Assembly: GCA_016177615.1 (NCBI GenBank)
Contig: JACOUX010000026.1
Location: 1-50,203 of the forward strand
DNA: 50,203 nt
Direction: 5' to 3'
Source of the DNA: Candidatus Woesearchaeota archaeon
GTDB lineage: Archaea > Nanobdellota > Nanobdellia > Woesearchaeales > GW2011-AR4
Every line of letters starts with the position of its first letter. Position 1 is the stretch's first letter. The notes beneath the pieces were generated by a model that was given only the letters and a program-made list of their open reading frames with translations, searched no databases and had not been told where the DNA came from. The position numbers and the translations under genes were made by a program. Below are positions 1 through 50,203 of the stretch, piece after piece.

Positions 1-1440
1 GAAAATGAATAAACTTAATGCATATTTTGTTCTTCTTCTTTGTTTAAATCTGCTTTTCTTTGGTTTTTCCAATTTTTCTACAGCTATGGCAAAATTGTTT
101 TGTTTAGCAATGTCAACAATTTGTTTGGATATTTTATGACAATATCCATCAACTTTAGACCATATAGGCCTAATCCTCTTTAACTTTGCTAATTTATTGT
201 GTTTCCCCCTCAAAAAGAATCTTTGCTTTCTATTGGCAATTCTCAATGCTTTTAATTCTGATCCACCAAAAAATCTAACGAAATTTGGTTTTGGATGTGT
301 GAGTTTGCAATATTTGCATAAAATGTCGTCCATTTGTTTTTTTAATGATACTATTGTAGCAAGATTTGTCGTTCCTGCATCTAACCCTATAACTCCTGCA
401 TACTCTGTTTTTAAAGGAGTTTTTGTGTCAATTGTGTACTGTAGATAATAATCAAAATCATCATTATCAGAAATACTCTTCCTGAGAAGATAGGAATATT
501 TTGAGCCTCCATTTAGTATTCTTTTTAGATTTTCATTAATATATTTTTTACCTTGTTCATTTTTGATATTTGTACCATAAAATTTATACCATCCAGTAAG
601 CTTCTTATCAAGGGCTAATCTTACAAGGTTTTCTTCAATTTTGAATGTTTTCTTTGGGTCAGATTCACTTAACTGTATTCTACTACCCTTAAAATTTATT
701 GGTCGCACTTTTCTTAATGATTTTTTGTCTCTTTCTATATTCCTCGTCATTACTTTTATTTTACCTTTAATGTTTGAAAGGGTATACCCTCTTTTTTTAT
801 CAAGAGCGTTCTTATCGTAGTTTTTATGTAGGAAACGTAATGTTCTTTGCTTCTCAAGCAGAGGTAATTCGTGCCTTATTTCTGGTTTTTCGTAAAGCTC
901 TTCAAAGTATTGAAGTTTTTTTATAAATTTTAGAAGTTTCTTTCTTTTCTCTTTTCTCTGTCTTTCTAAACTTTCTAAAATATTCACGGCATCACCAAAT
1001 GCCCAATGCCTGTGAGTATCAGAAATCTTCTTTGTTGCATTATGAATATTAAAAGCAGATGCTACCTTTTTACCTCTAACTGGAATTATTTTTTTCCTTA
1101 ATGCATTATCACTAAGATTTTCTTTATAACAATCTTTACATATTTTTTTTGAATTACCTTGATTTTGATAAGTTATTTCTTTTTCTGAATTGCAATAATC
1201 ACAAATATTCATATCATACTTCCATTTTTTCGAATCTTGTTCTTTTCTTCCAACAAATTTGATTAGTTTTCTTTCCCTATGAATTAGTTTGGCACAAAAA
1301 TTAACAGCTTTTGAATATTCATCAAAATATTTATTAAATTCTTGCTTTTGTTCTGAAGAAATGTTTAGTTTAAATTTTATTCCAGTTATCACTGGCTCTA
1401 TATTTTTATCTTCTATATTTGTAGAAATAGACTCTTCCAT
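1..1440 (-). CDS. cas12f: Cas12f/Cas14-like type V CRISPR effector (3' end cut by window edge)
   Basis: The reading frame opens at ATG 1440, abutting the cas4 stop (TAG then ATG), and runs open to the window edge for 480 codons. Residues 349-360 carry a RuvC-I motif (GVIGLDAGTTNL, Asp354), and residues 451-457 a RuvC-II motif (AIAVEKL, Glu455), followed by an Arg/Lys-rich stretch as in TnpB/Cas12 proteins. The 101-residue spacing fits compact Cas12f enzymes. Near the N-terminus Cys80/Cys83/Cys101/Cys104 form a CxxC-x17-CxxC zinc site, as in Cas12f. The zinc ribbon and third RuvC Asp would lie beyond the edge, giving roughly 580-600 residues. Family role: RNA-guided DNA cleavage. The adjacent cas1-cas2-cas4 make a free-standing TnpB unlikely. 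Whether it is Cas12f proper or a sister type V subtype cannot be decided here. Confidence 0.85.
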   Translation of the reverse strand, partial: MEESISTNIEDKNIEPVITGIKFKLNISSEQKQEFNKYFDEYSKAVNFCAKLIHRERKLIKFVGRKEQDSKKWKYDMNICDYCNSEKEITYQNQGNSKKICKDCYKENLSDNALRKKIIPVRGKKVASAFNIHNATKKISDTHRHWAFGDAVNILESLERQRKEKRKKLLKFIKKLQYFEELYEKPEIRHELPLLEKQRTLRFLHKNYDKNALDKKRGYTLSNIKGKIKVMTRNIERDKKSLRKVRPINFKGSRIQLSESDPKKTFKIEENLVRLALDKKLTGWYKFYGTNIKNEQGKKYINENLKRILNGGSKYSYLLRKSISDNDDFDYYLQYTIDTKTPLKTEYAGVIGLDAGTTNLATIVSLKKQMDDILCKYCKLTHPKPNFVRFFGGSELKALRIANRKQRFFLRGKHNKLAKLKRIRPIWSKVDGYCHKISKQIVDIAKQNNFAIAVEKLEKPKKSRFKQRRRTKYALSLFIF

Positions 1441-2028
1441 CTACAACCCCCAGCAAATCTTCTTATAGCAGCAGTCAACGCATCTTTTTTTGTAAGGCGT
1501 CATTTCCGGAATTTCCTCATTTTTTATTATATTCCTGATTTCATCCGCAATAGCAAAAATTTCCTGCTTATTGCTTAGATCCACCTTTACCAAACTATTC
1601 GACTTCAAAAACTTGATAAAACCGAAAGGCACTTTGAGCTTGAAAGTGTCTTCTATCAGCACCCCCTCAAACATAAGCTGGTAACGCTGGGTTATATAAA
1701 CTTTTCTCGGCTTAAAGCTGTATTTTGCCTGTATGGGATATGCTTCCTTTTTGCTGTCATCAAATATAATGCAGTCTGTCAATGTCTGAAAGCCATGCTC
1801 TTTTGATTCCAAGCGAGTATTGTAAATCTTTTTGAACTTTGGAAAATCCTTAATTATCTTTGTTCTTCTTGATTTGGATTTGAATTCATCATATTTTTCC
1901 CTGCCTTTGAATTCTTTTTTGGTGGTTTCCTGCGGAATCTTCAAGACATGCATGAAGTAAATAATTCTTGGGCAATAAGCGTAATTCAGAAAGTCTTTGG
2001 CTGAAAGGTTGTCATTTATCATCTGCAT
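1441..2028 (-). CDS. cas4: CRISPR-associated nuclease Cas4
   Basis: A 195-residue RecB-like Cas4, which in other systems processes spacer precursors and checks the PAM together with Cas1-Cas2. Cys19 (YCPR) and a C-terminal cluster Cys183/Cys186/Cys187/Cys192 can hold the Fe-S cluster. The PD-(D/E)xK core is visible as Asp85 and then Q100-A-K102, where most family members have E-x-K. The start overlaps the end of cas2 by 17 bases, and the stop touches the effector ATG, so cas1, cas2, cas4 and the effector look like one transcript. The Met at residue 3 is an alternative start. Confidence 0.9.
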   Translation of the reverse strand: MQMINDNLSAKDFLNYAYCPRIIYFMHVLKIPQETTKKEFKGREKYDEFKSKSRRTKIIKDFPKFKKIYNTRLESKEHGFQTLTDCIIFDDSKKEAYPIQAKYSFKPRKVYITQRYQLMFEGVLIEDTFKLKVPFGFIKFLKSNSLVKVDLSNKQEIFAIADEIRNIIKNEEIPEMTPYKKRCVDCCYKKICWGL

Positions 2029-2314
2029 TGCTTAATATAAGAAATTCTTTTTGCCTAACTTTCTCTTCATCAAACCTGCCGACTATTTCTTTTGAAGTAA
2101 AGCATTCTTTGCATGAAGGCATGATAAAAACGCAATCTGAAGACTCATGGACAAACTCTCTTATTTCTATTGCAAACATCTCAGCCTTATTTTTGGTTAA
2201 ATTCCCAATAAATGCACTTTTTTGTATTCTGTCAAGTCCGTAATTCTTGCATTTTGATGCGACCCTGTTCCTTGTTTTGTTGCTGCTTATGTCATATATA
2301 ACCCAGAAAATCAT
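2012..2314 (-). CDS. cas2: CRISPR-associated endoribonuclease-fold protein Cas2
   Basis: A 100-residue Cas2 when started at ATG 2314. A GGTGGT ribosome site lies four bases upstream, and the start falls just after the cas1 stop. A longer version from position 2341 would use a non-ATG codon inside cas1 and is less likely. The N-terminus MIFWVIYDIS is the first beta strand of the Cas2 ferredoxin fold and carries the conserved Asp8. Family role: the dimeric core of the Cas1-Cas2 integrase that inserts spacers into the array. Confidence 0.92.
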   Translation of the reverse strand: MIFWVIYDISSNKTRNRVASKCKNYGLDRIQKSAFIGNLTKNKAEMFAIEIREFVHESSDCVFIMPSCKECFTSKEIVGRFDEEKVRQKEFLILSNADDK

Positions 2315-2315
2315 T

Positions 2316-3299
2316 TTACCACCTATAGATAAAAGGCTCATAGCTCTTTGTCTGGTCCAGCAGAAATCTTACAATATTGCGCGCCTGCTCTAAAATGACC
2401 TGTTTAAAAGTTAATTTTTTGTTATTAAATTTTATTTTCTTAGTCAGCCTGCCTAAGACAGCTTCAAGAACTTTCTTTCTTCCGCTCTTGCTCAGCATAT
2501 ATCTATCTTCGACATTCTCAAAATGTTTATCATCCAGCTGCTTTTGGGAAACTAAGGTTATGATTGCCCTGTCAACAATAGGCTGCCTGAATTCCTCTAT
2601 CAAATCAAGCGTCATGCAGGGCTTTCCGTATCTGTCCGTATGCAAAAAGCCCAAATACGGGTCTAAGCCGGAAATAATGCAGGCTCTTTCAATTTCATTG
2701 TACAAAATTCCATAGCCATAGTTTAGCATTATGTTGAATTCATCTTCTGATTTCCTGTCCCTAATTTCAAATGGAATTATTTTGGTCAGACATTCAAAAT
2801 ATTTAGAGGCAAAATACCCTTCTATGCCCAATAATTCCTGACGCAAATCGTCTATCTTGCCACTTAGATTATCAATATTGTTCTTATTAAGTTCCAGTTC
2901 TTTGATTTCGGCAGAAAATAAATTATTTCTTTCTTTGCTCAGGGATTTCAAAAGATAAAGCTGATTTCTTGTTTTTGCCCTTATGAAATTTTTGACTAAA
3001 ATCTGCCCTTTATCGGAATAATATGCTTCCAATTGCCTTCTTCTTGTAAGTGTTGTGCCGCCAAGCTTGCAGGGATAAATTCTTGCGTATGGAGTTCCAA
3101 AATAGTTAGTATAAACTATATCTATCTCTTTCTCCATAGCCAGCTTTACGGCTCCGGCAGATACGGAACAAGGTGAAGCAATTAAAATCTGGCTTACATT
3201 ATCAGCAGAATATTCCTCTTTCTTATCTTTTGTTTTTATTTGAAATCTATTTTCAATTTTTCCAATAAAAGTTCCAAATTTATCTATAACTATCTGCAT
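2316..3299 (-). CDS. cas1: CRISPR-associated integrase Cas1
   Basis: A 327-residue Cas1 from ATG 3299; a TTG six codons upstream would extend it but matches no family feature. The three metal ligands are recognisable: Glu160 in LLGIEGYFA, His220 in LGFLHTDRYG, and Glu235 in LDLIEEFRQP. The last gives way to the conserved VDR stretch. Cas1 carries out the strand-transfer reaction of spacer acquisition. It is the first gene of the minus-strand cas operon. Its promoter region holds a TATA-like TTTAAAAA at about 3321-3335 and a small palindrome just upstream. Confidence 0.95.
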   Translation of the reverse strand: MQIVIDKFGTFIGKIENRFQIKTKDKKEEYSADNVSQILIASPCSVSAGAVKLAMEKEIDIVYTNYFGTPYARIYPCKLGGTTLTRRRQLEAYYSDKGQILVKNFIRAKTRNQLYLLKSLSKERNNLFSAEIKELELNKNNIDNLSGKIDDLRQELLGIEGYFASKYFECLTKIIPFEIRDRKSEDEFNIMLNYGYGILYNEIERACIISGLDPYLGFLHTDRYGKPCMTLDLIEEFRQPIVDRAIITLVSQKQLDDKHFENVEDRYMLSKSGRKKVLEAVLGRLTKKIKFNNKKLTFKQVILEQARNIVRFLLDQTKSYEPFIYRW

Positions 3300-3335
3300 T
3301 TTACTTAAATAACACAAACATCTTTTTAAATTTTT

Positions 3336-3349
3336 CTACTAATAAGTAG
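3336..3349. promoter_or_regulatory. Palindrome CTACT-AATA-AGTAG upstream of cas1 TATA box
   Basis: A perfect 5-bp inverted repeat with a 4-base centre. It lies directly upstream of the AT-rich TATA/BRE stretch of the cas1 operon, between the divergent cas1 and 3401 genes. The position would suit an activator or repressor site. Similar TACT/AGTA half-sites appear in other regulator promoters in this window. That it is an operator is an inference. Confidence 0.4.
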
Positions 3350-3370
3350 TTCTAAAATTTAACAGAAAAC

Positions 3371-3380
3371 TTTAAATAAA
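3371..3380 (+). promoter_or_regulatory. TATA box of the 3401 operon
   Basis: TTTAAATAAA is centred about 25 bases before ATG 3401. That spacing puts the transcription start at or near the start codon, so the message is probably leaderless. Confidence 0.5.
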
Positions 3381-3400
3381 CTCTTATTAAAAAATCATTC

Positions 3401-3955
3401 ATGCACGAGCAAATAAAAAAAGACATTCTTGCCGTATTTATAGGGATTGCCGAGATTCTTAAGTCAAGAGAAGACTCGGACACTGCCCAGATAAAGGAGC
3501 TTAGCAACCATACAATACACAACGCAAGCATATTCCAGGATGAAGATTCTATTTCCGCGGCAATCCTGATTTATTCCTTGTCGAAGATAATGGAAAGAGA
3601 CCAGAAGGGGCTGGATTACAGGAAACTTTCAGGCATGCTGAATTCATGCATATCAAGCCTGAAAAAAGATGACGACTCCGGCTTCAGGAAATCTGTCAAA
3701 AGCATTTTCAGCTTCATAAGGACAACGGACAGCAGGCTGAAGATGTTCGTGCACGAGGTCATCAACCAGGCCCGGATAAAAAAGGGCTGCAAGCTCTGCC
3801 AGCACGGGATTTCCGTGGCAAGGGCATCAGAAGTCCTTGGCATCTCAAGGTGGGAGCTGATGAATTACCTGGGAAAGACCACATCCATAGACAGGTTCAG
3901 GGAGCCGATAAGCATAAGCAGCAGGCTAAAATCCGTAAGAGGAATGTTTTCATGA
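3401..3955 (+). CDS. HTH-like protein of unknown function, first gene of HTH-PIN-CorA operon
   Basis: 184 residues, mostly helical, with a CKLC pair near residue 132. The C-terminal segment ARASEVLGISRWELMNYLG reads like a helix-turn-helix, as in small antitoxins. It overlaps the next gene by ATGA (3952-3955). No family is recognised with confidence. The pairing with a downstream PIN-domain protein suggests an antitoxin or regulator, but this is inferred from context. Confidence 0.6.
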   Translation: MHEQIKKDILAVFIGIAEILKSREDSDTAQIKELSNHTIHNASIFQDEDSISAAILIYSLSKIMERDQKGLDYRKLSGMLNSCISSLKKDDDSGFRKSVKSIFSFIRTTDSRLKMFVHEVINQARIKKGCKLCQHGISVARASEVLGISRWELMNYLGKTTSIDRFREPISISSRLKSVRGMFS

Positions 3956-4641
3956 AATCCATAATATTTGACGCAGGCCCTATAATAAGCCTGGCTACAA
4001 ATAACCTTTTGTTTATACTTGAGCCGCTGAAAAAAAAATTCAACGGAAGGTTTCTCATAACAAGCAGTGTTAAGAGGGAGCTTGTTGACAGGCCGCTTGA
4101 GATCAAAAAATTCAAGTTTGAGGCGATTCAGGTTGAAAAGCTGCTTGAGGATAATGTCCTTGAAGTTGTGGACAACGATTTCATAAGGGAAAAAACGCCG
4201 CATTTTCTTGATGTTGCGAACAGCACTTTCATGGCATACAATAATTACATCCGGATTGTGCATTATGCGGAGATATCCGTAATCGCGGCCGCAATTAACT
4301 TGCAGGCAGAATCCATAGTGATTGACGAAAAAACAACAAGACTATTTATTGAAGAGCCGAATATACTGCTTGAAATTTTAAGAAAGACATTGCGCGCAGG
4401 CGTAAGAATAAACGAAAACAATTTAAAAGAGTTTAGAAACATAACCAGAAATGTGAAGGCAATACGCTCGGTAGAGCTTGTTGCTGTCGCATACGAGCAG
4501 GGGCTGCTGGACAGGTACATTACCAAAATGCCTGATGCGAGAAAAAACCTGCTGGAAAGCGTCCTATGGGGAGTAAAGCTAAACGGGTGCGCAGTCTCAA
4601 GGGAGGAAATCGAGCAGCTGATAAGGATGGAAATAAAATGA
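3952..4641 (+). CDS. PIN-domain-like protein
   Basis: 229 residues from ATG 3952; an in-frame extension upstream lies inside the previous gene and is not supported. The N-terminus MKSIIFDAGPIISLA is a PIN first strand with Asp7. A Glu in SSVKRELVDRP and an Asp in ESIVIDEKTTR are good candidates for the other metal ligands. PIN proteins are usually Mg-dependent RNases and are common as toxins. It overlaps both neighbours by ATGA, so translation is probably coupled. It is longer than a typical VapC (about 130 residues), so a housekeeping RNA-processing role is also possible. Confidence 0.7.
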   Translation: MKSIIFDAGPIISLATNNLLFILEPLKKKFNGRFLITSSVKRELVDRPLEIKKFKFEAIQVEKLLEDNVLEVVDNDFIREKTPHFLDVANSTFMAYNNYIRIVHYAEISVIAAAINLQAESIVIDEKTTRLFIEEPNILLEILRKTLRAGVRINENNLKEFRNITRNVKAIRSVELVAVAYEQGLLDRYITKMPDARKNLLESVLWGVKLNGCAVSREEIEQLIRMEIK

Positions 4642-5738
4642 AAGAATTTCAAATTGATGAGGCAAAGGCAGAAGTGCCTGTTGCGCAGAAGACAGGCAAC
4701 GGAGGAGGTTTAAGCCCTACTTTTTGTGTTGCAATGCTCAAGAACGGAACTACTGCCAAGCTTGAGGGGAAAGCCGAGGATTTTCTTGAAACAATAAGAG
4801 GCTCGGATTTTGCATGGGTTAACGTGCAGGTTTCGGATTTAAAAGAAGACGGGATAAACATTGCATCCATGTTTGGCTTCAAGCAGTCCATAATCAACGA
4901 GCTTGTCTCCCAGAGATTTTCAGGGTATGATGACCACACCACAGAGCTTGGTCTGCTGCTTCCTGCAGTGCATGTCACGCAGCTTACAGTCACCATAAAT
5001 AAGCTGATAATCCTCATAAAATCCAATCTAATCATCACTATACATGATGAGCACGTCACGAGGCTAATCAAATTTGCAAGATACGCTATTACTTTCTTCA
5101 AGAAAGTGCCCAAGAATCTTGAGGATATAGATAAAATTTCTCTCGTTCTTATAAGGATAATGGATGAGAACAATGAAAGAAATTTTGACGGCATCAGGTC
5201 TATACAGGAGCAGGGCGAGGAGATTAGCAAGTATCTTGTGGAAACCAATAAGTTCAGGCAGGAGCTTGGCAGCGACATTTACAAGATGAAGCATGCCCTG
5301 ATATCCTATCTTGAGGCATTATGGGCGACCCTGGATGTTGTGCATTATCTTAGGTATGGAGATGCGGAGCTCATAACTGATGATCCGATAATACTGCAAA
5401 AGGTTGGCATGCTGAGCACTGACCTTACAAGGCAGATTTCCATAAGCGAGCAGATGTCGACAGTTCTTGCTTCAGGTCTTGAGGTGCTGCAGAGCATTTA
5501 CAACAACCAATTGACAATGCTTAACAACAAATTCTCTTTGCTTGCAGTTTGGCTTGCTGTCCTTGGAACGGCTTTTATAGTGCCAAACACGATAGCAACT
5601 ATATTCGGGACCCCTGTAGCAGAGCATATTAACTGGGAATGGCAGGCAGCTATACTGGTTCTATCAACCATTTTGTCTGTTGCCATTGCCTATTGGGCTT
5701 TGAGAAAAAAAGGATTGTGGCCGAAGGCTGAGCAATAG
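4638..5738 (+). CDS. CorA-like divalent cation transporter with altered signature
   Basis: 366 residues from ATG 4638, overlapping the PIN gene by ATGA. The long alpha/beta plus helical N-terminal part and two membrane helices at the extreme C-terminus (about 308-328 and 337-357) follow the CorA plan. The normal signature at the end of the first helix, (Y/F)GMN, reads IFGTP (GTP at 324-326). Family role: Mg2+/Co2+ channel in the cytoplasmic membrane. The changed selectivity motif makes the ion uncertain. Transcription is probably from the TATA box before 3401. Confidence 0.75.
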   Translation: MKEFQIDEAKAEVPVAQKTGNGGGLSPTFCVAMLKNGTTAKLEGKAEDFLETIRGSDFAWVNVQVSDLKEDGINIASMFGFKQSIINELVSQRFSGYDDHTTELGLLLPAVHVTQLTVTINKLIILIKSNLIITIHDEHVTRLIKFARYAITFFKKVPKNLEDIDKISLVLIRIMDENNERNFDGIRSIQEQGEEISKYLVETNKFRQELGSDIYKMKHALISYLEALWATLDVVHYLRYGDAELITDDPIILQKVGMLSTDLTRQISISEQMSTVLASGLEVLQSIYNNQLTMLNNKFSLLAVWLAVLGTAFIVPNTIATIFGTPVAEHINWEWQAAILVLSTILSVAIAYWALRKKGLWPKAEQ

Positions 5739-5794
5739 AATTAAATTGACAGCAACTTTTATATAACTTTCCCAATTCTTTACTTTAGGGTGGT

Positions 5795-7327
5795 ATGCTG
5801 TTGATAAAAGGACAGATTATTTCTGGAGAATTTGGAAAAATTATTGCAAGGCAGAAGTCAGGGGAAAGCATAGAGATAGGCGAGCTTTTGATTTCTGGCT
5901 CTGATGAGGGAAGGATACTTCTGCAGGTTTTTGACCTTGTTTACGGAAGCCAGATTTCGCAGCAGAATCTTGAGATGATTTCCGGAATTAAGCTGGAGGA
6001 AAATACGGATATTGAGCTTTTTGACGCCAATTTAAGGAATTATACGCTGGCAATGATGAAACCGCTCGTGCTGATAAGGGAAAAAAACGCAGCTGTAAGC
6101 AAGCTGTTGCCAAAGGTGTTTTCTGATGTAAGGCAGATCAGGGAAGAGGACTTGTTATTTCTTGCCAAGCCGAAGAACCCCTTATTTGTTGGTAACCTAA
6201 GAAGCGGCTCAAAGCTTCTTGATGTCCCCATTTATCTTGACGGAGAGAAAATGTTTTCCCACCACATTCTTATAGCTGGGACTACAGGAAGGGGCAAGAG
6301 TGTTTTGATCTCAAACATTTTGTGGAATGCAGTTGGAAGGGCATATTGCGGAATCCTTGTTTTGGATCCTCATGACGAGTATTATGGGAGGAATAAGACA
6401 GGGCTTAAAGACCATCCAAACAAGGAGAATATTGTTTATTATACTTCAAAAAATGCGCCTATAGGGACCAACACATTGAAGATAAATCTTAACATTATAA
6501 AGCCGCATCATTTCGACGGAGTTGCTGACCTCAGCGATGCACAAAGGCAGTCCCTTAACCTTTATTTCAAGGAATTTGGTGAGAAATGGGTAGAATCAAT
6601 AATTCGTGAAAAGGAATTGGCAATAGGAAAAGTCTTCAGGGATGACACTCTTGCCGTAGTTAAAAGAAGGCTGCTTTATCTTCTGGACTTGGAGTTTTCA
6701 AACAGCCAGCTTTTCTGCAATGGAATCTTCCAGTTAAACTCCGGATTTGCCACAATAGGCGATATTTGCAGGAACCTTGAAGATGGAAAAATAGTTATAA
6801 TTGACACATCAAATTTTTCCGGAGCTGTTGAGCTGCTTATAGGTAGCCTTGTCGCAAATGAAATTTTTCATAGGTACAAATATCATAAAATGAATGGAAG
6901 CCTGGATTCAAAGCCCGTTATATCTATTGTCCTGGAAGAAGCTCCGAGAGTTTTGGGCAGGGAAGTGCTTGAAGCAGGCCCAAATATATTCTCAACAATA
7001 GCAAGAGAAGGAAGAAAGTTTAAGGTTGGATTGACTGCAATAACACAGCTGCCTTCCCTGATTCCAAGAGAGATTCTCGCAAACATTAACACCAAAATAA
7101 TCCTTGGCATCGAAATGAAGCCTGAAAGGCAGGCAATAATTGAGAGTGCGTCGCAGGATTTAAGCGATGACGACAGGACAATAGCATCTTTGGACATTGG
7201 AGAAGCGCTGATAACCAGCAATTTTGCGAGATTTGTTACTCCAATTGGGATTCCTTATTTTGAGGATGTTGTGAAGAGGGCTATTGAAGTGGAAGATAAT
7301 GCCTTAGATTTCAGTGAGTTGAAATGA
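5795..7327 (+). CDS. herA: HerA-like hexameric DNA translocase/helicase
   Basis: 510 residues. The N-terminal HAS-barrel-like region is followed by Walker A GTTGRGKS at 162-169, the HerA-type DPHDEYYG at 191-198 and Walker B VISIVLEE at 375-382. In archaea HerA works with NurA and Mre11-Rad50 in end resection. No nurA or rad50 is present in this window, but mre11 lies 7 kb away. The start is supported by GGGTGGT just before ATG, with a TATA-like TTTATATAA at about 5757-5766. Some DUF87 ATPases of this type act in other DNA-moving systems, so the recombination role is by homology only. Confidence 0.82.
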
Positions 7328-7334
7328 CCTCAAC

Positions 7335-8084
7335 TTATTCTTTTTCTCTTATAAACTTCCATAAAAAATCAAAATAATTCCTATAGTTATCGGTTATTTC
7401 CCTGTTTTTTATAACAATGGCTGTGAAAAGGTCGCCTACAAAAAAAAACTGCGTAAGAACATCGCCAAAAATGAATATCTCATTTGGATTTTTTGCCTCT
7501 GAAGGCAGCCTTTTGAATTTTGTGTATTTGACCGGAATTATCTTTTCTTCTGCAGACATTAAGTACCTGCTCTTAATTTTTAGCTTTCCCCTTTCGCTGT
7601 ACCACCTTATATGATACGGACCTCCTAAATACCTGCATTTCTGCTGCTGGACCGAAATGCCAAGAATCTCCTTTTTCGTCTTTAATGATTCCCTTATCGA
7701 CATTGCAAGAATTGTTTTGAAGCCCTCTCTGCCTTCATAGACTTCTATAATCGGCCTGTTTGCAGTGATTTGTACGGGAGAAAGATCAGGCAGAATTTTT
7801 ACAATCTCTTCCTTTAATTCTTCTAAATCCTTTTGCCTGCTTTCAAGATAATCGATTAGCTTTTCAGGCTCGGCTGCCCTAAAGTATTTTTTGTCATTTC
7901 TTATAACATAAGCGACAATTCCTTTTTTGATTAAGGTGCTAATGATGTCATAAACGTTTGTCCTTATCAAGCCTGTTTTCTTTGAAATCTCGCTTGCCAT
8001 CATCTCTCCATGACTAAGCAGCGACTCATAAATTTTGACTTCCCTCTGGGACAAGCCAGCTTTTATCAGGATATCCTCATGCAT
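7335..8084 (-). CDS. TrmB-family transcriptional regulator
   Basis: 249 residues. The N-terminal winged helix (GLSQREVKIYESLLSHG, then a recognition helix near RTNVYDIISTL) and the coiled linker after KYFRAAEPEKLIDYLE are diagnostic of TrmB-like archaeal regulators. The C-terminal half would be the effector-binding domain. It is convergent with herA, with only 7 bases between the stops. It is divergent from the 8181 membrane protein. A perfect palindrome at 8119-8137 sits directly upstream of its TATA box, so autoregulation is likely. The ligand is unknown. Confidence 0.85.
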   Translation of the reverse strand: MHEDILIKAGLSQREVKIYESLLSHGEMMASEISKKTGLIRTNVYDIISTLIKKGIVAYVIRNDKKYFRAAEPEKLIDYLESRQKDLEELKEEIVKILPDLSPVQITANRPIIEVYEGREGFKTILAMSIRESLKTKKEILGISVQQQKCRYLGGPYHIRWYSERGKLKIKSRYLMSAEEKIIPVKYTKFKRLPSEAKNPNEIFIFGDVLTQFFFVGDLFTAIVIKNREITDNYRNYFDFLWKFIREKE

Positions 8085-8118
8085 GCGTATGTGATTTTTC
8101 CTCTTCTATTTAAAGTTT

Positions 8119-8137
8119 TTGTACTTTAAAAGTACAA
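8119..8137. promoter_or_regulatory. 19-bp perfect palindrome, probable operator
   Basis: TTGTACTTT-A-AAAGTACAA lies between trmB-like 8084 (minus) and membrane gene 8181 (plus). It is just upstream of the minus-strand TATA (AAACTTTAAATAGA, about 8104-8117). It could control both divergent genes, with the TrmB-type protein as the obvious candidate binder (inference). Confidence 0.65.
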
Positions 8138-8180
8138 CAAAGATTTTTAAATGTAATTATTTAAAAGTGATAATAATAAA

Positions 8181-8870
8181 ATGCCAATCGACGAAAGAAT
8201 AATGGAAGGTGGAGCCAATAAAGATAGTGAAAACCTGGAAGGAAGGCTAGGATTCAAAGACGCACTCAAGAAATTCACCTGGTGGGATTGGACAAAAATA
8301 GCAGGATTTAATGCAATTGGCGCAATGTTTAGCGGCGGGCTTCTTGGATATGGGGCACTAAATGTGCTGGCAACCACCGCCTCGTTTGTGACATCCAACT
8401 ATATCAGCAACAGGAAAAGGGGCTTCAGGAAGAAAGAGTTGCAGACTGACTTTAACTTGGGCGCAGGTTATACGCCTGCAATCTACGGATTTCTGAAGTA
8501 CATAGACAGATATACCCTAAATCCCGCGCTTTGGTCGGCTGCCTATGCCATCGGAATGTACCCATTTACTGTAATTACAAGAGGAATGAAATACCTTATT
8601 GATAAGTACAGCCCATTAACCTTTATTAAGGGAATATTTAAGGGGGAGCCGATTAAAGACGTAAAACATATAGCCAAAGATGCAATTAAAGATTCAATTC
8701 CAAACAGCACAAAGTCCGCTCTTTACCTTACTTTGCCAGTTGCCGCTTCCCATTACCTTCTTCCGAGCAATCTGTTGATTGCGTCACTTTACCCCCTTAG
8801 GACCGCTTACAGGTACATAATGGAAAGGCAAGAGAGAAAAAAATACCAGCCTAGCTTAAGCTATGCCTGA
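8181..8870 (+). CDS. Membrane protein of unknown function
   Basis: 229 residues, not recognised. Hydrophobic stretches lie near residues 40-72 (Gly/Ala-rich), 112-132 and 180-205. Basic patches between them (RKRGFRKKELQ) suggest an integral membrane protein with short loops. It starts at ATG 8181 after TATA-like TTTTAAATG and TTTAAAAG. It shares an upstream region and the 19-bp palindrome with the divergent TrmB-like regulator, so it may be the regulator's target. Confidence 0.6.
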   Translation: MPIDERIMEGGANKDSENLEGRLGFKDALKKFTWWDWTKIAGFNAIGAMFSGGLLGYGALNVLATTASFVTSNYISNRKRGFRKKELQTDFNLGAGYTPAIYGFLKYIDRYTLNPALWSAAYAIGMYPFTVITRGMKYLIDKYSPLTFIKGIFKGEPIKDVKHIAKDAIKDSIPNSTKSALYLTLPVAASHYLLPSNLLIASLYPLRTAYRYIMERQERKKYQPSLSYA

Positions 8871-8922
8871 AATACGCCTGATAAATTAAAAATTAATAAC
8901 AAAAAATAAAAAAAATAAGAAT

Positions 8923-9165
8923 TTATCTCCTCCTCTTCCTGCCGCCTCGGTTCATCTTTGCCATTGCGACATTTCCCTTCTTGTCGACAAAGTAGAGGTA
9001 GCCAGCCTTTCTCTTGATCCCGCACTTGTGCAGGACTTCCTGCTTCTTGCTGGACTTCTTGCCGGCCCTCGCCATCTGAACTCTGGCGCAGTCGCCGTGC
9101 TTGTTCACAAAATAAAGCCATCCTGGCTGTCTCTTAACCCCGCATCTGCATACTACTTCTGCCAT
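8923..9165 (-). CDS. Small basic protein made of two tandem repeats
   Basis: 80 residues consisting of two similar units of about 37 residues (4-40 and 43-79). Each reads C/H-x-CG(V/I)KR-x2-G-(W/Y)-LYFV(N/D)K-x-G and ends in a basic Gly/Arg/Lys tail. The net charge is strongly positive. AGGTGAT lies a few bases before ATG 9165, and the gene is GC-richer than its neighbours, as highly expressed genes often are. The composition suggests an abundant nucleic-acid-binding protein (chromatin or ribosome associated), but no family is recognised. Confidence 0.75.
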   Translation of the reverse strand: MAEVVCRCGVKRQPGWLYFVNKHGDCARVQMARAGKKSSKKQEVLHKCGIKRKAGYLYFVDKKGNVAMAKMNRGGRKRRR

Positions 9166-9270
9166 TTAATCACCTTTTATGTGTTTTTTGACGAGAAGAG
9201 AACAGACGTTGCTTATATAGTTTGCGGTTTTGAGGAGCGGGGTTGCCATTTTTCCAAATTATTTCCGTCG

Positions 9271-10104
9271 TCATTTGGGCAGCCTTGCCCTCTTCTCCTT
9301 CTCAGGCTGCTCTAAATAGTTTTCATCAGAGATTATAGATTTTCCAATCCTTTTCTCAGCGTCTTTTCTTGCGTTTCCCGCAACTTCACCGCCTTCTCTG
9401 GCTGCCGCTTTATTTTTCCCAAAGCCTATTGCATCTTTGTTTTTGGTGATTTCTGTGGTTACTCTTTCCCCCAGCATAGAAAAAATCAATTCCAAGTCGT
9501 TCATGTGGTCTCTTAAGTTTTCTTTTTTCAATCCTTTACGCTTTTGGTATTCACTTGGCGTCATGCCAAATGTTGCTTTGGAAATTTCTGCTGTGAGAAT
9601 GGCATACTCTTTGTCTGTTTCCACGCCCCTTTTCTTCCATTCATCTGTTAATTCGTCTCTTATTGCAATGCCCCTTACTCTCTTTTCAATCCAATCTTCA
9701 GAATAGCCCTTGGCTTTGTAAATCTCTTTCATTCGCTTTTGTGCTAATTCAGGATTTTCTATTTCTTGCACCCTTTCATAGCCAACTTGTGCCAGCCATC
9801 TTTTGAATGGTTCTGCTTTTGAAGATGTGATAGATTGGATAATACGGAAAATGCCTTCTGTATTGGCACAATTCATGTTCTGTGAACCGCCTGCAGTTGG
9901 GATAGCAAGGGTATGTACAATTTGTACCCACCCTTTGGCAAGCTCTTCATCCCTTTGTTTCATCTTCTGGATATACTGCTTGGGGTCTTTAGAATCAGTC
10001 AAAACAAATATAACATCCTCTACCGCAAACCACCATTCATTATTATTCCAAGCTCTTCTGATTTTTTTGCCTTGGAATACCACAAGAGCGTTTTTTTCTT
10101 CCAT
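9271..10104 (-). CDS. Bro-N domain phage antirepressor-like protein
   Basis: 277 residues. The N-terminal 100 residues match the Bro-N pattern: ALVVFQGKKIRRAWNNNEWW, then FAVEDVIFVLTDSKDPKQYI, then a conserved NTEGIFRIIQSI segment. Bro-N proteins are DNA-binding antirepressors of phages and large DNA viruses. The C-terminal part (DELTDEWKKRGVE, then KKENLRDHMNDLELIF) is of a type often joined to Bro-N in bacterial and archaeal chromosomes. It is the last gene of a minus-strand cluster with a CARF regulator and an ORF6N protein. Confidence 0.8.
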   Translation of the reverse strand: MEEKNALVVFQGKKIRRAWNNNEWWFAVEDVIFVLTDSKDPKQYIQKMKQRDEELAKGWVQIVHTLAIPTAGGSQNMNCANTEGIFRIIQSITSSKAEPFKRWLAQVGYERVQEIENPELAQKRMKEIYKAKGYSEDWIEKRVRGIAIRDELTDEWKKRGVETDKEYAILTAEISKATFGMTPSEYQKRKGLKKENLRDHMNDLELIFSMLGERVTTEITKNKDAIGFGKNKAAAREGGEVAGNARKDAEKRIGKSIISDENYLEQPEKEKRARLPK

Positions 10105-10152
10105 TTTTTCACAGCCTCGCTATTTTATTCCATTGGGATAGTATTCGCATAT

Positions 10153-10563
10153 TTACCATCTTTTCCATCCATCTGGCACAGCTACCTTGCGTTTGCATTT
10201 TTTATGAGCATAGATCCCCTTGTATTCAACATAACCTTTATCACCACAAGGACGCGTAAAGCTTACAACACTGCACTCTTTGCCTAATGAATCCACCTTT
10301 TTTCCACACACAGTACATTTTAAATATCTACATTTTTTATACCTTGTCAAAGAAACTATGCGCATAATTGCTTCTTTCTCTCTTTTAAGTGAAAGAGTAC
10401 AAGAAAATCCATGCCTCAGCACTGGCTTATGTATCTTTTTTAGGCAGTATTTATAGATGTATTTATCGCAATCTATGTCGTTGCAGTTGCCTTCCAGCGC
10501 AGCATCAATTTCCTGCAATCTTTCCGTTAGGAAATAAAATTCTTCTCTTTTGTTGTCTATCAT
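10153..10563 (-). CDS. Cys-rich small protein, probable zinc binder
   Basis: 136 residues, not recognised. Cysteine pairs include CNDIDC, CRYLKCTVCGKKV, and a C-terminal HKKCKRK. The middle CTVCGKKV followed about 14 residues later by a further Cys looks like a zinc ribbon. It lies between the Bro-N and ORF6N genes on the same strand, with 48 and 64 bases of spacing. A role in the same cluster is likely but unknown. Confidence 0.55.
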   Translation of the reverse strand: MIDNKREEFYFLTERLQEIDAALEGNCNDIDCDKYIYKYCLKKIHKPVLRHGFSCTLSLKREKEAIMRIVSLTRYKKCRYLKCTVCGKKVDSLGKECSVVSFTRPCGDKGYVEYKGIYAHKKCKRKVAVPDGWKRW

Positions 10564-10627
10564 TTTGTAGGGAGTTTGTTTTATCTTTTTTCACAGCATC
10601 TCTATATTTCTAATCTTTATCTCCTCT

Positions 10628-11515
10628 TCATTTCACACACTCTTTAAGCCTGTCCAATAGCTTAAACGCTTCTTTGTCAAATTTTGAAAAGGCAAACCAT
10701 TTCTTGCCCAAATCTTTTAGAGAAGCACCAAAATGATAAACTTTATCTTCATCAATTATCAAAAACCGGTCATGCGAGTAATTAAACTTCTTGATAAATA
10801 CTTGAGAGTACTGGGAATTATATTTTGAAATATCAAGCGACAATTGCTTGGTTATTTCTTTTGTGAATATAGTAACTCTTACGCCGCTATTTCTCTTAGT
10901 AAAAAGAGCCAGGACAGAGTCATCAACATAATTGTCAATCAAATCAATTGATTTATTAGCAGATCTTATCAAATCCGAAACAAATCTGTAAGAGTCAAAA
11001 ATCTGCCCGTCAAAAAATATGCCTTTTTCAGGCTTTATGCCTTTGTCCTCAATAGCATTAAACACCTGCTCAAATTTTTTATCATATTCAATATGCTTTT
11101 TTTCGACATTATCCAGCCTTTTGAATATCTGGGCATTTGAAGCTATGAATCTTCTCATTGATACAAAAGCATTTATTATATTTATGCTGATATTTACAGC
11201 AGTATCGCTCCTTAGAACTCCTGAAAGCATGGCAACTCCCTGCTCTGTAAACGCATAAGGAAGATTCCTTCTCCCGCCCCAACCCGCGCTTGAAGTCACA
11301 TTTTGTGATGCCAAGTTTTTATAGTCTTTCTCATCCAGCTGAAACATGAAATTTCTAGGAAACCTTCCAATATTTCTTTTTACAGCCTGGTTGATGGCTC
11401 TTGTTTCAACATTGTAAAGCTCAGCTAAATCTCCGTCAAGCATTACCTGAAGGCCGCGGACTGTATAAATTTTGCTTTTAATCTTATTTTCATTCAAGAT
11501 TATTTCAGTTTTCAT
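10628..11515 (-). CDS. ORF6N domain protein with phospholipase-D-like C-terminus
   Basis: 295 residues. The N-terminus (IYTVRGLQVMLDGDLAELY, then VETRAINQAVKRN) and the FPRNFMFQLDEKDY and YAFTEQGVAMLSGVLRS blocks define ORF6N, a KilA-N-related DNA-binding domain of phage antirepressors. After a coiled linker near 125-155, the C-terminal 100 residues contain SHDRFLIIDEDKVYHFGASL. This resembles the PLD-type HxK...GS motif seen in chromosomal ORF6N proteins. It begins 4 bases after the CARF-HTH gene, so the two are almost certainly co-transcribed. Confidence 0.85.
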   Translation of the reverse strand: MKTEIILNENKIKSKIYTVRGLQVMLDGDLAELYNVETRAINQAVKRNIGRFPRNFMFQLDEKDYKNLASQNVTSSAGWGGRRNLPYAFTEQGVAMLSGVLRSDTAVNISINIINAFVSMRRFIASNAQIFKRLDNVEKKHIEYDKKFEQVFNAIEDKGIKPEKGIFFDGQIFDSYRFVSDLIRSANKSIDLIDNYVDDSVLALFTKRNSGVRVTIFTKEITKQLSLDISKYNSQYSQVFIKKFNYSHDRFLIIDEDKVYHFGASLKDLGKKWFAFSKFDKEAFKLLDRLKECVK

Positions 11516-11519
11516 TTAT

Positions 11520-12122
11520 TTACAGCCTCGCTATCTTCCCTGCATCAGTTAATCTCAAAGGCTCTTCGTCTTCTATCAAGTCCATGTCTTTCAGCTCGCC
11601 AATTGAACGGTAAAGCATTGCAGTTGACAAGTCAATCTTTTTTGCTAATTCGCTTGTGTTCTCATATTTTCCAGTGTCAATGTATTCAAGGATTTTTTTC
11701 TCGCTTTCAGTTAATTTAAAACTCAACCTTGGCAGATAAACAACAGAGCTTTTATCCTCTTCGGGATTGTAAGCAATTTTCTTCACTCTGTCATGCCTGG
11801 CATAAGCAGCAAACAAAAGCCCAATTGCTTTAGTCTTTCTACCGGCAGTTATGTTGATATAAATAGAATCCTCTTTCGGCTGCAGGTCAATGACTTCAAC
11901 GCATTTTGTGGCTATGCTGACTATATCATAAACATCAGTTTTGATTACTTTAACCTCAATTACCTTTCCAAGAGAATCAGAAATAATCTTCAGGCTTTTC
12001 TCCTGCTCAGGGCTTGGCTCTTTATCTACAAGCAGAATCAGCCTTTCAGGCCCAAGCCTTGTAGTTGCCAATATAACCGGCTCAGGACTGTACAATGTAG
12101 CTATCAGAACCTTTTTTCCCAT
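11520..12122 (-). CDS. csa3: CARF-HTH regulator, Csa3-like
   Basis: 200 residues from ATG 12122. The N-terminal CARF-type Rossmann domain starts KVLIATLYSPEPVILA and contains the ligand motif YINITAGRKTKAIGLL. The C-terminal winged helix (ESEKKILEYIDTG, then TSELAKKIDLSTAMLYRSI) completes a Csa3 layout. Csa3 proteins sense cyclic oligoadenylate or related ligands and regulate cas genes in Sulfolobus. A GGAGGGTGG site supports this start. An upstream in-frame ATG at 12176, 25 bases from a TATA-like CATATAAAG, would give a leaderless 218-residue form. The gene lies 8 kb from the cas operon and heads the ORF6N/Bro-N cluster. Confidence 0.82.
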   Translation of the reverse strand: MGKKVLIATLYSPEPVILATTRLGPERLILLVDKEPSPEQEKSLKIISDSLGKVIEVKVIKTDVYDIVSIATKCVEVIDLQPKEDSIYINITAGRKTKAIGLLFAAYARHDRVKKIAYNPEEDKSSVVYLPRLSFKLTESEKKILEYIDTGKYENTSELAKKIDLSTAMLYRSIGELKDMDLIEDEEPLRLTDAGKIARL

Positions 12123-12219
12123 ATCATTACCACCCTCCGGCTCTATTATCAAAGGCTCGCTTATATAATTTTCCATAGTATTAGAAAATAAACATTTCTT
12201 TATATGCTTTTCTATTATT

Positions 12220-12237
12220 TAGTAGAATATTATACTA
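12220..12237. promoter_or_regulatory. Inverted repeat TAGTA-N8-TACTA between csa3-like and 12296 genes
   Basis: Five-base arms TAGTA and TACTA are separated by GAATATTA, in the divergent promoter region of the CARF-HTH gene (minus) and the coiled-coil gene (plus). The half-sites are the same bases as in the cas1 palindrome, in the opposite order. A weak but possible operator. Confidence 0.3.
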
Positions 12238-12295
12238 TAAAATATAAATATTTAAATACAAGTGAATTTTCCAACATGACTGAGGTGAGCGAAAA

Positions 12296-12775
12296 ATGAA
12301 AATTTCAGAAAAATTAGCCATAACAAGAAGGCTGGAAGGCGAATTGACAAGATTATATGACCTGAGGGAAAGCATTGCGAAGCAGAGCTTCAAAGAATCA
12401 GCCATAAGGACAGAGAAAGATACAGCAAAGGAAATTGAAAAACGGCAGAAAGAATTTCTGGAAAGCAAGAAATCCAAAGTGGAAGATATTGACAAAAGGA
12501 TAAAGCAGCTCACGAAAGATATTGTTGAAGGAAAAAACCAGCTCAATAAAAAAAATGTTGAAATCGGAATTGACAGAAAGCTTGTGGAAATTAAATACCT
12601 CAGAATAGAACTTTCCAAGTTAATGAGGCTGGCAAAGGTCAGCAGTTACTCTGATTCATTAGATTCTGATGTGTTTGAGGAATTAGGGATATCAGCAAAA
12701 ATAAAGGAGTTTGAGGAGAAAAAGCAAAAGATTGACAGTGAAATCCAGAAAGCAAACTGGTCAATTGAATTGTGA
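12296..12775 (+). CDS. Coiled-coil protein of unknown function
   Basis: 159 residues, almost entirely charged helix (for example RTEKDTAKEIEKRQKEFLE and DIDKRIKQLTKDIVEG). This predicts long coiled coils with a short break near residue 115. No family is recognised. A GAGGTGAGCG site lies upstream of ATG 12296, and a TATA-like TATTTAAATA lies near 12249-12258. An 8-bp hairpin starts at the stop codon, and the structured RNA candidate follows. Confidence 0.6.
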   Translation: MKISEKLAITRRLEGELTRLYDLRESIAKQSFKESAIRTEKDTAKEIEKRQKEFLESKKSKVEDIDKRIKQLTKDIVEGKNQLNKKNVEIGIDRKLVEIKYLRIELSKLMRLAKVSSYSDSLDSDVFEELGISAKIKEFEEKKQKIDSEIQKANWSIEL

Positions 12776-12795
12776 TCCTATGTGCATCATAGGAT
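12775..12795 (+). terminator. Hairpin ATCCTATG-TGCAT-CATAGGAT at the end of the coiled-coil gene
   Basis: Perfect 8-bp arms with a 5-base loop begin at the last base of the stop codon. There is no T tract behind it, so it may be an RNA processing or stability element instead. Its 3' end overlaps the first two bases of the 18-bp inverted repeat of the next feature, so the two structures may compete. Confidence 0.4.
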
Positions 12796-12998
12796 GCGTG
12801 ATTGGCTGCGCAAACTGGGCTGTATCAGCCCTTTGACAATGGCTCAATGAAAAACGTCCCTGCATTGCAAATTCGACATTAAAAGGGTCGTGAACTGAAC
12901 TTGCGGTTAAAGATCATCACCCTATGAACTTATGCTTTTAAGGGAATTAAAGCGCCATGCCTTGGCATTAAAGATTATCGGCGCAGCCAATCACGCAT
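12794..12998 (+). ncRNA. Candidate structured RNA closed by an 18-bp inverted repeat
   Basis: ATGCGTGATTGGCTGCGC (12794-12811) is exactly complementary to 12981-12998 and encloses about 170 bases with no plausible ORF. Inside, four further helices can be drawn without overlap: GGGCT/AGCCC (12817-12821 with 12827-12831); GCAA, TTC, GAC with GTC, GAA, TTGC (12867-12904); GCTTT-AA/TTAAAGC (12934-12953); and ATGCC/GGCAT (12957-12968). A near-repeat TTAAAGATYATC occurs twice. This is a multibranched fold. No RNase P, SRP or box C/D consensus was seen. It could be a non-coding RNA, a cis element for the AAA+ gene 18 bases downstream, or a small inverted-repeat mobile element. Confidence 0.55.
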
Positions 12999-13016
12999 TT
13001 AATTAAAGTGACGTAA

Positions 13017-14498
13017 ATGATCAACAAGGAAAATCTGTCGGAATTCAGGAATCTGCTGGAAAAGTCCTCTCTTAAGGCAAATGACAAGAAAGCATTAAGC
13101 TTTGCAATAGAATTCATGGAAGGAAGGCATGACATTAACTTGTCAAGCAAGAGCTTCTTGCTTACAGGCGAGCCTGGAGTTGGCAAAACGCATTTAGTCC
13201 AGTCTTTTCTTAATATATTTGACATTCCAGTGATTTATCACGGGTGCAGCGCTATCACTCATAATAGGATAATCTCATGCAGCAGCCTTGAAAAGGCAAT
13301 TGAGGAGCTCAGCAAACATGAGCGCTTCCTGATATTCATTGACGATTTAAGCTACGTATTCAAGTACAGCGAATTTGATGAAATAAGCGCAGGAGACAGA
13401 AAAGACTTCATGAAGATAGCAGATTTACTGAAAAGCAGCGATAAGAGAGTATTGTTTTTTGCAACAGCAAACCAAACTTCTTTCCTTGACGAATCAATTC
13501 TTGACAGGATTGATGTGAAACTGGAAATGGATACTCCTCTGGAATACACAAAATTAGCTTTTTTGCAGGCAAGATACTCTGAAATTGCAAACAAGAAACA
13601 AATAAGCTATCTGGCAGGGCATTCTCTGGGCTATAATTTCAGGGACTTGCCTGAAGTAATAAAGATTGCTTACAGGCAGGGTAATGGAAAAATCACATTA
13701 ACGGGGCTTGGCATGTCAATCAAGGAGTACGTGCCTACGGCAATGCAGCGGTATAAGGTATTAAACGGCATAAAGGTTAATTTTAGCAGCGTAATAGGCA
13801 AAGAAAAAATAAAGAGCGAGCTGCAGAATGTCATAGTTTCCATAAAGAGAAAAAATTTGGCTAAAAAGCTCGGGCTTAAAAGGCATAATCTTTTCGTATT
13901 TGACGGTCCGGTCGGAACAGGAAAAACTTTCATGGTTAAGGCGCTTGCCGGAGAGCTGAAGTTTCCCATCATAAACATCAGGGCGCATGATTTCTTATCC
14001 CGCAACAGCTACAATACAATACAGTCGCTTGGCAATTTCGCGAAAAGATTTGAGAACTGCATAATATTCGTTGATGAGGCCGATAAGCTTATCGGGAAGG
14101 GCAACTATGATGAGGATTCTGTATTGGACGGCCAGATGAACGAAATCTTTGACGGGATAGAATCAATAACAAACGCTTTGGTCATAATTGCAGTGAACAA
14201 CAGCATGCGCTTCGGAGCTGGATTCTGGGACAGGTTCGCGGCAATCAAATTTGAAATGCCAAATAAATTTGAAAGAAGGGAGTTTTGCAGAAATTTACTG
14301 GGCAAGTTAAAAGCAGATGTCAATTATGATGAAGTCGCAAGGCTCACAGAAGGAATGTCTTACAGAGACATAGAGAAGGTCTGCAATAATGTTTTCTACA
14401 GTATACTGCAGGGGCGCAATGAGGTAAACATGCCAATGATAAGCGAAGCTGTGAAATGCTTCAGGCCAGGCGATGCGGAAACAGAGATTTTTGGGTGA
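13017..14498 (+). CDS. Tandem AAA+ ATPase (two modules)
   Basis: 493 residues with two AAA+ modules and no recognisable N-domain or protease. Module 1 has Walker A GEPGVGKT near 47-54 and a Walker B ending IDDL, lacking the usual Glu. Module 2 has Walker A GPVGTGKT near 299-306 and canonical Walker B IIFVDEADK. The helical lid after each module fits Cdc48/FtsH-type AAA proteins. Family role: ATP-driven protein remodelling. Module 1 may bind but hydrolyse ATP poorly. The ATG at 13017 directly follows the structured RNA candidate. Confidence 0.72.
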   Translation: MINKENLSEFRNLLEKSSLKANDKKALSFAIEFMEGRHDINLSSKSFLLTGEPGVGKTHLVQSFLNIFDIPVIYHGCSAITHNRIISCSSLEKAIEELSKHERFLIFIDDLSYVFKYSEFDEISAGDRKDFMKIADLLKSSDKRVLFFATANQTSFLDESILDRIDVKLEMDTPLEYTKLAFLQARYSEIANKKQISYLAGHSLGYNFRDLPEVIKIAYRQGNGKITLTGLGMSIKEYVPTAMQRYKVLNGIKVNFSSVIGKEKIKSELQNVIVSIKRKNLAKKLGLKRHNLFVFDGPVGTGKTFMVKALAGELKFPIINIRAHDFLSRNSYNTIQSLGNFAKRFENCIIFVDEADKLIGKGNYDEDSVLDGQMNEIFDGIESITNALVIIAVNNSMRFGAGFWDRFAAIKFEMPNKFERREFCRNLLGKLKADVNYDEVARLTEGMSYRDIEKVCNNVFYSILQGRNEVNMPMISEAVKCFRPGDAETEIFG

Positions 14499-14584
14499 TG
14501 AGTATGGAAATTAAAAAGATAAATTGGGTATTTTGCGCGTTTCCAGTCCATACTTTTAAATAATCCGTTTCATTCCTTTCTGTT

Positions 14585-15802
14585 ATGAAATTCGCCCATT
14601 TAGCTGACTGCCATATCGGCTCATGGAGAGATCCCAAGCTGAAGGACACTAGCACTATCGCTTTCATAAAGGCGATGGATAAGTGCATAAGGGAAAAAGT
14701 TGATTTCATTCTTATCGCAGGTGATTTGTTCAATACATCTTTTCCAAGACTGGACAATCTCAAAATGGTTGCCTCAAAGTTTAAGCAGCTAAAGGATCTT
14801 GGTATTCCAGTCTATATTGTTCCAGGCTCTCATGACTACAGCCCGAGCGGAAAGACAATTCTTGATGTTCTGGAAGAGGCAGGCTTGTTCATCAATGTTT
14901 TCAAAGGAACTGTTGAGGATGGCAAATTAAGATTAAAATTCACAATTGATGAGAAAACAGGAGCAAAAATCACGGGCATTTTGGGTAAAAGGGGGGCGCT
15001 TGAAAAATCATATTATGAAAAATTAATTACAGAACATCTTGAAAAGGAAGATGGGTATAAAATCTTCCTCTTCCACTCCGGAATAGACGAGTTGAAGCCA
15101 AAGGAAATGGAAAACATAATTACCCAGCCACTGTCATTGCTGCCAAAAGGATTTGATTATTATGCAGGAGGCCATGTCCATATTGTTGATGACAGGCAGA
15201 TTGAGGGCTATGGCAGGATTGCCTACCCTGGTCCTTTGTTTCCAAACAGCTTTTCAGAGCTTGAGAAGCTTGAGAGGGGGGGGTTTTACATCATTGAAGA
15301 TGATGCTCTAAGGTTTGAGCCGATACAGATTTACAACATTGAAAAATTTCAGTTAAAATGCGACCACATGAGCCCAGAGAAGATAAAAAATGAAATTTTA
15401 AATAATTTTAAAAATCAGGAATTAAACAACACCATCGTATTGATAAGATTGCAGGGCATTTTGGAATCCGGCAGGCCAAGCGATATAAACTTCAAGGAAA
15501 TATTTGAGTTTCTCTACAGCAAATCAGCTTATTTTGTGATGAAAAGCTCGCATGCTGTCATGTCAAAGGAGTTTGAGGAGATAAAGACCGATGCAAGGAA
15601 TGTCGAGGATATAGAATCATTTTTGATAAAGGAGCATCTTGGGCAGATAAAAGTGGAAAATCTTGATTTGGAGAAGGAAGAAGAGCTGATAAAGAGCTTG
15701 ATGAAGGCGCTCTCCGCTGAAAAGCAGGAGGGGGAGACTGTGCCTGATTTTGAGAAAAGGGTTAAGGAAGAGGCAGGCAAGGTTTTGGAATTGGAGTTGT
15801 GA
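14585..15802 (+). CDS. mre11: Mre11/SbcD-like DNA repair nuclease
   Basis: 405 residues. The metallophosphoesterase motifs are in order: Asp8 and His10 (LADCHIG), Asp47 (AGDLFN), GSHD at 81-84, His164 (FLFHSG), and His197/His199 (GGHVH). The usual GNHD has Ser in place of the metal-binding Asn. The C-terminal part is helical and charged, as in archaeal Mre11. Family role: nuclease of the Mre11-Rad50 end-processing complex. The TATA-like CTTTTAAATAA at 14554-14566 is about 25 bases before the ATG, suggesting a leaderless message. No rad50 lies next to it. Confidence 0.82.
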   Translation: MKFAHLADCHIGSWRDPKLKDTSTIAFIKAMDKCIREKVDFILIAGDLFNTSFPRLDNLKMVASKFKQLKDLGIPVYIVPGSHDYSPSGKTILDVLEEAGLFINVFKGTVEDGKLRLKFTIDEKTGAKITGILGKRGALEKSYYEKLITEHLEKEDGYKIFLFHSGIDELKPKEMENIITQPLSLLPKGFDYYAGGHVHIVDDRQIEGYGRIAYPGPLFPNSFSELEKLERGGFYIIEDDALRFEPIQIYNIEKFQLKCDHMSPEKIKNEILNNFKNQELNNTIVLIRLQGILESGRPSDINFKEIFEFLYSKSAYFVMKSSHAVMSKEFEEIKTDARNVEDIESFLIKEHLGQIKVENLDLEKEEELIKSLMKALSAEKQEGETVPDFEKRVKEEAGKVLELEL

Positions 15803-15862
15803 CTATTTATGAGTCAATACAAAACGAAAGATTTATAAGTTGTTTATTATTCCTTTCATATA

Positions 15863-16336
15863 ATGGTAAATCAACTAATAAGCAACCAGCAATACACATT
15901 ACCTAATGACACTCAAACGACTAAAGGAAATTTCTATTTTGGAATTATAGAGTATGGTCTTAAAAAACTTGTTTCATATCATGATGAATTTCTGCAGTTG
16001 CAAAAACCAACATTTCCCCCTTGGAGAGGGGAATTAAATTTAGACGAAGCTATGAAGCAAGCACGGCCTCCTATTTTACCAAATGGTTTGAACTCGATAG
16101 GAGATTTAAATCCTACAGATGCGGCTTGGACATTACATCTTATGATTGGTCGGTCAGAAGATTACAGGAGAACAGTAAGTATGTTAAGGCCTTATGCAGA
16201 AAAAAATCCTGTAATCGGTATTTTATTGGAAGTTACTGAAGAAAGGGTAAATGCCCTTTTAGACATAGCTAAAAAAGCTCCGCTTGAAGTCTTAAAAGCA
16301 GCACAATTAGAAGATATTCTAGAGGCAGTTCATTAA
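15863..16336 (+). CDS. Protein of unknown function
   Basis: 157 residues, not recognised. The first 70 residues include a Pro/Trp-rich stretch (KPTFPPWRGELNLDEAM). The rest is predicted helical (RRTVSMLRPYAEKNP, then LEVTEERVNALLDIAKKAP). A TATA-like ATTTATAAG lies about 30 bases upstream of ATG 15863. It lies on its own between mre11 and the convergent amidohydrolase gene. Confidence 0.5.
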   Translation: MVNQLISNQQYTLPNDTQTTKGNFYFGIIEYGLKKLVSYHDEFLQLQKPTFPPWRGELNLDEAMKQARPPILPNGLNSIGDLNPTDAAWTLHLMIGRSEDYRRTVSMLRPYAEKNPVIGILLEVTEERVNALLDIAKKAPLEVLKAAQLEDILEAVH

Positions 16337-16365
16337 TTAACAGTCAAATCATCCTCAAAATAATC

Positions 16366-17586
16366 TCATTGATTTCTTGTAGATTCCAGCAGCATTTCCG
16401 CATTTTTATACGCAAACTTTTCCTGCGCCTCAGGATTCAGCTGCCCGATGAAAGATCTCGAAATTTCTTCAAGCAGGGCGCCAACATCTGCGTCAAAATG
16501 CCAGCCGTATCCCCTGTCAGTGCCCCAGAGATATTTATCAGGATGCTTTTCAATCCTTGGCTTCCATATTTCAATATTAACTTGGAGTATCCTGCCAAAG
16601 CTGCCCTTAAACTCAGAAACGAATTCCTCCTTTTCTGAATCGTAAATGTTGGCTATTGTGTGTTCATTGGGGAGGTCGAACAGATTCGCATCAATTGAGT
16701 AATAGGCGTTTGGATATGCCCCTATTATTTCGTCCACCCATGGCCACATGTTTTCTCCGTGGAAGAGGAACTTGACATTAGGGTTTTCCTTCAGAATTTT
16801 TTCAATGGCCTGCTTCTGATTATTGTCAGGATGAATCATCACAATCAAATTATGCCTGCCTGCAATCTTATAGATTTCAAGCAGTGAAGGATCGTCTGGG
16901 CGTATCCCTTTAAATGACCCCTTGTAGAATGCAATTTCTCCAAATCCTTTAAACATACCCTTGTTTGAATTCAGCACTTCTTCTGCTTCATTCGGCTTTA
17001 AGTCAAGGCCAGAAACGTGGGCTGGCATTAGAAACGGGATTATCCTTCCTTTGTGCTGCCTTTCTATTTCTGGTAGAATCCCGACAGCCTGGCCTTTCAG
17101 CAAGTTTGGCACAACATAAAACCCGAATGCAGAGCTGATTTTTTCCTTGTCAAAAGCGCAGATGATGTCGCCTGCAAAAACTTCCTTTTCAAGAATAGGC
17201 GCGTCCCAGTCAGCCTCGGCGTAAATTGCTTTTGGCACTTCAAACGTGAAAGGCATATGAAGATGCGCATCAATTAATGGGCCGGTATAGTAAGAATCGG
17301 ATGAAAACTGCCTTTGCGTTGGAGTTTTATCACATTCAACTTCCTTTAGTTTGCCAGCGCCGGTTTCAGATTCCCCTCCTAATATCTGCCTGGTTATCTC
17401 TTCAGTTCTTTGCTTTACAATATCATCAGCAATCCTGTCTATTTCTCCTTGAGTTACTCTATCGGTTTGAGTTATCCGTTTAACTTCCCTTTCAGTTATT
17501 TTTTTGACTGAGTAATCAAAGACAAAATAGCCGACAATAAGGACTAGAATAACTGAAACAATAATTATCGGGATAATTTTTTTCAT
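16366..17586 (-). CDS. Membrane-anchored amidohydrolase-family protein
   Basis: 406 residues. One N-terminal membrane helix (residues about 4-23) is followed by a charged coiled region, then an amidohydrolase-2-like TIM barrel beginning near residue 103 with the metal motif IDAHLHMPF. Later His residues in VMIHPDNN and FLFHGENMW and the Asp in YLWGTDRGYGW fit the remaining ligands. The catalytic domain would be outside the cytoplasm. Substrate unknown. It lies 9 bases downstream of the lipoprotein gene, so the two are probably an operon. Confidence 0.75.
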   Translation of the reverse strand: MKKIIPIIIVSVILVLIVGYFVFDYSVKKITEREVKRITQTDRVTQGEIDRIADDIVKQRTEEITRQILGGESETGAGKLKEVECDKTPTQRQFSSDSYYTGPLIDAHLHMPFTFEVPKAIYAEADWDAPILEKEVFAGDIICAFDKEKISSAFGFYVVPNLLKGQAVGILPEIERQHKGRIIPFLMPAHVSGLDLKPNEAEEVLNSNKGMFKGFGEIAFYKGSFKGIRPDDPSLLEIYKIAGRHNLIVMIHPDNNQKQAIEKILKENPNVKFLFHGENMWPWVDEIIGAYPNAYYSIDANLFDLPNEHTIANIYDSEKEEFVSEFKGSFGRILQVNIEIWKPRIEKHPDKYLWGTDRGYGWHFDADVGALLEEISRSFIGQLNPEAQEKFAYKNAEMLLESTRNQ

Positions 17587-17595
17587 TTTTCTGAT

Positions 17596-19101
17596 TTATC
17601 TCTCATAAACCTTTGCATTGCCTGTGAACCCGCTTACTTCATTCGCCTTTTTCCCGACAAAAAATTCCGCCTTTAATTTCCTTTCTTCTGCCAGCTCAAA
17701 CAGCGCCGTTCCCCTTACATCATCTGTGTTCTTTGCCTTTATATTTTCAGCATAATTTATGCCGCTCCATTTTTCATTGCCGGAATAATAATCGTAAGGG
17801 ACAAGCTCGTATTTTACAACTTTGCTTTCAACACCGATATCTTTTGGATTTGGCGCATTGCCAGAAACCCCAAATTGCCCGCTTCTTCCGCCAAAATCCC
17901 CTATGGAAACTATAATATTATTAGGGTCTAAACCATCATAAACAATGCTCAAATGCGTAGTCCAATAATTCTCATTCCCGAGCCCTCTGTAGCCGTTTGT
18001 GTTCTCCAAAAACCAGCTGCCTACAAGTTTTCCGTCAATATCGTAATCAATCTTTCCGCCATAGGGTGCAATTTTTCTGAGGTTTTTTTTGAGAAGCTCG
18101 CTTTTTACAGGCTCTTTGAAGTAGTCAAAAGTGTCAACAGTGTGGATTTTCCAAACCTCGCCTTCATAGCTTTCCGGCTTGACAAAGCCCTTTAAACTTA
18201 CACTTGCATCAACTACAGAAAAATCAAACTTGCCAATGCCTATGGTTCCAATCACTTCGCCTTCCTTTACTGGAATTCGTGGCCATGCATGCTCTCTTAA
18301 CGTGTCAGGCCTGAAATCAACATATGATTTTACTTTATCAGAAAGCCTGTCTACATGAATAAATATAGTGTAAAATGTGCACGAATGCTCTATTACAATC
18401 CTATGGTCAGTTCCTTTTTCTATATCAACAATATACCCATCACCAGGCGCATAAATCCTGAACCTGTCTAAATTTTGAGTATCTTCGCCTGGCCCAAAAT
18501 AGCCCATAGTATGGAAATACTGGTGGTCTGTCGGTGTTATATGGACAGAAGACATAATCCCCATTGGCAATATTTTCTGCAAGTCTTCAAGAGCGATTGG
18601 AGAAGTGCCAAGCATAAAAGAGCCGTTGCCCTCGCATCCTCTTGGGCTTAGAAGGCCTATTTTAAAATTCTGGCTGGAAGCTTGCCCTCCATTTTCAAAA
18701 GCTGGCTCGTGTCCAAATTCCTCTTGTTCCATATTTGGAGCAATATTTTCATCATGTTCATCATAGGCTTTTTCTTCACCATTTCCCGGAGCAACAATCA
18801 ACCTTGCAAGTTTTTCCCTTAATTCAGAAACATCAACGCCTTGCCTTTCTAATCTGTTTACAGACGCCTCCAGCTCGTCATAATGCCTGTCGCCAATCAT
18901 GTTCCCAGCTTGCAATAGAATATCAATATTTTGCTCTAATAGGCCATACTCGCCCGGCACCATATGATCTGTTGTGATGTCATCATAATCGCCTTCAGAC
19001 AGCCTTTCTTCGGCAGTTTTTTCTTTGCTTGTTGTCCCATCTTGGGCACAGCCATATACAATCAAAAGAATTCCCAACAGCAACGCTGCCTCTTTTTTCA
19101 T
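17596..19101 (-). CDS. Lipoprotein with M23/LytM-like domain
   Basis: 501 residues. The N-terminus MKKEAALLLGILLIVYGCAQ is a lipoprotein signal with Cys18. Helical and acidic linkers follow. The middle (about 215-300) contains YAPGDGYIVDIEKGTDHRIV, TIFIHVDRL and IPVKEGEVIGTIG, the pattern of M23/LytM-fold domains. A full HxH metal site is not clear, so it may be a non-enzymatic version. The C-terminal part is beta-rich (WTTHLSIVYDGLDPNNIIV, and KVYER at the end). It is likely cell-surface and transcribed with the membrane-anchored amidohydrolase. Confidence 0.65.
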   Translation of the reverse strand: MKKEAALLLGILLIVYGCAQDGTTSKEKTAEERLSEGDYDDITTDHMVPGEYGLLEQNIDILLQAGNMIGDRHYDELEASVNRLERQGVDVSELREKLARLIVAPGNGEEKAYDEHDENIAPNMEQEEFGHEPAFENGGQASSQNFKIGLLSPRGCEGNGSFMLGTSPIALEDLQKILPMGIMSSVHITPTDHQYFHTMGYFGPGEDTQNLDRFRIYAPGDGYIVDIEKGTDHRIVIEHSCTFYTIFIHVDRLSDKVKSYVDFRPDTLREHAWPRIPVKEGEVIGTIGIGKFDFSVVDASVSLKGFVKPESYEGEVWKIHTVDTFDYFKEPVKSELLKKNLRKIAPYGGKIDYDIDGKLVGSWFLENTNGYRGLGNENYWTTHLSIVYDGLDPNNIIVSIGDFGGRSGQFGVSGNAPNPKDIGVESKVVKYELVPYDYYSGNEKWSGINYAENIKAKNTDDVRGTALFELAEERKLKAEFFVGKKANEVSGFTGNAKVYER

Positions 19102-19169
19102 AAGAAATGTTTATGAAATCTGGATTTTATAAAGCTGTTGGTTGGGAAGGTTTTGGATTTAGATTGTTC

Positions 19170-19453
19170 GTGTAACGTACAGAGCAAGGCGACCTTTGGC
19201 TCGAGGCGAGAAATTTTTTCCTCGAATTTTGAGGCAACCCGCAAAATTCAGAGCTGAAAAAATTTTGAAGCACTCGAGACTTTTTGGAGCGAAGCGAGAA
19301 AAAGTTTGCCTTGCGAGTGTTAGGCGACCGATAGGCGAGTGAGCGTAGCGAACATCGAGTTTTTGAGCTGCTGAAAGTCTAGTTGGTGGCGTAATTTTTG
19401 GTCATAATAGATTACTGCGTTAGCAGAGCAGAATTCTTAGAGAAGGGGGCGTT
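19170..19453. repeat. Left copy of inverted composite element (attC-like end plus shared blocks)
   Basis: This gene-free stretch holds a foldable outer part and an inner part repeated in inverted orientation at 24744-24953. The outer part (19170-19325) runs GTGTAAC, GCAAGGC (19184-19190), a long imperfect stem, GCCTTGC (19308-19314), GTTAGGC (19319-19325). This is the R''-L''...L'-R' order of integron attC sites. Blocks shared with the right copy, in the same order, are AGTTTTTGAGCTGC (19358-19371), GAAAGTC, GTTGGTGGC, TTCTTAGA and GAAGGGGGCGTT (19442-19453). The last block is 10 bases from the stop of the restriction gene. Confidence 0.6.
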
Positions 19454-19463
19454 CATTTTTTAT

Positions 19464-21254
19464 TTATTTAGTAGTATCCAATTGAGTATCTTTCTTGTTT
19501 AATAGGTACTTCAATAAATCTGATTTATTTATAGTGGAAAGTATTTCAGCAAATTCTACGCAAGGTAAAAATATCATCCCAACATTTTCTTGTCTAGCAT
19601 TTAACATTAAATTTTTTTGAAGTTGATGATGAATATCAGGCGCAGAAAAAATGCCGATTACCTGTTTAGTATTATTTTCCTTTTTAGCTTTAGAGATGTG
19701 GTCTGGAACAGAAGAGGCTTCGGCACTGCTCCATTGTGCCCTGATTCCCCTATATGTAGTCAATTCCAAAACAAACAAATAATTACCTATTTCAAAAACT
19801 ATATCAGGATTTCCATCTTTCCCTCCAGGTGCTGGTTCACAAATTCCATACTTTTCTAGTTTACCATACCAAAAGACTTCATCAATAACATCTTTATTTT
19901 TTAAAATGTTAAGTAACTCAAAAAATAGGTACTCTAATCTTCCACCTTTTCTTCTATTATCAATGAAATTCTTAGCTAGTATCTTTTCAATGACTTTTAA
20001 CTTATGATAGTATTGTTTATCAAAACCTTCATAACTATTTGAAAACATTTCTTTAATCTGGTTGGTAAGAATTTCTTCATTAACTACAATCTTCTCTTTA
20101 TTATTTTTAATATTCAACAGGAATTTGGTTTTATCTTTATCGAATTCAACTTTCTGTTTTAGGATCTCTTTTCCTTCATTAGTATCATATACAATAAAAT
20201 CGTATTCTTCATTTCTGAAAACAGGTAATATAATTTGTGGATTTTTATTTGAAATGCCATCACTATATAATAAATTTTTATCTTTATAAACAGTCACTAT
20301 CACGTCTTTTTTTGAGTTTGTTCCTATAATTACGTCGTGTGGAGGATGCATCCTATTTGGATTTGAAAAGTATTCTTTCCATAAAAACCAATCATCTTTA
20401 AAGTCATAAATTTCAATATTTTTAAATGATGCAAGAATCTTTTTAGCCTCATCTTTATTTTTTAATTTTATGGCAGGTAATTTTTGATTATTGGGTTTAT
20501 TTATCTCCATACTTACTCTTTCGCACAATCCTGTAGAATAGCACAAATACATATAGTAACCTGCAGTTGGTGCCTTAACCAGAGTAAGTTGACCTTCTTC
20601 GGTTTTTTCATAAGCACTAATTTCAGCCAGTCTTCTATCTGATGATAGATTACGAAAATTTTTTATCTTTTCTATAACAAGATTTGTTTCATCCTCTTTC
20701 TTTGTATGAAATAAGATATATCCTATTTCTTCTTTGTCAAGATAATCTAACTCCAATAATAATCTTAAAGTCATACGGAAGGGAAAAACTAAAACGTTTT
20801 GACAATCTTTTCTAATTGTCGGATTTGTGATAATCAGTTTAAGCATTTGTTTAGCAAATACTTCTGATATTTCAATTAAGTCCTTATTTGCTTTGTACTC
20901 TGCTAGATTTTTATAATGTTTAACTTTTTCTATATTGTGTTTTCTTATTAGGTCGTACCCTATATCTGTAACCATTATTCTGGAAGGTTTGGAAGATTCA
21001 TCAATATACACAAAGCCTAAATATTTTGGAATATTTGCTAACAAGGTTCTAATTGATTGATGGGTGATTGCCCTACCATCTTCTGTCAATCCAGCTTTTC
21101 CCATTTCACTCCCTAGACTTTCTTGCTTACCACTTGACCAACTTTTTCCTAAAAATCTGTCCCAAGTTAGAACATAAACCATATAGATAGTTTGATGTAC
21201 ACTACCTCTTTTAGGAATATGCCATATTTCTTTTGTTCTTGTTAATTTTGCCAT
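19464..21254 (-). CDS. AlwI-family type II restriction endonuclease
   Basis: 596 residues. The N-terminus (IWHIPKRGSVHQTIYMVYVLT, then RTLLANIPKYLGFVYID) is of the AlwI-like type. The C-terminal nuclease core carries a PD-(D/E)xK variant: PD at 483-484 and Glu497 in VLELTTYRG, with Thr499 where Lys is usual. Such enzymes cut outside a short asymmetric site, which explains the two methyltransferases directly upstream. Its ATG overlaps the preceding stop by one base (TAATG). Strong AAA/TTA/ATA codon bias differs from neighbouring core genes and suggests transfer. Confidence 0.8.
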   Translation of the reverse strand: MAKLTRTKEIWHIPKRGSVHQTIYMVYVLTWDRFLGKSWSSGKQESLGSEMGKAGLTEDGRAITHQSIRTLLANIPKYLGFVYIDESSKPSRIMVTDIGYDLIRKHNIEKVKHYKNLAEYKANKDLIEISEVFAKQMLKLIITNPTIRKDCQNVLVFPFRMTLRLLLELDYLDKEEIGYILFHTKKEDETNLVIEKIKNFRNLSSDRRLAEISAYEKTEEGQLTLVKAPTAGYYMYLCYSTGLCERVSMEINKPNNQKLPAIKLKNKDEAKKILASFKNIEIYDFKDDWFLWKEYFSNPNRMHPPHDVIIGTNSKKDVIVTVYKDKNLLYSDGISNKNPQIILPVFRNEEYDFIVYDTNEGKEILKQKVEFDKDKTKFLLNIKNNKEKIVVNEEILTNQIKEMFSNSYEGFDKQYYHKLKVIEKILAKNFIDNRRKGGRLEYLFFELLNILKNKDVIDEVFWYGKLEKYGICEPAPGGKDGNPDIVFEIGNYLFVLELTTYRGIRAQWSSAEASSVPDHISKAKKENNTKQVIGIFSAPDIHHQLQKNLMLNARQENVGMIFLPCVEFAEILSTINKSDLLKYLLNKKDTQLDTTK

Positions 21255-22501
21255 TATATTTTCACCAAATCAATTACCCAATCTTTTTTAATTAAACCCC
21301 CTCTTCCTTTTCTTGGTATTCTTAAATACCTATTTTTTATTATGTATGAAAATAGATTTTCTAACTGAAAACCTTTAGTTTTTGCTATGTCTATTAATAT
21401 ATTATGGGTATCTACTTTGATATTTCTTATTGTGCTGTCACCAACAACAATTATATAATGTGAATTTGATTTTAATAGTTTATGAACTTGATTAATGTTT
21501 AATTCCATATCCTTAAAAAATTTATAAACCACAAAGGCTCTTTTTTTATCTTTCTCATAAATTTTTGAAATTAAAAAATCTATTTTTTTAGAGTTAGAAT
21601 GTGGTTTTTTATAAATATAATCTTTAATTGGAATTACTTCTGTTCCAACTTGCTTCTTCTTTATTTCAATTATATTTGTATCACCATAAAATCCTAGCCA
21701 AGAATTCTCTAATCTGAGGGACCTCACGTAGTCAAATGCGTTAATGTAGGGCGGGGAAGTTATAGATAAATCAACTTTGTTGGTATATTGCTCTGCTTTA
21801 ATATTTCTAGCGTCATCTCCAATTATTTTAGATTTGCCGATTTTCTGTATATTAATTGAATCCATCTGATTGAAGTAATAATCTAATAAATTATAGAATG
21901 TAGTTTTAACCTTTTGAGGATTTTTCTTAATTCTGGAAGAAACATAAGGTTTAGGAGAAGTATCATCTGCAAAAGAACATTTTCTGATAGAAGAAGCAAA
22001 ACAAACTAATAAAAAATTATAAACCCGTTCATTTATATCTTTAATTTTATCTATATTAGATTTTAATGTTTGGAATTCCTTAATATTTTCTTTTGGAAAC
22101 CAATGTTCAATATTATAAATATCTGGTAATTTATATAATCCCACATTGTTAAAAAGTGAATCTTTTATTCTTGATAAAAAATTTAAGTCGTCCTTTGATA
22201 GCTTTAACGTCTTTGTATTGCATAAAAGCTGACTAAATTTGTCAAAATCAACACCTAAAGCATTACGATTCAACATAACCGCTTCAACCAAAGTTGTACC
22301 AGACCCGGCAAAAGGGTCTAAAACTAAATCTCCTTCTTTAGTATATTTCAAAATAGCCCAGCGAGGTATATTTGGTATAAACTTACAAGGATATTTAAAG
22401 AACCCATGGGTATGCCTATGAATATTATTAGATATTTCTAAAGTCGAATTAAAAGGTACTGATGTAGGGATTTCTTCAACTTGAATAATCTGGGTTCTCA
22501 T
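21254..22501 (-). CDS. DNA methyltransferase (SPPY type), second gene of restriction operon
   Basis: 415 residues. Motif I VLDPFAGSGTTLVEAV lies near 60-75, and motif IV SPPYINAFDYVRS near 250. The order (motif I before SPPY) and Ser in SPPY fit the beta-type amino-methyltransferases, often N4-cytosine. It is a diverged relative of the next gene upstream: both share DPFAGSGTT and SPP(Y)xNxFD. Two methylases are expected for an asymmetric recognition sequence. It overlaps its upstream neighbour by ATGA. Confidence 0.85.
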   Translation of the reverse strand: MRTQIIQVEEIPTSVPFNSTLEISNNIHRHTHGFFKYPCKFIPNIPRWAILKYTKEGDLVLDPFAGSGTTLVEAVMLNRNALGVDFDKFSQLLCNTKTLKLSKDDLNFLSRIKDSLFNNVGLYKLPDIYNIEHWFPKENIKEFQTLKSNIDKIKDINERVYNFLLVCFASSIRKCSFADDTSPKPYVSSRIKKNPQKVKTTFYNLLDYYFNQMDSINIQKIGKSKIIGDDARNIKAEQYTNKVDLSITSPPYINAFDYVRSLRLENSWLGFYGDTNIIEIKKKQVGTEVIPIKDYIYKKPHSNSKKIDFLISKIYEKDKKRAFVVYKFFKDMELNINQVHKLLKSNSHYIIVVGDSTIRNIKVDTHNILIDIAKTKGFQLENLFSYIIKNRYLRIPRKGRGGLIKKDWVIDLVKI

Positions 22502-23781
22502 TTTTGTAGTATTACTATGCTTTCCCTTACGTAATACTTAAAAGACCCTAGCTTTGCATGTTGTTGAGAACTTGCCTCATTTGTTCTTCCAACTATAATT
22601 TCTTTAGTTTTGAACCCTATTTTTTCTCCTATTTCGGCAAGGATTATATCCGTAGGAACAGTTATATTGCCGTAGGAAGAATTGCCAACCACGATAACAC
22701 AATATCCTTTTTCTTTTGTTTTATTAAAAATTTCATTCAAAACAATATACATATCATAAAAATATGTATCCAACATCTTAACTATTCTTTTATCCCATAA
22801 TACTTTTTTAGACAAAACTCTCAGTATTTGCTCAAGTAAATCGGTTCTATGTTCAGAATTAAATTCTTTATTTAAATTAGCATTTAGATTAGATGTTAAA
22901 GCATTTTTTCTCTTACCTTTTAAATCTGCATAACCATTTATAAATTCTCCAATCCATAATTCTATTTTATATACTTCAAAAGGGTCAAAACAATTAGCAT
23001 AAGGGGGGGAAAATATGGAAATATCTATTTCGTTAATATCATATTTCCCTAAATTCAAACAAGAATCATTTATTATTAATGGTTCTGCATTATTAGAAGT
23101 CTTAGCAATTAAATCCAATAATATCTCTTCTCTCTTCTTTTGGAATTCTATAAATGGGTCTAAATCTTTATGTACTCTTTTTCTTTTTAACCCATTACCT
23201 GCTTTTCTATAATAAGAAACAGACTCTAAAATAGATAATAATGTAGCTACTAACAAATCTTTTACTTTCTCATTAGAAACTTTCCCTATAGCTTCTTTTA
23301 ATATTTCAATTTTTTCTAGTTTTTGCTCATCAAATAATTTCTTTATTATTGATAAATCATATTTCGAATAAGAATCTTTCATTTTTTTGTATTCTGGGAT
23401 TTTGAAATTGCTATATTGTTTCAAATCTTCTTCTGAATAATTTCGGGTTTTTACTCTTATCATAAAAGCACTAAACGGATTTATTTCAAATCCAGATGCC
23501 TTAAATCCCAATTGTTTTGAAGTTAGTAAAGTTGTACCAGACCCGGCAAAAGGGTCAAAAACTAATATCTTTTTTTTAGTAAGGAGCCCGAGATGCTTTA
23601 GAATATTCTTAACTAATTTAGGTGAGTATCCTTCTTGATAGTAAAACCATCTATGGATTGGTAATTCCTTAGTTTGAGAGAAATTCACAAGATATTTATA
23701 ACTAAAATTTGAATAGACATTTAGTTTTCTATCTCTTTCCTTGTAGTTTTGAAATAAAGCTGATTGAAAATTACTTTCCAT
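22498..23781 (-). CDS. DNA methyltransferase (SPPY type), first gene of restriction operon
   Basis: 427 residues. Motif I ILVFDPFAGSGTTLLTSKQ is near 72-90, and motif IV IFSPPYANCFDPFEVYK near 256-272. YCVIVVGNSSYGNITVP near the C-terminus matches a similar VVGDST segment in the companion methylase. AGAGGTAAAA precedes ATG 23781. The promoter is the shared element at 23825-23854. Family role: protects one strand or half-site of the AlwI-like enzyme's target. Confidence 0.85.
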   Translation of the reverse strand: MESNFQSALFQNYKERDRKLNVYSNFSYKYLVNFSQTKELPIHRWFYYQEGYSPKLVKNILKHLGLLTKKKILVFDPFAGSGTTLLTSKQLGFKASGFEINPFSAFMIRVKTRNYSEEDLKQYSNFKIPEYKKMKDSYSKYDLSIIKKLFDEQKLEKIEILKEAIGKVSNEKVKDLLVATLLSILESVSYYRKAGNGLKRKRVHKDLDPFIEFQKKREEILLDLIAKTSNNAEPLIINDSCLNLGKYDINEIDISIFSPPYANCFDPFEVYKIELWIGEFINGYADLKGKRKNALTSNLNANLNKEFNSEHRTDLLEQILRVLSKKVLWDKRIVKMLDTYFYDMYIVLNEIFNKTKEKGYCVIVVGNSSYGNITVPTDIILAEIGEKIGFKTKEIIVGRTNEASSQQHAKLGSFKYYVRESIVILQK

Positions 23782-23824
23782 TTTTACCTCTTTGATTTAA
23801 GTGTATTTATTATATTTGTGAGTG

Positions 23825-23854
23825 TATATAAATCTTACGTGAGCATGTCCAGTG
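23825..23854 (-). promoter_or_regulatory. Promoter element shared by both restriction-modification systems (copy 1)
   Basis: Read on the minus strand it is CACTGGACATGCTC, ACGTAAG, then ATTTATATA. Position by position it matches 27 of 30 bases of the element at 35930-35959 in front of the unrelated BcgI-like system. The 3' part is a TATA box and the 5' part covers where BRE and upstream factors bind. It lies about 45-70 bases before the methylase ATG. Confidence 0.7.
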
Positions 23855-23972
23855 GTTATTTACGATATGGAAAATAAATAGACAAAAAGGTGTAAAGCAA
23901 TGCAAAGATTTAAATAATATTTATTATAATCATTATTTGCCGCTTAAAAAAGGGGACAATCAAAGAGGTAAA

Positions 23973-23999
23973 GTCTGTTTATGGGGAGTGGGAACAGAC
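23973..23999 (+). other. Hairpin GTCTGTT-N13-AACAGAC
   Basis: Perfect 7-bp arms in the gene-poor stretch between the methylase promoter and the tRNA-like sequence. It includes the start of a possible 30-codon ORF (23981) and could hide or expose it. A tandem TTGGCGAC repeat lies 20 bases further on. Function unknown. Confidence 0.3.
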
Positions 24000-24073
24000 A
24001 TAAAAAGGTTGGCGACTTGGCGACATTAAACATCAAACAATTTAAAATTCTCTTTTGCTGGAAGAATGCATAA
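23981..24073 (+). CDS. Possible 30-residue ORF
   Basis: ATG 23981 is preceded by GAGGTAAAG and reads 30 codons beginning MGSGNRHKKVGDLATLN. The only support is the ribosome site and an upstream TATA-like ATTTAAATAA near 23911. It overlaps a hairpin. It may be a leader peptide or chance. Confidence 0.2.
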   Translation: MGSGNRHKKVGDLATLNIKQFKILFCWKNA

Positions 24074-24125
24074 GAGGTATTGCTCTTGTTCATAATCACA
24101 AAAACACTTGGAGGTGTTTATTAAG

Positions 24126-24251
24126 ATGAGATTTCAAAAAGCTATAATGAGGATGCATTCTGAAATCTTTTTTAATAAAATACATTCTAAGAAATTTTCC
24201 GACTCATTGAAAAAATGGGAGGGCATGCCGAGATTTGAACTCGGAATCTGA
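24126..24251 (+). CDS. Possible 41-residue ORF running antisense into the tRNA-like sequence
   Basis: A good TTGGAGGTG site sits 9 bases before ATG 24126. The 41-codon frame (MRFQKAIMRMHSEIFFNK...) is basic and ends inside the antisense of the tRNA-like feature. No homology is recognised. The strong ribosome site is the only reason to list it. Confidence 0.22.
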   Translation: MRFQKAIMRMHSEIFFNKIHSKKFSDSLKKWEGMPRFELGI

Positions 24252-24293
24252 AACTTAGTAGGTAACTATTCTTCCAGATTAAACTACATGCCC
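24221..24293 (-). tRNA. tRNA-like sequence with a defective anticodon arm (possible pseudo-tRNA)
   Basis: 73 bases fold as a class I tRNA. The acceptor stem GGGCATG/CATGCCC is perfect. The D arm GTTT-AATCTGGAA-GAAT keeps A14, GG18-19 and A21. The T arm is CCGAG-TTCAAAT-CTCGG. The 17-base anticodon arm GTTAC-CTACTAA-GTTTC has two T-T mismatches in the stem, and by position its anticodon would be ACT. That anticodon is unexpected in a tRNA without a long variable arm. Either it is a decayed copy inside the island, or the arm folds unusually: an alternative ATCTGGAA/TTTCAGAT pairing disrupts the D arm. Confidence 0.6.
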
Positions 24294-24313
24294 ATTTTTA
24301 AAAACATGAGGGT

Positions 24314-24354
24314 GAGTGGGTATCTTTGCCTCGTTCGTCGTGGCGAACCCACTC
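24314..24354. terminator. Hairpin GAGTGGGT...ACCCACTC followed by T-rich run
   Basis: Eight-base arms at 24314-24321 and 24347-24354, with an inner GTTCG/CGAAC alternative pairing. CCCTTTTTG follows on the plus strand. It lies between the tRNA-like sequence and the small membrane protein gene, so it could separate their transcripts. Confidence 0.35.
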
Positions 24355-24381
24355 CCTTTTTGTCCTTTCTAATCTACGTCT

Positions 24382-24519
24382 CTAACTGAAAGCTTTTATC
24401 AACTCTACTGCTGTCGCTTTAACTTCAGGCATAGCCGTCATCACAATAAAAGCGAACAACAAAGCCAACACAAGCACTGCCAATGCAGGCACATATGCTT
24501 TTTTATTGATTTTTTCCAC
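24382..24519 (-). CDS. Small single-span membrane protein
   Basis: 45 residues from GTG 24519, which a GGAG site nearly touches. The sequence starts MEKINKKAYVPALAVLVLAL, continues with a hydrophobic helix to about residue 32, and ends KATAVELIKAFS. A TATA-like ACTTTAAAG lies about 30 bases upstream on the minus strand. A lysine-rich head followed by one helix is typical of small membrane proteins. Function unknown. Confidence 0.4.
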   Translation of the reverse strand: MEKINKKAYVPALAVLVLALLFAFIVMTAMPEVKATAVELIKAFS

Positions 24520-24743
24520 CTCCGTTTGAATTACTCACGACGGAGGCAAAGACTTTAAAGTTTTATTCTCATATGTTTTATCCAGAAAAAGCAACCTCCT
24601 TGTTATCTGGTTTTCCTGAGGTTTGAGAAGGATTAACCCCCTCGAAAGATACATTCTTTTATTTATTTTTAAATCTTTTTATTTTTCTGTTTTTTAGATG
24701 AGAAAATAATTGAAAAATTTTGAAGTTTGTAAGAGTTAGGACC

Positions 24744-24953
24744 AACGCCCCCTTCCCGTTTTAAAGTAACCAAAAATTTCTAAGAACGAAGTGAACCGTA
24801 TAATCTACAGAGATTATGCGAAGCCACCAACGTAAAGGACTTTCGGTTTAACGTTAACAACGGCAGCTCAAAAACTTTGCCTAACACATTTTTTGCGAAG
24901 TTTTGGTGAAAACTTAGGATGAGCATCGGCGAACCGCAAAAAAGCTGTTATGC
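24744..24953. repeat. Right copy of inverted composite element (attC-like end plus shared blocks)
   Basis: This is the inverted counterpart of 19170-19453. On the plus strand it has AACGCCCCCTTC (24744-24755), the complements of TTCTTAGA, GTTGGTGGC and GAAAGTC, then GCAGCTCAAAAACT (24863-24876). It ends in a 75-base attC-like unit: GCCTAAC (24879-24885), TTTTTTGCG paired with CGCAAAAAA, an inner AAGTTTT-GGTG-AAAACTT hairpin, and GTTATGC (24947-24953). The attC-like ends of both copies face outward, enclosing the restriction operon, tRNA-like sequence and small ORFs. vapC ends 23 bases further on. Confidence 0.6.
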
Positions 24954-24975
24954 GATCAATCTCAAAACAATCTCG

Positions 24976-25437
24976 TTAACCTCTTTCGGAGTCGCCTTCT
25001 TTTCCTTCATAAAATTTGGCATTCAGTTCCTTCGGAGTAAAAACCTTGCCTTTAAGCTCAGTAATATGCTCGAAATGATGCTTATTCAACGTCAGCAGGT
25101 AATTTCCGCCTAAAACATTAAATGTTGCTGCAATAACCACGTCTGGAAATTCTATAATCTTGCCCTTTTTTATAAGAAAGGCCAAATACTCTGCTGTTTT
25201 TTCTGCAACATCAGAGTCCATATCAACCCAAAGAAACTGAGATAGTACTCTTTTTGCCTCATTTGACGCTTTTTCGTAATCCTCTCTTAAATGGCACCCT
25301 GCAAGAATTTCGGATAATGTAACAATACTTATGCTTAGGTCACTATTTCTTTCAACAAGCCCCTTAATCAACTCTAACACTAATTTGTTTTTTCTTTCAA
25401 GTTCAACTACTACAGATGTGTCAACAACAACTTTCAC
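24976..25437 (-). CDS. vapC: VapC-type PIN toxin
   Basis: 153 residues from GTG 25437, overlapping the antitoxin stop by one base. PIN acidic residues are Asp6 (VVDTSVVV), Glu43 (TLSEILAG) and Asp99 (EFPDVVIAAT), and the GGNYLLTLNKHHF segment is typical. Family role: Mg-dependent RNase toxin, often cutting tRNA or rRNA. It stands just outside the right composite repeat of the restriction island. Confidence 0.88.
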   Translation of the reverse strand: MKVVVDTSVVVELERKNKLVLELIKGLVERNSDLSISIVTLSEILAGCHLREDYEKASNEAKRVLSQFLWVDMDSDVAEKTAEYLAFLIKKGKIIEFPDVVIAATFNVLGGNYLLTLNKHHFEHITELKGKVFTPKELNAKFYEGKEGDSERG

Positions 25438-25685
25438 TATATAACACCCAGCCTTTTTAATCTTTCTTTTTCATCTGTTCTTGCTTTCTTTAGAATAGTG
25501 CCAAAGTTAGAAGGCAAAAAGCTCTCAAACCTGTCAAAAACATCAGGATTTTTCTTGCTGATTAGTATAGTATCCTTAAGCGTATTGATTATCACTCTGT
25601 CTCCTTCTCGTATGTTAGTTTTTTCTCTTTCAGCCTTAGTAAGTGTTATCTGGCTTCCCCTGGTTACAACAATTTCTCTTGCCAT
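25437..25685 (-). CDS. vapB: AbrB/MazE-type antitoxin of VapC
   Basis: 82 residues. The swapped-hairpin AbrB N-terminus (VVTRGSQITLTKAEREKTN, then IREGDRVIINTL) is clear. The C-terminal half (NPDVFDRFESFLPSNFGTIL) would wrap the toxin. A TATA-like ATTTATAAAT (about 25705-25716) lies 25 bases before the ATG, so a leaderless start is likely. A palindrome directly upstream suggests autorepression. Confidence 0.88.
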   Translation of the reverse strand: MAREIVVTRGSQITLTKAEREKTNIREGDRVIINTLKDTILISKKNPDVFDRFESFLPSNFGTILKKARTDEKERLKRLGVI

Positions 25686-25717
25686 GAATGTGCTTAGTTA
25701 TTTTGGTATTTATAAAT

Positions 25718-25738
25718 TTTACTAAATTTTTTAGTAAA
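25718..25738. promoter_or_regulatory. 21-bp palindrome, probable vapBC operator
   Basis: TTTACTAAA-TTT-TTTAGTAAA has perfect 9-base arms. It begins at the upstream edge of the vapB TATA box. VapBC complexes usually bind such palindromes to repress their own promoter. Confidence 0.6.
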
Positions 25739-25881
25739 GAATAAGCAGTTTGAAGGCATCGAAAATGTGGAGTTTGTTAAATGATTAATATTTTGAAGAT
25801 ATAAAACTTTTTGATAGAAGATAGAATCTAGCCGGTCCGATACTTCACATACCAAAAACATTTTCCAATAACATTTTTTAC

Positions 25882-27294
25882 CTATTTTATCATTCTCAAA
25901 ACAATCTCATTTACCTCTTTCGGAGCCGCTTTGCCCTTGGTTTTCTGCATAATTTTACCCACAATGAAATTCAGCGCCTTTGCCTCTCCTTTTTTATAAT
26001 CTTCAACTGCCTTGGGATTTTCTTCAATTGCTTCTTTGCAGTATTTTTCCAGCTCGGAAGCATCGGAAACTGCCCCTAATTTTTCTTTTTTCACGTATTC
26101 CTTAACGTCAAAGGGCTTTTCTACCAGCTTTTCGAGTATTTTTGATGCCACATTATCAGTTATTTTCCTGCTTTCGACCAGCCTGAGCAGCTGAATCATG
26201 TGCTTTTCCGTAATTTCAGCTTCATGCAGCTCTTTTTTGCTGTAATTCAAGACCCTCAATAATTCCCTTCTCAGCCATTTTGCTGCCAATACCGGGTCTA
26301 TTTCCTCGGCGACTTTCTCAAACATTGCGGCAAGAAATTTGTCGGCAGCTATTATTTCTGCATCATCCTTTTTGACTCCCATCCCGACAAATTTCTTGAG
26401 CTTATCCTGTGCGAGCTCAGGCATGTGCCTCTTTATCTCTTTAAGCCAGTTTTCGCTTATATCAATGGCTGTTAAATCGGCGTCAATAATGTAGCCATAA
26501 TCCTCTTCAGTTTCTTTCTTCCTTAAGGAAAATGTTATTCCCCTTTCTGAATCCCATGACCTTGTTTCCTGATGTATTGCCTTCCCTGCCCTGACTTCCT
26601 GCTTTTGCCTGCTGATCTCGTAAGACAACGCCCTTTCTATCTCTTTAAATCCCGTTATATTCTTGATTTCCACTCTTGTATAGCCGCTTTCCCTGATTGA
26701 TATATTGGCATCTGCTTTTATTATGCCGCTGTTTATGTCAAAAATCTCAAGGTAATTTAGCACTGTAATCAGCTGCTTCATAAAATTCCTTGCCTCATCA
26801 GCGCTTTCCAGATCCGGCTCTGTGACTATTTCAGCAAGAGGGTTGCCGCTTCTGTTGTAGTCAACTAATACGTACTGGCTGTCTTTCAGCCCTGCTGGAT
26901 GCACTAATGATGCCGGGTCCTCTTCCATATGAACCCTGGTAATTCCAATCTCTTTTCCATCCTTTAATCTCAATTTTCCATTTCTGCCAAGCGGAATTTC
27001 ATACTGCGATATTTGGTAGTTCTTCGCCATATCAGGATAGAAATACGATTTTCTTGAGAAAATCAGCTCAGGAGAGATTTCGCAATTTAATGCAAGGCAT
27101 AATTTTAATGCAAACTCGACGGCTTTTTTGTTCAGCACTGGCTTTGAGCCAGGCATTCCAAGGCAAATTTCGCACGTTCTTGAATTTGGCTCCTCGCTTC
27201 CTTTAGTGGGGCAGCCGCAGAACAGCTTTGTTTTTGCGGATAGCTCAGCGTGGCATTCAATTCCAATAACGACGTCGCTTGTGAAGGGTTTCAT
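25882..27294 (-). CDS. gatB: Aspartyl/glutamyl-tRNA amidotransferase subunit B
   Basis: 470 residues, the usual GatB length. It opens with VVIGIECHAELSAKTKLFCG. Zinc ligands Cys26, Cys28, Cys41 and Cys44 are present, and YFYPDMAKNYQISQYEIPLG and the MEEDPASLVH kinase-type motifs follow. The C-terminal helical YqeY-like tail (KGEAKALNFIVGKIMQKTKG) binds tRNA. GatB activates Asp-tRNA(Asn) or Glu-tRNA(Gln) by phosphorylation before amidation. It lies downstream of gatC and gatA, separated from them by the MNT-HEPN cassette. Confidence 0.95.
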   Translation of the reverse strand: MKPFTSDVVIGIECHAELSAKTKLFCGCPTKGSEEPNSRTCEICLGMPGSKPVLNKKAVEFALKLCLALNCEISPELIFSRKSYFYPDMAKNYQISQYEIPLGRNGKLRLKDGKEIGITRVHMEEDPASLVHPAGLKDSQYVLVDYNRSGNPLAEIVTEPDLESADEARNFMKQLITVLNYLEIFDINSGIIKADANISIRESGYTRVEIKNITGFKEIERALSYEISRQKQEVRAGKAIHQETRSWDSERGITFSLRKKETEEDYGYIIDADLTAIDISENWLKEIKRHMPELAQDKLKKFVGMGVKKDDAEIIAADKFLAAMFEKVAEEIDPVLAAKWLRRELLRVLNYSKKELHEAEITEKHMIQLLRLVESRKITDNVASKILEKLVEKPFDVKEYVKKEKLGAVSDASELEKYCKEAIEENPKAVEDYKKGEAKALNFIVGKIMQKTKGKAAPKEVNEIVLRMIK

Positions 27295-27297
27295 TTT

Positions 27298-27630
27298 CTA
27301 TTTCAATTTCCCCATTTTCGCATCTTTTATCAGCTTAAATGCCCCTTCTTGAACCAGCATTCCCCTAATAATTGGATAAAGTTTTTGAGACTTAGAAATC
27401 AATTCTGATTCAGATATGTTTGGCATTCTTTTTTTGATAAAATCAAACAGTGAAGTTAGGATAGCGCCCTGTATATAGCCATATTCTCCTTCGAATTCTG
27501 AGTATCTTTTCAAAAACAATTCAAAATATTCATTGCTTATTCTATAATCTGTTATTTCCTGAACTACATTAAGCCGATGAAGTTCTTTTTGCATTTCAAT
27601 TATTTTTTCTTGAGTTAATCTGCCCTTCAT
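27298..27630 (-). CDS. Helical protein of unknown function, third gene of MNT-HEPN cassette
   Basis: 110 residues, all helical, not recognised (starts MKGRLTQEKIIEMQKELHRL). It overlaps the HEPN gene by ATGA and ends 3 bases before gatB's start codon. Translational coupling to the HEPN gene suggests it belongs to the cassette rather than to gatB. Confidence 0.55.
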   Translation of the reverse strand: MKGRLTQEKIIEMQKELHRLNVVQEITDYRISNEYFELFLKRYSEFEGEYGYIQGAILTSLFDFIKKRMPNISESELISKSQKLYPIIRGMLVQEGAFKLIKDAKMGKLK

Positions 27631-28274
27631 TTTTTGTAATGCTCCTCATTAAAACAATCATCACACATGCCACTATGCCAGTCTTTATTATGCGCTGAAA
27701 TTTTTTTATTGCACTTTCTGCAGTTATAATTCATTTCCTCGTCATGCTTCATATGGAAAGTCCTCATTTTTTCCTTCATTTCGGCAGAGCTCATGGTTTC
27801 AGCAAAATATCCTTCTTCCCATAAGCCATCATCATTGCTTTCAGCCGTGCTTTCCTTCATCTTTATTTCTCTTAGTTTTTCATCAATGCCATATTTCTTA
27901 GTGATAATTTCCAGCATTTGCTTAATTTTGGTTAAATAATTATTTAGGGTCTCCTTGTCCAGTTTTGCGATGTATGACACATGGCCATAATCCGCCTGCA
28001 GCCTCATATCGTAAAGATCCCTTAGCAATCCATAAGTATCTATTTCAAGCTCTAACAGCTTAGATAGTTCCCATATGTTTTTATGGCTTTTGGAAACGGG
28101 CTTTGAATTAAGCTTTAATGCAGCCACTATTGCACTTTCTGCTGTGAAATATGCCCTGTTGGCCGCTGTCTTGAAGTCATCGAGCTTGAAATTCGCTTCT
28201 GCAGCCTTTAAGAAGTCTTTTGACCTGCTCCAGTCCTCTTTCCAGTCATACAAATATTTTTTGTCCGATTCCAT
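27627..28274 (-). CDS. HEPN-domain protein with C-terminal zinc ribbon (probable toxin)
   Basis: 215 residues. Residues 1-130 form a HEPN four-helix bundle: FLKAAEANFKLDDFKTAANR, AYFTAESAIVAALKL, and the active motif MRLQADYGHVSY. The last reads R-x6-H followed by Tyr, close to the HepT R-x4-H-x-Y pattern. Residues about 184-208 (CRKCNKKISAHNKDWHSGMC, then DDC) make a zinc ribbon not found in ordinary HepT. Family role: RNase toxin silenced by a cognate nucleotidyltransferase, here the overlapping upstream gene. Confidence 0.75.
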   Translation of the reverse strand: MESDKKYLYDWKEDWSRSKDFLKAAEANFKLDDFKTAANRAYFTAESAIVAALKLNSKPVSKSHKNIWELSKLLELEIDTYGLLRDLYDMRLQADYGHVSYIAKLDKETLNNYLTKIKQMLEIITKKYGIDEKLREIKMKESTAESNDDGLWEEGYFAETMSSAEMKEKMRTFHMKHDEEMNYNCRKCNKKISAHNKDWHSGMCDDCFNEEHYKK

Positions 28275-29097
28275 TTGCTATTTTCTTCATGATATTCAGT
28301 TTTTTAACATTGTCTAATTTATTGAAATTTTTTATTTTGCTCATATAGTCATTTTCAAACTCTTTAATGGCATCTGCTTTTTCTACATTTATTTTATCCT
28401 GCAGCCAGCAATTGCAGTATGCGAGGTTAGTTGCCAGCCTCTGAAATAACTGACCTGTCAATTCGGCATCGCTTATGTTGTTTATTAAAGAGTTTATGTC
28501 ATATAGCGCTTCTGTATACTGAAGCTTTAATCTTAAGGATTTATCGGCTTTTCTTATTAAATTTATAAAACAGCTTTTATTATAAATAATTAATTTTTGT
28601 ATTATCTCATAAGGGTCAGCCTCTATGGAAAAATGGATATTTATTGGAATATCACATACATTCTCTACTAACTTCCTTATTCCGTTTAGCTTCTCTTGTT
28701 TTTCCGGAGTGTCGCATACAATGAGCAGATCTATATCATTTGGGCTTTTTGAAGATAGGGCAGAGCCAAACAAGAATATAGCATTGATATGTCTATATGC
28801 TAAATATGAAAATAGATTTATCTCAAATTGAATCTCTTTATTTATCTCTTTGAGACCAAATGAATCCAAAAAAGACTTAAAATTGACGGCAGCATCATTT
28901 AGAAGTAATTTTACAGATTTTTGCTTACCAATTAATTCTACGCTGATAAGATTATTTTTCTTCAGCCATTTTATAGCGTCGAAACCTGAAGTTCTGCCTA
29001 CTTTAGCTTCTTTTATTATTTCTTCTATTATGAATTCTTTTGGGGAATTCTTTACCAGAATTTCATAAATCTTTAAAATACTTTTTTGATACTTCAT
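28246..29097 (-). CDS. Winged-helix / MNT nucleotidyltransferase fusion (probable antitoxin)
   Basis: 283 residues. An N-terminal winged helix (EFIIEEIIKEAKVGRTSGFD, then AIKWLKKNNLIS) is joined to a minimal nucleotidyltransferase with FLFGSALSSKSPNDIDLLIV near 110-129, giving the GS...DxD metal site. MNT antitoxins modify the Tyr of HEPN partners with AMP. The added DNA-binding domain suggests it represses its own promoter, which holds two palindromes. It overlaps the HEPN gene by 29 bases. Confidence 0.78.
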   Translation of the reverse strand: MKYQKSILKIYEILVKNSPKEFIIEEIIKEAKVGRTSGFDAIKWLKKNNLISVELIGKQKSVKLLLNDAAVNFKSFLDSFGLKEINKEIQFEINLFSYLAYRHINAIFLFGSALSSKSPNDIDLLIVCDTPEKQEKLNGIRKLVENVCDIPINIHFSIEADPYEIIQKLIIYNKSCFINLIRKADKSLRLKLQYTEALYDINSLINNISDAELTGQLFQRLATNLAYCNCWLQDKINVEKADAIKEFENDYMSKIKNFNKLDNVKKLNIMKKIANGIGQKIFV

Positions 29098-29098
29098 A

Positions 29099-29135
29099 GT
29101 ACTATTATAGTACCTTAGAATACTTTTTTAGTATT
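29099..29135. promoter_or_regulatory. Two adjacent palindromes upstream of the MNT gene
   Basis: GTACTAT-T-ATAGTAC (29099-29113) and AATACT-TTTTT-AGTATT (29119-29135) lie between a TATA-like TTTAAATA (about 29133-29141) and the ATG at 29097. Both contain TACT-N5-AGTA. The position over the transcription start suits a repressor site for the wHTH-MNT protein. Confidence 0.6.
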
Positions 29136-29148
29136 TAAATCTTTCGCT

Positions 29149-30585
29149 TTAATTTCCCTCAAACACATTTCCCAGCTGCAATAATTTCCCTTCCTGCAGA
29201 TGATCCCCTGTCAGCAGCATTCCGACAGGCAGGCCTTTTTCATAACCCACAGGAACGCTCAGGTGCGGAAGACCTGCAACGTTCGGGCTGACAAGCATTA
29301 TGTCCAGCATGTAATTCTGCAACGGGCTCATTTTTTCTATGTCAGAAAACTTTGGCGGCAGAACCGGAACAGCCGGGCTTGCAAGCGCATCAAATTTTTT
29401 GAATGTCTTTTTGTATTCATTTATTATCAATGTCCTGACTTTTGCAGCCTTAATATAATAGGCATCCCTGAATCCTGACATCCTTGCAAATGTGCCCATT
29501 ATTATCCTTCTTTTTGCCTCTGCTCCAAAGCTGCTGCTCCTTACCTTTGTAAAATATTCATTGAAGCTTCCTTCAAGCTTTTCAATTGCGCCATAGCGCA
29601 TTCCGCAGTATTTTGCAAGGTTTGTTGACGCTTCAGATGTTGCAATCATGTAATAGACTGCCAATCCATACTTTATAGGCATTTCAAGTGAAATCTCCTC
29701 TGCCTTTATTCCTTCTTCTTTCATTTTATCAATGCCCTTACGGACATTTTTTTCAACTTCTGGGGCAACTCCTTCACCGAAAGACTCTTTGATTATGCCA
29801 ATTTTCATTCCTTTTAGAGATTTTTTCAGGAATGTATTATAATTTCCATTTTTTGCATTCAATGAAGTGCTGTCATTCCTGTCATATCCTTCAATCACTT
29901 CCTGCAGCAGAGCAGTTTCATAGCACGTCTTTCCAACCGGGCCTATTTTATCGAGAGAATTTCCAAAATCTATAAGTCCATATCTTGAGTTTCTGCCATA
30001 AGTCGGGCATAAGCCGAATACATCGCAAAAAGAAGCCGGTTCTGCAATTGAGCCGCCGGTGCTTTCACCTAAAGCAATGTGCGGAAAATCTGCAGCTTTT
30101 GCCAATCCTGCAGCCCCTCCTGAAGAGCCGCCGCAAGTCCTCTCCTTATCAATCGGGTTTTTTGGAATCTTAAATCCGAGCCCTACATTTACGGAAAAGC
30201 TGCCAAACCCGAATTCATCCTGCGCTGTCTTTCCTATAATTATTCCGCCTTCACCGATTATTTTTTCAATTACAGTGGCGTTGAATAATGGCTCGTATCC
30301 CTTTAGGATTTTAGAGCCTGCTGTGCTTTCAACATTTTTGACACAGATGCTGTCTTTTACTGAAACAGCCACTCCAAGAAGCTTTTTGCCTTTTATTGAC
30401 TTGTCTTTGCTTTTGAGCAATTTTTTTATTTCTTTGGCCTGTTCCAGTGCCAGCTCAGCAGAAATAGTGTTGAAATAATTGTGTTCTTCATTTATTTTTT
30501 TGCATTGCTCAATAATTTTTTGAGTATGCTTAACTATATCAATTTCACCGTTTTTTACCTGCCTTATAAATTCATTAATGTTCAT
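29149..30585 (-). CDS. gatA: Aspartyl/glutamyl-tRNA amidotransferase subunit A
   Basis: 478 residues. The amidase signature is intact: Lys77 in GVAVSVKDSI, GGSSGGAAG from residue 152, and the nucleophile Ser179 in STGGSI. GatA releases ammonia from glutamine or asparagine and passes it to GatB. It begins on the last base of the cyclophilin gene's frame (30585). With a bacterial-type AspRS in the same window, an Asn-tRNA role is likely. Confidence 0.95.
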   Translation of the reverse strand: MNINEFIRQVKNGEIDIVKHTQKIIEQCKKINEEHNYFNTISAELALEQAKEIKKLLKSKDKSIKGKKLLGVAVSVKDSICVKNVESTAGSKILKGYEPLFNATVIEKIIGEGGIIIGKTAQDEFGFGSFSVNVGLGFKIPKNPIDKERTCGGSSGGAAGLAKAADFPHIALGESTGGSIAEPASFCDVFGLCPTYGRNSRYGLIDFGNSLDKIGPVGKTCYETALLQEVIEGYDRNDSTSLNAKNGNYNTFLKKSLKGMKIGIIKESFGEGVAPEVEKNVRKGIDKMKEEGIKAEEISLEMPIKYGLAVYYMIATSEASTNLAKYCGMRYGAIEKLEGSFNEYFTKVRSSSFGAEAKRRIIMGTFARMSGFRDAYYIKAAKVRTLIINEYKKTFKKFDALASPAVPVLPPKFSDIEKMSPLQNYMLDIMLVSPNVAGLPHLSVPVGYEKGLPVGMLLTGDHLQEGKLLQLGNVFEGN

Positions 30586-31103
30586 TATTTATCACTTATA
30601 GACACCTTGTTCATTTTATCTCCGACTTTTATTTTTTCAACAACTTCCATTCCTTCAGTAACTTTTCCAAAAACTGCATAATTTCCGTCAAGAAATGGGG
30701 TTGCATCTAATGTAATGTAAAACTGCGAAGTTGCGCTGTTGGGGTCATTTGCCCTTGCCATGCCTAAAGCTCCCTTTATGTGCTTTAATTCAGGCTTTAC
30801 TTCGAGAGGTATGTTTTTTTCTGAGCCGCCGGTTCCGTCCCCTTTTGGATCTCCGCCCTGCACCACAAAGCTTGGCTCAACCCTGTGGAATGATAATCCG
30901 TTATAGAATCCTGAATTTGCCAGGTCAATGAAATTTTTGGTTGTTATCGGAGCTTTTTCAGTGTAAAGCTCTGCTTTGATAACTCCTTTGTCAGTTTCAA
31001 TTGTAACATATTTTGCCATTTTTTCACCTGCTGCATTATTCTCAGTTTTGCTTGTGCATGATGCAATCATTAACAATAAAAATAAAACAAATATTTTTTT
31101 CAT
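30585..31103 (-). CDS. Cyclophilin-type peptidyl-prolyl isomerase, lipoprotein
   Basis: 172 residues. The signal [19 protein letters not shown] has a lipobox with Cys16. The cyclophilin core follows: [31 protein letters not shown] and [16 protein letters not shown]. The active-site Arg (FHRV) is present. It would act outside the membrane on extracellular proteins. It sits between gatC and gatA with almost no spacing, an odd place for an exported foldase, and so is presumably expressed with them. Confidence 0.9.
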
Positions 31104-31104
31104 C

Positions 31105-31389
31105 TCAAACAGCCCTCGGCCCTTTGAAATATCCGTCTTTCTTGTGCTCAGTTAAGGATAAGGCATCATCCTGAGACAAGCATTCCTTTGGCTCATCTTC
31201 CCTCATGACGTTTTTTATTTCAACAGGCTGGAAACTGGGCTTGACGCCTTCTGTATTTACCTCGCTTAATTTTGAAAAGAATTCCAAGGCTTCCTTCAAT
31301 TGCGGTAAAAATTTATTTATTTCCTCTTCTGTAAGATTCAGCCTTGCGACTTCTGCGACATGCTCCAATAGCTTTCTGTCAATGTCCAT
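31105..31389 (-). CDS. gatC: Aspartyl/glutamyl-tRNA amidotransferase subunit C
   Basis: 94 residues with the usual GatC pattern: [34 protein letters not shown] and REDEPKECL. GatC wraps GatA and GatB together. First gene of the gat operon, with a TATA-like TTTATATAATT about 25 bases upstream. Confidence 0.92.
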
Positions 31390-31424
31390 ATTGCAGGATA
31401 GGGTTTAGAAAGAGTTTATATAAT

Positions 31425-32000
31425 TTACCTAACCACTTCCCTTCTCCTAATCTTTGAAACCAGCCTTTCCAGATTATCAATCTTTCTCATCAATTCCAGC
31501 TTCTCCCTGTCCATTTCAATAAGATGTCTTGCGAACTTTGTCAGCTCAAAATCCTCCTTTTTTATGCTCCTGCTAATTTCAAGGAACTTGCTCATTTCTT
31601 CGCCGGTTAAACTCAGCCTTGACAAAATCTCGGAAACTTTTTTTCTCAACAGCTCATAATCTTCAGCATCTTTTCTCAATGATTCCCTGTTGACTTCCAG
31701 ATCCTTTTGCAATTCTTCCTCAAACTTGTCAAGTATCTTCCTCTGCAATTGTCCTTTCAGCAGCTTGAACTCATAAAGCTCCTTTCCGAAATCCTCCCTT
31801 AAGTTTTTTATTATATGGAGATTTTCCCTAAAATTGTGGAGAAATTCTTTCTGCTCTTTCTTTGTTTCAATAACGTCGCCCTTTAAGGACTCAAGCTGTG
31901 CCTTCAAATCATGGATAATCTTGTTATTTTCACCTATATTCCTGTTTATTTCATCAATGCCTTCTTTTGCATTAATCAGCTCTTTTATTTTTTGAAGCAT
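31425..32000 (-). CDS. Coiled-coil protein of unknown function
   Basis: 191 residues from ATG 32000 (MLQKIKELINAKEGIDEIN). A TATA-like TTTAAAAG lies about 27 bases before it. An upstream frame start in AT-rich DNA is less likely. Heptad-rich helices run through most of the protein (for example IHDLKAQLESLKGDVIETK and YELLRKKVSEILSRLSL), with a basic C-terminus. No family is recognised. Confidence 0.6.
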   Translation of the reverse strand: MLQKIKELINAKEGIDEINRNIGENNKIIHDLKAQLESLKGDVIETKKEQKEFLHNFRENLHIIKNLREDFGKELYEFKLLKGQLQRKILDKFEEELQKDLEVNRESLRKDAEDYELLRKKVSEILSRLSLTGEEMSKFLEISRSIKKEDFELTKFARHLIEMDREKLELMRKIDNLERLVSKIRRREVVR

Positions 32001-32051
32001 AAGCCTAGCAGCTTTGAATTTGCTTTTAAATCTTTTGCATCTTATATTATG

Positions 32052-32078
32052 TATAATATGTATAATATACATATTATA
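32052..32078. promoter_or_regulatory. 27-bp palindrome upstream of the 32000 coiled-coil gene
   Basis: Perfect 12-base arms, TATAATATGTAT and ATACATATTATA, surround AAT. It lies some 20 bases upstream of the TATA box of the minus-strand gene. A strongly AT-rich palindrome could be a regulator site or a cruciform. The neighbouring bases partly repeat it (TATGTATAATATG). Confidence 0.45.
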
Positions 32079-32173
32079 ATAAACTAAAAGCGCCCAAGCT
32101 GTTTGCTAAGGAAGACTGGCTAAGCATTTATGCTAACTAGAATTAGGTTTGACTATTGGCACCAATGGCGTAA

Positions 32174-32743
32174 TCAGGACAGACTTGCCTTAAGGTATTT
32201 TTTCAGCTTTCCCACAGCAATCCTTCTGAATTTTTTTATTTCCCCTGAATTTGGCATTTCTCCATAAGTGTTACTGCTGCCTTTAGGGATAAAAATAGGA
32301 TCATGCCCGAACCCGAACTTGCCCCTTGCGTCTTCAGCTATAAGCCCTTTCTCTTCTCCAAAAAAGCTAACGGGCTTTTTGCTTGGCTCGCAGTATGCGA
32401 CAGCGCTTTTGTAAATGCACCTTCTTTCTTCAATGCCTTCCATTAGCTTCAAAATCCCCTTTAATCCGATTCTTTTATGGATGTAGGAAGAGCAAGTCCC
32501 TGGAAAATCATTCAAGGCTTGAATAAACAATCCGGAATCCTCAATAACAACAGCTTTTTTCAGCTTGTTTGCAATCATTTCTGCAGACTGCCTTGCTATC
32601 TCTTCAGGAGAGTCGCTCCTCATTTCAGGATAAGAGATTTTTATGTGATTCACCCTTATTTCAGGCTCCAGAATCTGCACGAACTCTTGTACTTTGCCAA
32701 GGTTGCTAGTAACAAGGTTGATTGCTGGCTTTTTCTTTGGCAT
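32174..32743 (-). CDS. XTP/dITP diphosphatase (HAM1/RdgB family)
   Basis: 189 residues from ATG 32743. INLVTSNLGKVQEF (nucleotide-binding start), VIEDSGLFI and FGFGHDPIFIPKG are the conserved blocks of the family. The enzyme hydrolyses non-canonical purine triphosphates such as ITP and XTP and so cleans the nucleotide pool. A TATA-like TATATAAATATAA lies about 25-35 bases upstream. An upstream in-frame extension would have no family counterpart. Confidence 0.92.
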   Translation of the reverse strand: MPKKKPAINLVTSNLGKVQEFVQILEPEIRVNHIKISYPEMRSDSPEEIARQSAEMIANKLKKAVVIEDSGLFIQALNDFPGTCSSYIHKRIGLKGILKLMEGIEERRCIYKSAVAYCEPSKKPVSFFGEEKGLIAEDARGKFGFGHDPIFIPKGSSNTYGEMPNSGEIKKFRRIAVGKLKKYLKASLS

Positions 32744-32798
32744 GCATTTGGCTTTATAATGGTTATATTTATATATTGTTGTGATTCCTGTTAATGTC

Positions 32799-33566
32799 AT
32801 GAAAAAATTATTTTTGATTTTAATTGTTTTGCTTTTGTCCATTAATTTAGCAGCAGCACAGGTTCCGACAATTAATTCTTATGTTACGGACAAGGCAGGA
32901 GTGTTATCTGCGTCTGCAAAATCCCAATTAGAGAATGGCTTAAGAAATCTGGAAAAAGAGACAAACGGAGTGCAATATGCTATCTTCATCGAGAATGAAT
33001 ATCCAAAGGAATACTCACTGGAAGAGTACACTCTGAAGATTGCAGAGCAAAACAGGATAGGAAAAAAAGGAAATGACAACGGAATCTTATTGTATGTCGC
33101 GATTACTGACAAAAAATACAGGTGGGAAGTGGGCTATGGAGTTGAAGGCATATTAAGCTCCCCATTACTTGGCAGGGTTTCAAGGGATTACTTGGTTCCA
33201 AATTTTAAAAATGGAGATTATGAAAAAGGCATTCTTGAGGCTTTTGATATAACAAAAAGAATTCTTTTGAATTCAAATGATGCTGACATTGTTGTGTTGA
33301 AAAATTCGTCAAAGAGCGGGAATATACCGGCATGGGCCATCATTTTGTTTTTTATTTTTTTTGTTATTATATGGGCTCTCGCGATATCAGCGATACGGAA
33401 GGGCAATAAATATTCCAAAGGAAAAAAATACAAAGATGGCTTTTATCATGGAGCCGCAACAGGATTGTTCATGGGGGGATTTGGAAGAGGTGGGTTTGGC
33501 GGATCAGGGGGCTTTTCAGGAGGGGGCGGGGGTTTTGGCGGGGGAGGGTTTGGAGGAAAGTGGTAG
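32799..33566 (+). CDS. TPM-domain exported membrane protein (YgcG-like)
   Basis: 255 residues from ATG 32799. A signal sequence (MKKLFLILIVLLLSINLAAA) is followed by the TPM domain (VTDKAGVLSASAKSQLENGL, then IAEQNRIGKKGNDNGILLYV and YRWEVGYGVEGILSS). A membrane helix lies at about 178-197. The tail from about 228 is nearly pure Gly with Phe and Ser. TPM proteins are often beside LemA, as here, and are linked to membrane or protein quality control. An earlier in-frame start six codons upstream is possible. Confidence 0.85.
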   Translation: MKKLFLILIVLLLSINLAAAQVPTINSYVTDKAGVLSASAKSQLENGLRNLEKETNGVQYAIFIENEYPKEYSLEEYTLKIAEQNRIGKKGNDNGILLYVAITDKKYRWEVGYGVEGILSSPLLGRVSRDYLVPNFKNGDYEKGILEAFDITKRILLNSNDADIVVLKNSSKSGNIPAWAIILFFIFFVIIWALAISAIRKGNKYSKGKKYKDGFYHGAATGLFMGGFGRGGFGGSGGFSGGGGGFGGGGFGGKW

Positions 33567-33613
33567 AAATGCAAAAACTTAAATACGCAGTTTAATAATC
33601 ATCTGACACCACA

Positions 33614-33799
33614 ATGGACAAGAAAATGAACTGCCCGAGATGCTCGGGAATCTGGAAAAAAAGATTCATGAGGAAGATAAACCATCCGTCAGGTGCAATA
33701 TTGGATGTCTGCGACAACTGCAGCGGGATGTGGCTCGATAAGAATGAAGTCAAGATGCTTTACAGTTTTTCAAAAAAATCCAAAGGTGGGAAAAAATGA
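33614..33799 (+). CDS. Small zinc-ribbon protein (TFIIB-type fold)
   Basis: 61 residues. CPRC near 7-10 and CDNCSGMWLDKNE near 33-45 form the zinc site and conserved GxWLD motif of this small family. It overlaps lemA by ATGA, so it is the middle gene of TPM / zinc ribbon / LemA. Its function is not known. Confidence 0.8.
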   Translation: MDKKMNCPRCSGIWKKRFMRKINHPSGAILDVCDNCSGMWLDKNEVKMLYSFSKKSKGGKK

Positions 33800-34362
33800 A
33801 CAATAAAGTCTGGTGGGGAATAGGAATAGTTGCTGCAGTTATTTTGCTTGGTGTTTTTTGGTACATTGGGACTTACAACTCCTTGATTAGAATGAACGAG
33901 GAAGTCAACAACAAATGGGCGCAGGTTGAGACCCAATATCAAAGAAGAGTTGACTTGATACCAAATCTGGTCAATACTGTCAAAGGAGTAGCGGGCTTCG
34001 AAAAATCTACATTAGAGGATATCACAAGGCTAAGAAGCCAGTGGCAGACTGCCCCTGATGTGAATGCAAAAGTGGAGACTGCAAACCAGATTGAGTCTGC
34101 AATTTCAAAATTGCTTGTAGTTGCCGAGAATTATCCGCAGTTGACTGCAACAAAAAACTTCCAGGCCCTGCAGGATGAATTGGCAAATACGGAAAACAAG
34201 GTCGCTGTTGAAAGGGGAAGATTTAATGATGCTGTGAGGGATTTCAATGCAAGAATAAAGACATTTCCTTCAAGCATTGTTGCGAAGAAATTGGGATATG
34301 CTGACAGGCCATACTTCCAGTCCAAGGCAGGGGCTGAGAATGCTCCTCAGGTTACTTTTTAG
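33796..34362 (+). CDS. lemA: LemA-family membrane protein
   Basis: 188 residues. One N-terminal membrane helix (about 8-26) is followed by the LemA helical domain: YNSLIRMNEEVNNKWAQVE, YQRRVDLIPNLVNTVKG, YPQLTATKNFQALQDELA. The conserved end RFNDAVRDFNARIKTFPSSI is also intact. It is the last gene of the TPM cluster. T-rich DNA follows. Confidence 0.92.
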   Translation: MNNKVWWGIGIVAAVILLGVFWYIGTYNSLIRMNEEVNNKWAQVETQYQRRVDLIPNLVNTVKGVAGFEKSTLEDITRLRSQWQTAPDVNAKVETANQIESAISKLLVVAENYPQLTATKNFQALQDELANTENKVAVERGRFNDAVRDFNARIKTFPSSIVAKKLGYADRPYFQSKAGAENAPQVTF

Positions 34363-34406
34363 GGATTGATTTTTTCCTTATTTTATTTATTTCTTTTTCT
34401 TAAAAT
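34363..34406. terminator. T/A-rich convergent terminator region
   Basis: Runs such as TTTTTTCC, TTATTTATTT and TCTTTTTCTT lie between the stops of lemA (plus) and the orphan ATPase (minus). This is typical of archaeal oligo-T termination for both genes. Confidence 0.45.
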
Positions 34407-35666
34407 TTATTGGAAAAACTTTATTTTATTTTTGCTTGGTTCGTAGAAATAATTTTTATCCACCACGCCATTAAATACAATGTAAGGTATGCCCCTATGC
34501 TGCAGCAGGCTTTCAAGCGCCCAACCAACCCTCACAATTCCATCGCGTAATTCCGAGTGTTCGTGCTTATGAAATAAAATTCTTGAACCATTTCTGTTTT
34601 TAGGTTTCAACGGCAACTGATTTCTTATATATTCATCTTCAAGTTTTCTTGCTTTTTGAGATATGTATCCATCTTCTTCATCATCCGTAACGCCTTCTAA
34701 ATTACCATCCCGTAACCAAACGCCGGCTTTCCTGTAAGCGGCAGGATTTCCAAATGCCAAGATTCTTGATGACCTGTCAGATGCCCTATCAATAAAATCA
34801 GGGTATCTAATTATATCCAGAGCCCTTAATATTCTTTCTGAATCATCAGGCTTCAATTCTGGGATAAAAATGCTAAAATCAACTTCTGAAAAAAGACAAT
34901 GCTGAAACATCTTAGTGTAAATCTCTTCACTTTCCTTTGCTAAAAAGAATGGGCTCTCTTCCTTGAATCCTTTCTTGCTGATTTTCAGTAAATTTTGTAT
35001 AATATCTGGAGCTATTTCATAAATATGAGAAATACTGAATGGCGTTATTTTACGGGCTGCTTCGACCAATCCATCCGGCAAGGGTGTTTGGATGTATTTT
35101 GTTATAGTATCGGCATCCTCAAGCATCAACGGATCTAAAGTATGGCTTAAGTGCGCTGCTGCAATTCTCTTAGCTGTAAATAAATTAATATCTTGATATC
35201 CTGCCAGCATCTGGGCCAGCAATGGAATCCCTAATGAGTAATTCGCTATGGCCTCATTTGATAAGGAACAATTTTGAACTCCAAGATTTTTTGTATAAGC
35301 AATTGCTTCGTCCAATGACATTCCTTTTAGGACATGGTTGGATAATAGGACTTGCGGCAAATGCTCATTCATTCCTTCGGCTGTCCACCTTGCTTGAATG
35401 GGAGTAACTGCGGCAATATAATTCCCGTCATTTTGAAATCTTCCCTCAACATCTTCAGGATGGTAAAAATCTAAACTATGTGAAGGCAATATTATTGCGC
35501 CTTTGGTACCAATCTCGATTTTTATCGAATCAACTAAATGGTCTTTTCCAACTCCGCTAATGCCCTCGATTAATATTAATTTTTTTCCTTCTACATGAAC
35601 CAATTCTTCAAGAACAGAACTTGCAACTAATTGCTGACTTTTTGTTAAAGGTATTGGATTGGTCAT
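34407..35666 (-). CDS. Orphan P-loop NTPase of unknown function
   Basis: 419 residues. The Walker A LILIEGISGVGKDHLVDSI near 31-49 has Asp in place of the Ser/Thr after Lys. An EGVTDDEEDGYI acidic segment is near 325. The C-terminal quarter (FHKHEHSELRDGIVRVGWAL, then PYIVFNGVVDKNYFYE) is unrecognised. It resembles defence or nucleotide-kinase-like P-loop proteins, but no family is assigned. It is transcribed divergently from the BcgI-like system. Confidence 0.5.
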   Translation of the reverse strand: MTNPIPLTKSQQLVASSVLEELVHVEGKKLILIEGISGVGKDHLVDSIKIEIGTKGAIILPSHSLDFYHPEDVEGRFQNDGNYIAAVTPIQARWTAEGMNEHLPQVLLSNHVLKGMSLDEAIAYTKNLGVQNCSLSNEAIANYSLGIPLLAQMLAGYQDINLFTAKRIAAAHLSHTLDPLMLEDADTITKYIQTPLPDGLVEAARKITPFSISHIYEIAPDIIQNLLKISKKGFKEESPFFLAKESEEIYTKMFQHCLFSEVDFSIFIPELKPDDSERILRALDIIRYPDFIDRASDRSSRILAFGNPAAYRKAGVWLRDGNLEGVTDDEEDGYISQKARKLEDEYIRNQLPLKPKNRNGSRILFHKHEHSELRDGIVRVGWALESLLQHRGIPYIVFNGVVDKNYFYEPSKNKIKFFQ

Positions 35667-35929
35667 TTTACTGATAGTTTAGTTAGTCAAAATGCTTTTT
35701 AAATCTTTCTGATGTTGATGTTACTACTTAGAAATAATTCTATTTATTTATTCTCTTCAAAAGTTCCGCCGCCTATTGCAAAAATCTTTTTCATGTGATT
35801 AAAAAAGGAAATAACTATTTTGAATTTCATAATTTAAAAATTTATCGTAATCTAATCTAGATTTTTATTTTATACTTCTTATATTTTTTGATATGACTGC
35901 TGGAATATATAAATTGCAATAGCACTGGA

Positions 35930-35959
35930 CACTGGACATGCTCGCGTAACATTTAAATA
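35930..35959 (+). promoter_or_regulatory. Promoter element shared by both restriction-modification systems (copy 2)
   Basis: CACTGGACATGCTC, GCGTAAC, then ATTTAAATA. It matches 27 of 30 bases of the element in front of the AlwI-like operon. A partial direct repeat (CACTGGACACTGGACATG) lies at its 5' end. The TATA part is 34-41 bases before ATG 35993. The rest of the 35667-35929 gap is AT-rich and shows nothing else clear. Confidence 0.7.
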
Positions 35960-35992
35960 GCCTTTTTGGATTTAACAGAAAAGGGACTAAAA

Positions 35993-37804
35993 ATGATAAA
36001 AAAGGGTGATACTCTGAACACTGATTCGGAGCAAGCAAAGAAGAGATCAGAGACCATCATAGATTTTATTTCTGATCAAATTATAAAAGCAAGTCCGGAA
36101 GAGATAGAAGCAACACAAGTTTTCTCTAGAAAATTAGTTGAAGATTTTGGATATGTGAAGAAACAAATTCAAACTAGACCACAATTTAAAATCAAACAAA
36201 GTCCTTCAGGTATTGAAAAATATCCCGTAGATATTGCAGTATTTAATGATGAAAATAGAAATTATGATAATTTATATCTTATTGTAGAATGTAAAAGGAA
36301 AAATCGGACAGATGGATTAAAACAATTAAAAATTTATTTGAGTTTATCAAGTGCACAAATAGGGGTCTGGTTTAATGGAGAACAACACGTTTACCTTCAA
36401 AAAGTTTTAGATTCTCAAGGGCGAGTTACTTATAGAGAACTGCCAAATATTCCTAAAAAAGGTCAGAGGGTTGAAGATATTGGTAAATACAAACGTTCTG
36501 ATTTGAAACCGACAAACAACCTTAAGGCAATATTTAAGGATATGAGAAATCATCTTGCAGGAAATATAACTGGGATTACCAGAGATGAATCAATTGCTCA
36601 AGAGATTATGAATATTCTATTTTGTAAAATTTATGACGAAGTTAATATAGGTTTAAATGACGAAGTTACATTTAGGGCAGGAGTTGATGAAGATAAAGAA
36701 AAAGTTAAGGATAGAATTTTAGAGTTGTTTAACAAAGTTAAAGAAGAATATAATGACGTTTTCTCAGAAAATGATGAAATAAACTTAGATGCCTACACAA
36801 TTGTGTATATTGTTGGTGAACTTCAAAATTATTGTATAACGGAAGCCCAAAGGGATGTTATTGGGGATGCTTTTGAGGTTTTTATTGGTCCAGCACTAAG
36901 AGGCGGGGAAGGGCAGTTTTTTACACCTAGAAATGTTGTTAAGATGGCAATTCAAATGTTAGACCCAAAGCCAGGGGAAATGATTATTGATCCTGCTTGT
37001 GGAAGTGGTGGTTTTCTGATTGTAGCACTTGAAAAAGTATGGATAGATTTAGCAACAGAAGGAAAAAAGAAAGGATGGTCTGAATCCATTTTGCTTAATA
37101 AAAAAAGAGATGTAGCTACAAGATATTTTAGGGGTTTGGATAAAGATAGTTTTTTAGCAAAGGTTACTAAAGCCTATATGGCAATAGTCGGGGATGGACG
37201 AGGCGGAGTCTTTTGTGAAAATACTCTAAAAAATCCTAAAGAGTGGAATTCGTCTACACGAGACAAAATTAAGCTAAGTAATTTTGATGCTTTAGTGACA
37301 AATCCGCCTTTCGGTTCAAAAATACCTGTAAAGGGCGATGACACCTTAAATCAATATGAATTAGGTTACAAATGGAGTAAAGACAGAAAAAATAGTGTAT
37401 GGAACAAATCAAATAAATTGTTAGATAAACAGCCACCACAAATATTATTTATTGAGAGATGTATTCAATTATTAAAACCAAAAGGAAGAATGGCTATTGT
37501 TTTACCAGATGGTATTTTAGGCAATGTAACTGATGGATATGTAAGAAAGGTAATTTTAGAGAAAACTAATATATTGGCCATTGTTGATGTTCCTTCTGAA
37601 ACTTTTCTACCTTCCACAAGCACTAAAACTAGTATTTTATTTTTAGAGAAGAAAGAGGAAAATGGCAAAAAATCCAATAGACCTATATTTATGGCGATTG
37701 CAGAAGAATGCGGTCATGACAGGAGAGGAAAAGAGACAAAAGAAGACGATCTGCCTAAAATAGCAGAAGAGTACAAAAAATTCTTGAGGAAATATAATGC
37801 TTAG
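35993..37804 (+). CDS. Fused nuclease-methyltransferase subunit of a BcgI/type I-like system
   Basis: 603 residues from ATG 35993, with AAGGGACT upstream. The N-terminus is a type-I-R-like nuclease: YPVDIAVF with Asp80, then LYLIVECKRKN with Glu99 and Lys101. The N6-adenine methylase core is at the centre: FFTPRNVVKMAIQML, DPACGSGG at 333-340 and NPPF at 437-440. A nuclease joined to an HsdM-like methylase with a separate specificity subunit is the plan of BcgI-type (IIB/IIG) enzymes. These cut near their site after recognition by the S subunit. Codon use is AT-rich, unlike the flanking core genes. Confidence 0.85.
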   Translation: MIKKGDTLNTDSEQAKKRSETIIDFISDQIIKASPEEIEATQVFSRKLVEDFGYVKKQIQTRPQFKIKQSPSGIEKYPVDIAVFNDENRNYDNLYLIVECKRKNRTDGLKQLKIYLSLSSAQIGVWFNGEQHVYLQKVLDSQGRVTYRELPNIPKKGQRVEDIGKYKRSDLKPTNNLKAIFKDMRNHLAGNITGITRDESIAQEIMNILFCKIYDEVNIGLNDEVTFRAGVDEDKEKVKDRILELFNKVKEEYNDVFSENDEINLDAYTIVYIVGELQNYCITEAQRDVIGDAFEVFIGPALRGGEGQFFTPRNVVKMAIQMLDPKPGEMIIDPACGSGGFLIVALEKVWIDLATEGKKKGWSESILLNKKRDVATRYFRGLDKDSFLAKVTKAYMAIVGDGRGGVFCENTLKNPKEWNSSTRDKIKLSNFDALVTNPPFGSKIPVKGDDTLNQYELGYKWSKDRKNSVWNKSNKLLDKQPPQILFIERCIQLLKPKGRMAIVLPDGILGNVTDGYVRKVILEKTNILAIVDVPSETFLPSTSTKTSILFLEKKEENGKKSNRPIFMAIAEECGHDRRGKETKEDDLPKIAEEYKKFLRKYNA

Positions 37805-39191
37805 AACTATTGAAATAAACCACGATGAAATAGAAGATAAGTTAATAGTTCCTTTTTATTTTGCAAAAGAAGTGATTAATGAGATAAAAGACAACTTTGA
37901 AATAAAAACTATTGAGCAGATTTCTGAAGCCCCGGTAAGTGGAAGTTATATTCCAGAATACTCAAAAACCGGAGAAAAATACTTGCGTGTCCAAAATATA
38001 CGGAATTCTGTACTTAATTGCAACGAAGATGATTTTGTTTTTGTAGACACACTAAACATAAAAATCCCTGAAAGAATAAAAGTCAAGGAAGGGGATATAG
38101 TTATGTCGCGAACAACCTCTTCTCCATCCAATTTTGGGAACAACGCCATAATTCCTAAAAAGTTTAATGGGAGTATTATGAGTCAGCACGTAACAAGATT
38201 AAGGATTAATGGGGAACGATATTATATTAGTGCCTTTTTGAACTCTTTTTATGGAAAACTTCAATTGGTTAGCGCCGGATATGGATCAACCAGACTAGAA
38301 TTAACTCACAATGAATTGAAAAAAGTTATCGTTCCGGAGATAGAAAAAAAACAAAAAGAGGTTATAATGTCCAATATAAAAAGGGCTCTTGAATGTGAAG
38401 AAAACTCTCTTAAACTTATTAAAGAAACTTTGGGTTATTTTAATGATATTTTAAATATTGATGTAGAGAAACTAAACCAGGATAAATTATTTTATGTTGA
38501 CCAAGAACAAGTAATAGATACTTTTTGCCCTTATTTTTATTATCCTTTATTCACAGAGTATATTCAAACATTGAAGAAAAAATTTAAAACAATTAAATTA
38601 AGCCAACTTATAGATATAAAACGCGGAGAGGAAGTCGGCTCAGAAAATTATTCTATTAGTTTAAAGAAAAATTCAGATGATTTTCCTTTTATAAGAACTT
38701 CGGATATAATAAATTATGAGATAGATTCTTACCCCGATTATTATGTTGTTCCAGAAATAAAAAACCAATTGTCGCAGGATATTAAAGATGGAGATATCTT
38801 ATTTACAAAAGATGGGAAAATAGGTTTGAGTGGAATGATCACAAATGATGATAATTGTATTTTGGCGAGTGGTATTGCATATATAAGACTTAAACAATCT
38901 CAAAAGATACGCCCTGAATATGTCTTTGTTTGTTTGAGTTCTAACATAGGCTTATTTCAAGCAAAACAAAGAACGGTTACTTCCTCTACACTCCCGCATT
39001 TAAGACCAGAACATATTTTAGAATTTGAAATTCCATTAATTGATGAAAAATATCAGCAAGAAATAACTAAAAGAATTAAACACGCGTTTAAACTCAAAGA
39101 TGAGAAAAAGATGCTCATTAGAGAAACTAAAAAAATATTAGAAAATCATATTGATCAAAAAATTAATGTAAAATTAAATAAGTTTGAATGA
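37797..39191 (+). CDS. Type I-like specificity subunit
   Basis: 464 residues. Two target-recognition halves are visible, each with an HsdS-like motif: LRVQNIRNSVLNCNEDDFVF with VKEGDIVMSRTTS (first), and FPFIRTSDIINYEIDSYP with IKDGDILFTKDGKIG (second). Each is followed by a helical conserved region (EIEKKQKEVIMSNIKRALEC; DEKYQQEITKRIKHAFKL). It overlaps the nuclease-methylase gene by 8 bases. It provides DNA recognition for that subunit. A split target is expected. Confidence 0.88.
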   Translation: MLRTIEINHDEIEDKLIVPFYFAKEVINEIKDNFEIKTIEQISEAPVSGSYIPEYSKTGEKYLRVQNIRNSVLNCNEDDFVFVDTLNIKIPERIKVKEGDIVMSRTTSSPSNFGNNAIIPKKFNGSIMSQHVTRLRINGERYYISAFLNSFYGKLQLVSAGYGSTRLELTHNELKKVIVPEIEKKQKEVIMSNIKRALECEENSLKLIKETLGYFNDILNIDVEKLNQDKLFYVDQEQVIDTFCPYFYYPLFTEYIQTLKKKFKTIKLSQLIDIKRGEEVGSENYSISLKKNSDDFPFIRTSDIINYEIDSYPDYYVVPEIKNQLSQDIKDGDILFTKDGKIGLSGMITNDDNCILASGIAYIRLKQSQKIRPEYVFVCLSSNIGLFQAKQRTVTSSTLPHLRPEHILEFEIPLIDEKYQQEITKRIKHAFKLKDEKKMLIRETKKILENHIDQKINVKLNKFE

Positions 39192-39202
39192 AAAATATAC
39201 GC

Positions 39203-41440
39203 CTATTTCCCAAACTCCCCCACAACCGGATTCACAACCCTTACCAAATCATTTGCTTTCATCTTGATGCTTTTTGTGTGCTGGCCTACATTGAAGGCAA
39301 CAACATCATTCTCTACAACTGACTTGTCAAAATAAACCTTCAGCCCAAATAAGTTTCCAAAAGGAGGAACGCTTCCTATGTTGCAGCCTGTGACCTGCCT
39401 GACTTCCCTTGCATTTGCCATCTCGATTTTCTGGAACAAAGTTATTTTCTGCAATTTTTCAATGTCCAATTCCTTGTTTCCTGCCACGCATGCCTGGATG
39501 AAACCTTCTTCTGTCTTTAAGACCAATGCTTTTGTTCCCTGCTTAAGCTCTGTTCCCCTCACTTCTGCAGCGTCCTTGCTCGTGAAAACAGGTTTGTGTT
39601 CAAGAACTTCGTATTCAATTTTTTCCATATTCAAGACATCCCTTATCTTGCCAAAAACAACATTAGCAGGCTCTTTTACAAAATCCAGCTTGATATGCAG
39701 CTCCTGCAGCTGCTTTTCTGTGGCTTCGCTTGGCGCGTACTCCATCATTGACTCTGCAGATTTGTTTTTCGGGAACGCAATAACCTCCCTTATAGATTCA
39801 TTGCTTGTCATCATCGCAACCAGCCTGTCAAACCCAAAGGCAATACCTCCGTGAGGTGGGGCCCCATAAGAAAATGACTCAATTACATGGCCAAATTTTT
39901 CCTTAATCTCATCCTTGCTGTATCCCATTATCTCAAAAACGCTCTGCAATGCCTCAGGCTTGTGGTTTCTTATGCTTCCCCCTCCAATCTCGGTTCCATT
40001 CAGCACAATGTCATATTGGGTTGTTAGTATATCACCGATGTTTTCTTTCCTGAGAAGCCATTCCATGTGCTGCGGCTTTGGCGCAGAGAAGGGATTGTGG
40101 GTGAATGTCCAGTTCTCGTATTCGTCTTTCTTGAAAAATGGAAAGTCAACAATCCAAACAAAGCTGAAATGGCTGTTATCAATAAACTTTAATCTTTTTG
40201 CCAGTTCAGCTCTTAAGTTTCCAAGCGCTTCATTCACAACTTCATGGTTTGAATCGCCCACAAACAGCAGCAGGTCATCCTTCTTTGCATCAGCTGCCTT
40301 CATAATCTCCTTTTGTATTTTATCGCTGAAGAACTTCACTATGGAGCTTTCAAGCCCTTTGTCTGTAACCTTCATCCAAGCAAGCCCCTTTGAGCCGTAA
40401 ATTCCTACAAATGCAGTCAATTCCTCAATTATTGTCCTGCTGAAACTTGCGCAGCTCTTAGCATTTATGCACTTAACAATCCCATTCTGCCTAATGGCCT
40501 TAGTGAAAACTTCAAAATTGGAGTTACTGACAATTTCAGTAACATCAACCAGTTGAAGCCCGAATCTTGTGTCCGGCTTGTCAACACCATATTTGCTGAT
40601 TGCCTCCTCATAAGTTAATCTTGGAAATGGGGTCTTTATGTCCTTGTTTAAGACAGATCTCCAGATATGTTTTATCATCCCTTCCATCACTTCCATTACA
40701 TCATTTTCATCAACAAAACTCATCTCAACATCAATTTGCGTGAATTCAGGCTGCCTGTCTGCCCTCAAATCCTCGTCCCTGAAGCACTTTGCAATCTGGA
40801 AATAGCGGTCAAACCCTGAGACCATAAGAAGCTGCTTGAAAATCTGCGGACTTTGCGGCAGTGCATAAAATTTTCCAGGATGAATTCTTGACGGCACAAG
40901 ATAATCCCTTGCCCCCTCGGGAGTGCTTTTTGTAAGAATAGGAGTTTCGATTTCCAGAAAATCCAGAGAATCAAAATAATCTCTTGCTGCCTTTGCAGCC
41001 TTGTGCCTTACCATTATATTATGCTGCATTGCAGGCTTTCGCAGGTCAAGATACCTATATCTTAGCCTGGTGTCTTCGTTAGTGGAAATCCTGTCATCAA
41101 TCTCCATTGGCGGAGTTTCTGCTTCATTCAAAATCTCAATTTTCTCGACAAAAACCTCAATAGCGCCAGTCTTCATCTTCGGGTTTTCCATTCCCTTTTT
41201 CCTCTGCTTTACAATGCCTGAAACCTGCACGACATCCTCTCTTCCAAGATGCTCTGCTGTCTTGTGGGGTTCCATATTATGAGAAGGGTCAAAAACTATC
41301 TGCGTTATTCCATACCTGTCCCTTAGATCGATGAATATGACTCCCCCATGGTCCCTTCTTGTGGAGCACCAGCCGCAAAGAATCACTTTTTTGTTTATGT
41401 CTTTTCCAGTCAATTCGCTGCATGTATGGGTGCGTTTCAT
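39203..41440 (-). CDS. aspS: Bacterial-type aspartyl-tRNA synthetase fused to a YbaK/ProX-like domain
   Basis: 745 residues. Residues 1-583 are a complete class II AspRS of the bacterial type, with an anticodon-binding OB fold (VILCGWCSTRRDHGGVIFID), the TRLRYRYLDLRKP block, motif 2 CFRDEDLRADRQPEFTQID, a GAD-like insert (about 285-410), and motif 3 GIAFGFDRLVA. Residues 584-745 are a YbaK/ProX-type deacylase-like domain (EHKPVFTSKDAAEVRGTELK, then GSVPPFGNLFGL). Archaea usually have a shorter AspRS without GAD. The added domain may edit mischarged tRNA. With GatCAB present it may also charge tRNA-Asn. Confidence 0.92.
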   Translation of the reverse strand: MKRTHTCSELTGKDINKKVILCGWCSTRRDHGGVIFIDLRDRYGITQIVFDPSHNMEPHKTAEHLGREDVVQVSGIVKQRKKGMENPKMKTGAIEVFVEKIEILNEAETPPMEIDDRISTNEDTRLRYRYLDLRKPAMQHNIMVRHKAAKAARDYFDSLDFLEIETPILTKSTPEGARDYLVPSRIHPGKFYALPQSPQIFKQLLMVSGFDRYFQIAKCFRDEDLRADRQPEFTQIDVEMSFVDENDVMEVMEGMIKHIWRSVLNKDIKTPFPRLTYEEAISKYGVDKPDTRFGLQLVDVTEIVSNSNFEVFTKAIRQNGIVKCINAKSCASFSRTIIEELTAFVGIYGSKGLAWMKVTDKGLESSIVKFFSDKIQKEIMKAADAKKDDLLLFVGDSNHEVVNEALGNLRAELAKRLKFIDNSHFSFVWIVDFPFFKKDEYENWTFTHNPFSAPKPQHMEWLLRKENIGDILTTQYDIVLNGTEIGGGSIRNHKPEALQSVFEIMGYSKDEIKEKFGHVIESFSYGAPPHGGIAFGFDRLVAMMTSNESIREVIAFPKNKSAESMMEYAPSEATEKQLQELHIKLDFVKEPANVVFGKIRDVLNMEKIEYEVLEHKPVFTSKDAAEVRGTELKQGTKALVLKTEEGFIQACVAGNKELDIEKLQKITLFQKIEMANAREVRQVTGCNIGSVPPFGNLFGLKVYFDKSVVENDVVAFNVGQHTKSIKMKANDLVRVVNPVVGEFGK

Positions 41441-41502
41441 AGGAAAATGAATTGAAGAATGTTATTTAAATTTATTGCCAAATTAATTTTGATAACATAA
41501 TT

Positions 41503-42072
41503 TCAACGCCTTCCTTTCATTTCAATATCATACATTACCTCTTCCAGCTTCTTCAGGTTCCACTTTATAGAATCGGATTTTTTCCTTAATTCGCCGTTTC
41601 TTAGGTGCAATTTTAAGAATTCGCCGTAAATATCGTGTACAAGTTCTTTAATCCTTTTTGCCTCGCCAAATTTCTTGTGTATGACATCATAAATTGCTTT
41701 TCTCACCAGCTCGCCTGTCAAGTCGCAAAGCCCACTTAAATAATTCTCTGCAGAAACCCCAAGGCCTGCTTTTGTCGGTATTTTTCCGCTCTTGACAAAC
41801 TCGTAGAATGAGATTGCCTCCACATATTCCTGAAAAGCAACTGAGCTTATGTTAGTGTCAGTCAAAATGTTCACTTTTTTCAGTTTCCTGACCTTCTCAT
41901 TAATTTTTTTTATTGCAGACTCTGCCTCTTTCATGTCATTCCTTTGGGCGGCATAGATTATCTGCTTGGAAATTGTAATAACCTCCCTTGAAGTCTGGAT
42001 CACATCTTCCCTTTTCAAGTCCAGATTATGCATCTCCTTCCTTATCTTGCTGAATTCCTGCCTGTTGAGCAT
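41503..42072 (-). CDS. Translin-family RNA-binding protein
   Basis: 189 residues, all helical. The N-terminal REDVIQTSREVITISKQIIY and the later QEYVEAISFYEFVKSGKIPT, YLSGLCDLTGELVRKA segments are conserved in archaeal translin homologues. Translin with TRAX forms an octameric RNA-processing barrel in eukaryotes. The archaeal protein may act alone on tRNA or other RNA fragments. A separate promoter is likely, since the aspS gene lies more than 60 bases downstream. Confidence 0.82.
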   Translation of the reverse strand: MLNRQEFSKIRKEMHNLDLKREDVIQTSREVITISKQIIYAAQRNDMKEAESAIKKINEKVRKLKKVNILTDTNISSVAFQEYVEAISFYEFVKSGKIPTKAGLGVSAENYLSGLCDLTGELVRKAIYDVIHKKFGEAKRIKELVHDIYGEFLKLHLRNGELRKKSDSIKWNLKKLEEVMYDIEMKGRR

Positions 42073-42144
42073 GAGTAGAAGTTGTTTCCTTTATTTATAA
42101 AGATTTCCGAAAGCTTTAAATATCACGTTCAGCAGTGGATTCCT

Positions 42145-42708
42145 ATGGCCAACCCTATGAGAGATGTGCTGAATTTCTTTGAAAAGATTGGATTGTTTGA
42201 TGTCGTGCTGCCTTTCCTGCTGGTCTTTACGATTGTTTTTGCCATTCTTGAGAAAACAAAAGTGCTTGGAATGGATGAGATTGACGGCAAGAAATACACA
42301 AAGAAAAACCTTAATGCGATAGCTGCCTTTGTCTTGGCTTTCCTTGTGGTTGCCTCTTCCCAGATTGTTGAAATCATTACATCAGTTTCAGCCAATGCAG
42401 TAGTAGTCCTTTTCCTTGCAGTACTGTTTTTGCTTTTGGTCGGCTCATTCTACAAGGAAGGCGAATCTGTATACCTTGAAGGCCCCTGGAAGCTTACATT
42501 TACTGTAATCGTGTTTGTGGCAATAGTGGGGATATTCCTTAATGCAATTAAGACAAGCGACGGCACTACATGGCTTGAGGCAATGACCAGCTTCACAGGC
42601 TCAGGCAGCAGCAATGAGGTAATCGGCTCAGTGGTGCTGCTCCTGATAATAGTCATGTTTATTGCTTATGCCGTAAAAGAGCCCTCCAAAAAATCAGAGC
42701 ATCATTAA
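42145..42708 (+). CDS. Membrane protein, paralog 1 of 3
   Basis: 187 residues from ATG 42145. The head MRDVLNFFEKIGLFDVVLPF and the sequence TIVFAILEKTKVLG followed by KKNLNAIAAFVLAFLVV recur in the next two genes. About four membrane helices. A TATA-like TTTAAATATC lies 20-30 bases upstream. Not recognised; probably a lineage-specific membrane family. The Ser-rich loop SFTGSGSSNE near 150 faces the outside by prediction. Confidence 0.65.
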   Translation: MANPMRDVLNFFEKIGLFDVVLPFLLVFTIVFAILEKTKVLGMDEIDGKKYTKKNLNAIAAFVLAFLVVASSQIVEIITSVSANAVVVLFLAVLFLLLVGSFYKEGESVYLEGPWKLTFTVIVFVAIVGIFLNAIKTSDGTTWLEAMTSFTGSGSSNEVIGSVVLLLIIVMFIAYAVKEPSKKSEHH

Positions 42709-42749
42709 TTTCATAAGATTTATATACTAATATTGAAAGAGGTGTTAAA

Positions 42750-43361
42750 ATGGTTCAATCTTACAGGATGGACGAGTTTGTTAGGACCCTTGACTATTAT
42801 GGGCTTACTGATATACTGCTGCCCTTCATGCTTATTTTTGTCATTATTTTTGCTGTTTTGCAGAAAACCAAGATTCTTGGCGATGCAAAAAAGAACCTTA
42901 ACGTTGTTGTAGCCTTGGTTGTTGGGTTGCTTGTTGTGGTGCCACATGCAACAGGAAGGCTCCCTCCAAATGCGGATCCTGTTTTGATTATGAACGAAGC
43001 GCTTCCCCAGGTTTCAATAGTGCTCGTCGCTATTATCTTTCTGCTTATTTTGATAGGCGTGTTTGGCCAGGAAAGTGTTTTTCTTGGAGTTTCAATGCCC
43101 GGCTGGATTACTTTTTTGTCTCTTGGAATTATCCTCATTATATTTGGAGGGGCAGCTGGATGGTGGTCAGGATATTTCGGCAGCACATTGGAAAACTTTT
43201 TCGGCACTGACGCCATTGCAATCGCGATAATGCTGCTGGTTTTTGGAATAGTCATTGCATGGATTACAAGCGAGTCAAAGGAGAGGGAAGAAAGATCTAT
43301 GCTCAACAGGATGGGAATGGATTTCAGCAAGCTATTCGGCGGCAAGGGCGGAGGCCATTAG
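42750..43361 (+). CDS. Membrane protein, paralog 2 of 3
   Basis: 203 residues with GAGGTG before ATG 42750. VRTLDYYGLTDILLPFMLIF, then FAVLQKTKILGDAKKNLNVV, mirror paralog 1. Four or five membrane helices and a basic tail ending FSKLFGGKGGGH. A third relative follows 9 bases later. The three probably form a membrane complex (inference). Confidence 0.65.
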   Translation: MVQSYRMDEFVRTLDYYGLTDILLPFMLIFVIIFAVLQKTKILGDAKKNLNVVVALVVGLLVVVPHATGRLPPNADPVLIMNEALPQVSIVLVAIIFLLILIGVFGQESVFLGVSMPGWITFLSLGIILIIFGGAAGWWSGYFGSTLENFFGTDAIAIAIMLLVFGIVIAWITSESKEREERSMLNRMGMDFSKLFGGKGGGH

Positions 43362-43370
43362 CTTATCAAT

Positions 43371-43877
43371 ATGGCAACTTTCCTGGATGTCACAAGATTA
43401 GAATATTTTAACCCGATCTTTGTTTTCATATTTGTCTGGATAGTAGTCTATGCAACTTTAATATGGTCAAAGGTCCTTGGCAGCAACAACATTCTTAATG
43501 CCATGATTGGGCTGATTTTGGGCATATTTGTTGTAACCTCAAATGCTGCAATACTCCTTGTTTCAAAAGTCGCGCCTTTCCTGACAGTAGTTTTTGTCCT
43601 CATAATGCTTTTTAACGTGGCTGGAGGAATGCTTGGCGGCAGGATAGAGTCCTTTCCAGCCATGAAAGGGATATTCCTTTCAATGATAATCTTTATTGTC
43701 CTTGTTGGAATAGCGCTTGAGATACGAGGCACATTTGGGGAGGCAGGAGCTTCCACAGAGCCACAGTCTGACCTATCCAAGAACGTCAACCTGCTGCTTC
43801 ATCCAACTTTCTTAGGGATGATATTGATCTTGACAGTTTCAGTGTTTACAATTGCCTTATTGGCTGCAAAAGGCTAG
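43371..43877 (+). CDS. Membrane protein, paralog 3 of 3
   Basis: 168 residues, the most diverged copy: LEYFNPIFVFIFVWIVVYAT, then WSKVLGSNNILNAMIGLILG. It keeps the helix pattern and the KVLG...N(I/L)NA spacing. The GTFGEAGASTEPQSDLSKNV loop would be outside. It is convergent with the Gln-rich coiled-coil gene, with 6 bases between the stops. Confidence 0.6.
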   Translation: MATFLDVTRLEYFNPIFVFIFVWIVVYATLIWSKVLGSNNILNAMIGLILGIFVVTSNAAILLVSKVAPFLTVVFVLIMLFNVAGGMLGGRIESFPAMKGIFLSMIIFIVLVGIALEIRGTFGEAGASTEPQSDLSKNVNLLLHPTFLGMILILTVSVFTIALLAAKG

Positions 43878-43883
43878 AAATAA

Positions 43884-44567
43884 TTATTTCTTTTGGGGCT
43901 CTTTAAACCCTTTTGTCATTCTGTCAAGCTTGTTTACATTCTCTGTAAGGGTAGGCAATACTTTTTGGAATACCTTTTCCATTGCCTTTACCTCTGTGCC
44001 TACATCAACTATGTTCTGGTCATAAGCCGAGATTTTGCTCATTATGCTTTTTGTCAGTGAGTCGATGCTTATCCTCAAGTCAAGCAGCTGCTGCTCAGCC
44101 TTTGCTATCCTGTCCTCGCTTTTCTCCTTCCACTCTATGACTTTCTTTATGTCCTTTGCAAACTCTTCCCATTTTTCATCAATTACAGCTTCTGCAACTT
44201 CCTGGATCCTTTCCTCATCAAGAGTTGCAGGCGCCATAATCTCTTTTGGAGCCTGGAAGTCCTGTTGAAACTGAGGCTGTTGCTGGAACTGCTGCTGCTC
44301 ATAACTTTGCCCATAGTCAGGCATTCCTGTATCGCTCTGCTCAGGCGCCTGAAATTCAGGCGTTATCCCTGCCTGGTTGATCGCATCAAATATCTGAGAA
44401 GTGTTGTAGCCCTGGCTTTGTAGCATCTGGACTATCTGGTTGTTCGTGTAGCCCTGCTGTTTCATCGCCAGGACCTGCTCGACAGGGCTTTGCTCTTGAA
44501 GGTCTGCTGCCTGGGTAGTGTCCAAGGACGCTTCCTTCTTTTTCTTGCCCATCCCAAACAAAGCCAT
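43884..44567 (-). CDS. Gln-rich coiled-coil protein
   Basis: 227 residues from ATG 44567, with GAGGTG five bases upstream. A basic head (MGKKKKEA) precedes two UBA-like short helical repeats (VLAMKQQGYTNNQIVQML, then QSQGYNTSQIFDAINQAG). A Gln/Pro-rich stretch covers about 80-110, and a long coiled coil follows to the C-terminus. It probably forms a transcript with the next coiled-coil gene (43 bases apart). It lies against the three membrane paralogs, suggesting a shared envelope assembly. Not recognised as a named family. Confidence 0.6.
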   Translation of the reverse strand: MALFGMGKKKKEASLDTTQAADLQEQSPVEQVLAMKQQGYTNNQIVQMLQSQGYNTSQIFDAINQAGITPEFQAPEQSDTGMPDYGQSYEQQQFQQQPQFQQDFQAPKEIMAPATLDEERIQEVAEAVIDEKWEEFAKDIKKVIEWKEKSEDRIAKAEQQLLDLRISIDSLTKSIMSKISAYDQNIVDVGTEVKAMEKVFQKVLPTLTENVNKLDRMTKGFKEPQKK

Positions 44568-44609
44568 CAATGCACCTCTTTTTTTTGTAATCCTCAACCA
44601 TACTTATAT

Positions 44610-45056
44610 TTAAACATTACCCTGCCGTTTGTCCAAAACCTCATTAATAATCTGCTCAACCTCGTTTTGCGTCACAAACTTTACAGGATTCCACAGGTTG
44701 ATGTACTTTTCCAGCACTTTTACCTCCTCTTTTCTTGCAGTTGCCTGCAGTTCCCTTATCACAAGAAGCAGCTTGTCCTTTAGCTCCTGCATTTCCTTCC
44801 TTATCTCCATTATGTCAGAGGCAATGGTCTTTATCTCGGCAGAATAATGCTTGTTCTTCGCTATTATGCCCTCTTCTGTCATCTGGAGGAATCTCCTGAG
44901 GTTTGTGAATCCCTCTTCCAGAAGCTTGAGGCGTCTGCTCAGGCTGCTTACGTCATTTGTTATTCCGCTTACATCAGCTTGCGGCTGCTGCGGCTTTCCA
45001 AATCCAAAAACACTTTGCTTTTTTGGCGGCGGAGGCAATTCCTGTTCAAGTGGCAT
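44610..45056 (-). CDS. Coiled-coil protein with a conserved C-terminal motif
   Basis: 148 residues. A Pro-rich start (EQELPPPPKKQSVFGFGKPQ) leads to a coiled coil (DVSSLSRRLKLLEEGFTNLR, then IMEIRKEMQELKDKLLLVI). The end YINLWNPVKFVTQNEVEQII recalls archaellum accessory (FlaC/D/E) C-termini only loosely. No archaellum gene is seen nearby. It probably partners the Gln-rich protein. Confidence 0.55.
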   Translation of the reverse strand: MPLEQELPPPPKKQSVFGFGKPQQPQADVSGITNDVSSLSRRLKLLEEGFTNLRRFLQMTEEGIIAKNKHYSAEIKTIASDIMEIRKEMQELKDKLLLVIRELQATARKEEVKVLEKYINLWNPVKFVTQNEVEQIINEVLDKRQGNV

Positions 45057-45090
45057 TTTAGGTGCTAATTTTTTCCCACATATATAAATA

Positions 45091-45789
45091 TCACGTTTTT
45101 TTGGTTTTTTTGTATTTGGTGACTTTTACGGTTGAGCCTTTCTTCAGTTTTTCATCCAATATTTTTTCGCATTCATCCTCTAATTTTTTAATAATTCCAT
45201 CTGGAATCTCAATGTTCATATCTTCTTTCAGCTCCAATAAAAATTGGTATAAATTAAGAGGAATTACATCCCCAACCATCTTCATCTGATTTATTGACTC
45301 TTCCAGCAGAATGTCGAAATTTATATTTGTGTTTTTTATTATACCAGCGGCATCCAGCCTGTCACCTGCCCTGTCAGTTGCGCATTTTAAAATAATTATA
45401 TCTTCAGGCGAGATGATATTTGCTGTTAGACTGCCATATTCCAGCACTAGCCTCGCCCTTTCCGCCATAGCATCAGTAAATTTTAGATTGATTATTTTTC
45501 TGTTAAATAAGTCAAACCTGTCTTGCCCCCTTTGCAGCAATATTGGCACATTTTTCTTATTAACATATAACATTTTAGAGCTTCTTTCGGCATATCCCAG
45601 CTCTTTCATTGCTTTGAGGGCATAGTCCCTATCATTTTCAGTGAGGAGCACTATGTCTATATCTTTAGTAACCTCCTTTAACTTATAATAAAGCATAGCA
45701 GAGCCGCCTATTACGTAGCACTTCAGTTTTTTCTTTAGGCTTGAGCCAATCAGGTTGAAAATGTCTTCTTGCACTTTTAAGTCAGTCAT
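45091..45789 (-). CDS. AbiEii-like nucleotidyltransferase
   Basis: 232 residues. The nucleotidyltransferase core is clear: CYVIGGSAMLYYKLKEVTKD, then IDIVLL, giving GGS and the Asp pair, and later NIISPEDIIILKCATDRAG. Related proteins are toxins or nucleotide-modifying partners in AbiE-type and similar systems. It overlaps the HTH gene by ATGA, which is the usual two-gene arrangement. Confidence 0.75.
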   Translation of the reverse strand: MTDLKVQEDIFNLIGSSLKKKLKCYVIGGSAMLYYKLKEVTKDIDIVLLTENDRDYALKAMKELGYAERSSKMLYVNKKNVPILLQRGQDRFDLFNRKIINLKFTDAMAERARLVLEYGSLTANIISPEDIIILKCATDRAGDRLDAAGIIKNTNINFDILLEESINQMKMVGDVIPLNLYQFLLELKEDMNIEIPDGIIKKLEDECEKILDEKLKKGSTVKVTKYKKTKKT

Positions 45790-46412
45790 TCTTTGTACCT
45801 CGTTAAATCAGATTTGTTAAAAGGAATATGGACGTTCCAAATTTTTTCCAGGCTATTAAAGTCTTTTGTTCTTGCATACTTCACAATATGCTTACTTTTT
45901 ATTTTACTCTTCATCAGCGCATTTCTTGTCCTTTTATCCATTCTCTTGACCCTCATTATAGTTTTAGCTACATCATATAAAGCTCCTACTTTTCTTGCAA
46001 CATTGTATTTTTTTGAATAATAAGCCAATTTTGACCAGCTTTTGATGAAATTAAACAAGCCCAGGGATGCAAGAGCCAATCTAAAATTTCCATCTGCAAC
46101 AGCCATTGGCAAGGCCTCCTCCACTTCCAGTTTCCTATCCATTACCTTATGATAATAAGGCTCCCAAAGCTTGATTTTGGAATATTTGTTTATTATATCA
46201 TAAATGCCAAGATGCTCTTTTCCTGCAATCCTGACAGGGCTTATTTTATACAATCTTGGCTTCTTGCCACCTCCTGCAGTTTCAACAAAGCCGTCTTTCC
46301 TTAATATGCTAAGCATTTTTATTGCTGTGGATTTCCTTACACTAAGCTTCTGTTGGACTATCTTCAGGGTATTCAGCCCTTCCAGTTTTTTTGCTATTTT
46401 GATGGATTCCAT
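45786..46412 (-). CDS. Winged-helix regulator paired with the nucleotidyltransferase
   Basis: 208 residues. A winged helix occupies residues 1-55 (NTLKIVQQKLSVRKSTAIKM, then LSILRKDGFVETAGGGKKPR). The rest is helical and basic (KVMDRKLEVEEALPMAVADG, then RVKRMDKRTRNALMKSKIKS). This AbiEi-like or lineage-specific antitoxin candidate probably represses the pair's promoter. The plan matches AbiE-type systems, but family membership is inferred. Confidence 0.6.
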   Translation of the reverse strand: MESIKIAKKLEGLNTLKIVQQKLSVRKSTAIKMLSILRKDGFVETAGGGKKPRLYKISPVRIAGKEHLGIYDIINKYSKIKLWEPYYHKVMDRKLEVEEALPMAVADGNFRLALASLGLFNFIKSWSKLAYYSKKYNVARKVGALYDVAKTIMRVKRMDKRTRNALMKSKIKSKHIVKYARTKDFNSLEKIWNVHIPFNKSDLTRYKE

Positions 46413-46479
46413 ACATTAAGTAATGCATCAGAACTAATATATAAAGATTGCTATAATTGCCCGACTTACTCTAATAAAC

Positions 46480-48918
46480 TCACGCAGCCTTAGCCAAATT
46501 CATTTCAATATCTTTATCTGCCTCTTTCTTACCTGATTTTTGGCCTTGCTGGCTACCTTTAATATTCTGTGACAACCTCTTTATTAAGTGCATTAAAATC
46601 CAGTTCTGCAATTTGATTTTCTTATTTAATATATCCATAATATTATTTTCACGCTTGTTGTATTCTTCTAATGTTTCCCAATCCTTTTTTACAGTGCTGA
46701 ATTTCCCTTTGACCAATTCTCCAATCTTGCCTTCTATCATCAAGCCTTGCAGCTCTTTTAGCGATTTCTCATCTGATTTTTCAGATGCGTCCACAGAAGA
46801 TATAATATTCAATATGCCGCTTTTTTTTAGTTCCTTTAAGGAAAATGAGGCATTCGATAATTTTTTTAGCAATTGCTTGTAATTCTCTGGAATAAAGCGT
46901 AATTTATCCAGGAAAGCCAGAAGGCTAATCTGGGCTATTCTTAATTCATTGAGCTGCTTTCTGAATTTTTCCTCCTGTTCTAAGAGGTCAATCAATGTAG
47001 CATGCTCCTGCCTGATATCCTTCCTTCCCTCTTCTGTCCAGAGGTTTGCAGGGCTTGCCTTTTCCCAATCTTCAAGAAGCTTTTGTTTGTTTTCTCCTCT
47101 TTTTAATAATCCGTCTTTCTCAGCTTTTGTTTTATTCAGGAACTGTATTTTTTCATTTAAGTCTTTAATAAATTGCTCTATTCTGCTTATAGCTTCTTTT
47201 ATTTCTGACTCTTTTGGTTTTTCACCTTTCAAAGCACCCAACTTTTCCTCAGGACTTTTTCTATTGAACCGAATTAGGAATAGTATTGTTATGACCAATG
47301 CACCAAATAAGCCAAGATAGCCCCCAGTTCCGATACCCGCATTCTGAATATTAATGTCATTTGGGATACCTGAACCTGCTTGTTTCAAATCGTCTGGAGT
47401 ATTTAAGCTTCCTTGTACCTTTGGTAATTTACTTTTTTCCCTTTCTCCTTTGATTTCTTTTAGTTTAGGACCTAACACCTCATCTTCTGCAGGATTTGAA
47501 ATTTCAGGGTCATTCCATATTGGCCATGATTTTCTCTCTAGCACCGGCTTATTGTCCTTTATCTCAACTTCATACTCATACTTATTTTCACCAACCGTTA
47601 CCGTTACTGTACCCCTGTTTGCTAGACCTCTCACAGCTGCGTTATACGCTTCCTGTGTTGCATAATCATCAGGATCTATTCCAAACAAAGTGCCCGCATC
47701 AGACTCTTCTATTTTACCTTCTTTCTTTTCAATAAATCCAGGTTTCTTGTTTTCAAGATATTGCTTAGTTGCTTCCTCTTTTCTTGGATCAACTACGGGA
47801 TTGCTCCAAGAATCATCTCTCTTCAAGATAATTTCCTTTTCACCCTTTTCAAGGAAATATTCTTTTTCGCCAAACTTTTTTTGGGCATTGGCTAGAGCCA
47901 AATCCTCAACTGCCCTATCATAAGCTTTTTGATTCTTATAATCGCTAGGATCCACATCAAATAATATTCCATTTGCGGTTTCAGTTATTAAAGGCTTGGG
48001 AGCAGCAACTAATCCTTCCTCTTCCTTCTTCTCCGCTTCAGGATGGACAACCTCAAGCCCTCTTGGGCCTGTTGGGCCAGCAGCCTTTACGTCCTTAAAC
48101 AGATTATTAAGCCAATTTGGAACTCCAGGCTGAAAGCCAAGGTTGATTTTCTTCAAGTTTGCAAAAGTGTCCTTGAAATATCCTCCGACTCCGCCTATAG
48201 CGCCTGATGGCGAGGGAATTTCTGGTATTCTTCCAAAGTCAGGCGGAGTAAAGCATCCGCGGAAAAGCATGATAAGTGCTATAACAAGGATTGTCAGCAG
48301 CAATGCAAGCACAAAGCGCCAAAACCTGTTCTTGATGCCTTTCAGCAGCCACATAAACAGGATAAACACTAAAACATACCAAATCCAGTTGAATGGCTCG
48401 CTTACCTCACATACATTAGGGAAAGTGAAATCCAGGCTTAGGTAAAAGTAAAATCCCTGCAATAAGGCTATGGTCAGCAAAGTAAGGCCTGCTGCAAGCA
48501 AAACACGCAGGAACTTGCTCTTTATCCCCTTGAGCAGCCAGCCATACAAGATAAAAAGCACTATGTACAATATCCAGTTGACGTAAGGCAATAGGACTGT
48601 TATAGAAAACCCTCCCAAAACCAAAAGGAATGCAGTCATCAAGCCAAGCAGAATTGCAATGACCTGCTCAGGCCTTTTGACTTCCTTGAAAGCGTACCTT
48701 ACCCCAATCATGTAGATTGATATGAAAAGAAGTGAGAAGAAGAAAAAGTCAATTGCAGATGAGTACATTTCATATTGCCTGCTTGTAAAGAAATCATTAA
48801 TTCTCAATAGCCCATCTGTAAATACATCTGTCACGGGCCTTGCATAGGCAGACGTAGATAAAAATAAGGACATAATTATCAAAATTAATGCGCCAGCTGT
48901 TTTTTTATTAAATAACAT
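46480..48918 (-). CDS. Large membrane protein with internal repeats
   Basis: 812 residues. A signal-like start (about 8-26) and several membrane helices to about residue 215 include a duplicated helix pair: NWILYIVLFILYGWLLKGIK and NWIWYVLVFILFMWLLKGIK. Two extracellular-type repeats of about 85 residues follow, each with (F/L)(D/G)(V/I)DP-x-DY followed by Q-x-AY-x-AV and ending SWSNP or WNDPEISNP. A further helix lies near 525-545 and a long coiled-coil tail follows, ending KDIEMNLAKAA. No family is recognised. It could be a surface or secretion scaffold. It is one base from the upstream wHTH gene. Confidence 0.6.
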   Translation of the reverse strand: MLFNKKTAGALILIIMSLFLSTSAYARPVTDVFTDGLLRINDFFTSRQYEMYSSAIDFFFFSLLFISIYMIGVRYAFKEVKRPEQVIAILLGLMTAFLLVLGGFSITVLLPYVNWILYIVLFILYGWLLKGIKSKFLRVLLAAGLTLLTIALLQGFYFYLSLDFTFPNVCEVSEPFNWIWYVLVFILFMWLLKGIKNRFWRFVLALLLTILVIALIMLFRGCFTPPDFGRIPEIPSPSGAIGGVGGYFKDTFANLKKINLGFQPGVPNWLNNLFKDVKAAGPTGPRGLEVVHPEAEKKEEEGLVAAPKPLITETANGILFDVDPSDYKNQKAYDRAVEDLALANAQKKFGEKEYFLEKGEKEIILKRDDSWSNPVVDPRKEEATKQYLENKKPGFIEKKEGKIEESDAGTLFGIDPDDYATQEAYNAAVRGLANRGTVTVTVGENKYEYEVEIKDNKPVLERKSWPIWNDPEISNPAEDEVLGPKLKEIKGEREKSKLPKVQGSLNTPDDLKQAGSGIPNDINIQNAGIGTGGYLGLFGALVITILFLIRFNRKSPEEKLGALKGEKPKESEIKEAISRIEQFIKDLNEKIQFLNKTKAEKDGLLKRGENKQKLLEDWEKASPANLWTEEGRKDIRQEHATLIDLLEQEEKFRKQLNELRIAQISLLAFLDKLRFIPENYKQLLKKLSNASFSLKELKKSGILNIISSVDASEKSDEKSLKELQGLMIEGKIGELVKGKFSTVKKDWETLEEYNKRENNIMDILNKKIKLQNWILMHLIKRLSQNIKGSQQGQKSGKKEADKDIEMNLAKAA

Positions 48919-48919
48919 C

Positions 48920-49441
48920 TTAAAACCCCGAAATGCAGCTTTTTATCATTTCCACAACCTTTTCTTCCCCAAGCAGCACAGTCCCTCTCTTAAGGAACTG
49001 AAGCAGCTCCTGGCTTTTTTTCCTCCACAATGCCGTAACTTCATCCTCTGATTTGGCTATGACCTCTATTCCAGGAATTAAAACTTCCAAAGTTGTCATG
49101 TTATCAGTTATCAGGAGCAGGCTTTTTTTGTCTAGAATTGCTGCCTTTGCCTGCTTAAGCTGCTCTACGCTTATCTTCTCAAGCTTTTCATCAGTATGCA
49201 GAAGAACAACCTGCGCCAAATGCTCTGCAATCCTGCTTTCAAAATTGACCTGATAGAACAAACCTGTTCCAAATTTTTGCCCTGCAACTATCCCGTTCTT
49301 CTCAAGCTTTTTCAGTATGTTGAAAACGCCGGCAGGGCTAAACCCTAGCCTTTGGGCAATATTTCTTATGGTAAGCCTTTCTGTGAAGTTTCTAACTAAG
49401 AAATTCAGTACACTAAACTCATTATCTGATAATGATAGCAT
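48920..49441 (-). CDS. Winged-helix transcriptional regulator
   Basis: 173 residues. The N-terminal ArsR/MarR-like winged helix is clear: NEFSVLNFLVRNFTERLTIR, then NIAQRLGFSPAGVFNILKKL, KNGIVAGQKFG. The C-terminal half (DKKSLLLITDNMTTLEVLIP, then LWRKKSQELLQFLKRGTVLL) looks like a MNT-related or effector domain without a clear catalytic site. It is transcribed with, and may control, the large membrane protein. Confidence 0.7.
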   Translation of the reverse strand: MLSLSDNEFSVLNFLVRNFTERLTIRNIAQRLGFSPAGVFNILKKLEKNGIVAGQKFGTGLFYQVNFESRIAEHLAQVVLLHTDEKLEKISVEQLKQAKAAILDKKSLLLITDNMTTLEVLIPGIEVIAKSEDEVTALWRKKSQELLQFLKRGTVLLGEEKVVEMIKSCISGF

Positions 49442-49739
49442 TGTTTATTTTTTATTAATAATTATTTGTTTTTTTTAAAAATTTAATTATTTTTTATAGT
49501 TAAGTACTTAATTTTTAACATTAATAATAACTTTTTATAAAATAATTAACTTTTTTTTTCAATTAATAATACTTTTATTAAGAACTAATGTTTACTATTT
49601 TTAAATGTTTTGTTTTGTAAACCGGAATGGCAAATAGCAAAGTATATATATAATTAATTTCAGAGTAGATTAATCAATAAAAGGAGGTAAAGGTGAGGCA
49701 AAATTTCACCTTAATCTCAAAAAAACGGAGGTTATCAAA
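49442..49739. promoter_or_regulatory. Extremely AT-rich intergenic region with two ribosome sites
   Basis: Positions 49442-49620 are almost entirely A/T with long T and A runs, between the divergent wHTH gene and the 49740 gene. A TATA-like TATATATAATTAAT lies at about 49642-49655. Then come AAGGAGGT (49681-49688), hairpin AAGGTGA-N9-TCACCTT (49690-49712), and CGGAGG (49726-49732) before ATG 49740. No ORF of substance is seen apart from a possible 30-codon leader from GTG 49693. Confidence 0.5.
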
Positions 49740-49785
49740 ATGGGATGTTGTGAAGGAGGCATTTGCAGCAAATGCTGGGGCGTGA
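49693..49785 (+). CDS. Possible 30-residue leader ORF
   Basis: GTG 49693 stands 4 bases after AAGGAGGT and reads 30 codons (begins MRQNFTLISKKRRLSKWDVV), overlapping the 49740 gene in another frame. Its start lies in a 7-bp hairpin. It might regulate the downstream gene by translation, or be chance. Only the ribosome site supports it. Confidence 0.2.
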   Translation: MRQNFTLISKKRRLSKWDVVKEAFAANAGA

Positions 49786-49967
49786 AATTTATAGTAGTTG
49801 GTGTAGTGCTCTACCTGGCAACTTGGTATGCAAAGGGGCAAAACAATATATGGCTTGTTTGGTACACAATAGCTGCATTATTAGTATTAAAGGGTGTTAT
49901 GAAATTAGCAATGCCAATGGGATGCGGCCACTGCACAGATGTTTCAATGAAAAAGGGCAAGAAATAA
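49740..49967 (+). CDS. Small Cys-rich membrane protein
   Basis: 75 residues. The head GCCEGGICSKCWG and the tail GCGHC carry six Cys and one His that could bind a metal across the membrane. Two helices lie between them (about 16-32 and 37-55). CGGAGG sits 8 bases before the ATG. Not recognised. Confidence 0.65.
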   Translation: MGCCEGGICSKCWGVKFIVVGVVLYLATWYAKGQNNIWLVWYTIAALLVLKGVMKLAMPMGCGHCTDVSMKKGKK

Positions 49968-50027
49968 GCTTGCCTTTTCTTTATTTTTAATTAATTTTTT
50001 ATAGTGTGCTTCTTTCTGAGATTATAT

Positions 50028-50203
50028 ATGGACGAAATAAAGAAAGTTCTTATGACGAGGCAGGGCAGGAAGTTCTATGCTAAGGATACTGAAAGTGATG
50101 TTCACACCCAATACGGCTTTGTCAGAAAAGAAGACTTAAAAAAATCAAAGGAAGGGGATTTGATGAACTCAAACACCGGAAAGGAATTTTTCATTTTTAA
50201 CCC
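50028..50203 (+). CDS. trmI: Probable tRNA (m1A57/58) methyltransferase TrmI, N-terminal part only
   Basis: 58 complete codons to the window edge. KKVLMTRQGRKFYAKDTESD, HTQYGFVRKEDL and NTGKEFFIFN match the N-terminal beta-barrel of archaeal TrmI. The AdoMet-binding part lies outside the window. A TATA-like TTTTTTATAG lies about 25 bases before ATG 50028. The partial length keeps this call tentative. Confidence 0.65.
   Translation, partial: MDEIKKVLMTRQGRKFYAKDTESDVHTQYGFVRKEDLKKSKEGDLMNSNTGKEFFIFN

Follow-up and report, generated by a model that had tools for sequence, protein, structure and literature searches.

A tRNA-like gene with a broken anticodon arm in a restriction-modification island of a Woesearchaeota archaeon, most likely a decaying passenger

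tRNA pseudogenes are a known category, in which a tRNA is still recognizable and carries damage that should block decoding. The same description fits a 74-nt tRNA-like gene in a 50,203-nt stretch of DNA (the window, contig JACOUX010000026.1) of a Candidatus Woesearchaeota archaeon, but here only the anticodon arm is damaged and no near-identical parent was found in the genome. tRNA-Arg(UCU/CCU) of the same phylum shares A20, C35, U36, a short variable loop and the loop CUNCUAA with this gene, whereas the latter has A34, two U.U mismatches in the anticodon stem, a discriminator U found in only one of 11 Arg relatives (L140), and a body that is not specially Arg-like. Virus-encoded tRNAs with altered anticodon loops, described in the available part of PMC10264068, would likewise be foreign tRNAs with a changed anticodon loop, and here too a PIN-type gene lies nearby. 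In contrast to those tRNAs, this gene is not in a virus, its stem itself is broken, and no matching copy was found among phages, plasmids and viral contigs (three patterns). The tRNA-like domain of tmRNA, as well as the D-armless mitochondrial tRNAs (in the available part of PMC7609411), resemble the fold predicted for this gene, in which a single long arm accompanies the acceptor and T arms. They differ in that the D-loop GG and other cloverleaf marks are kept here, the only Rfam match is tRNA, and the fold is a prediction. The gene is most likely a decaying passenger and not a new kind of RNA.

ARAGORN called a tRNA(ACT) at 24218-24293 on the minus strand. cmscan against Rfam placed a tRNA match (RF00005) at 24220-24293 on the same strand with 52.5 bits (window-wide E=1.6e-8), above the gathering cut-off of 29 bits, so that the gene belongs to the tRNA model. 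The similarity of 24220-24293 to tRNA is far beyond chance. No other Rfam match exceeded its cut-off in the whole window, and the tRNA was the sole match between 23780 and 24960 at E up to 1. The parts of the gene are as follows.

24220-24293, minus strand: tRNA-like gene of 74 nt, discriminator U included (ARAGORN and cmscan)
24251-24265, minus strand: stretch of the anticodon arm bounded by its outer mismatch, with adjacent U.U at 24265/24251 and 24264/24252 (cmscan, alignment)
24257-24259, minus strand: implied anticodon ACU (24259-24257) within the loop CUACUAA (ARAGORN)
24245-24280, minus strand: predicted alternative hairpin, AAUCUGGAA (24280-24272) with UUUCAGAUU (24253-24245) and a nested UAGU/ACUA (minimum-energy fold)

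The acceptor (7/7), D (4/4, two of them G-U) and T (5/5) stems are completely paired, as a preliminary description made from the letters had stated; its span of 24221-24293 captured the gene and missed the discriminator base at 24220. The anticodon stem reads G-C, U.U, U.U, A-U, C-G, giving three of five pairs, and cmscan flagged all four mismatched residues. Both the two T-T mismatches and the implied anticodon ACT of that description are borne out, and the covariance model, which could have overturned it, kept the mismatched stem and ACU within a tRNA match. CCCA directly follows the discriminator U, so there is no in-register CCA. An intron or split-tRNA reading was rejected by reasoning, since the anticodon arm is already of canonical length and any removal would shorten it.

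Serine tRNAs carry a long variable arm. The variable loop of this gene is 5 nt and the long arm of class II is lacking, indicating that it is not a serine tRNA and that the Ser label derives only from the anticodon. We built a single-sequence covariance model (R1) from this tRNA and ran it on 371 genomes of the phylum, including its own. The self score was 108.5 bits and the best other match an Arg(CCU) at 73.6 bits; matches at E up to 1e-9 occurred in 278 genomes, as expected of any tRNA. We compared 29 relatives, one per genome and all near the top of the R1 match list, and ARAGORN typed them as 11 Arg (5 CCU, 6 UCU), 8 Lys, 5 Ile, 2 Ala, 2 Trp and 1 Gly, a list biased toward NCU tRNAs because R1 includes the anticodon arm. 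Without that arm, the closest single bodies were Trp (45/57), then Ile and Ala (44/57), with Arg at 36-41/57.

In the 30-tRNA alignment, inspected by eye, A20 was present in the tRNA-like gene, in 11/11 Arg relatives and in 1/18 others, and the gene carries C35 and U36 as well. The arginine set given in the available part of PMC9976931 consists of A20, C35 and U/C36 with A/G73. The discriminator of this gene is U (24220) and not A/G; that text does not establish the A/G73 rule for the phylum, and 1/11 Arg relatives here (L140) also has U. On these sequence marks we assign the gene, with moderate confidence, to the Arg (NCU) type.

Our searches encountered the anticodon ACU only rarely. A class I pattern with the loop CUACUAA matched 18 stretches in 84,980 species genomes, five of which ARAGORN accepts as tRNA(ACU), and 5/5 of these come from bacterial records. 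In viral contigs, none of the 120 matches listed for a loose ACU pattern was a tRNA(ACU), one being called another tRNA, and 22 of the 120 matches listed for a UCU pattern were Arg(UCU), with 16 called other tRNAs.

We found that the cloverleaf as drawn has -14.8 kcal/mol against -27.1 kcal/mol for the best fold, a gap of 12.3 kcal/mol compared with 0-6.3 kcal/mol in 29/29 control relatives, under energy models that leave out modified bases and tertiary contacts. The predicted probability of the D-stem and anticodon-stem pairs is 0.0; the acceptor stem, the T stem and a nine-pair helix dominate. Judged by the modelled fold and the broken stem, normal folding and decoding seem out of reach for this gene.

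Upstream, a TATA-like box scored on the general TATA consensus reaches 4/8 matches (-40 to -30), while at least 6/8 are found in 10/13 tRNA calls of the same genome and in 11% of random window stretches. The missing host-type box is suggestive only, since 3/13 of the genome's own tRNA calls also stay below 6/8. A scan for bacterial-type promoters and terminators revealed no excess over shuffles. Beyond the 3' end comes a T6 run, which might act as an archaeal terminator. The gene has 42% GC compared with 50-62% in the 14 ARAGORN tRNAs of its genome.

These observations bear on the possibility of an odd but working tRNA, expressed and charged, probably with arginine, and reading AGU or AGN despite a weak anticodon stem. 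A20, C35 and U36, the intact acceptor and T arms and the T6 run agree with such a tRNA, and broken anticodon stems exist, for example in tRNA-Pyl of seventh-order methanogens (in the available part of PMC7609411). ACU class I tRNAs accepted by ARAGORN also occur in genome contigs (5/18 pattern stretches). However, five cases in 84,980 species genomes make a small number, and the viral matches listed held none (0/120). The discriminator U departs from the A/G73 of the arginine set in PMC9976931, as far as the available text goes, yet the Arg relative L140 departs in the same way. The cloverleaf gap of 12.3 kcal/mol and the lack of a host-type promoter speak against it further, and by reasoning such a tRNA would place Arg at Ser codons. 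We consider a working tRNA unlikely.

Downstream of the tRNA-like gene and on the same strand lies a type II restriction-modification (R-M) operon, and inverted, incomplete copies of a repeat dispersed in the same genome bound the R-M/tRNA stretch. The features of this island are listed below.

22498-23781, minus strand: type II DNA methyltransferase M1 (N6_N4_Mtase, Pfam)
21254-22501, minus strand: type II DNA methyltransferase M2 (N6_N4_Mtase, Pfam)
19464-21254, minus strand: type II restriction enzyme (PDLC03422, E=5e-125; no Pfam match)
24382-24519, minus strand: hydrophobic ORF of 45 aa (MEKINKKAYVPALAVLVLALLFAFIVMT...), situated between tRNA and right-hand repeat; looks pilin-like on inspection
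19128-19453, no strand: left island flank, hairpin part and arm of the dispersed repeat (19300-19460 by search, the rest by eye on the alignment)
24744-24887, no strand: right island flank, the other repeat arm, inverted with respect to the left (search, alignment)

In another genome of the genus (G003), genes for Mre11, an amidohydrolase, an M23-type protein and gatB are consecutive, and the points that correspond to window positions 19103 and 25896 are only 57 nt apart. Relative to G003, the tRNA, the R-M genes and a PIN gene pair are all extra. The R-M block has 28% GC, the stretches flanking the tRNA 30% and 36%, and the rest of the window 38%. Relatives of M1 at E up to 1e-20 were found in 4/351 other genomes of the order, and no R-M relative was confirmed in viral contigs.

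The dispersed repeat is about 125 nt long, with a long hairpin attached in some copies, and occurs in 9/20 genomes of the genus including its own (8/19 others). Copies lie at 19128-19453 and 24744-24887 of the window, in contigs C21 and C41 of the same genome (G000), at L428-L435, and at 463-661 of L113. By eye, methyltransferase, PIN, HNH and Bro-like genes can be recognized among the neighbours of the repeat, and in G013 a copy adjoins a methyltransferase ORF near gatB. The labels antitoxin, Bro, HNH and some of the PIN labels given to neighbours were assigned by eye. The repeat ends resemble integron core sites (GCCTAAC/GTTAGGC). An integron reading of the flanking repeats was tried and rejected, as TIGR02249 matched only below cut-off in the genome (two ORFs of 272 and 281 aa). 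Integron cassettes without an integrase are known, according to the available part of PMC9668308.

Searches for the origin of the gene gave no full-length source. The preliminary description had suggested looking for a full-length parent; no such parent appeared in the gene's own genome, where a DNA search (E up to 1) returned only the gene itself and a 19-nt T-arm match. Among the stretches of that genome submitted to R1, the next-best tRNA was a Lys(CUU) with 49.4 bits against the self score of 108.5 bits. The known tRNA set of the genome is incomplete, with 15 matches over the Rfam cut-off in 1.54 Mb including that of the window, so that a divergent, intron-bearing parent could be missed. 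Besides the tRNA of the window, only 14 tRNAs of the genome pass this cut-off, and 8/14 of its ARAGORN tRNA calls (G000, L029-L043) contain short introns (13-38 nt) located in the anticodon loop or close to it. Such intron-bearing tRNAs, together with the gene content, point to an archaeal affinity. No full-length relative was found by DNA search among the 19 other genomes of the genus (20 including its own); the longest weak match there was 59 nt at 72% identity (E=0.16), a Thr(CGU) tRNA by ARAGORN. The 351 other genomes of the order (352 including its own) also held no full-length relative, the listed matches being at most 42 nt, and ARAGORN called no tRNA at the D-arm matches in G127 and G223.

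After the working tRNA, the next explanation in standing is an integration scar, in which the tRNA would mark the recombination of the element into a tRNA gene. The mobile-type boundaries of the island are in keeping with such an event. The defining feature, a second partial copy of the tRNA, is missing, which disfavours this explanation: a single 12-mer of the gene recurs elsewhere in the window, beyond the island at position 17363, and no exact copy of at least 12 nt stands at the island edges, which match the dispersed repeat instead. Moreover, ARAGORN found no tRNA in a no-intron scan of the equivalent G003 site, no integrase was present among the 10 window proteins scanned with Pfam (a subset of the window genes), and the best other match in the genome is the 19-nt T arm. 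The scar offered as an option in the preliminary description is therefore quite unlikely.

The neighbourhood also contains putative toxin genes. Two 44-nt copies of the gatB 3' end, 89% identical, lie at 24955-24998 and 25889-25932. Between them is a VapBC-like pair, with an antitoxin at 25437-25685 (by eye) and a PIN gene at 24976-25437 (Pfam), the end of which overlaps one of the copies. This arrangement looks like a separate insertion of the PIN/antitoxin pair at the gatB tail that brought a replacement tail with it. A similar second gatB tail is found in G011 (L094). Further on, between gatB and gatA (27627-29097), adjacent HEPN and nucleotidyltransferase-like proteins resemble a HEPN/MNT toxin-antitoxin pair, with nucleotidyltransferase matches just below the Pfam cut-offs.

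It is improbable to a similar degree that the locus makes a tRNA mimic, with tRNA ends and one long middle hairpin. Such an RNA would have a decoy or regulatory role, aimed for instance at tRNA-cutting toxins or at the R-M operon downstream of it. The minimum-energy fold keeps the acceptor and T arms and forms a hairpin of nine plus four pairs in place of the D and anticodon arms. A comparison with 3000 shuffled middles between fixed ends gave p=0.039 for the energy of the middle, p=0.062 for that of the complete fold and p=0.08 for helix length, values that are borderline and unadjusted. The z of the middle (-2.28) is the lowest among 30 tRNAs (controls -2.09 to 0.97), and its longest helix has 9 pairs compared with 5-8 in the controls. 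This borderline hairpin speaks against a normal tRNA but falls short of showing a selected hairpin. Damage limited to the anticodon arm and the PIN and HEPN genes in the window (Pfam) would suit a mimic, and phage tRNAs with changed anticodon loops have been proposed to resist VapC and PrrC (in the available part of PMC10264068).

Besides the borderline p-values, further points weigh against a mimic. It has no relatives in which covariation could be followed, the PIN gene with its putative antitoxin seems to stem from an insertion of its own at the gatB tail, and ARAGORN called no tRNA in stretches from the four genomes with R-M relatives (scanned for intronless tRNAs; two of these stretches span just 3.3 and 4.3 kb). 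The decoy option of the preliminary description has the PIN/HEPN neighbourhood and the borderline hairpin as its basis. Slightly less probable again is the fuller claim that the locus would encode a selected mimic which travels with the R-M operon and baits or regulates enzymes that process or cut tRNA. An assembly or sequencing error, conceivable in a 67-contig draft, is very unlikely to have made the mismatches and the anticodon. By reasoning, random error would hardly place three independent changes in a single arm of 17 nt and leave every pair elsewhere unbroken.

Taken together, the tRNA-like gene is probably a degenerate, horizontally acquired tRNA of the Arg (NCU) type, a passenger in a mobile R-M island. 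The tRNA would have arrived with or alongside the R-M genes, and substitutions in its anticodon arm would then have abolished its function. It would not be under a host-type tRNA promoter and would probably take no part in decoding. The three options of the preliminary description are narrowed in this way: the decayed tRNA stands, on the odd anticodon, the broken anticodon stem, the disfavoured cloverleaf and the missing host-type promoter, and the scar does not.

Some findings sit less easily with simple decay. Each of the 16 pairs beyond the anticodon stem is preserved, which decay by itself need not produce, and by our own arithmetic the chance that two broken pairs both hit the anticodon stem is 10/210 (~0.05). 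For this reason we keep a small share of belief for a mimic and a somewhat larger, still small one for an odd working tRNA. The T6 run, a body outside the anticodon arm that is nearer to Trp, Ile and Ala than to Arg, and the borderline hairpin also weigh against the main explanation as a whole.

Degenerate tRNAs in mobile islands are expected, and a passenger is accordingly of little weight in itself. If the gene were a mimic after all, it would add a defence-linked tRNA-like RNA. The finding calls for caution in annotation, as the automatic label 'tRNA-Ser(ACT)' probably misstates the amino acid as well as the implied function.
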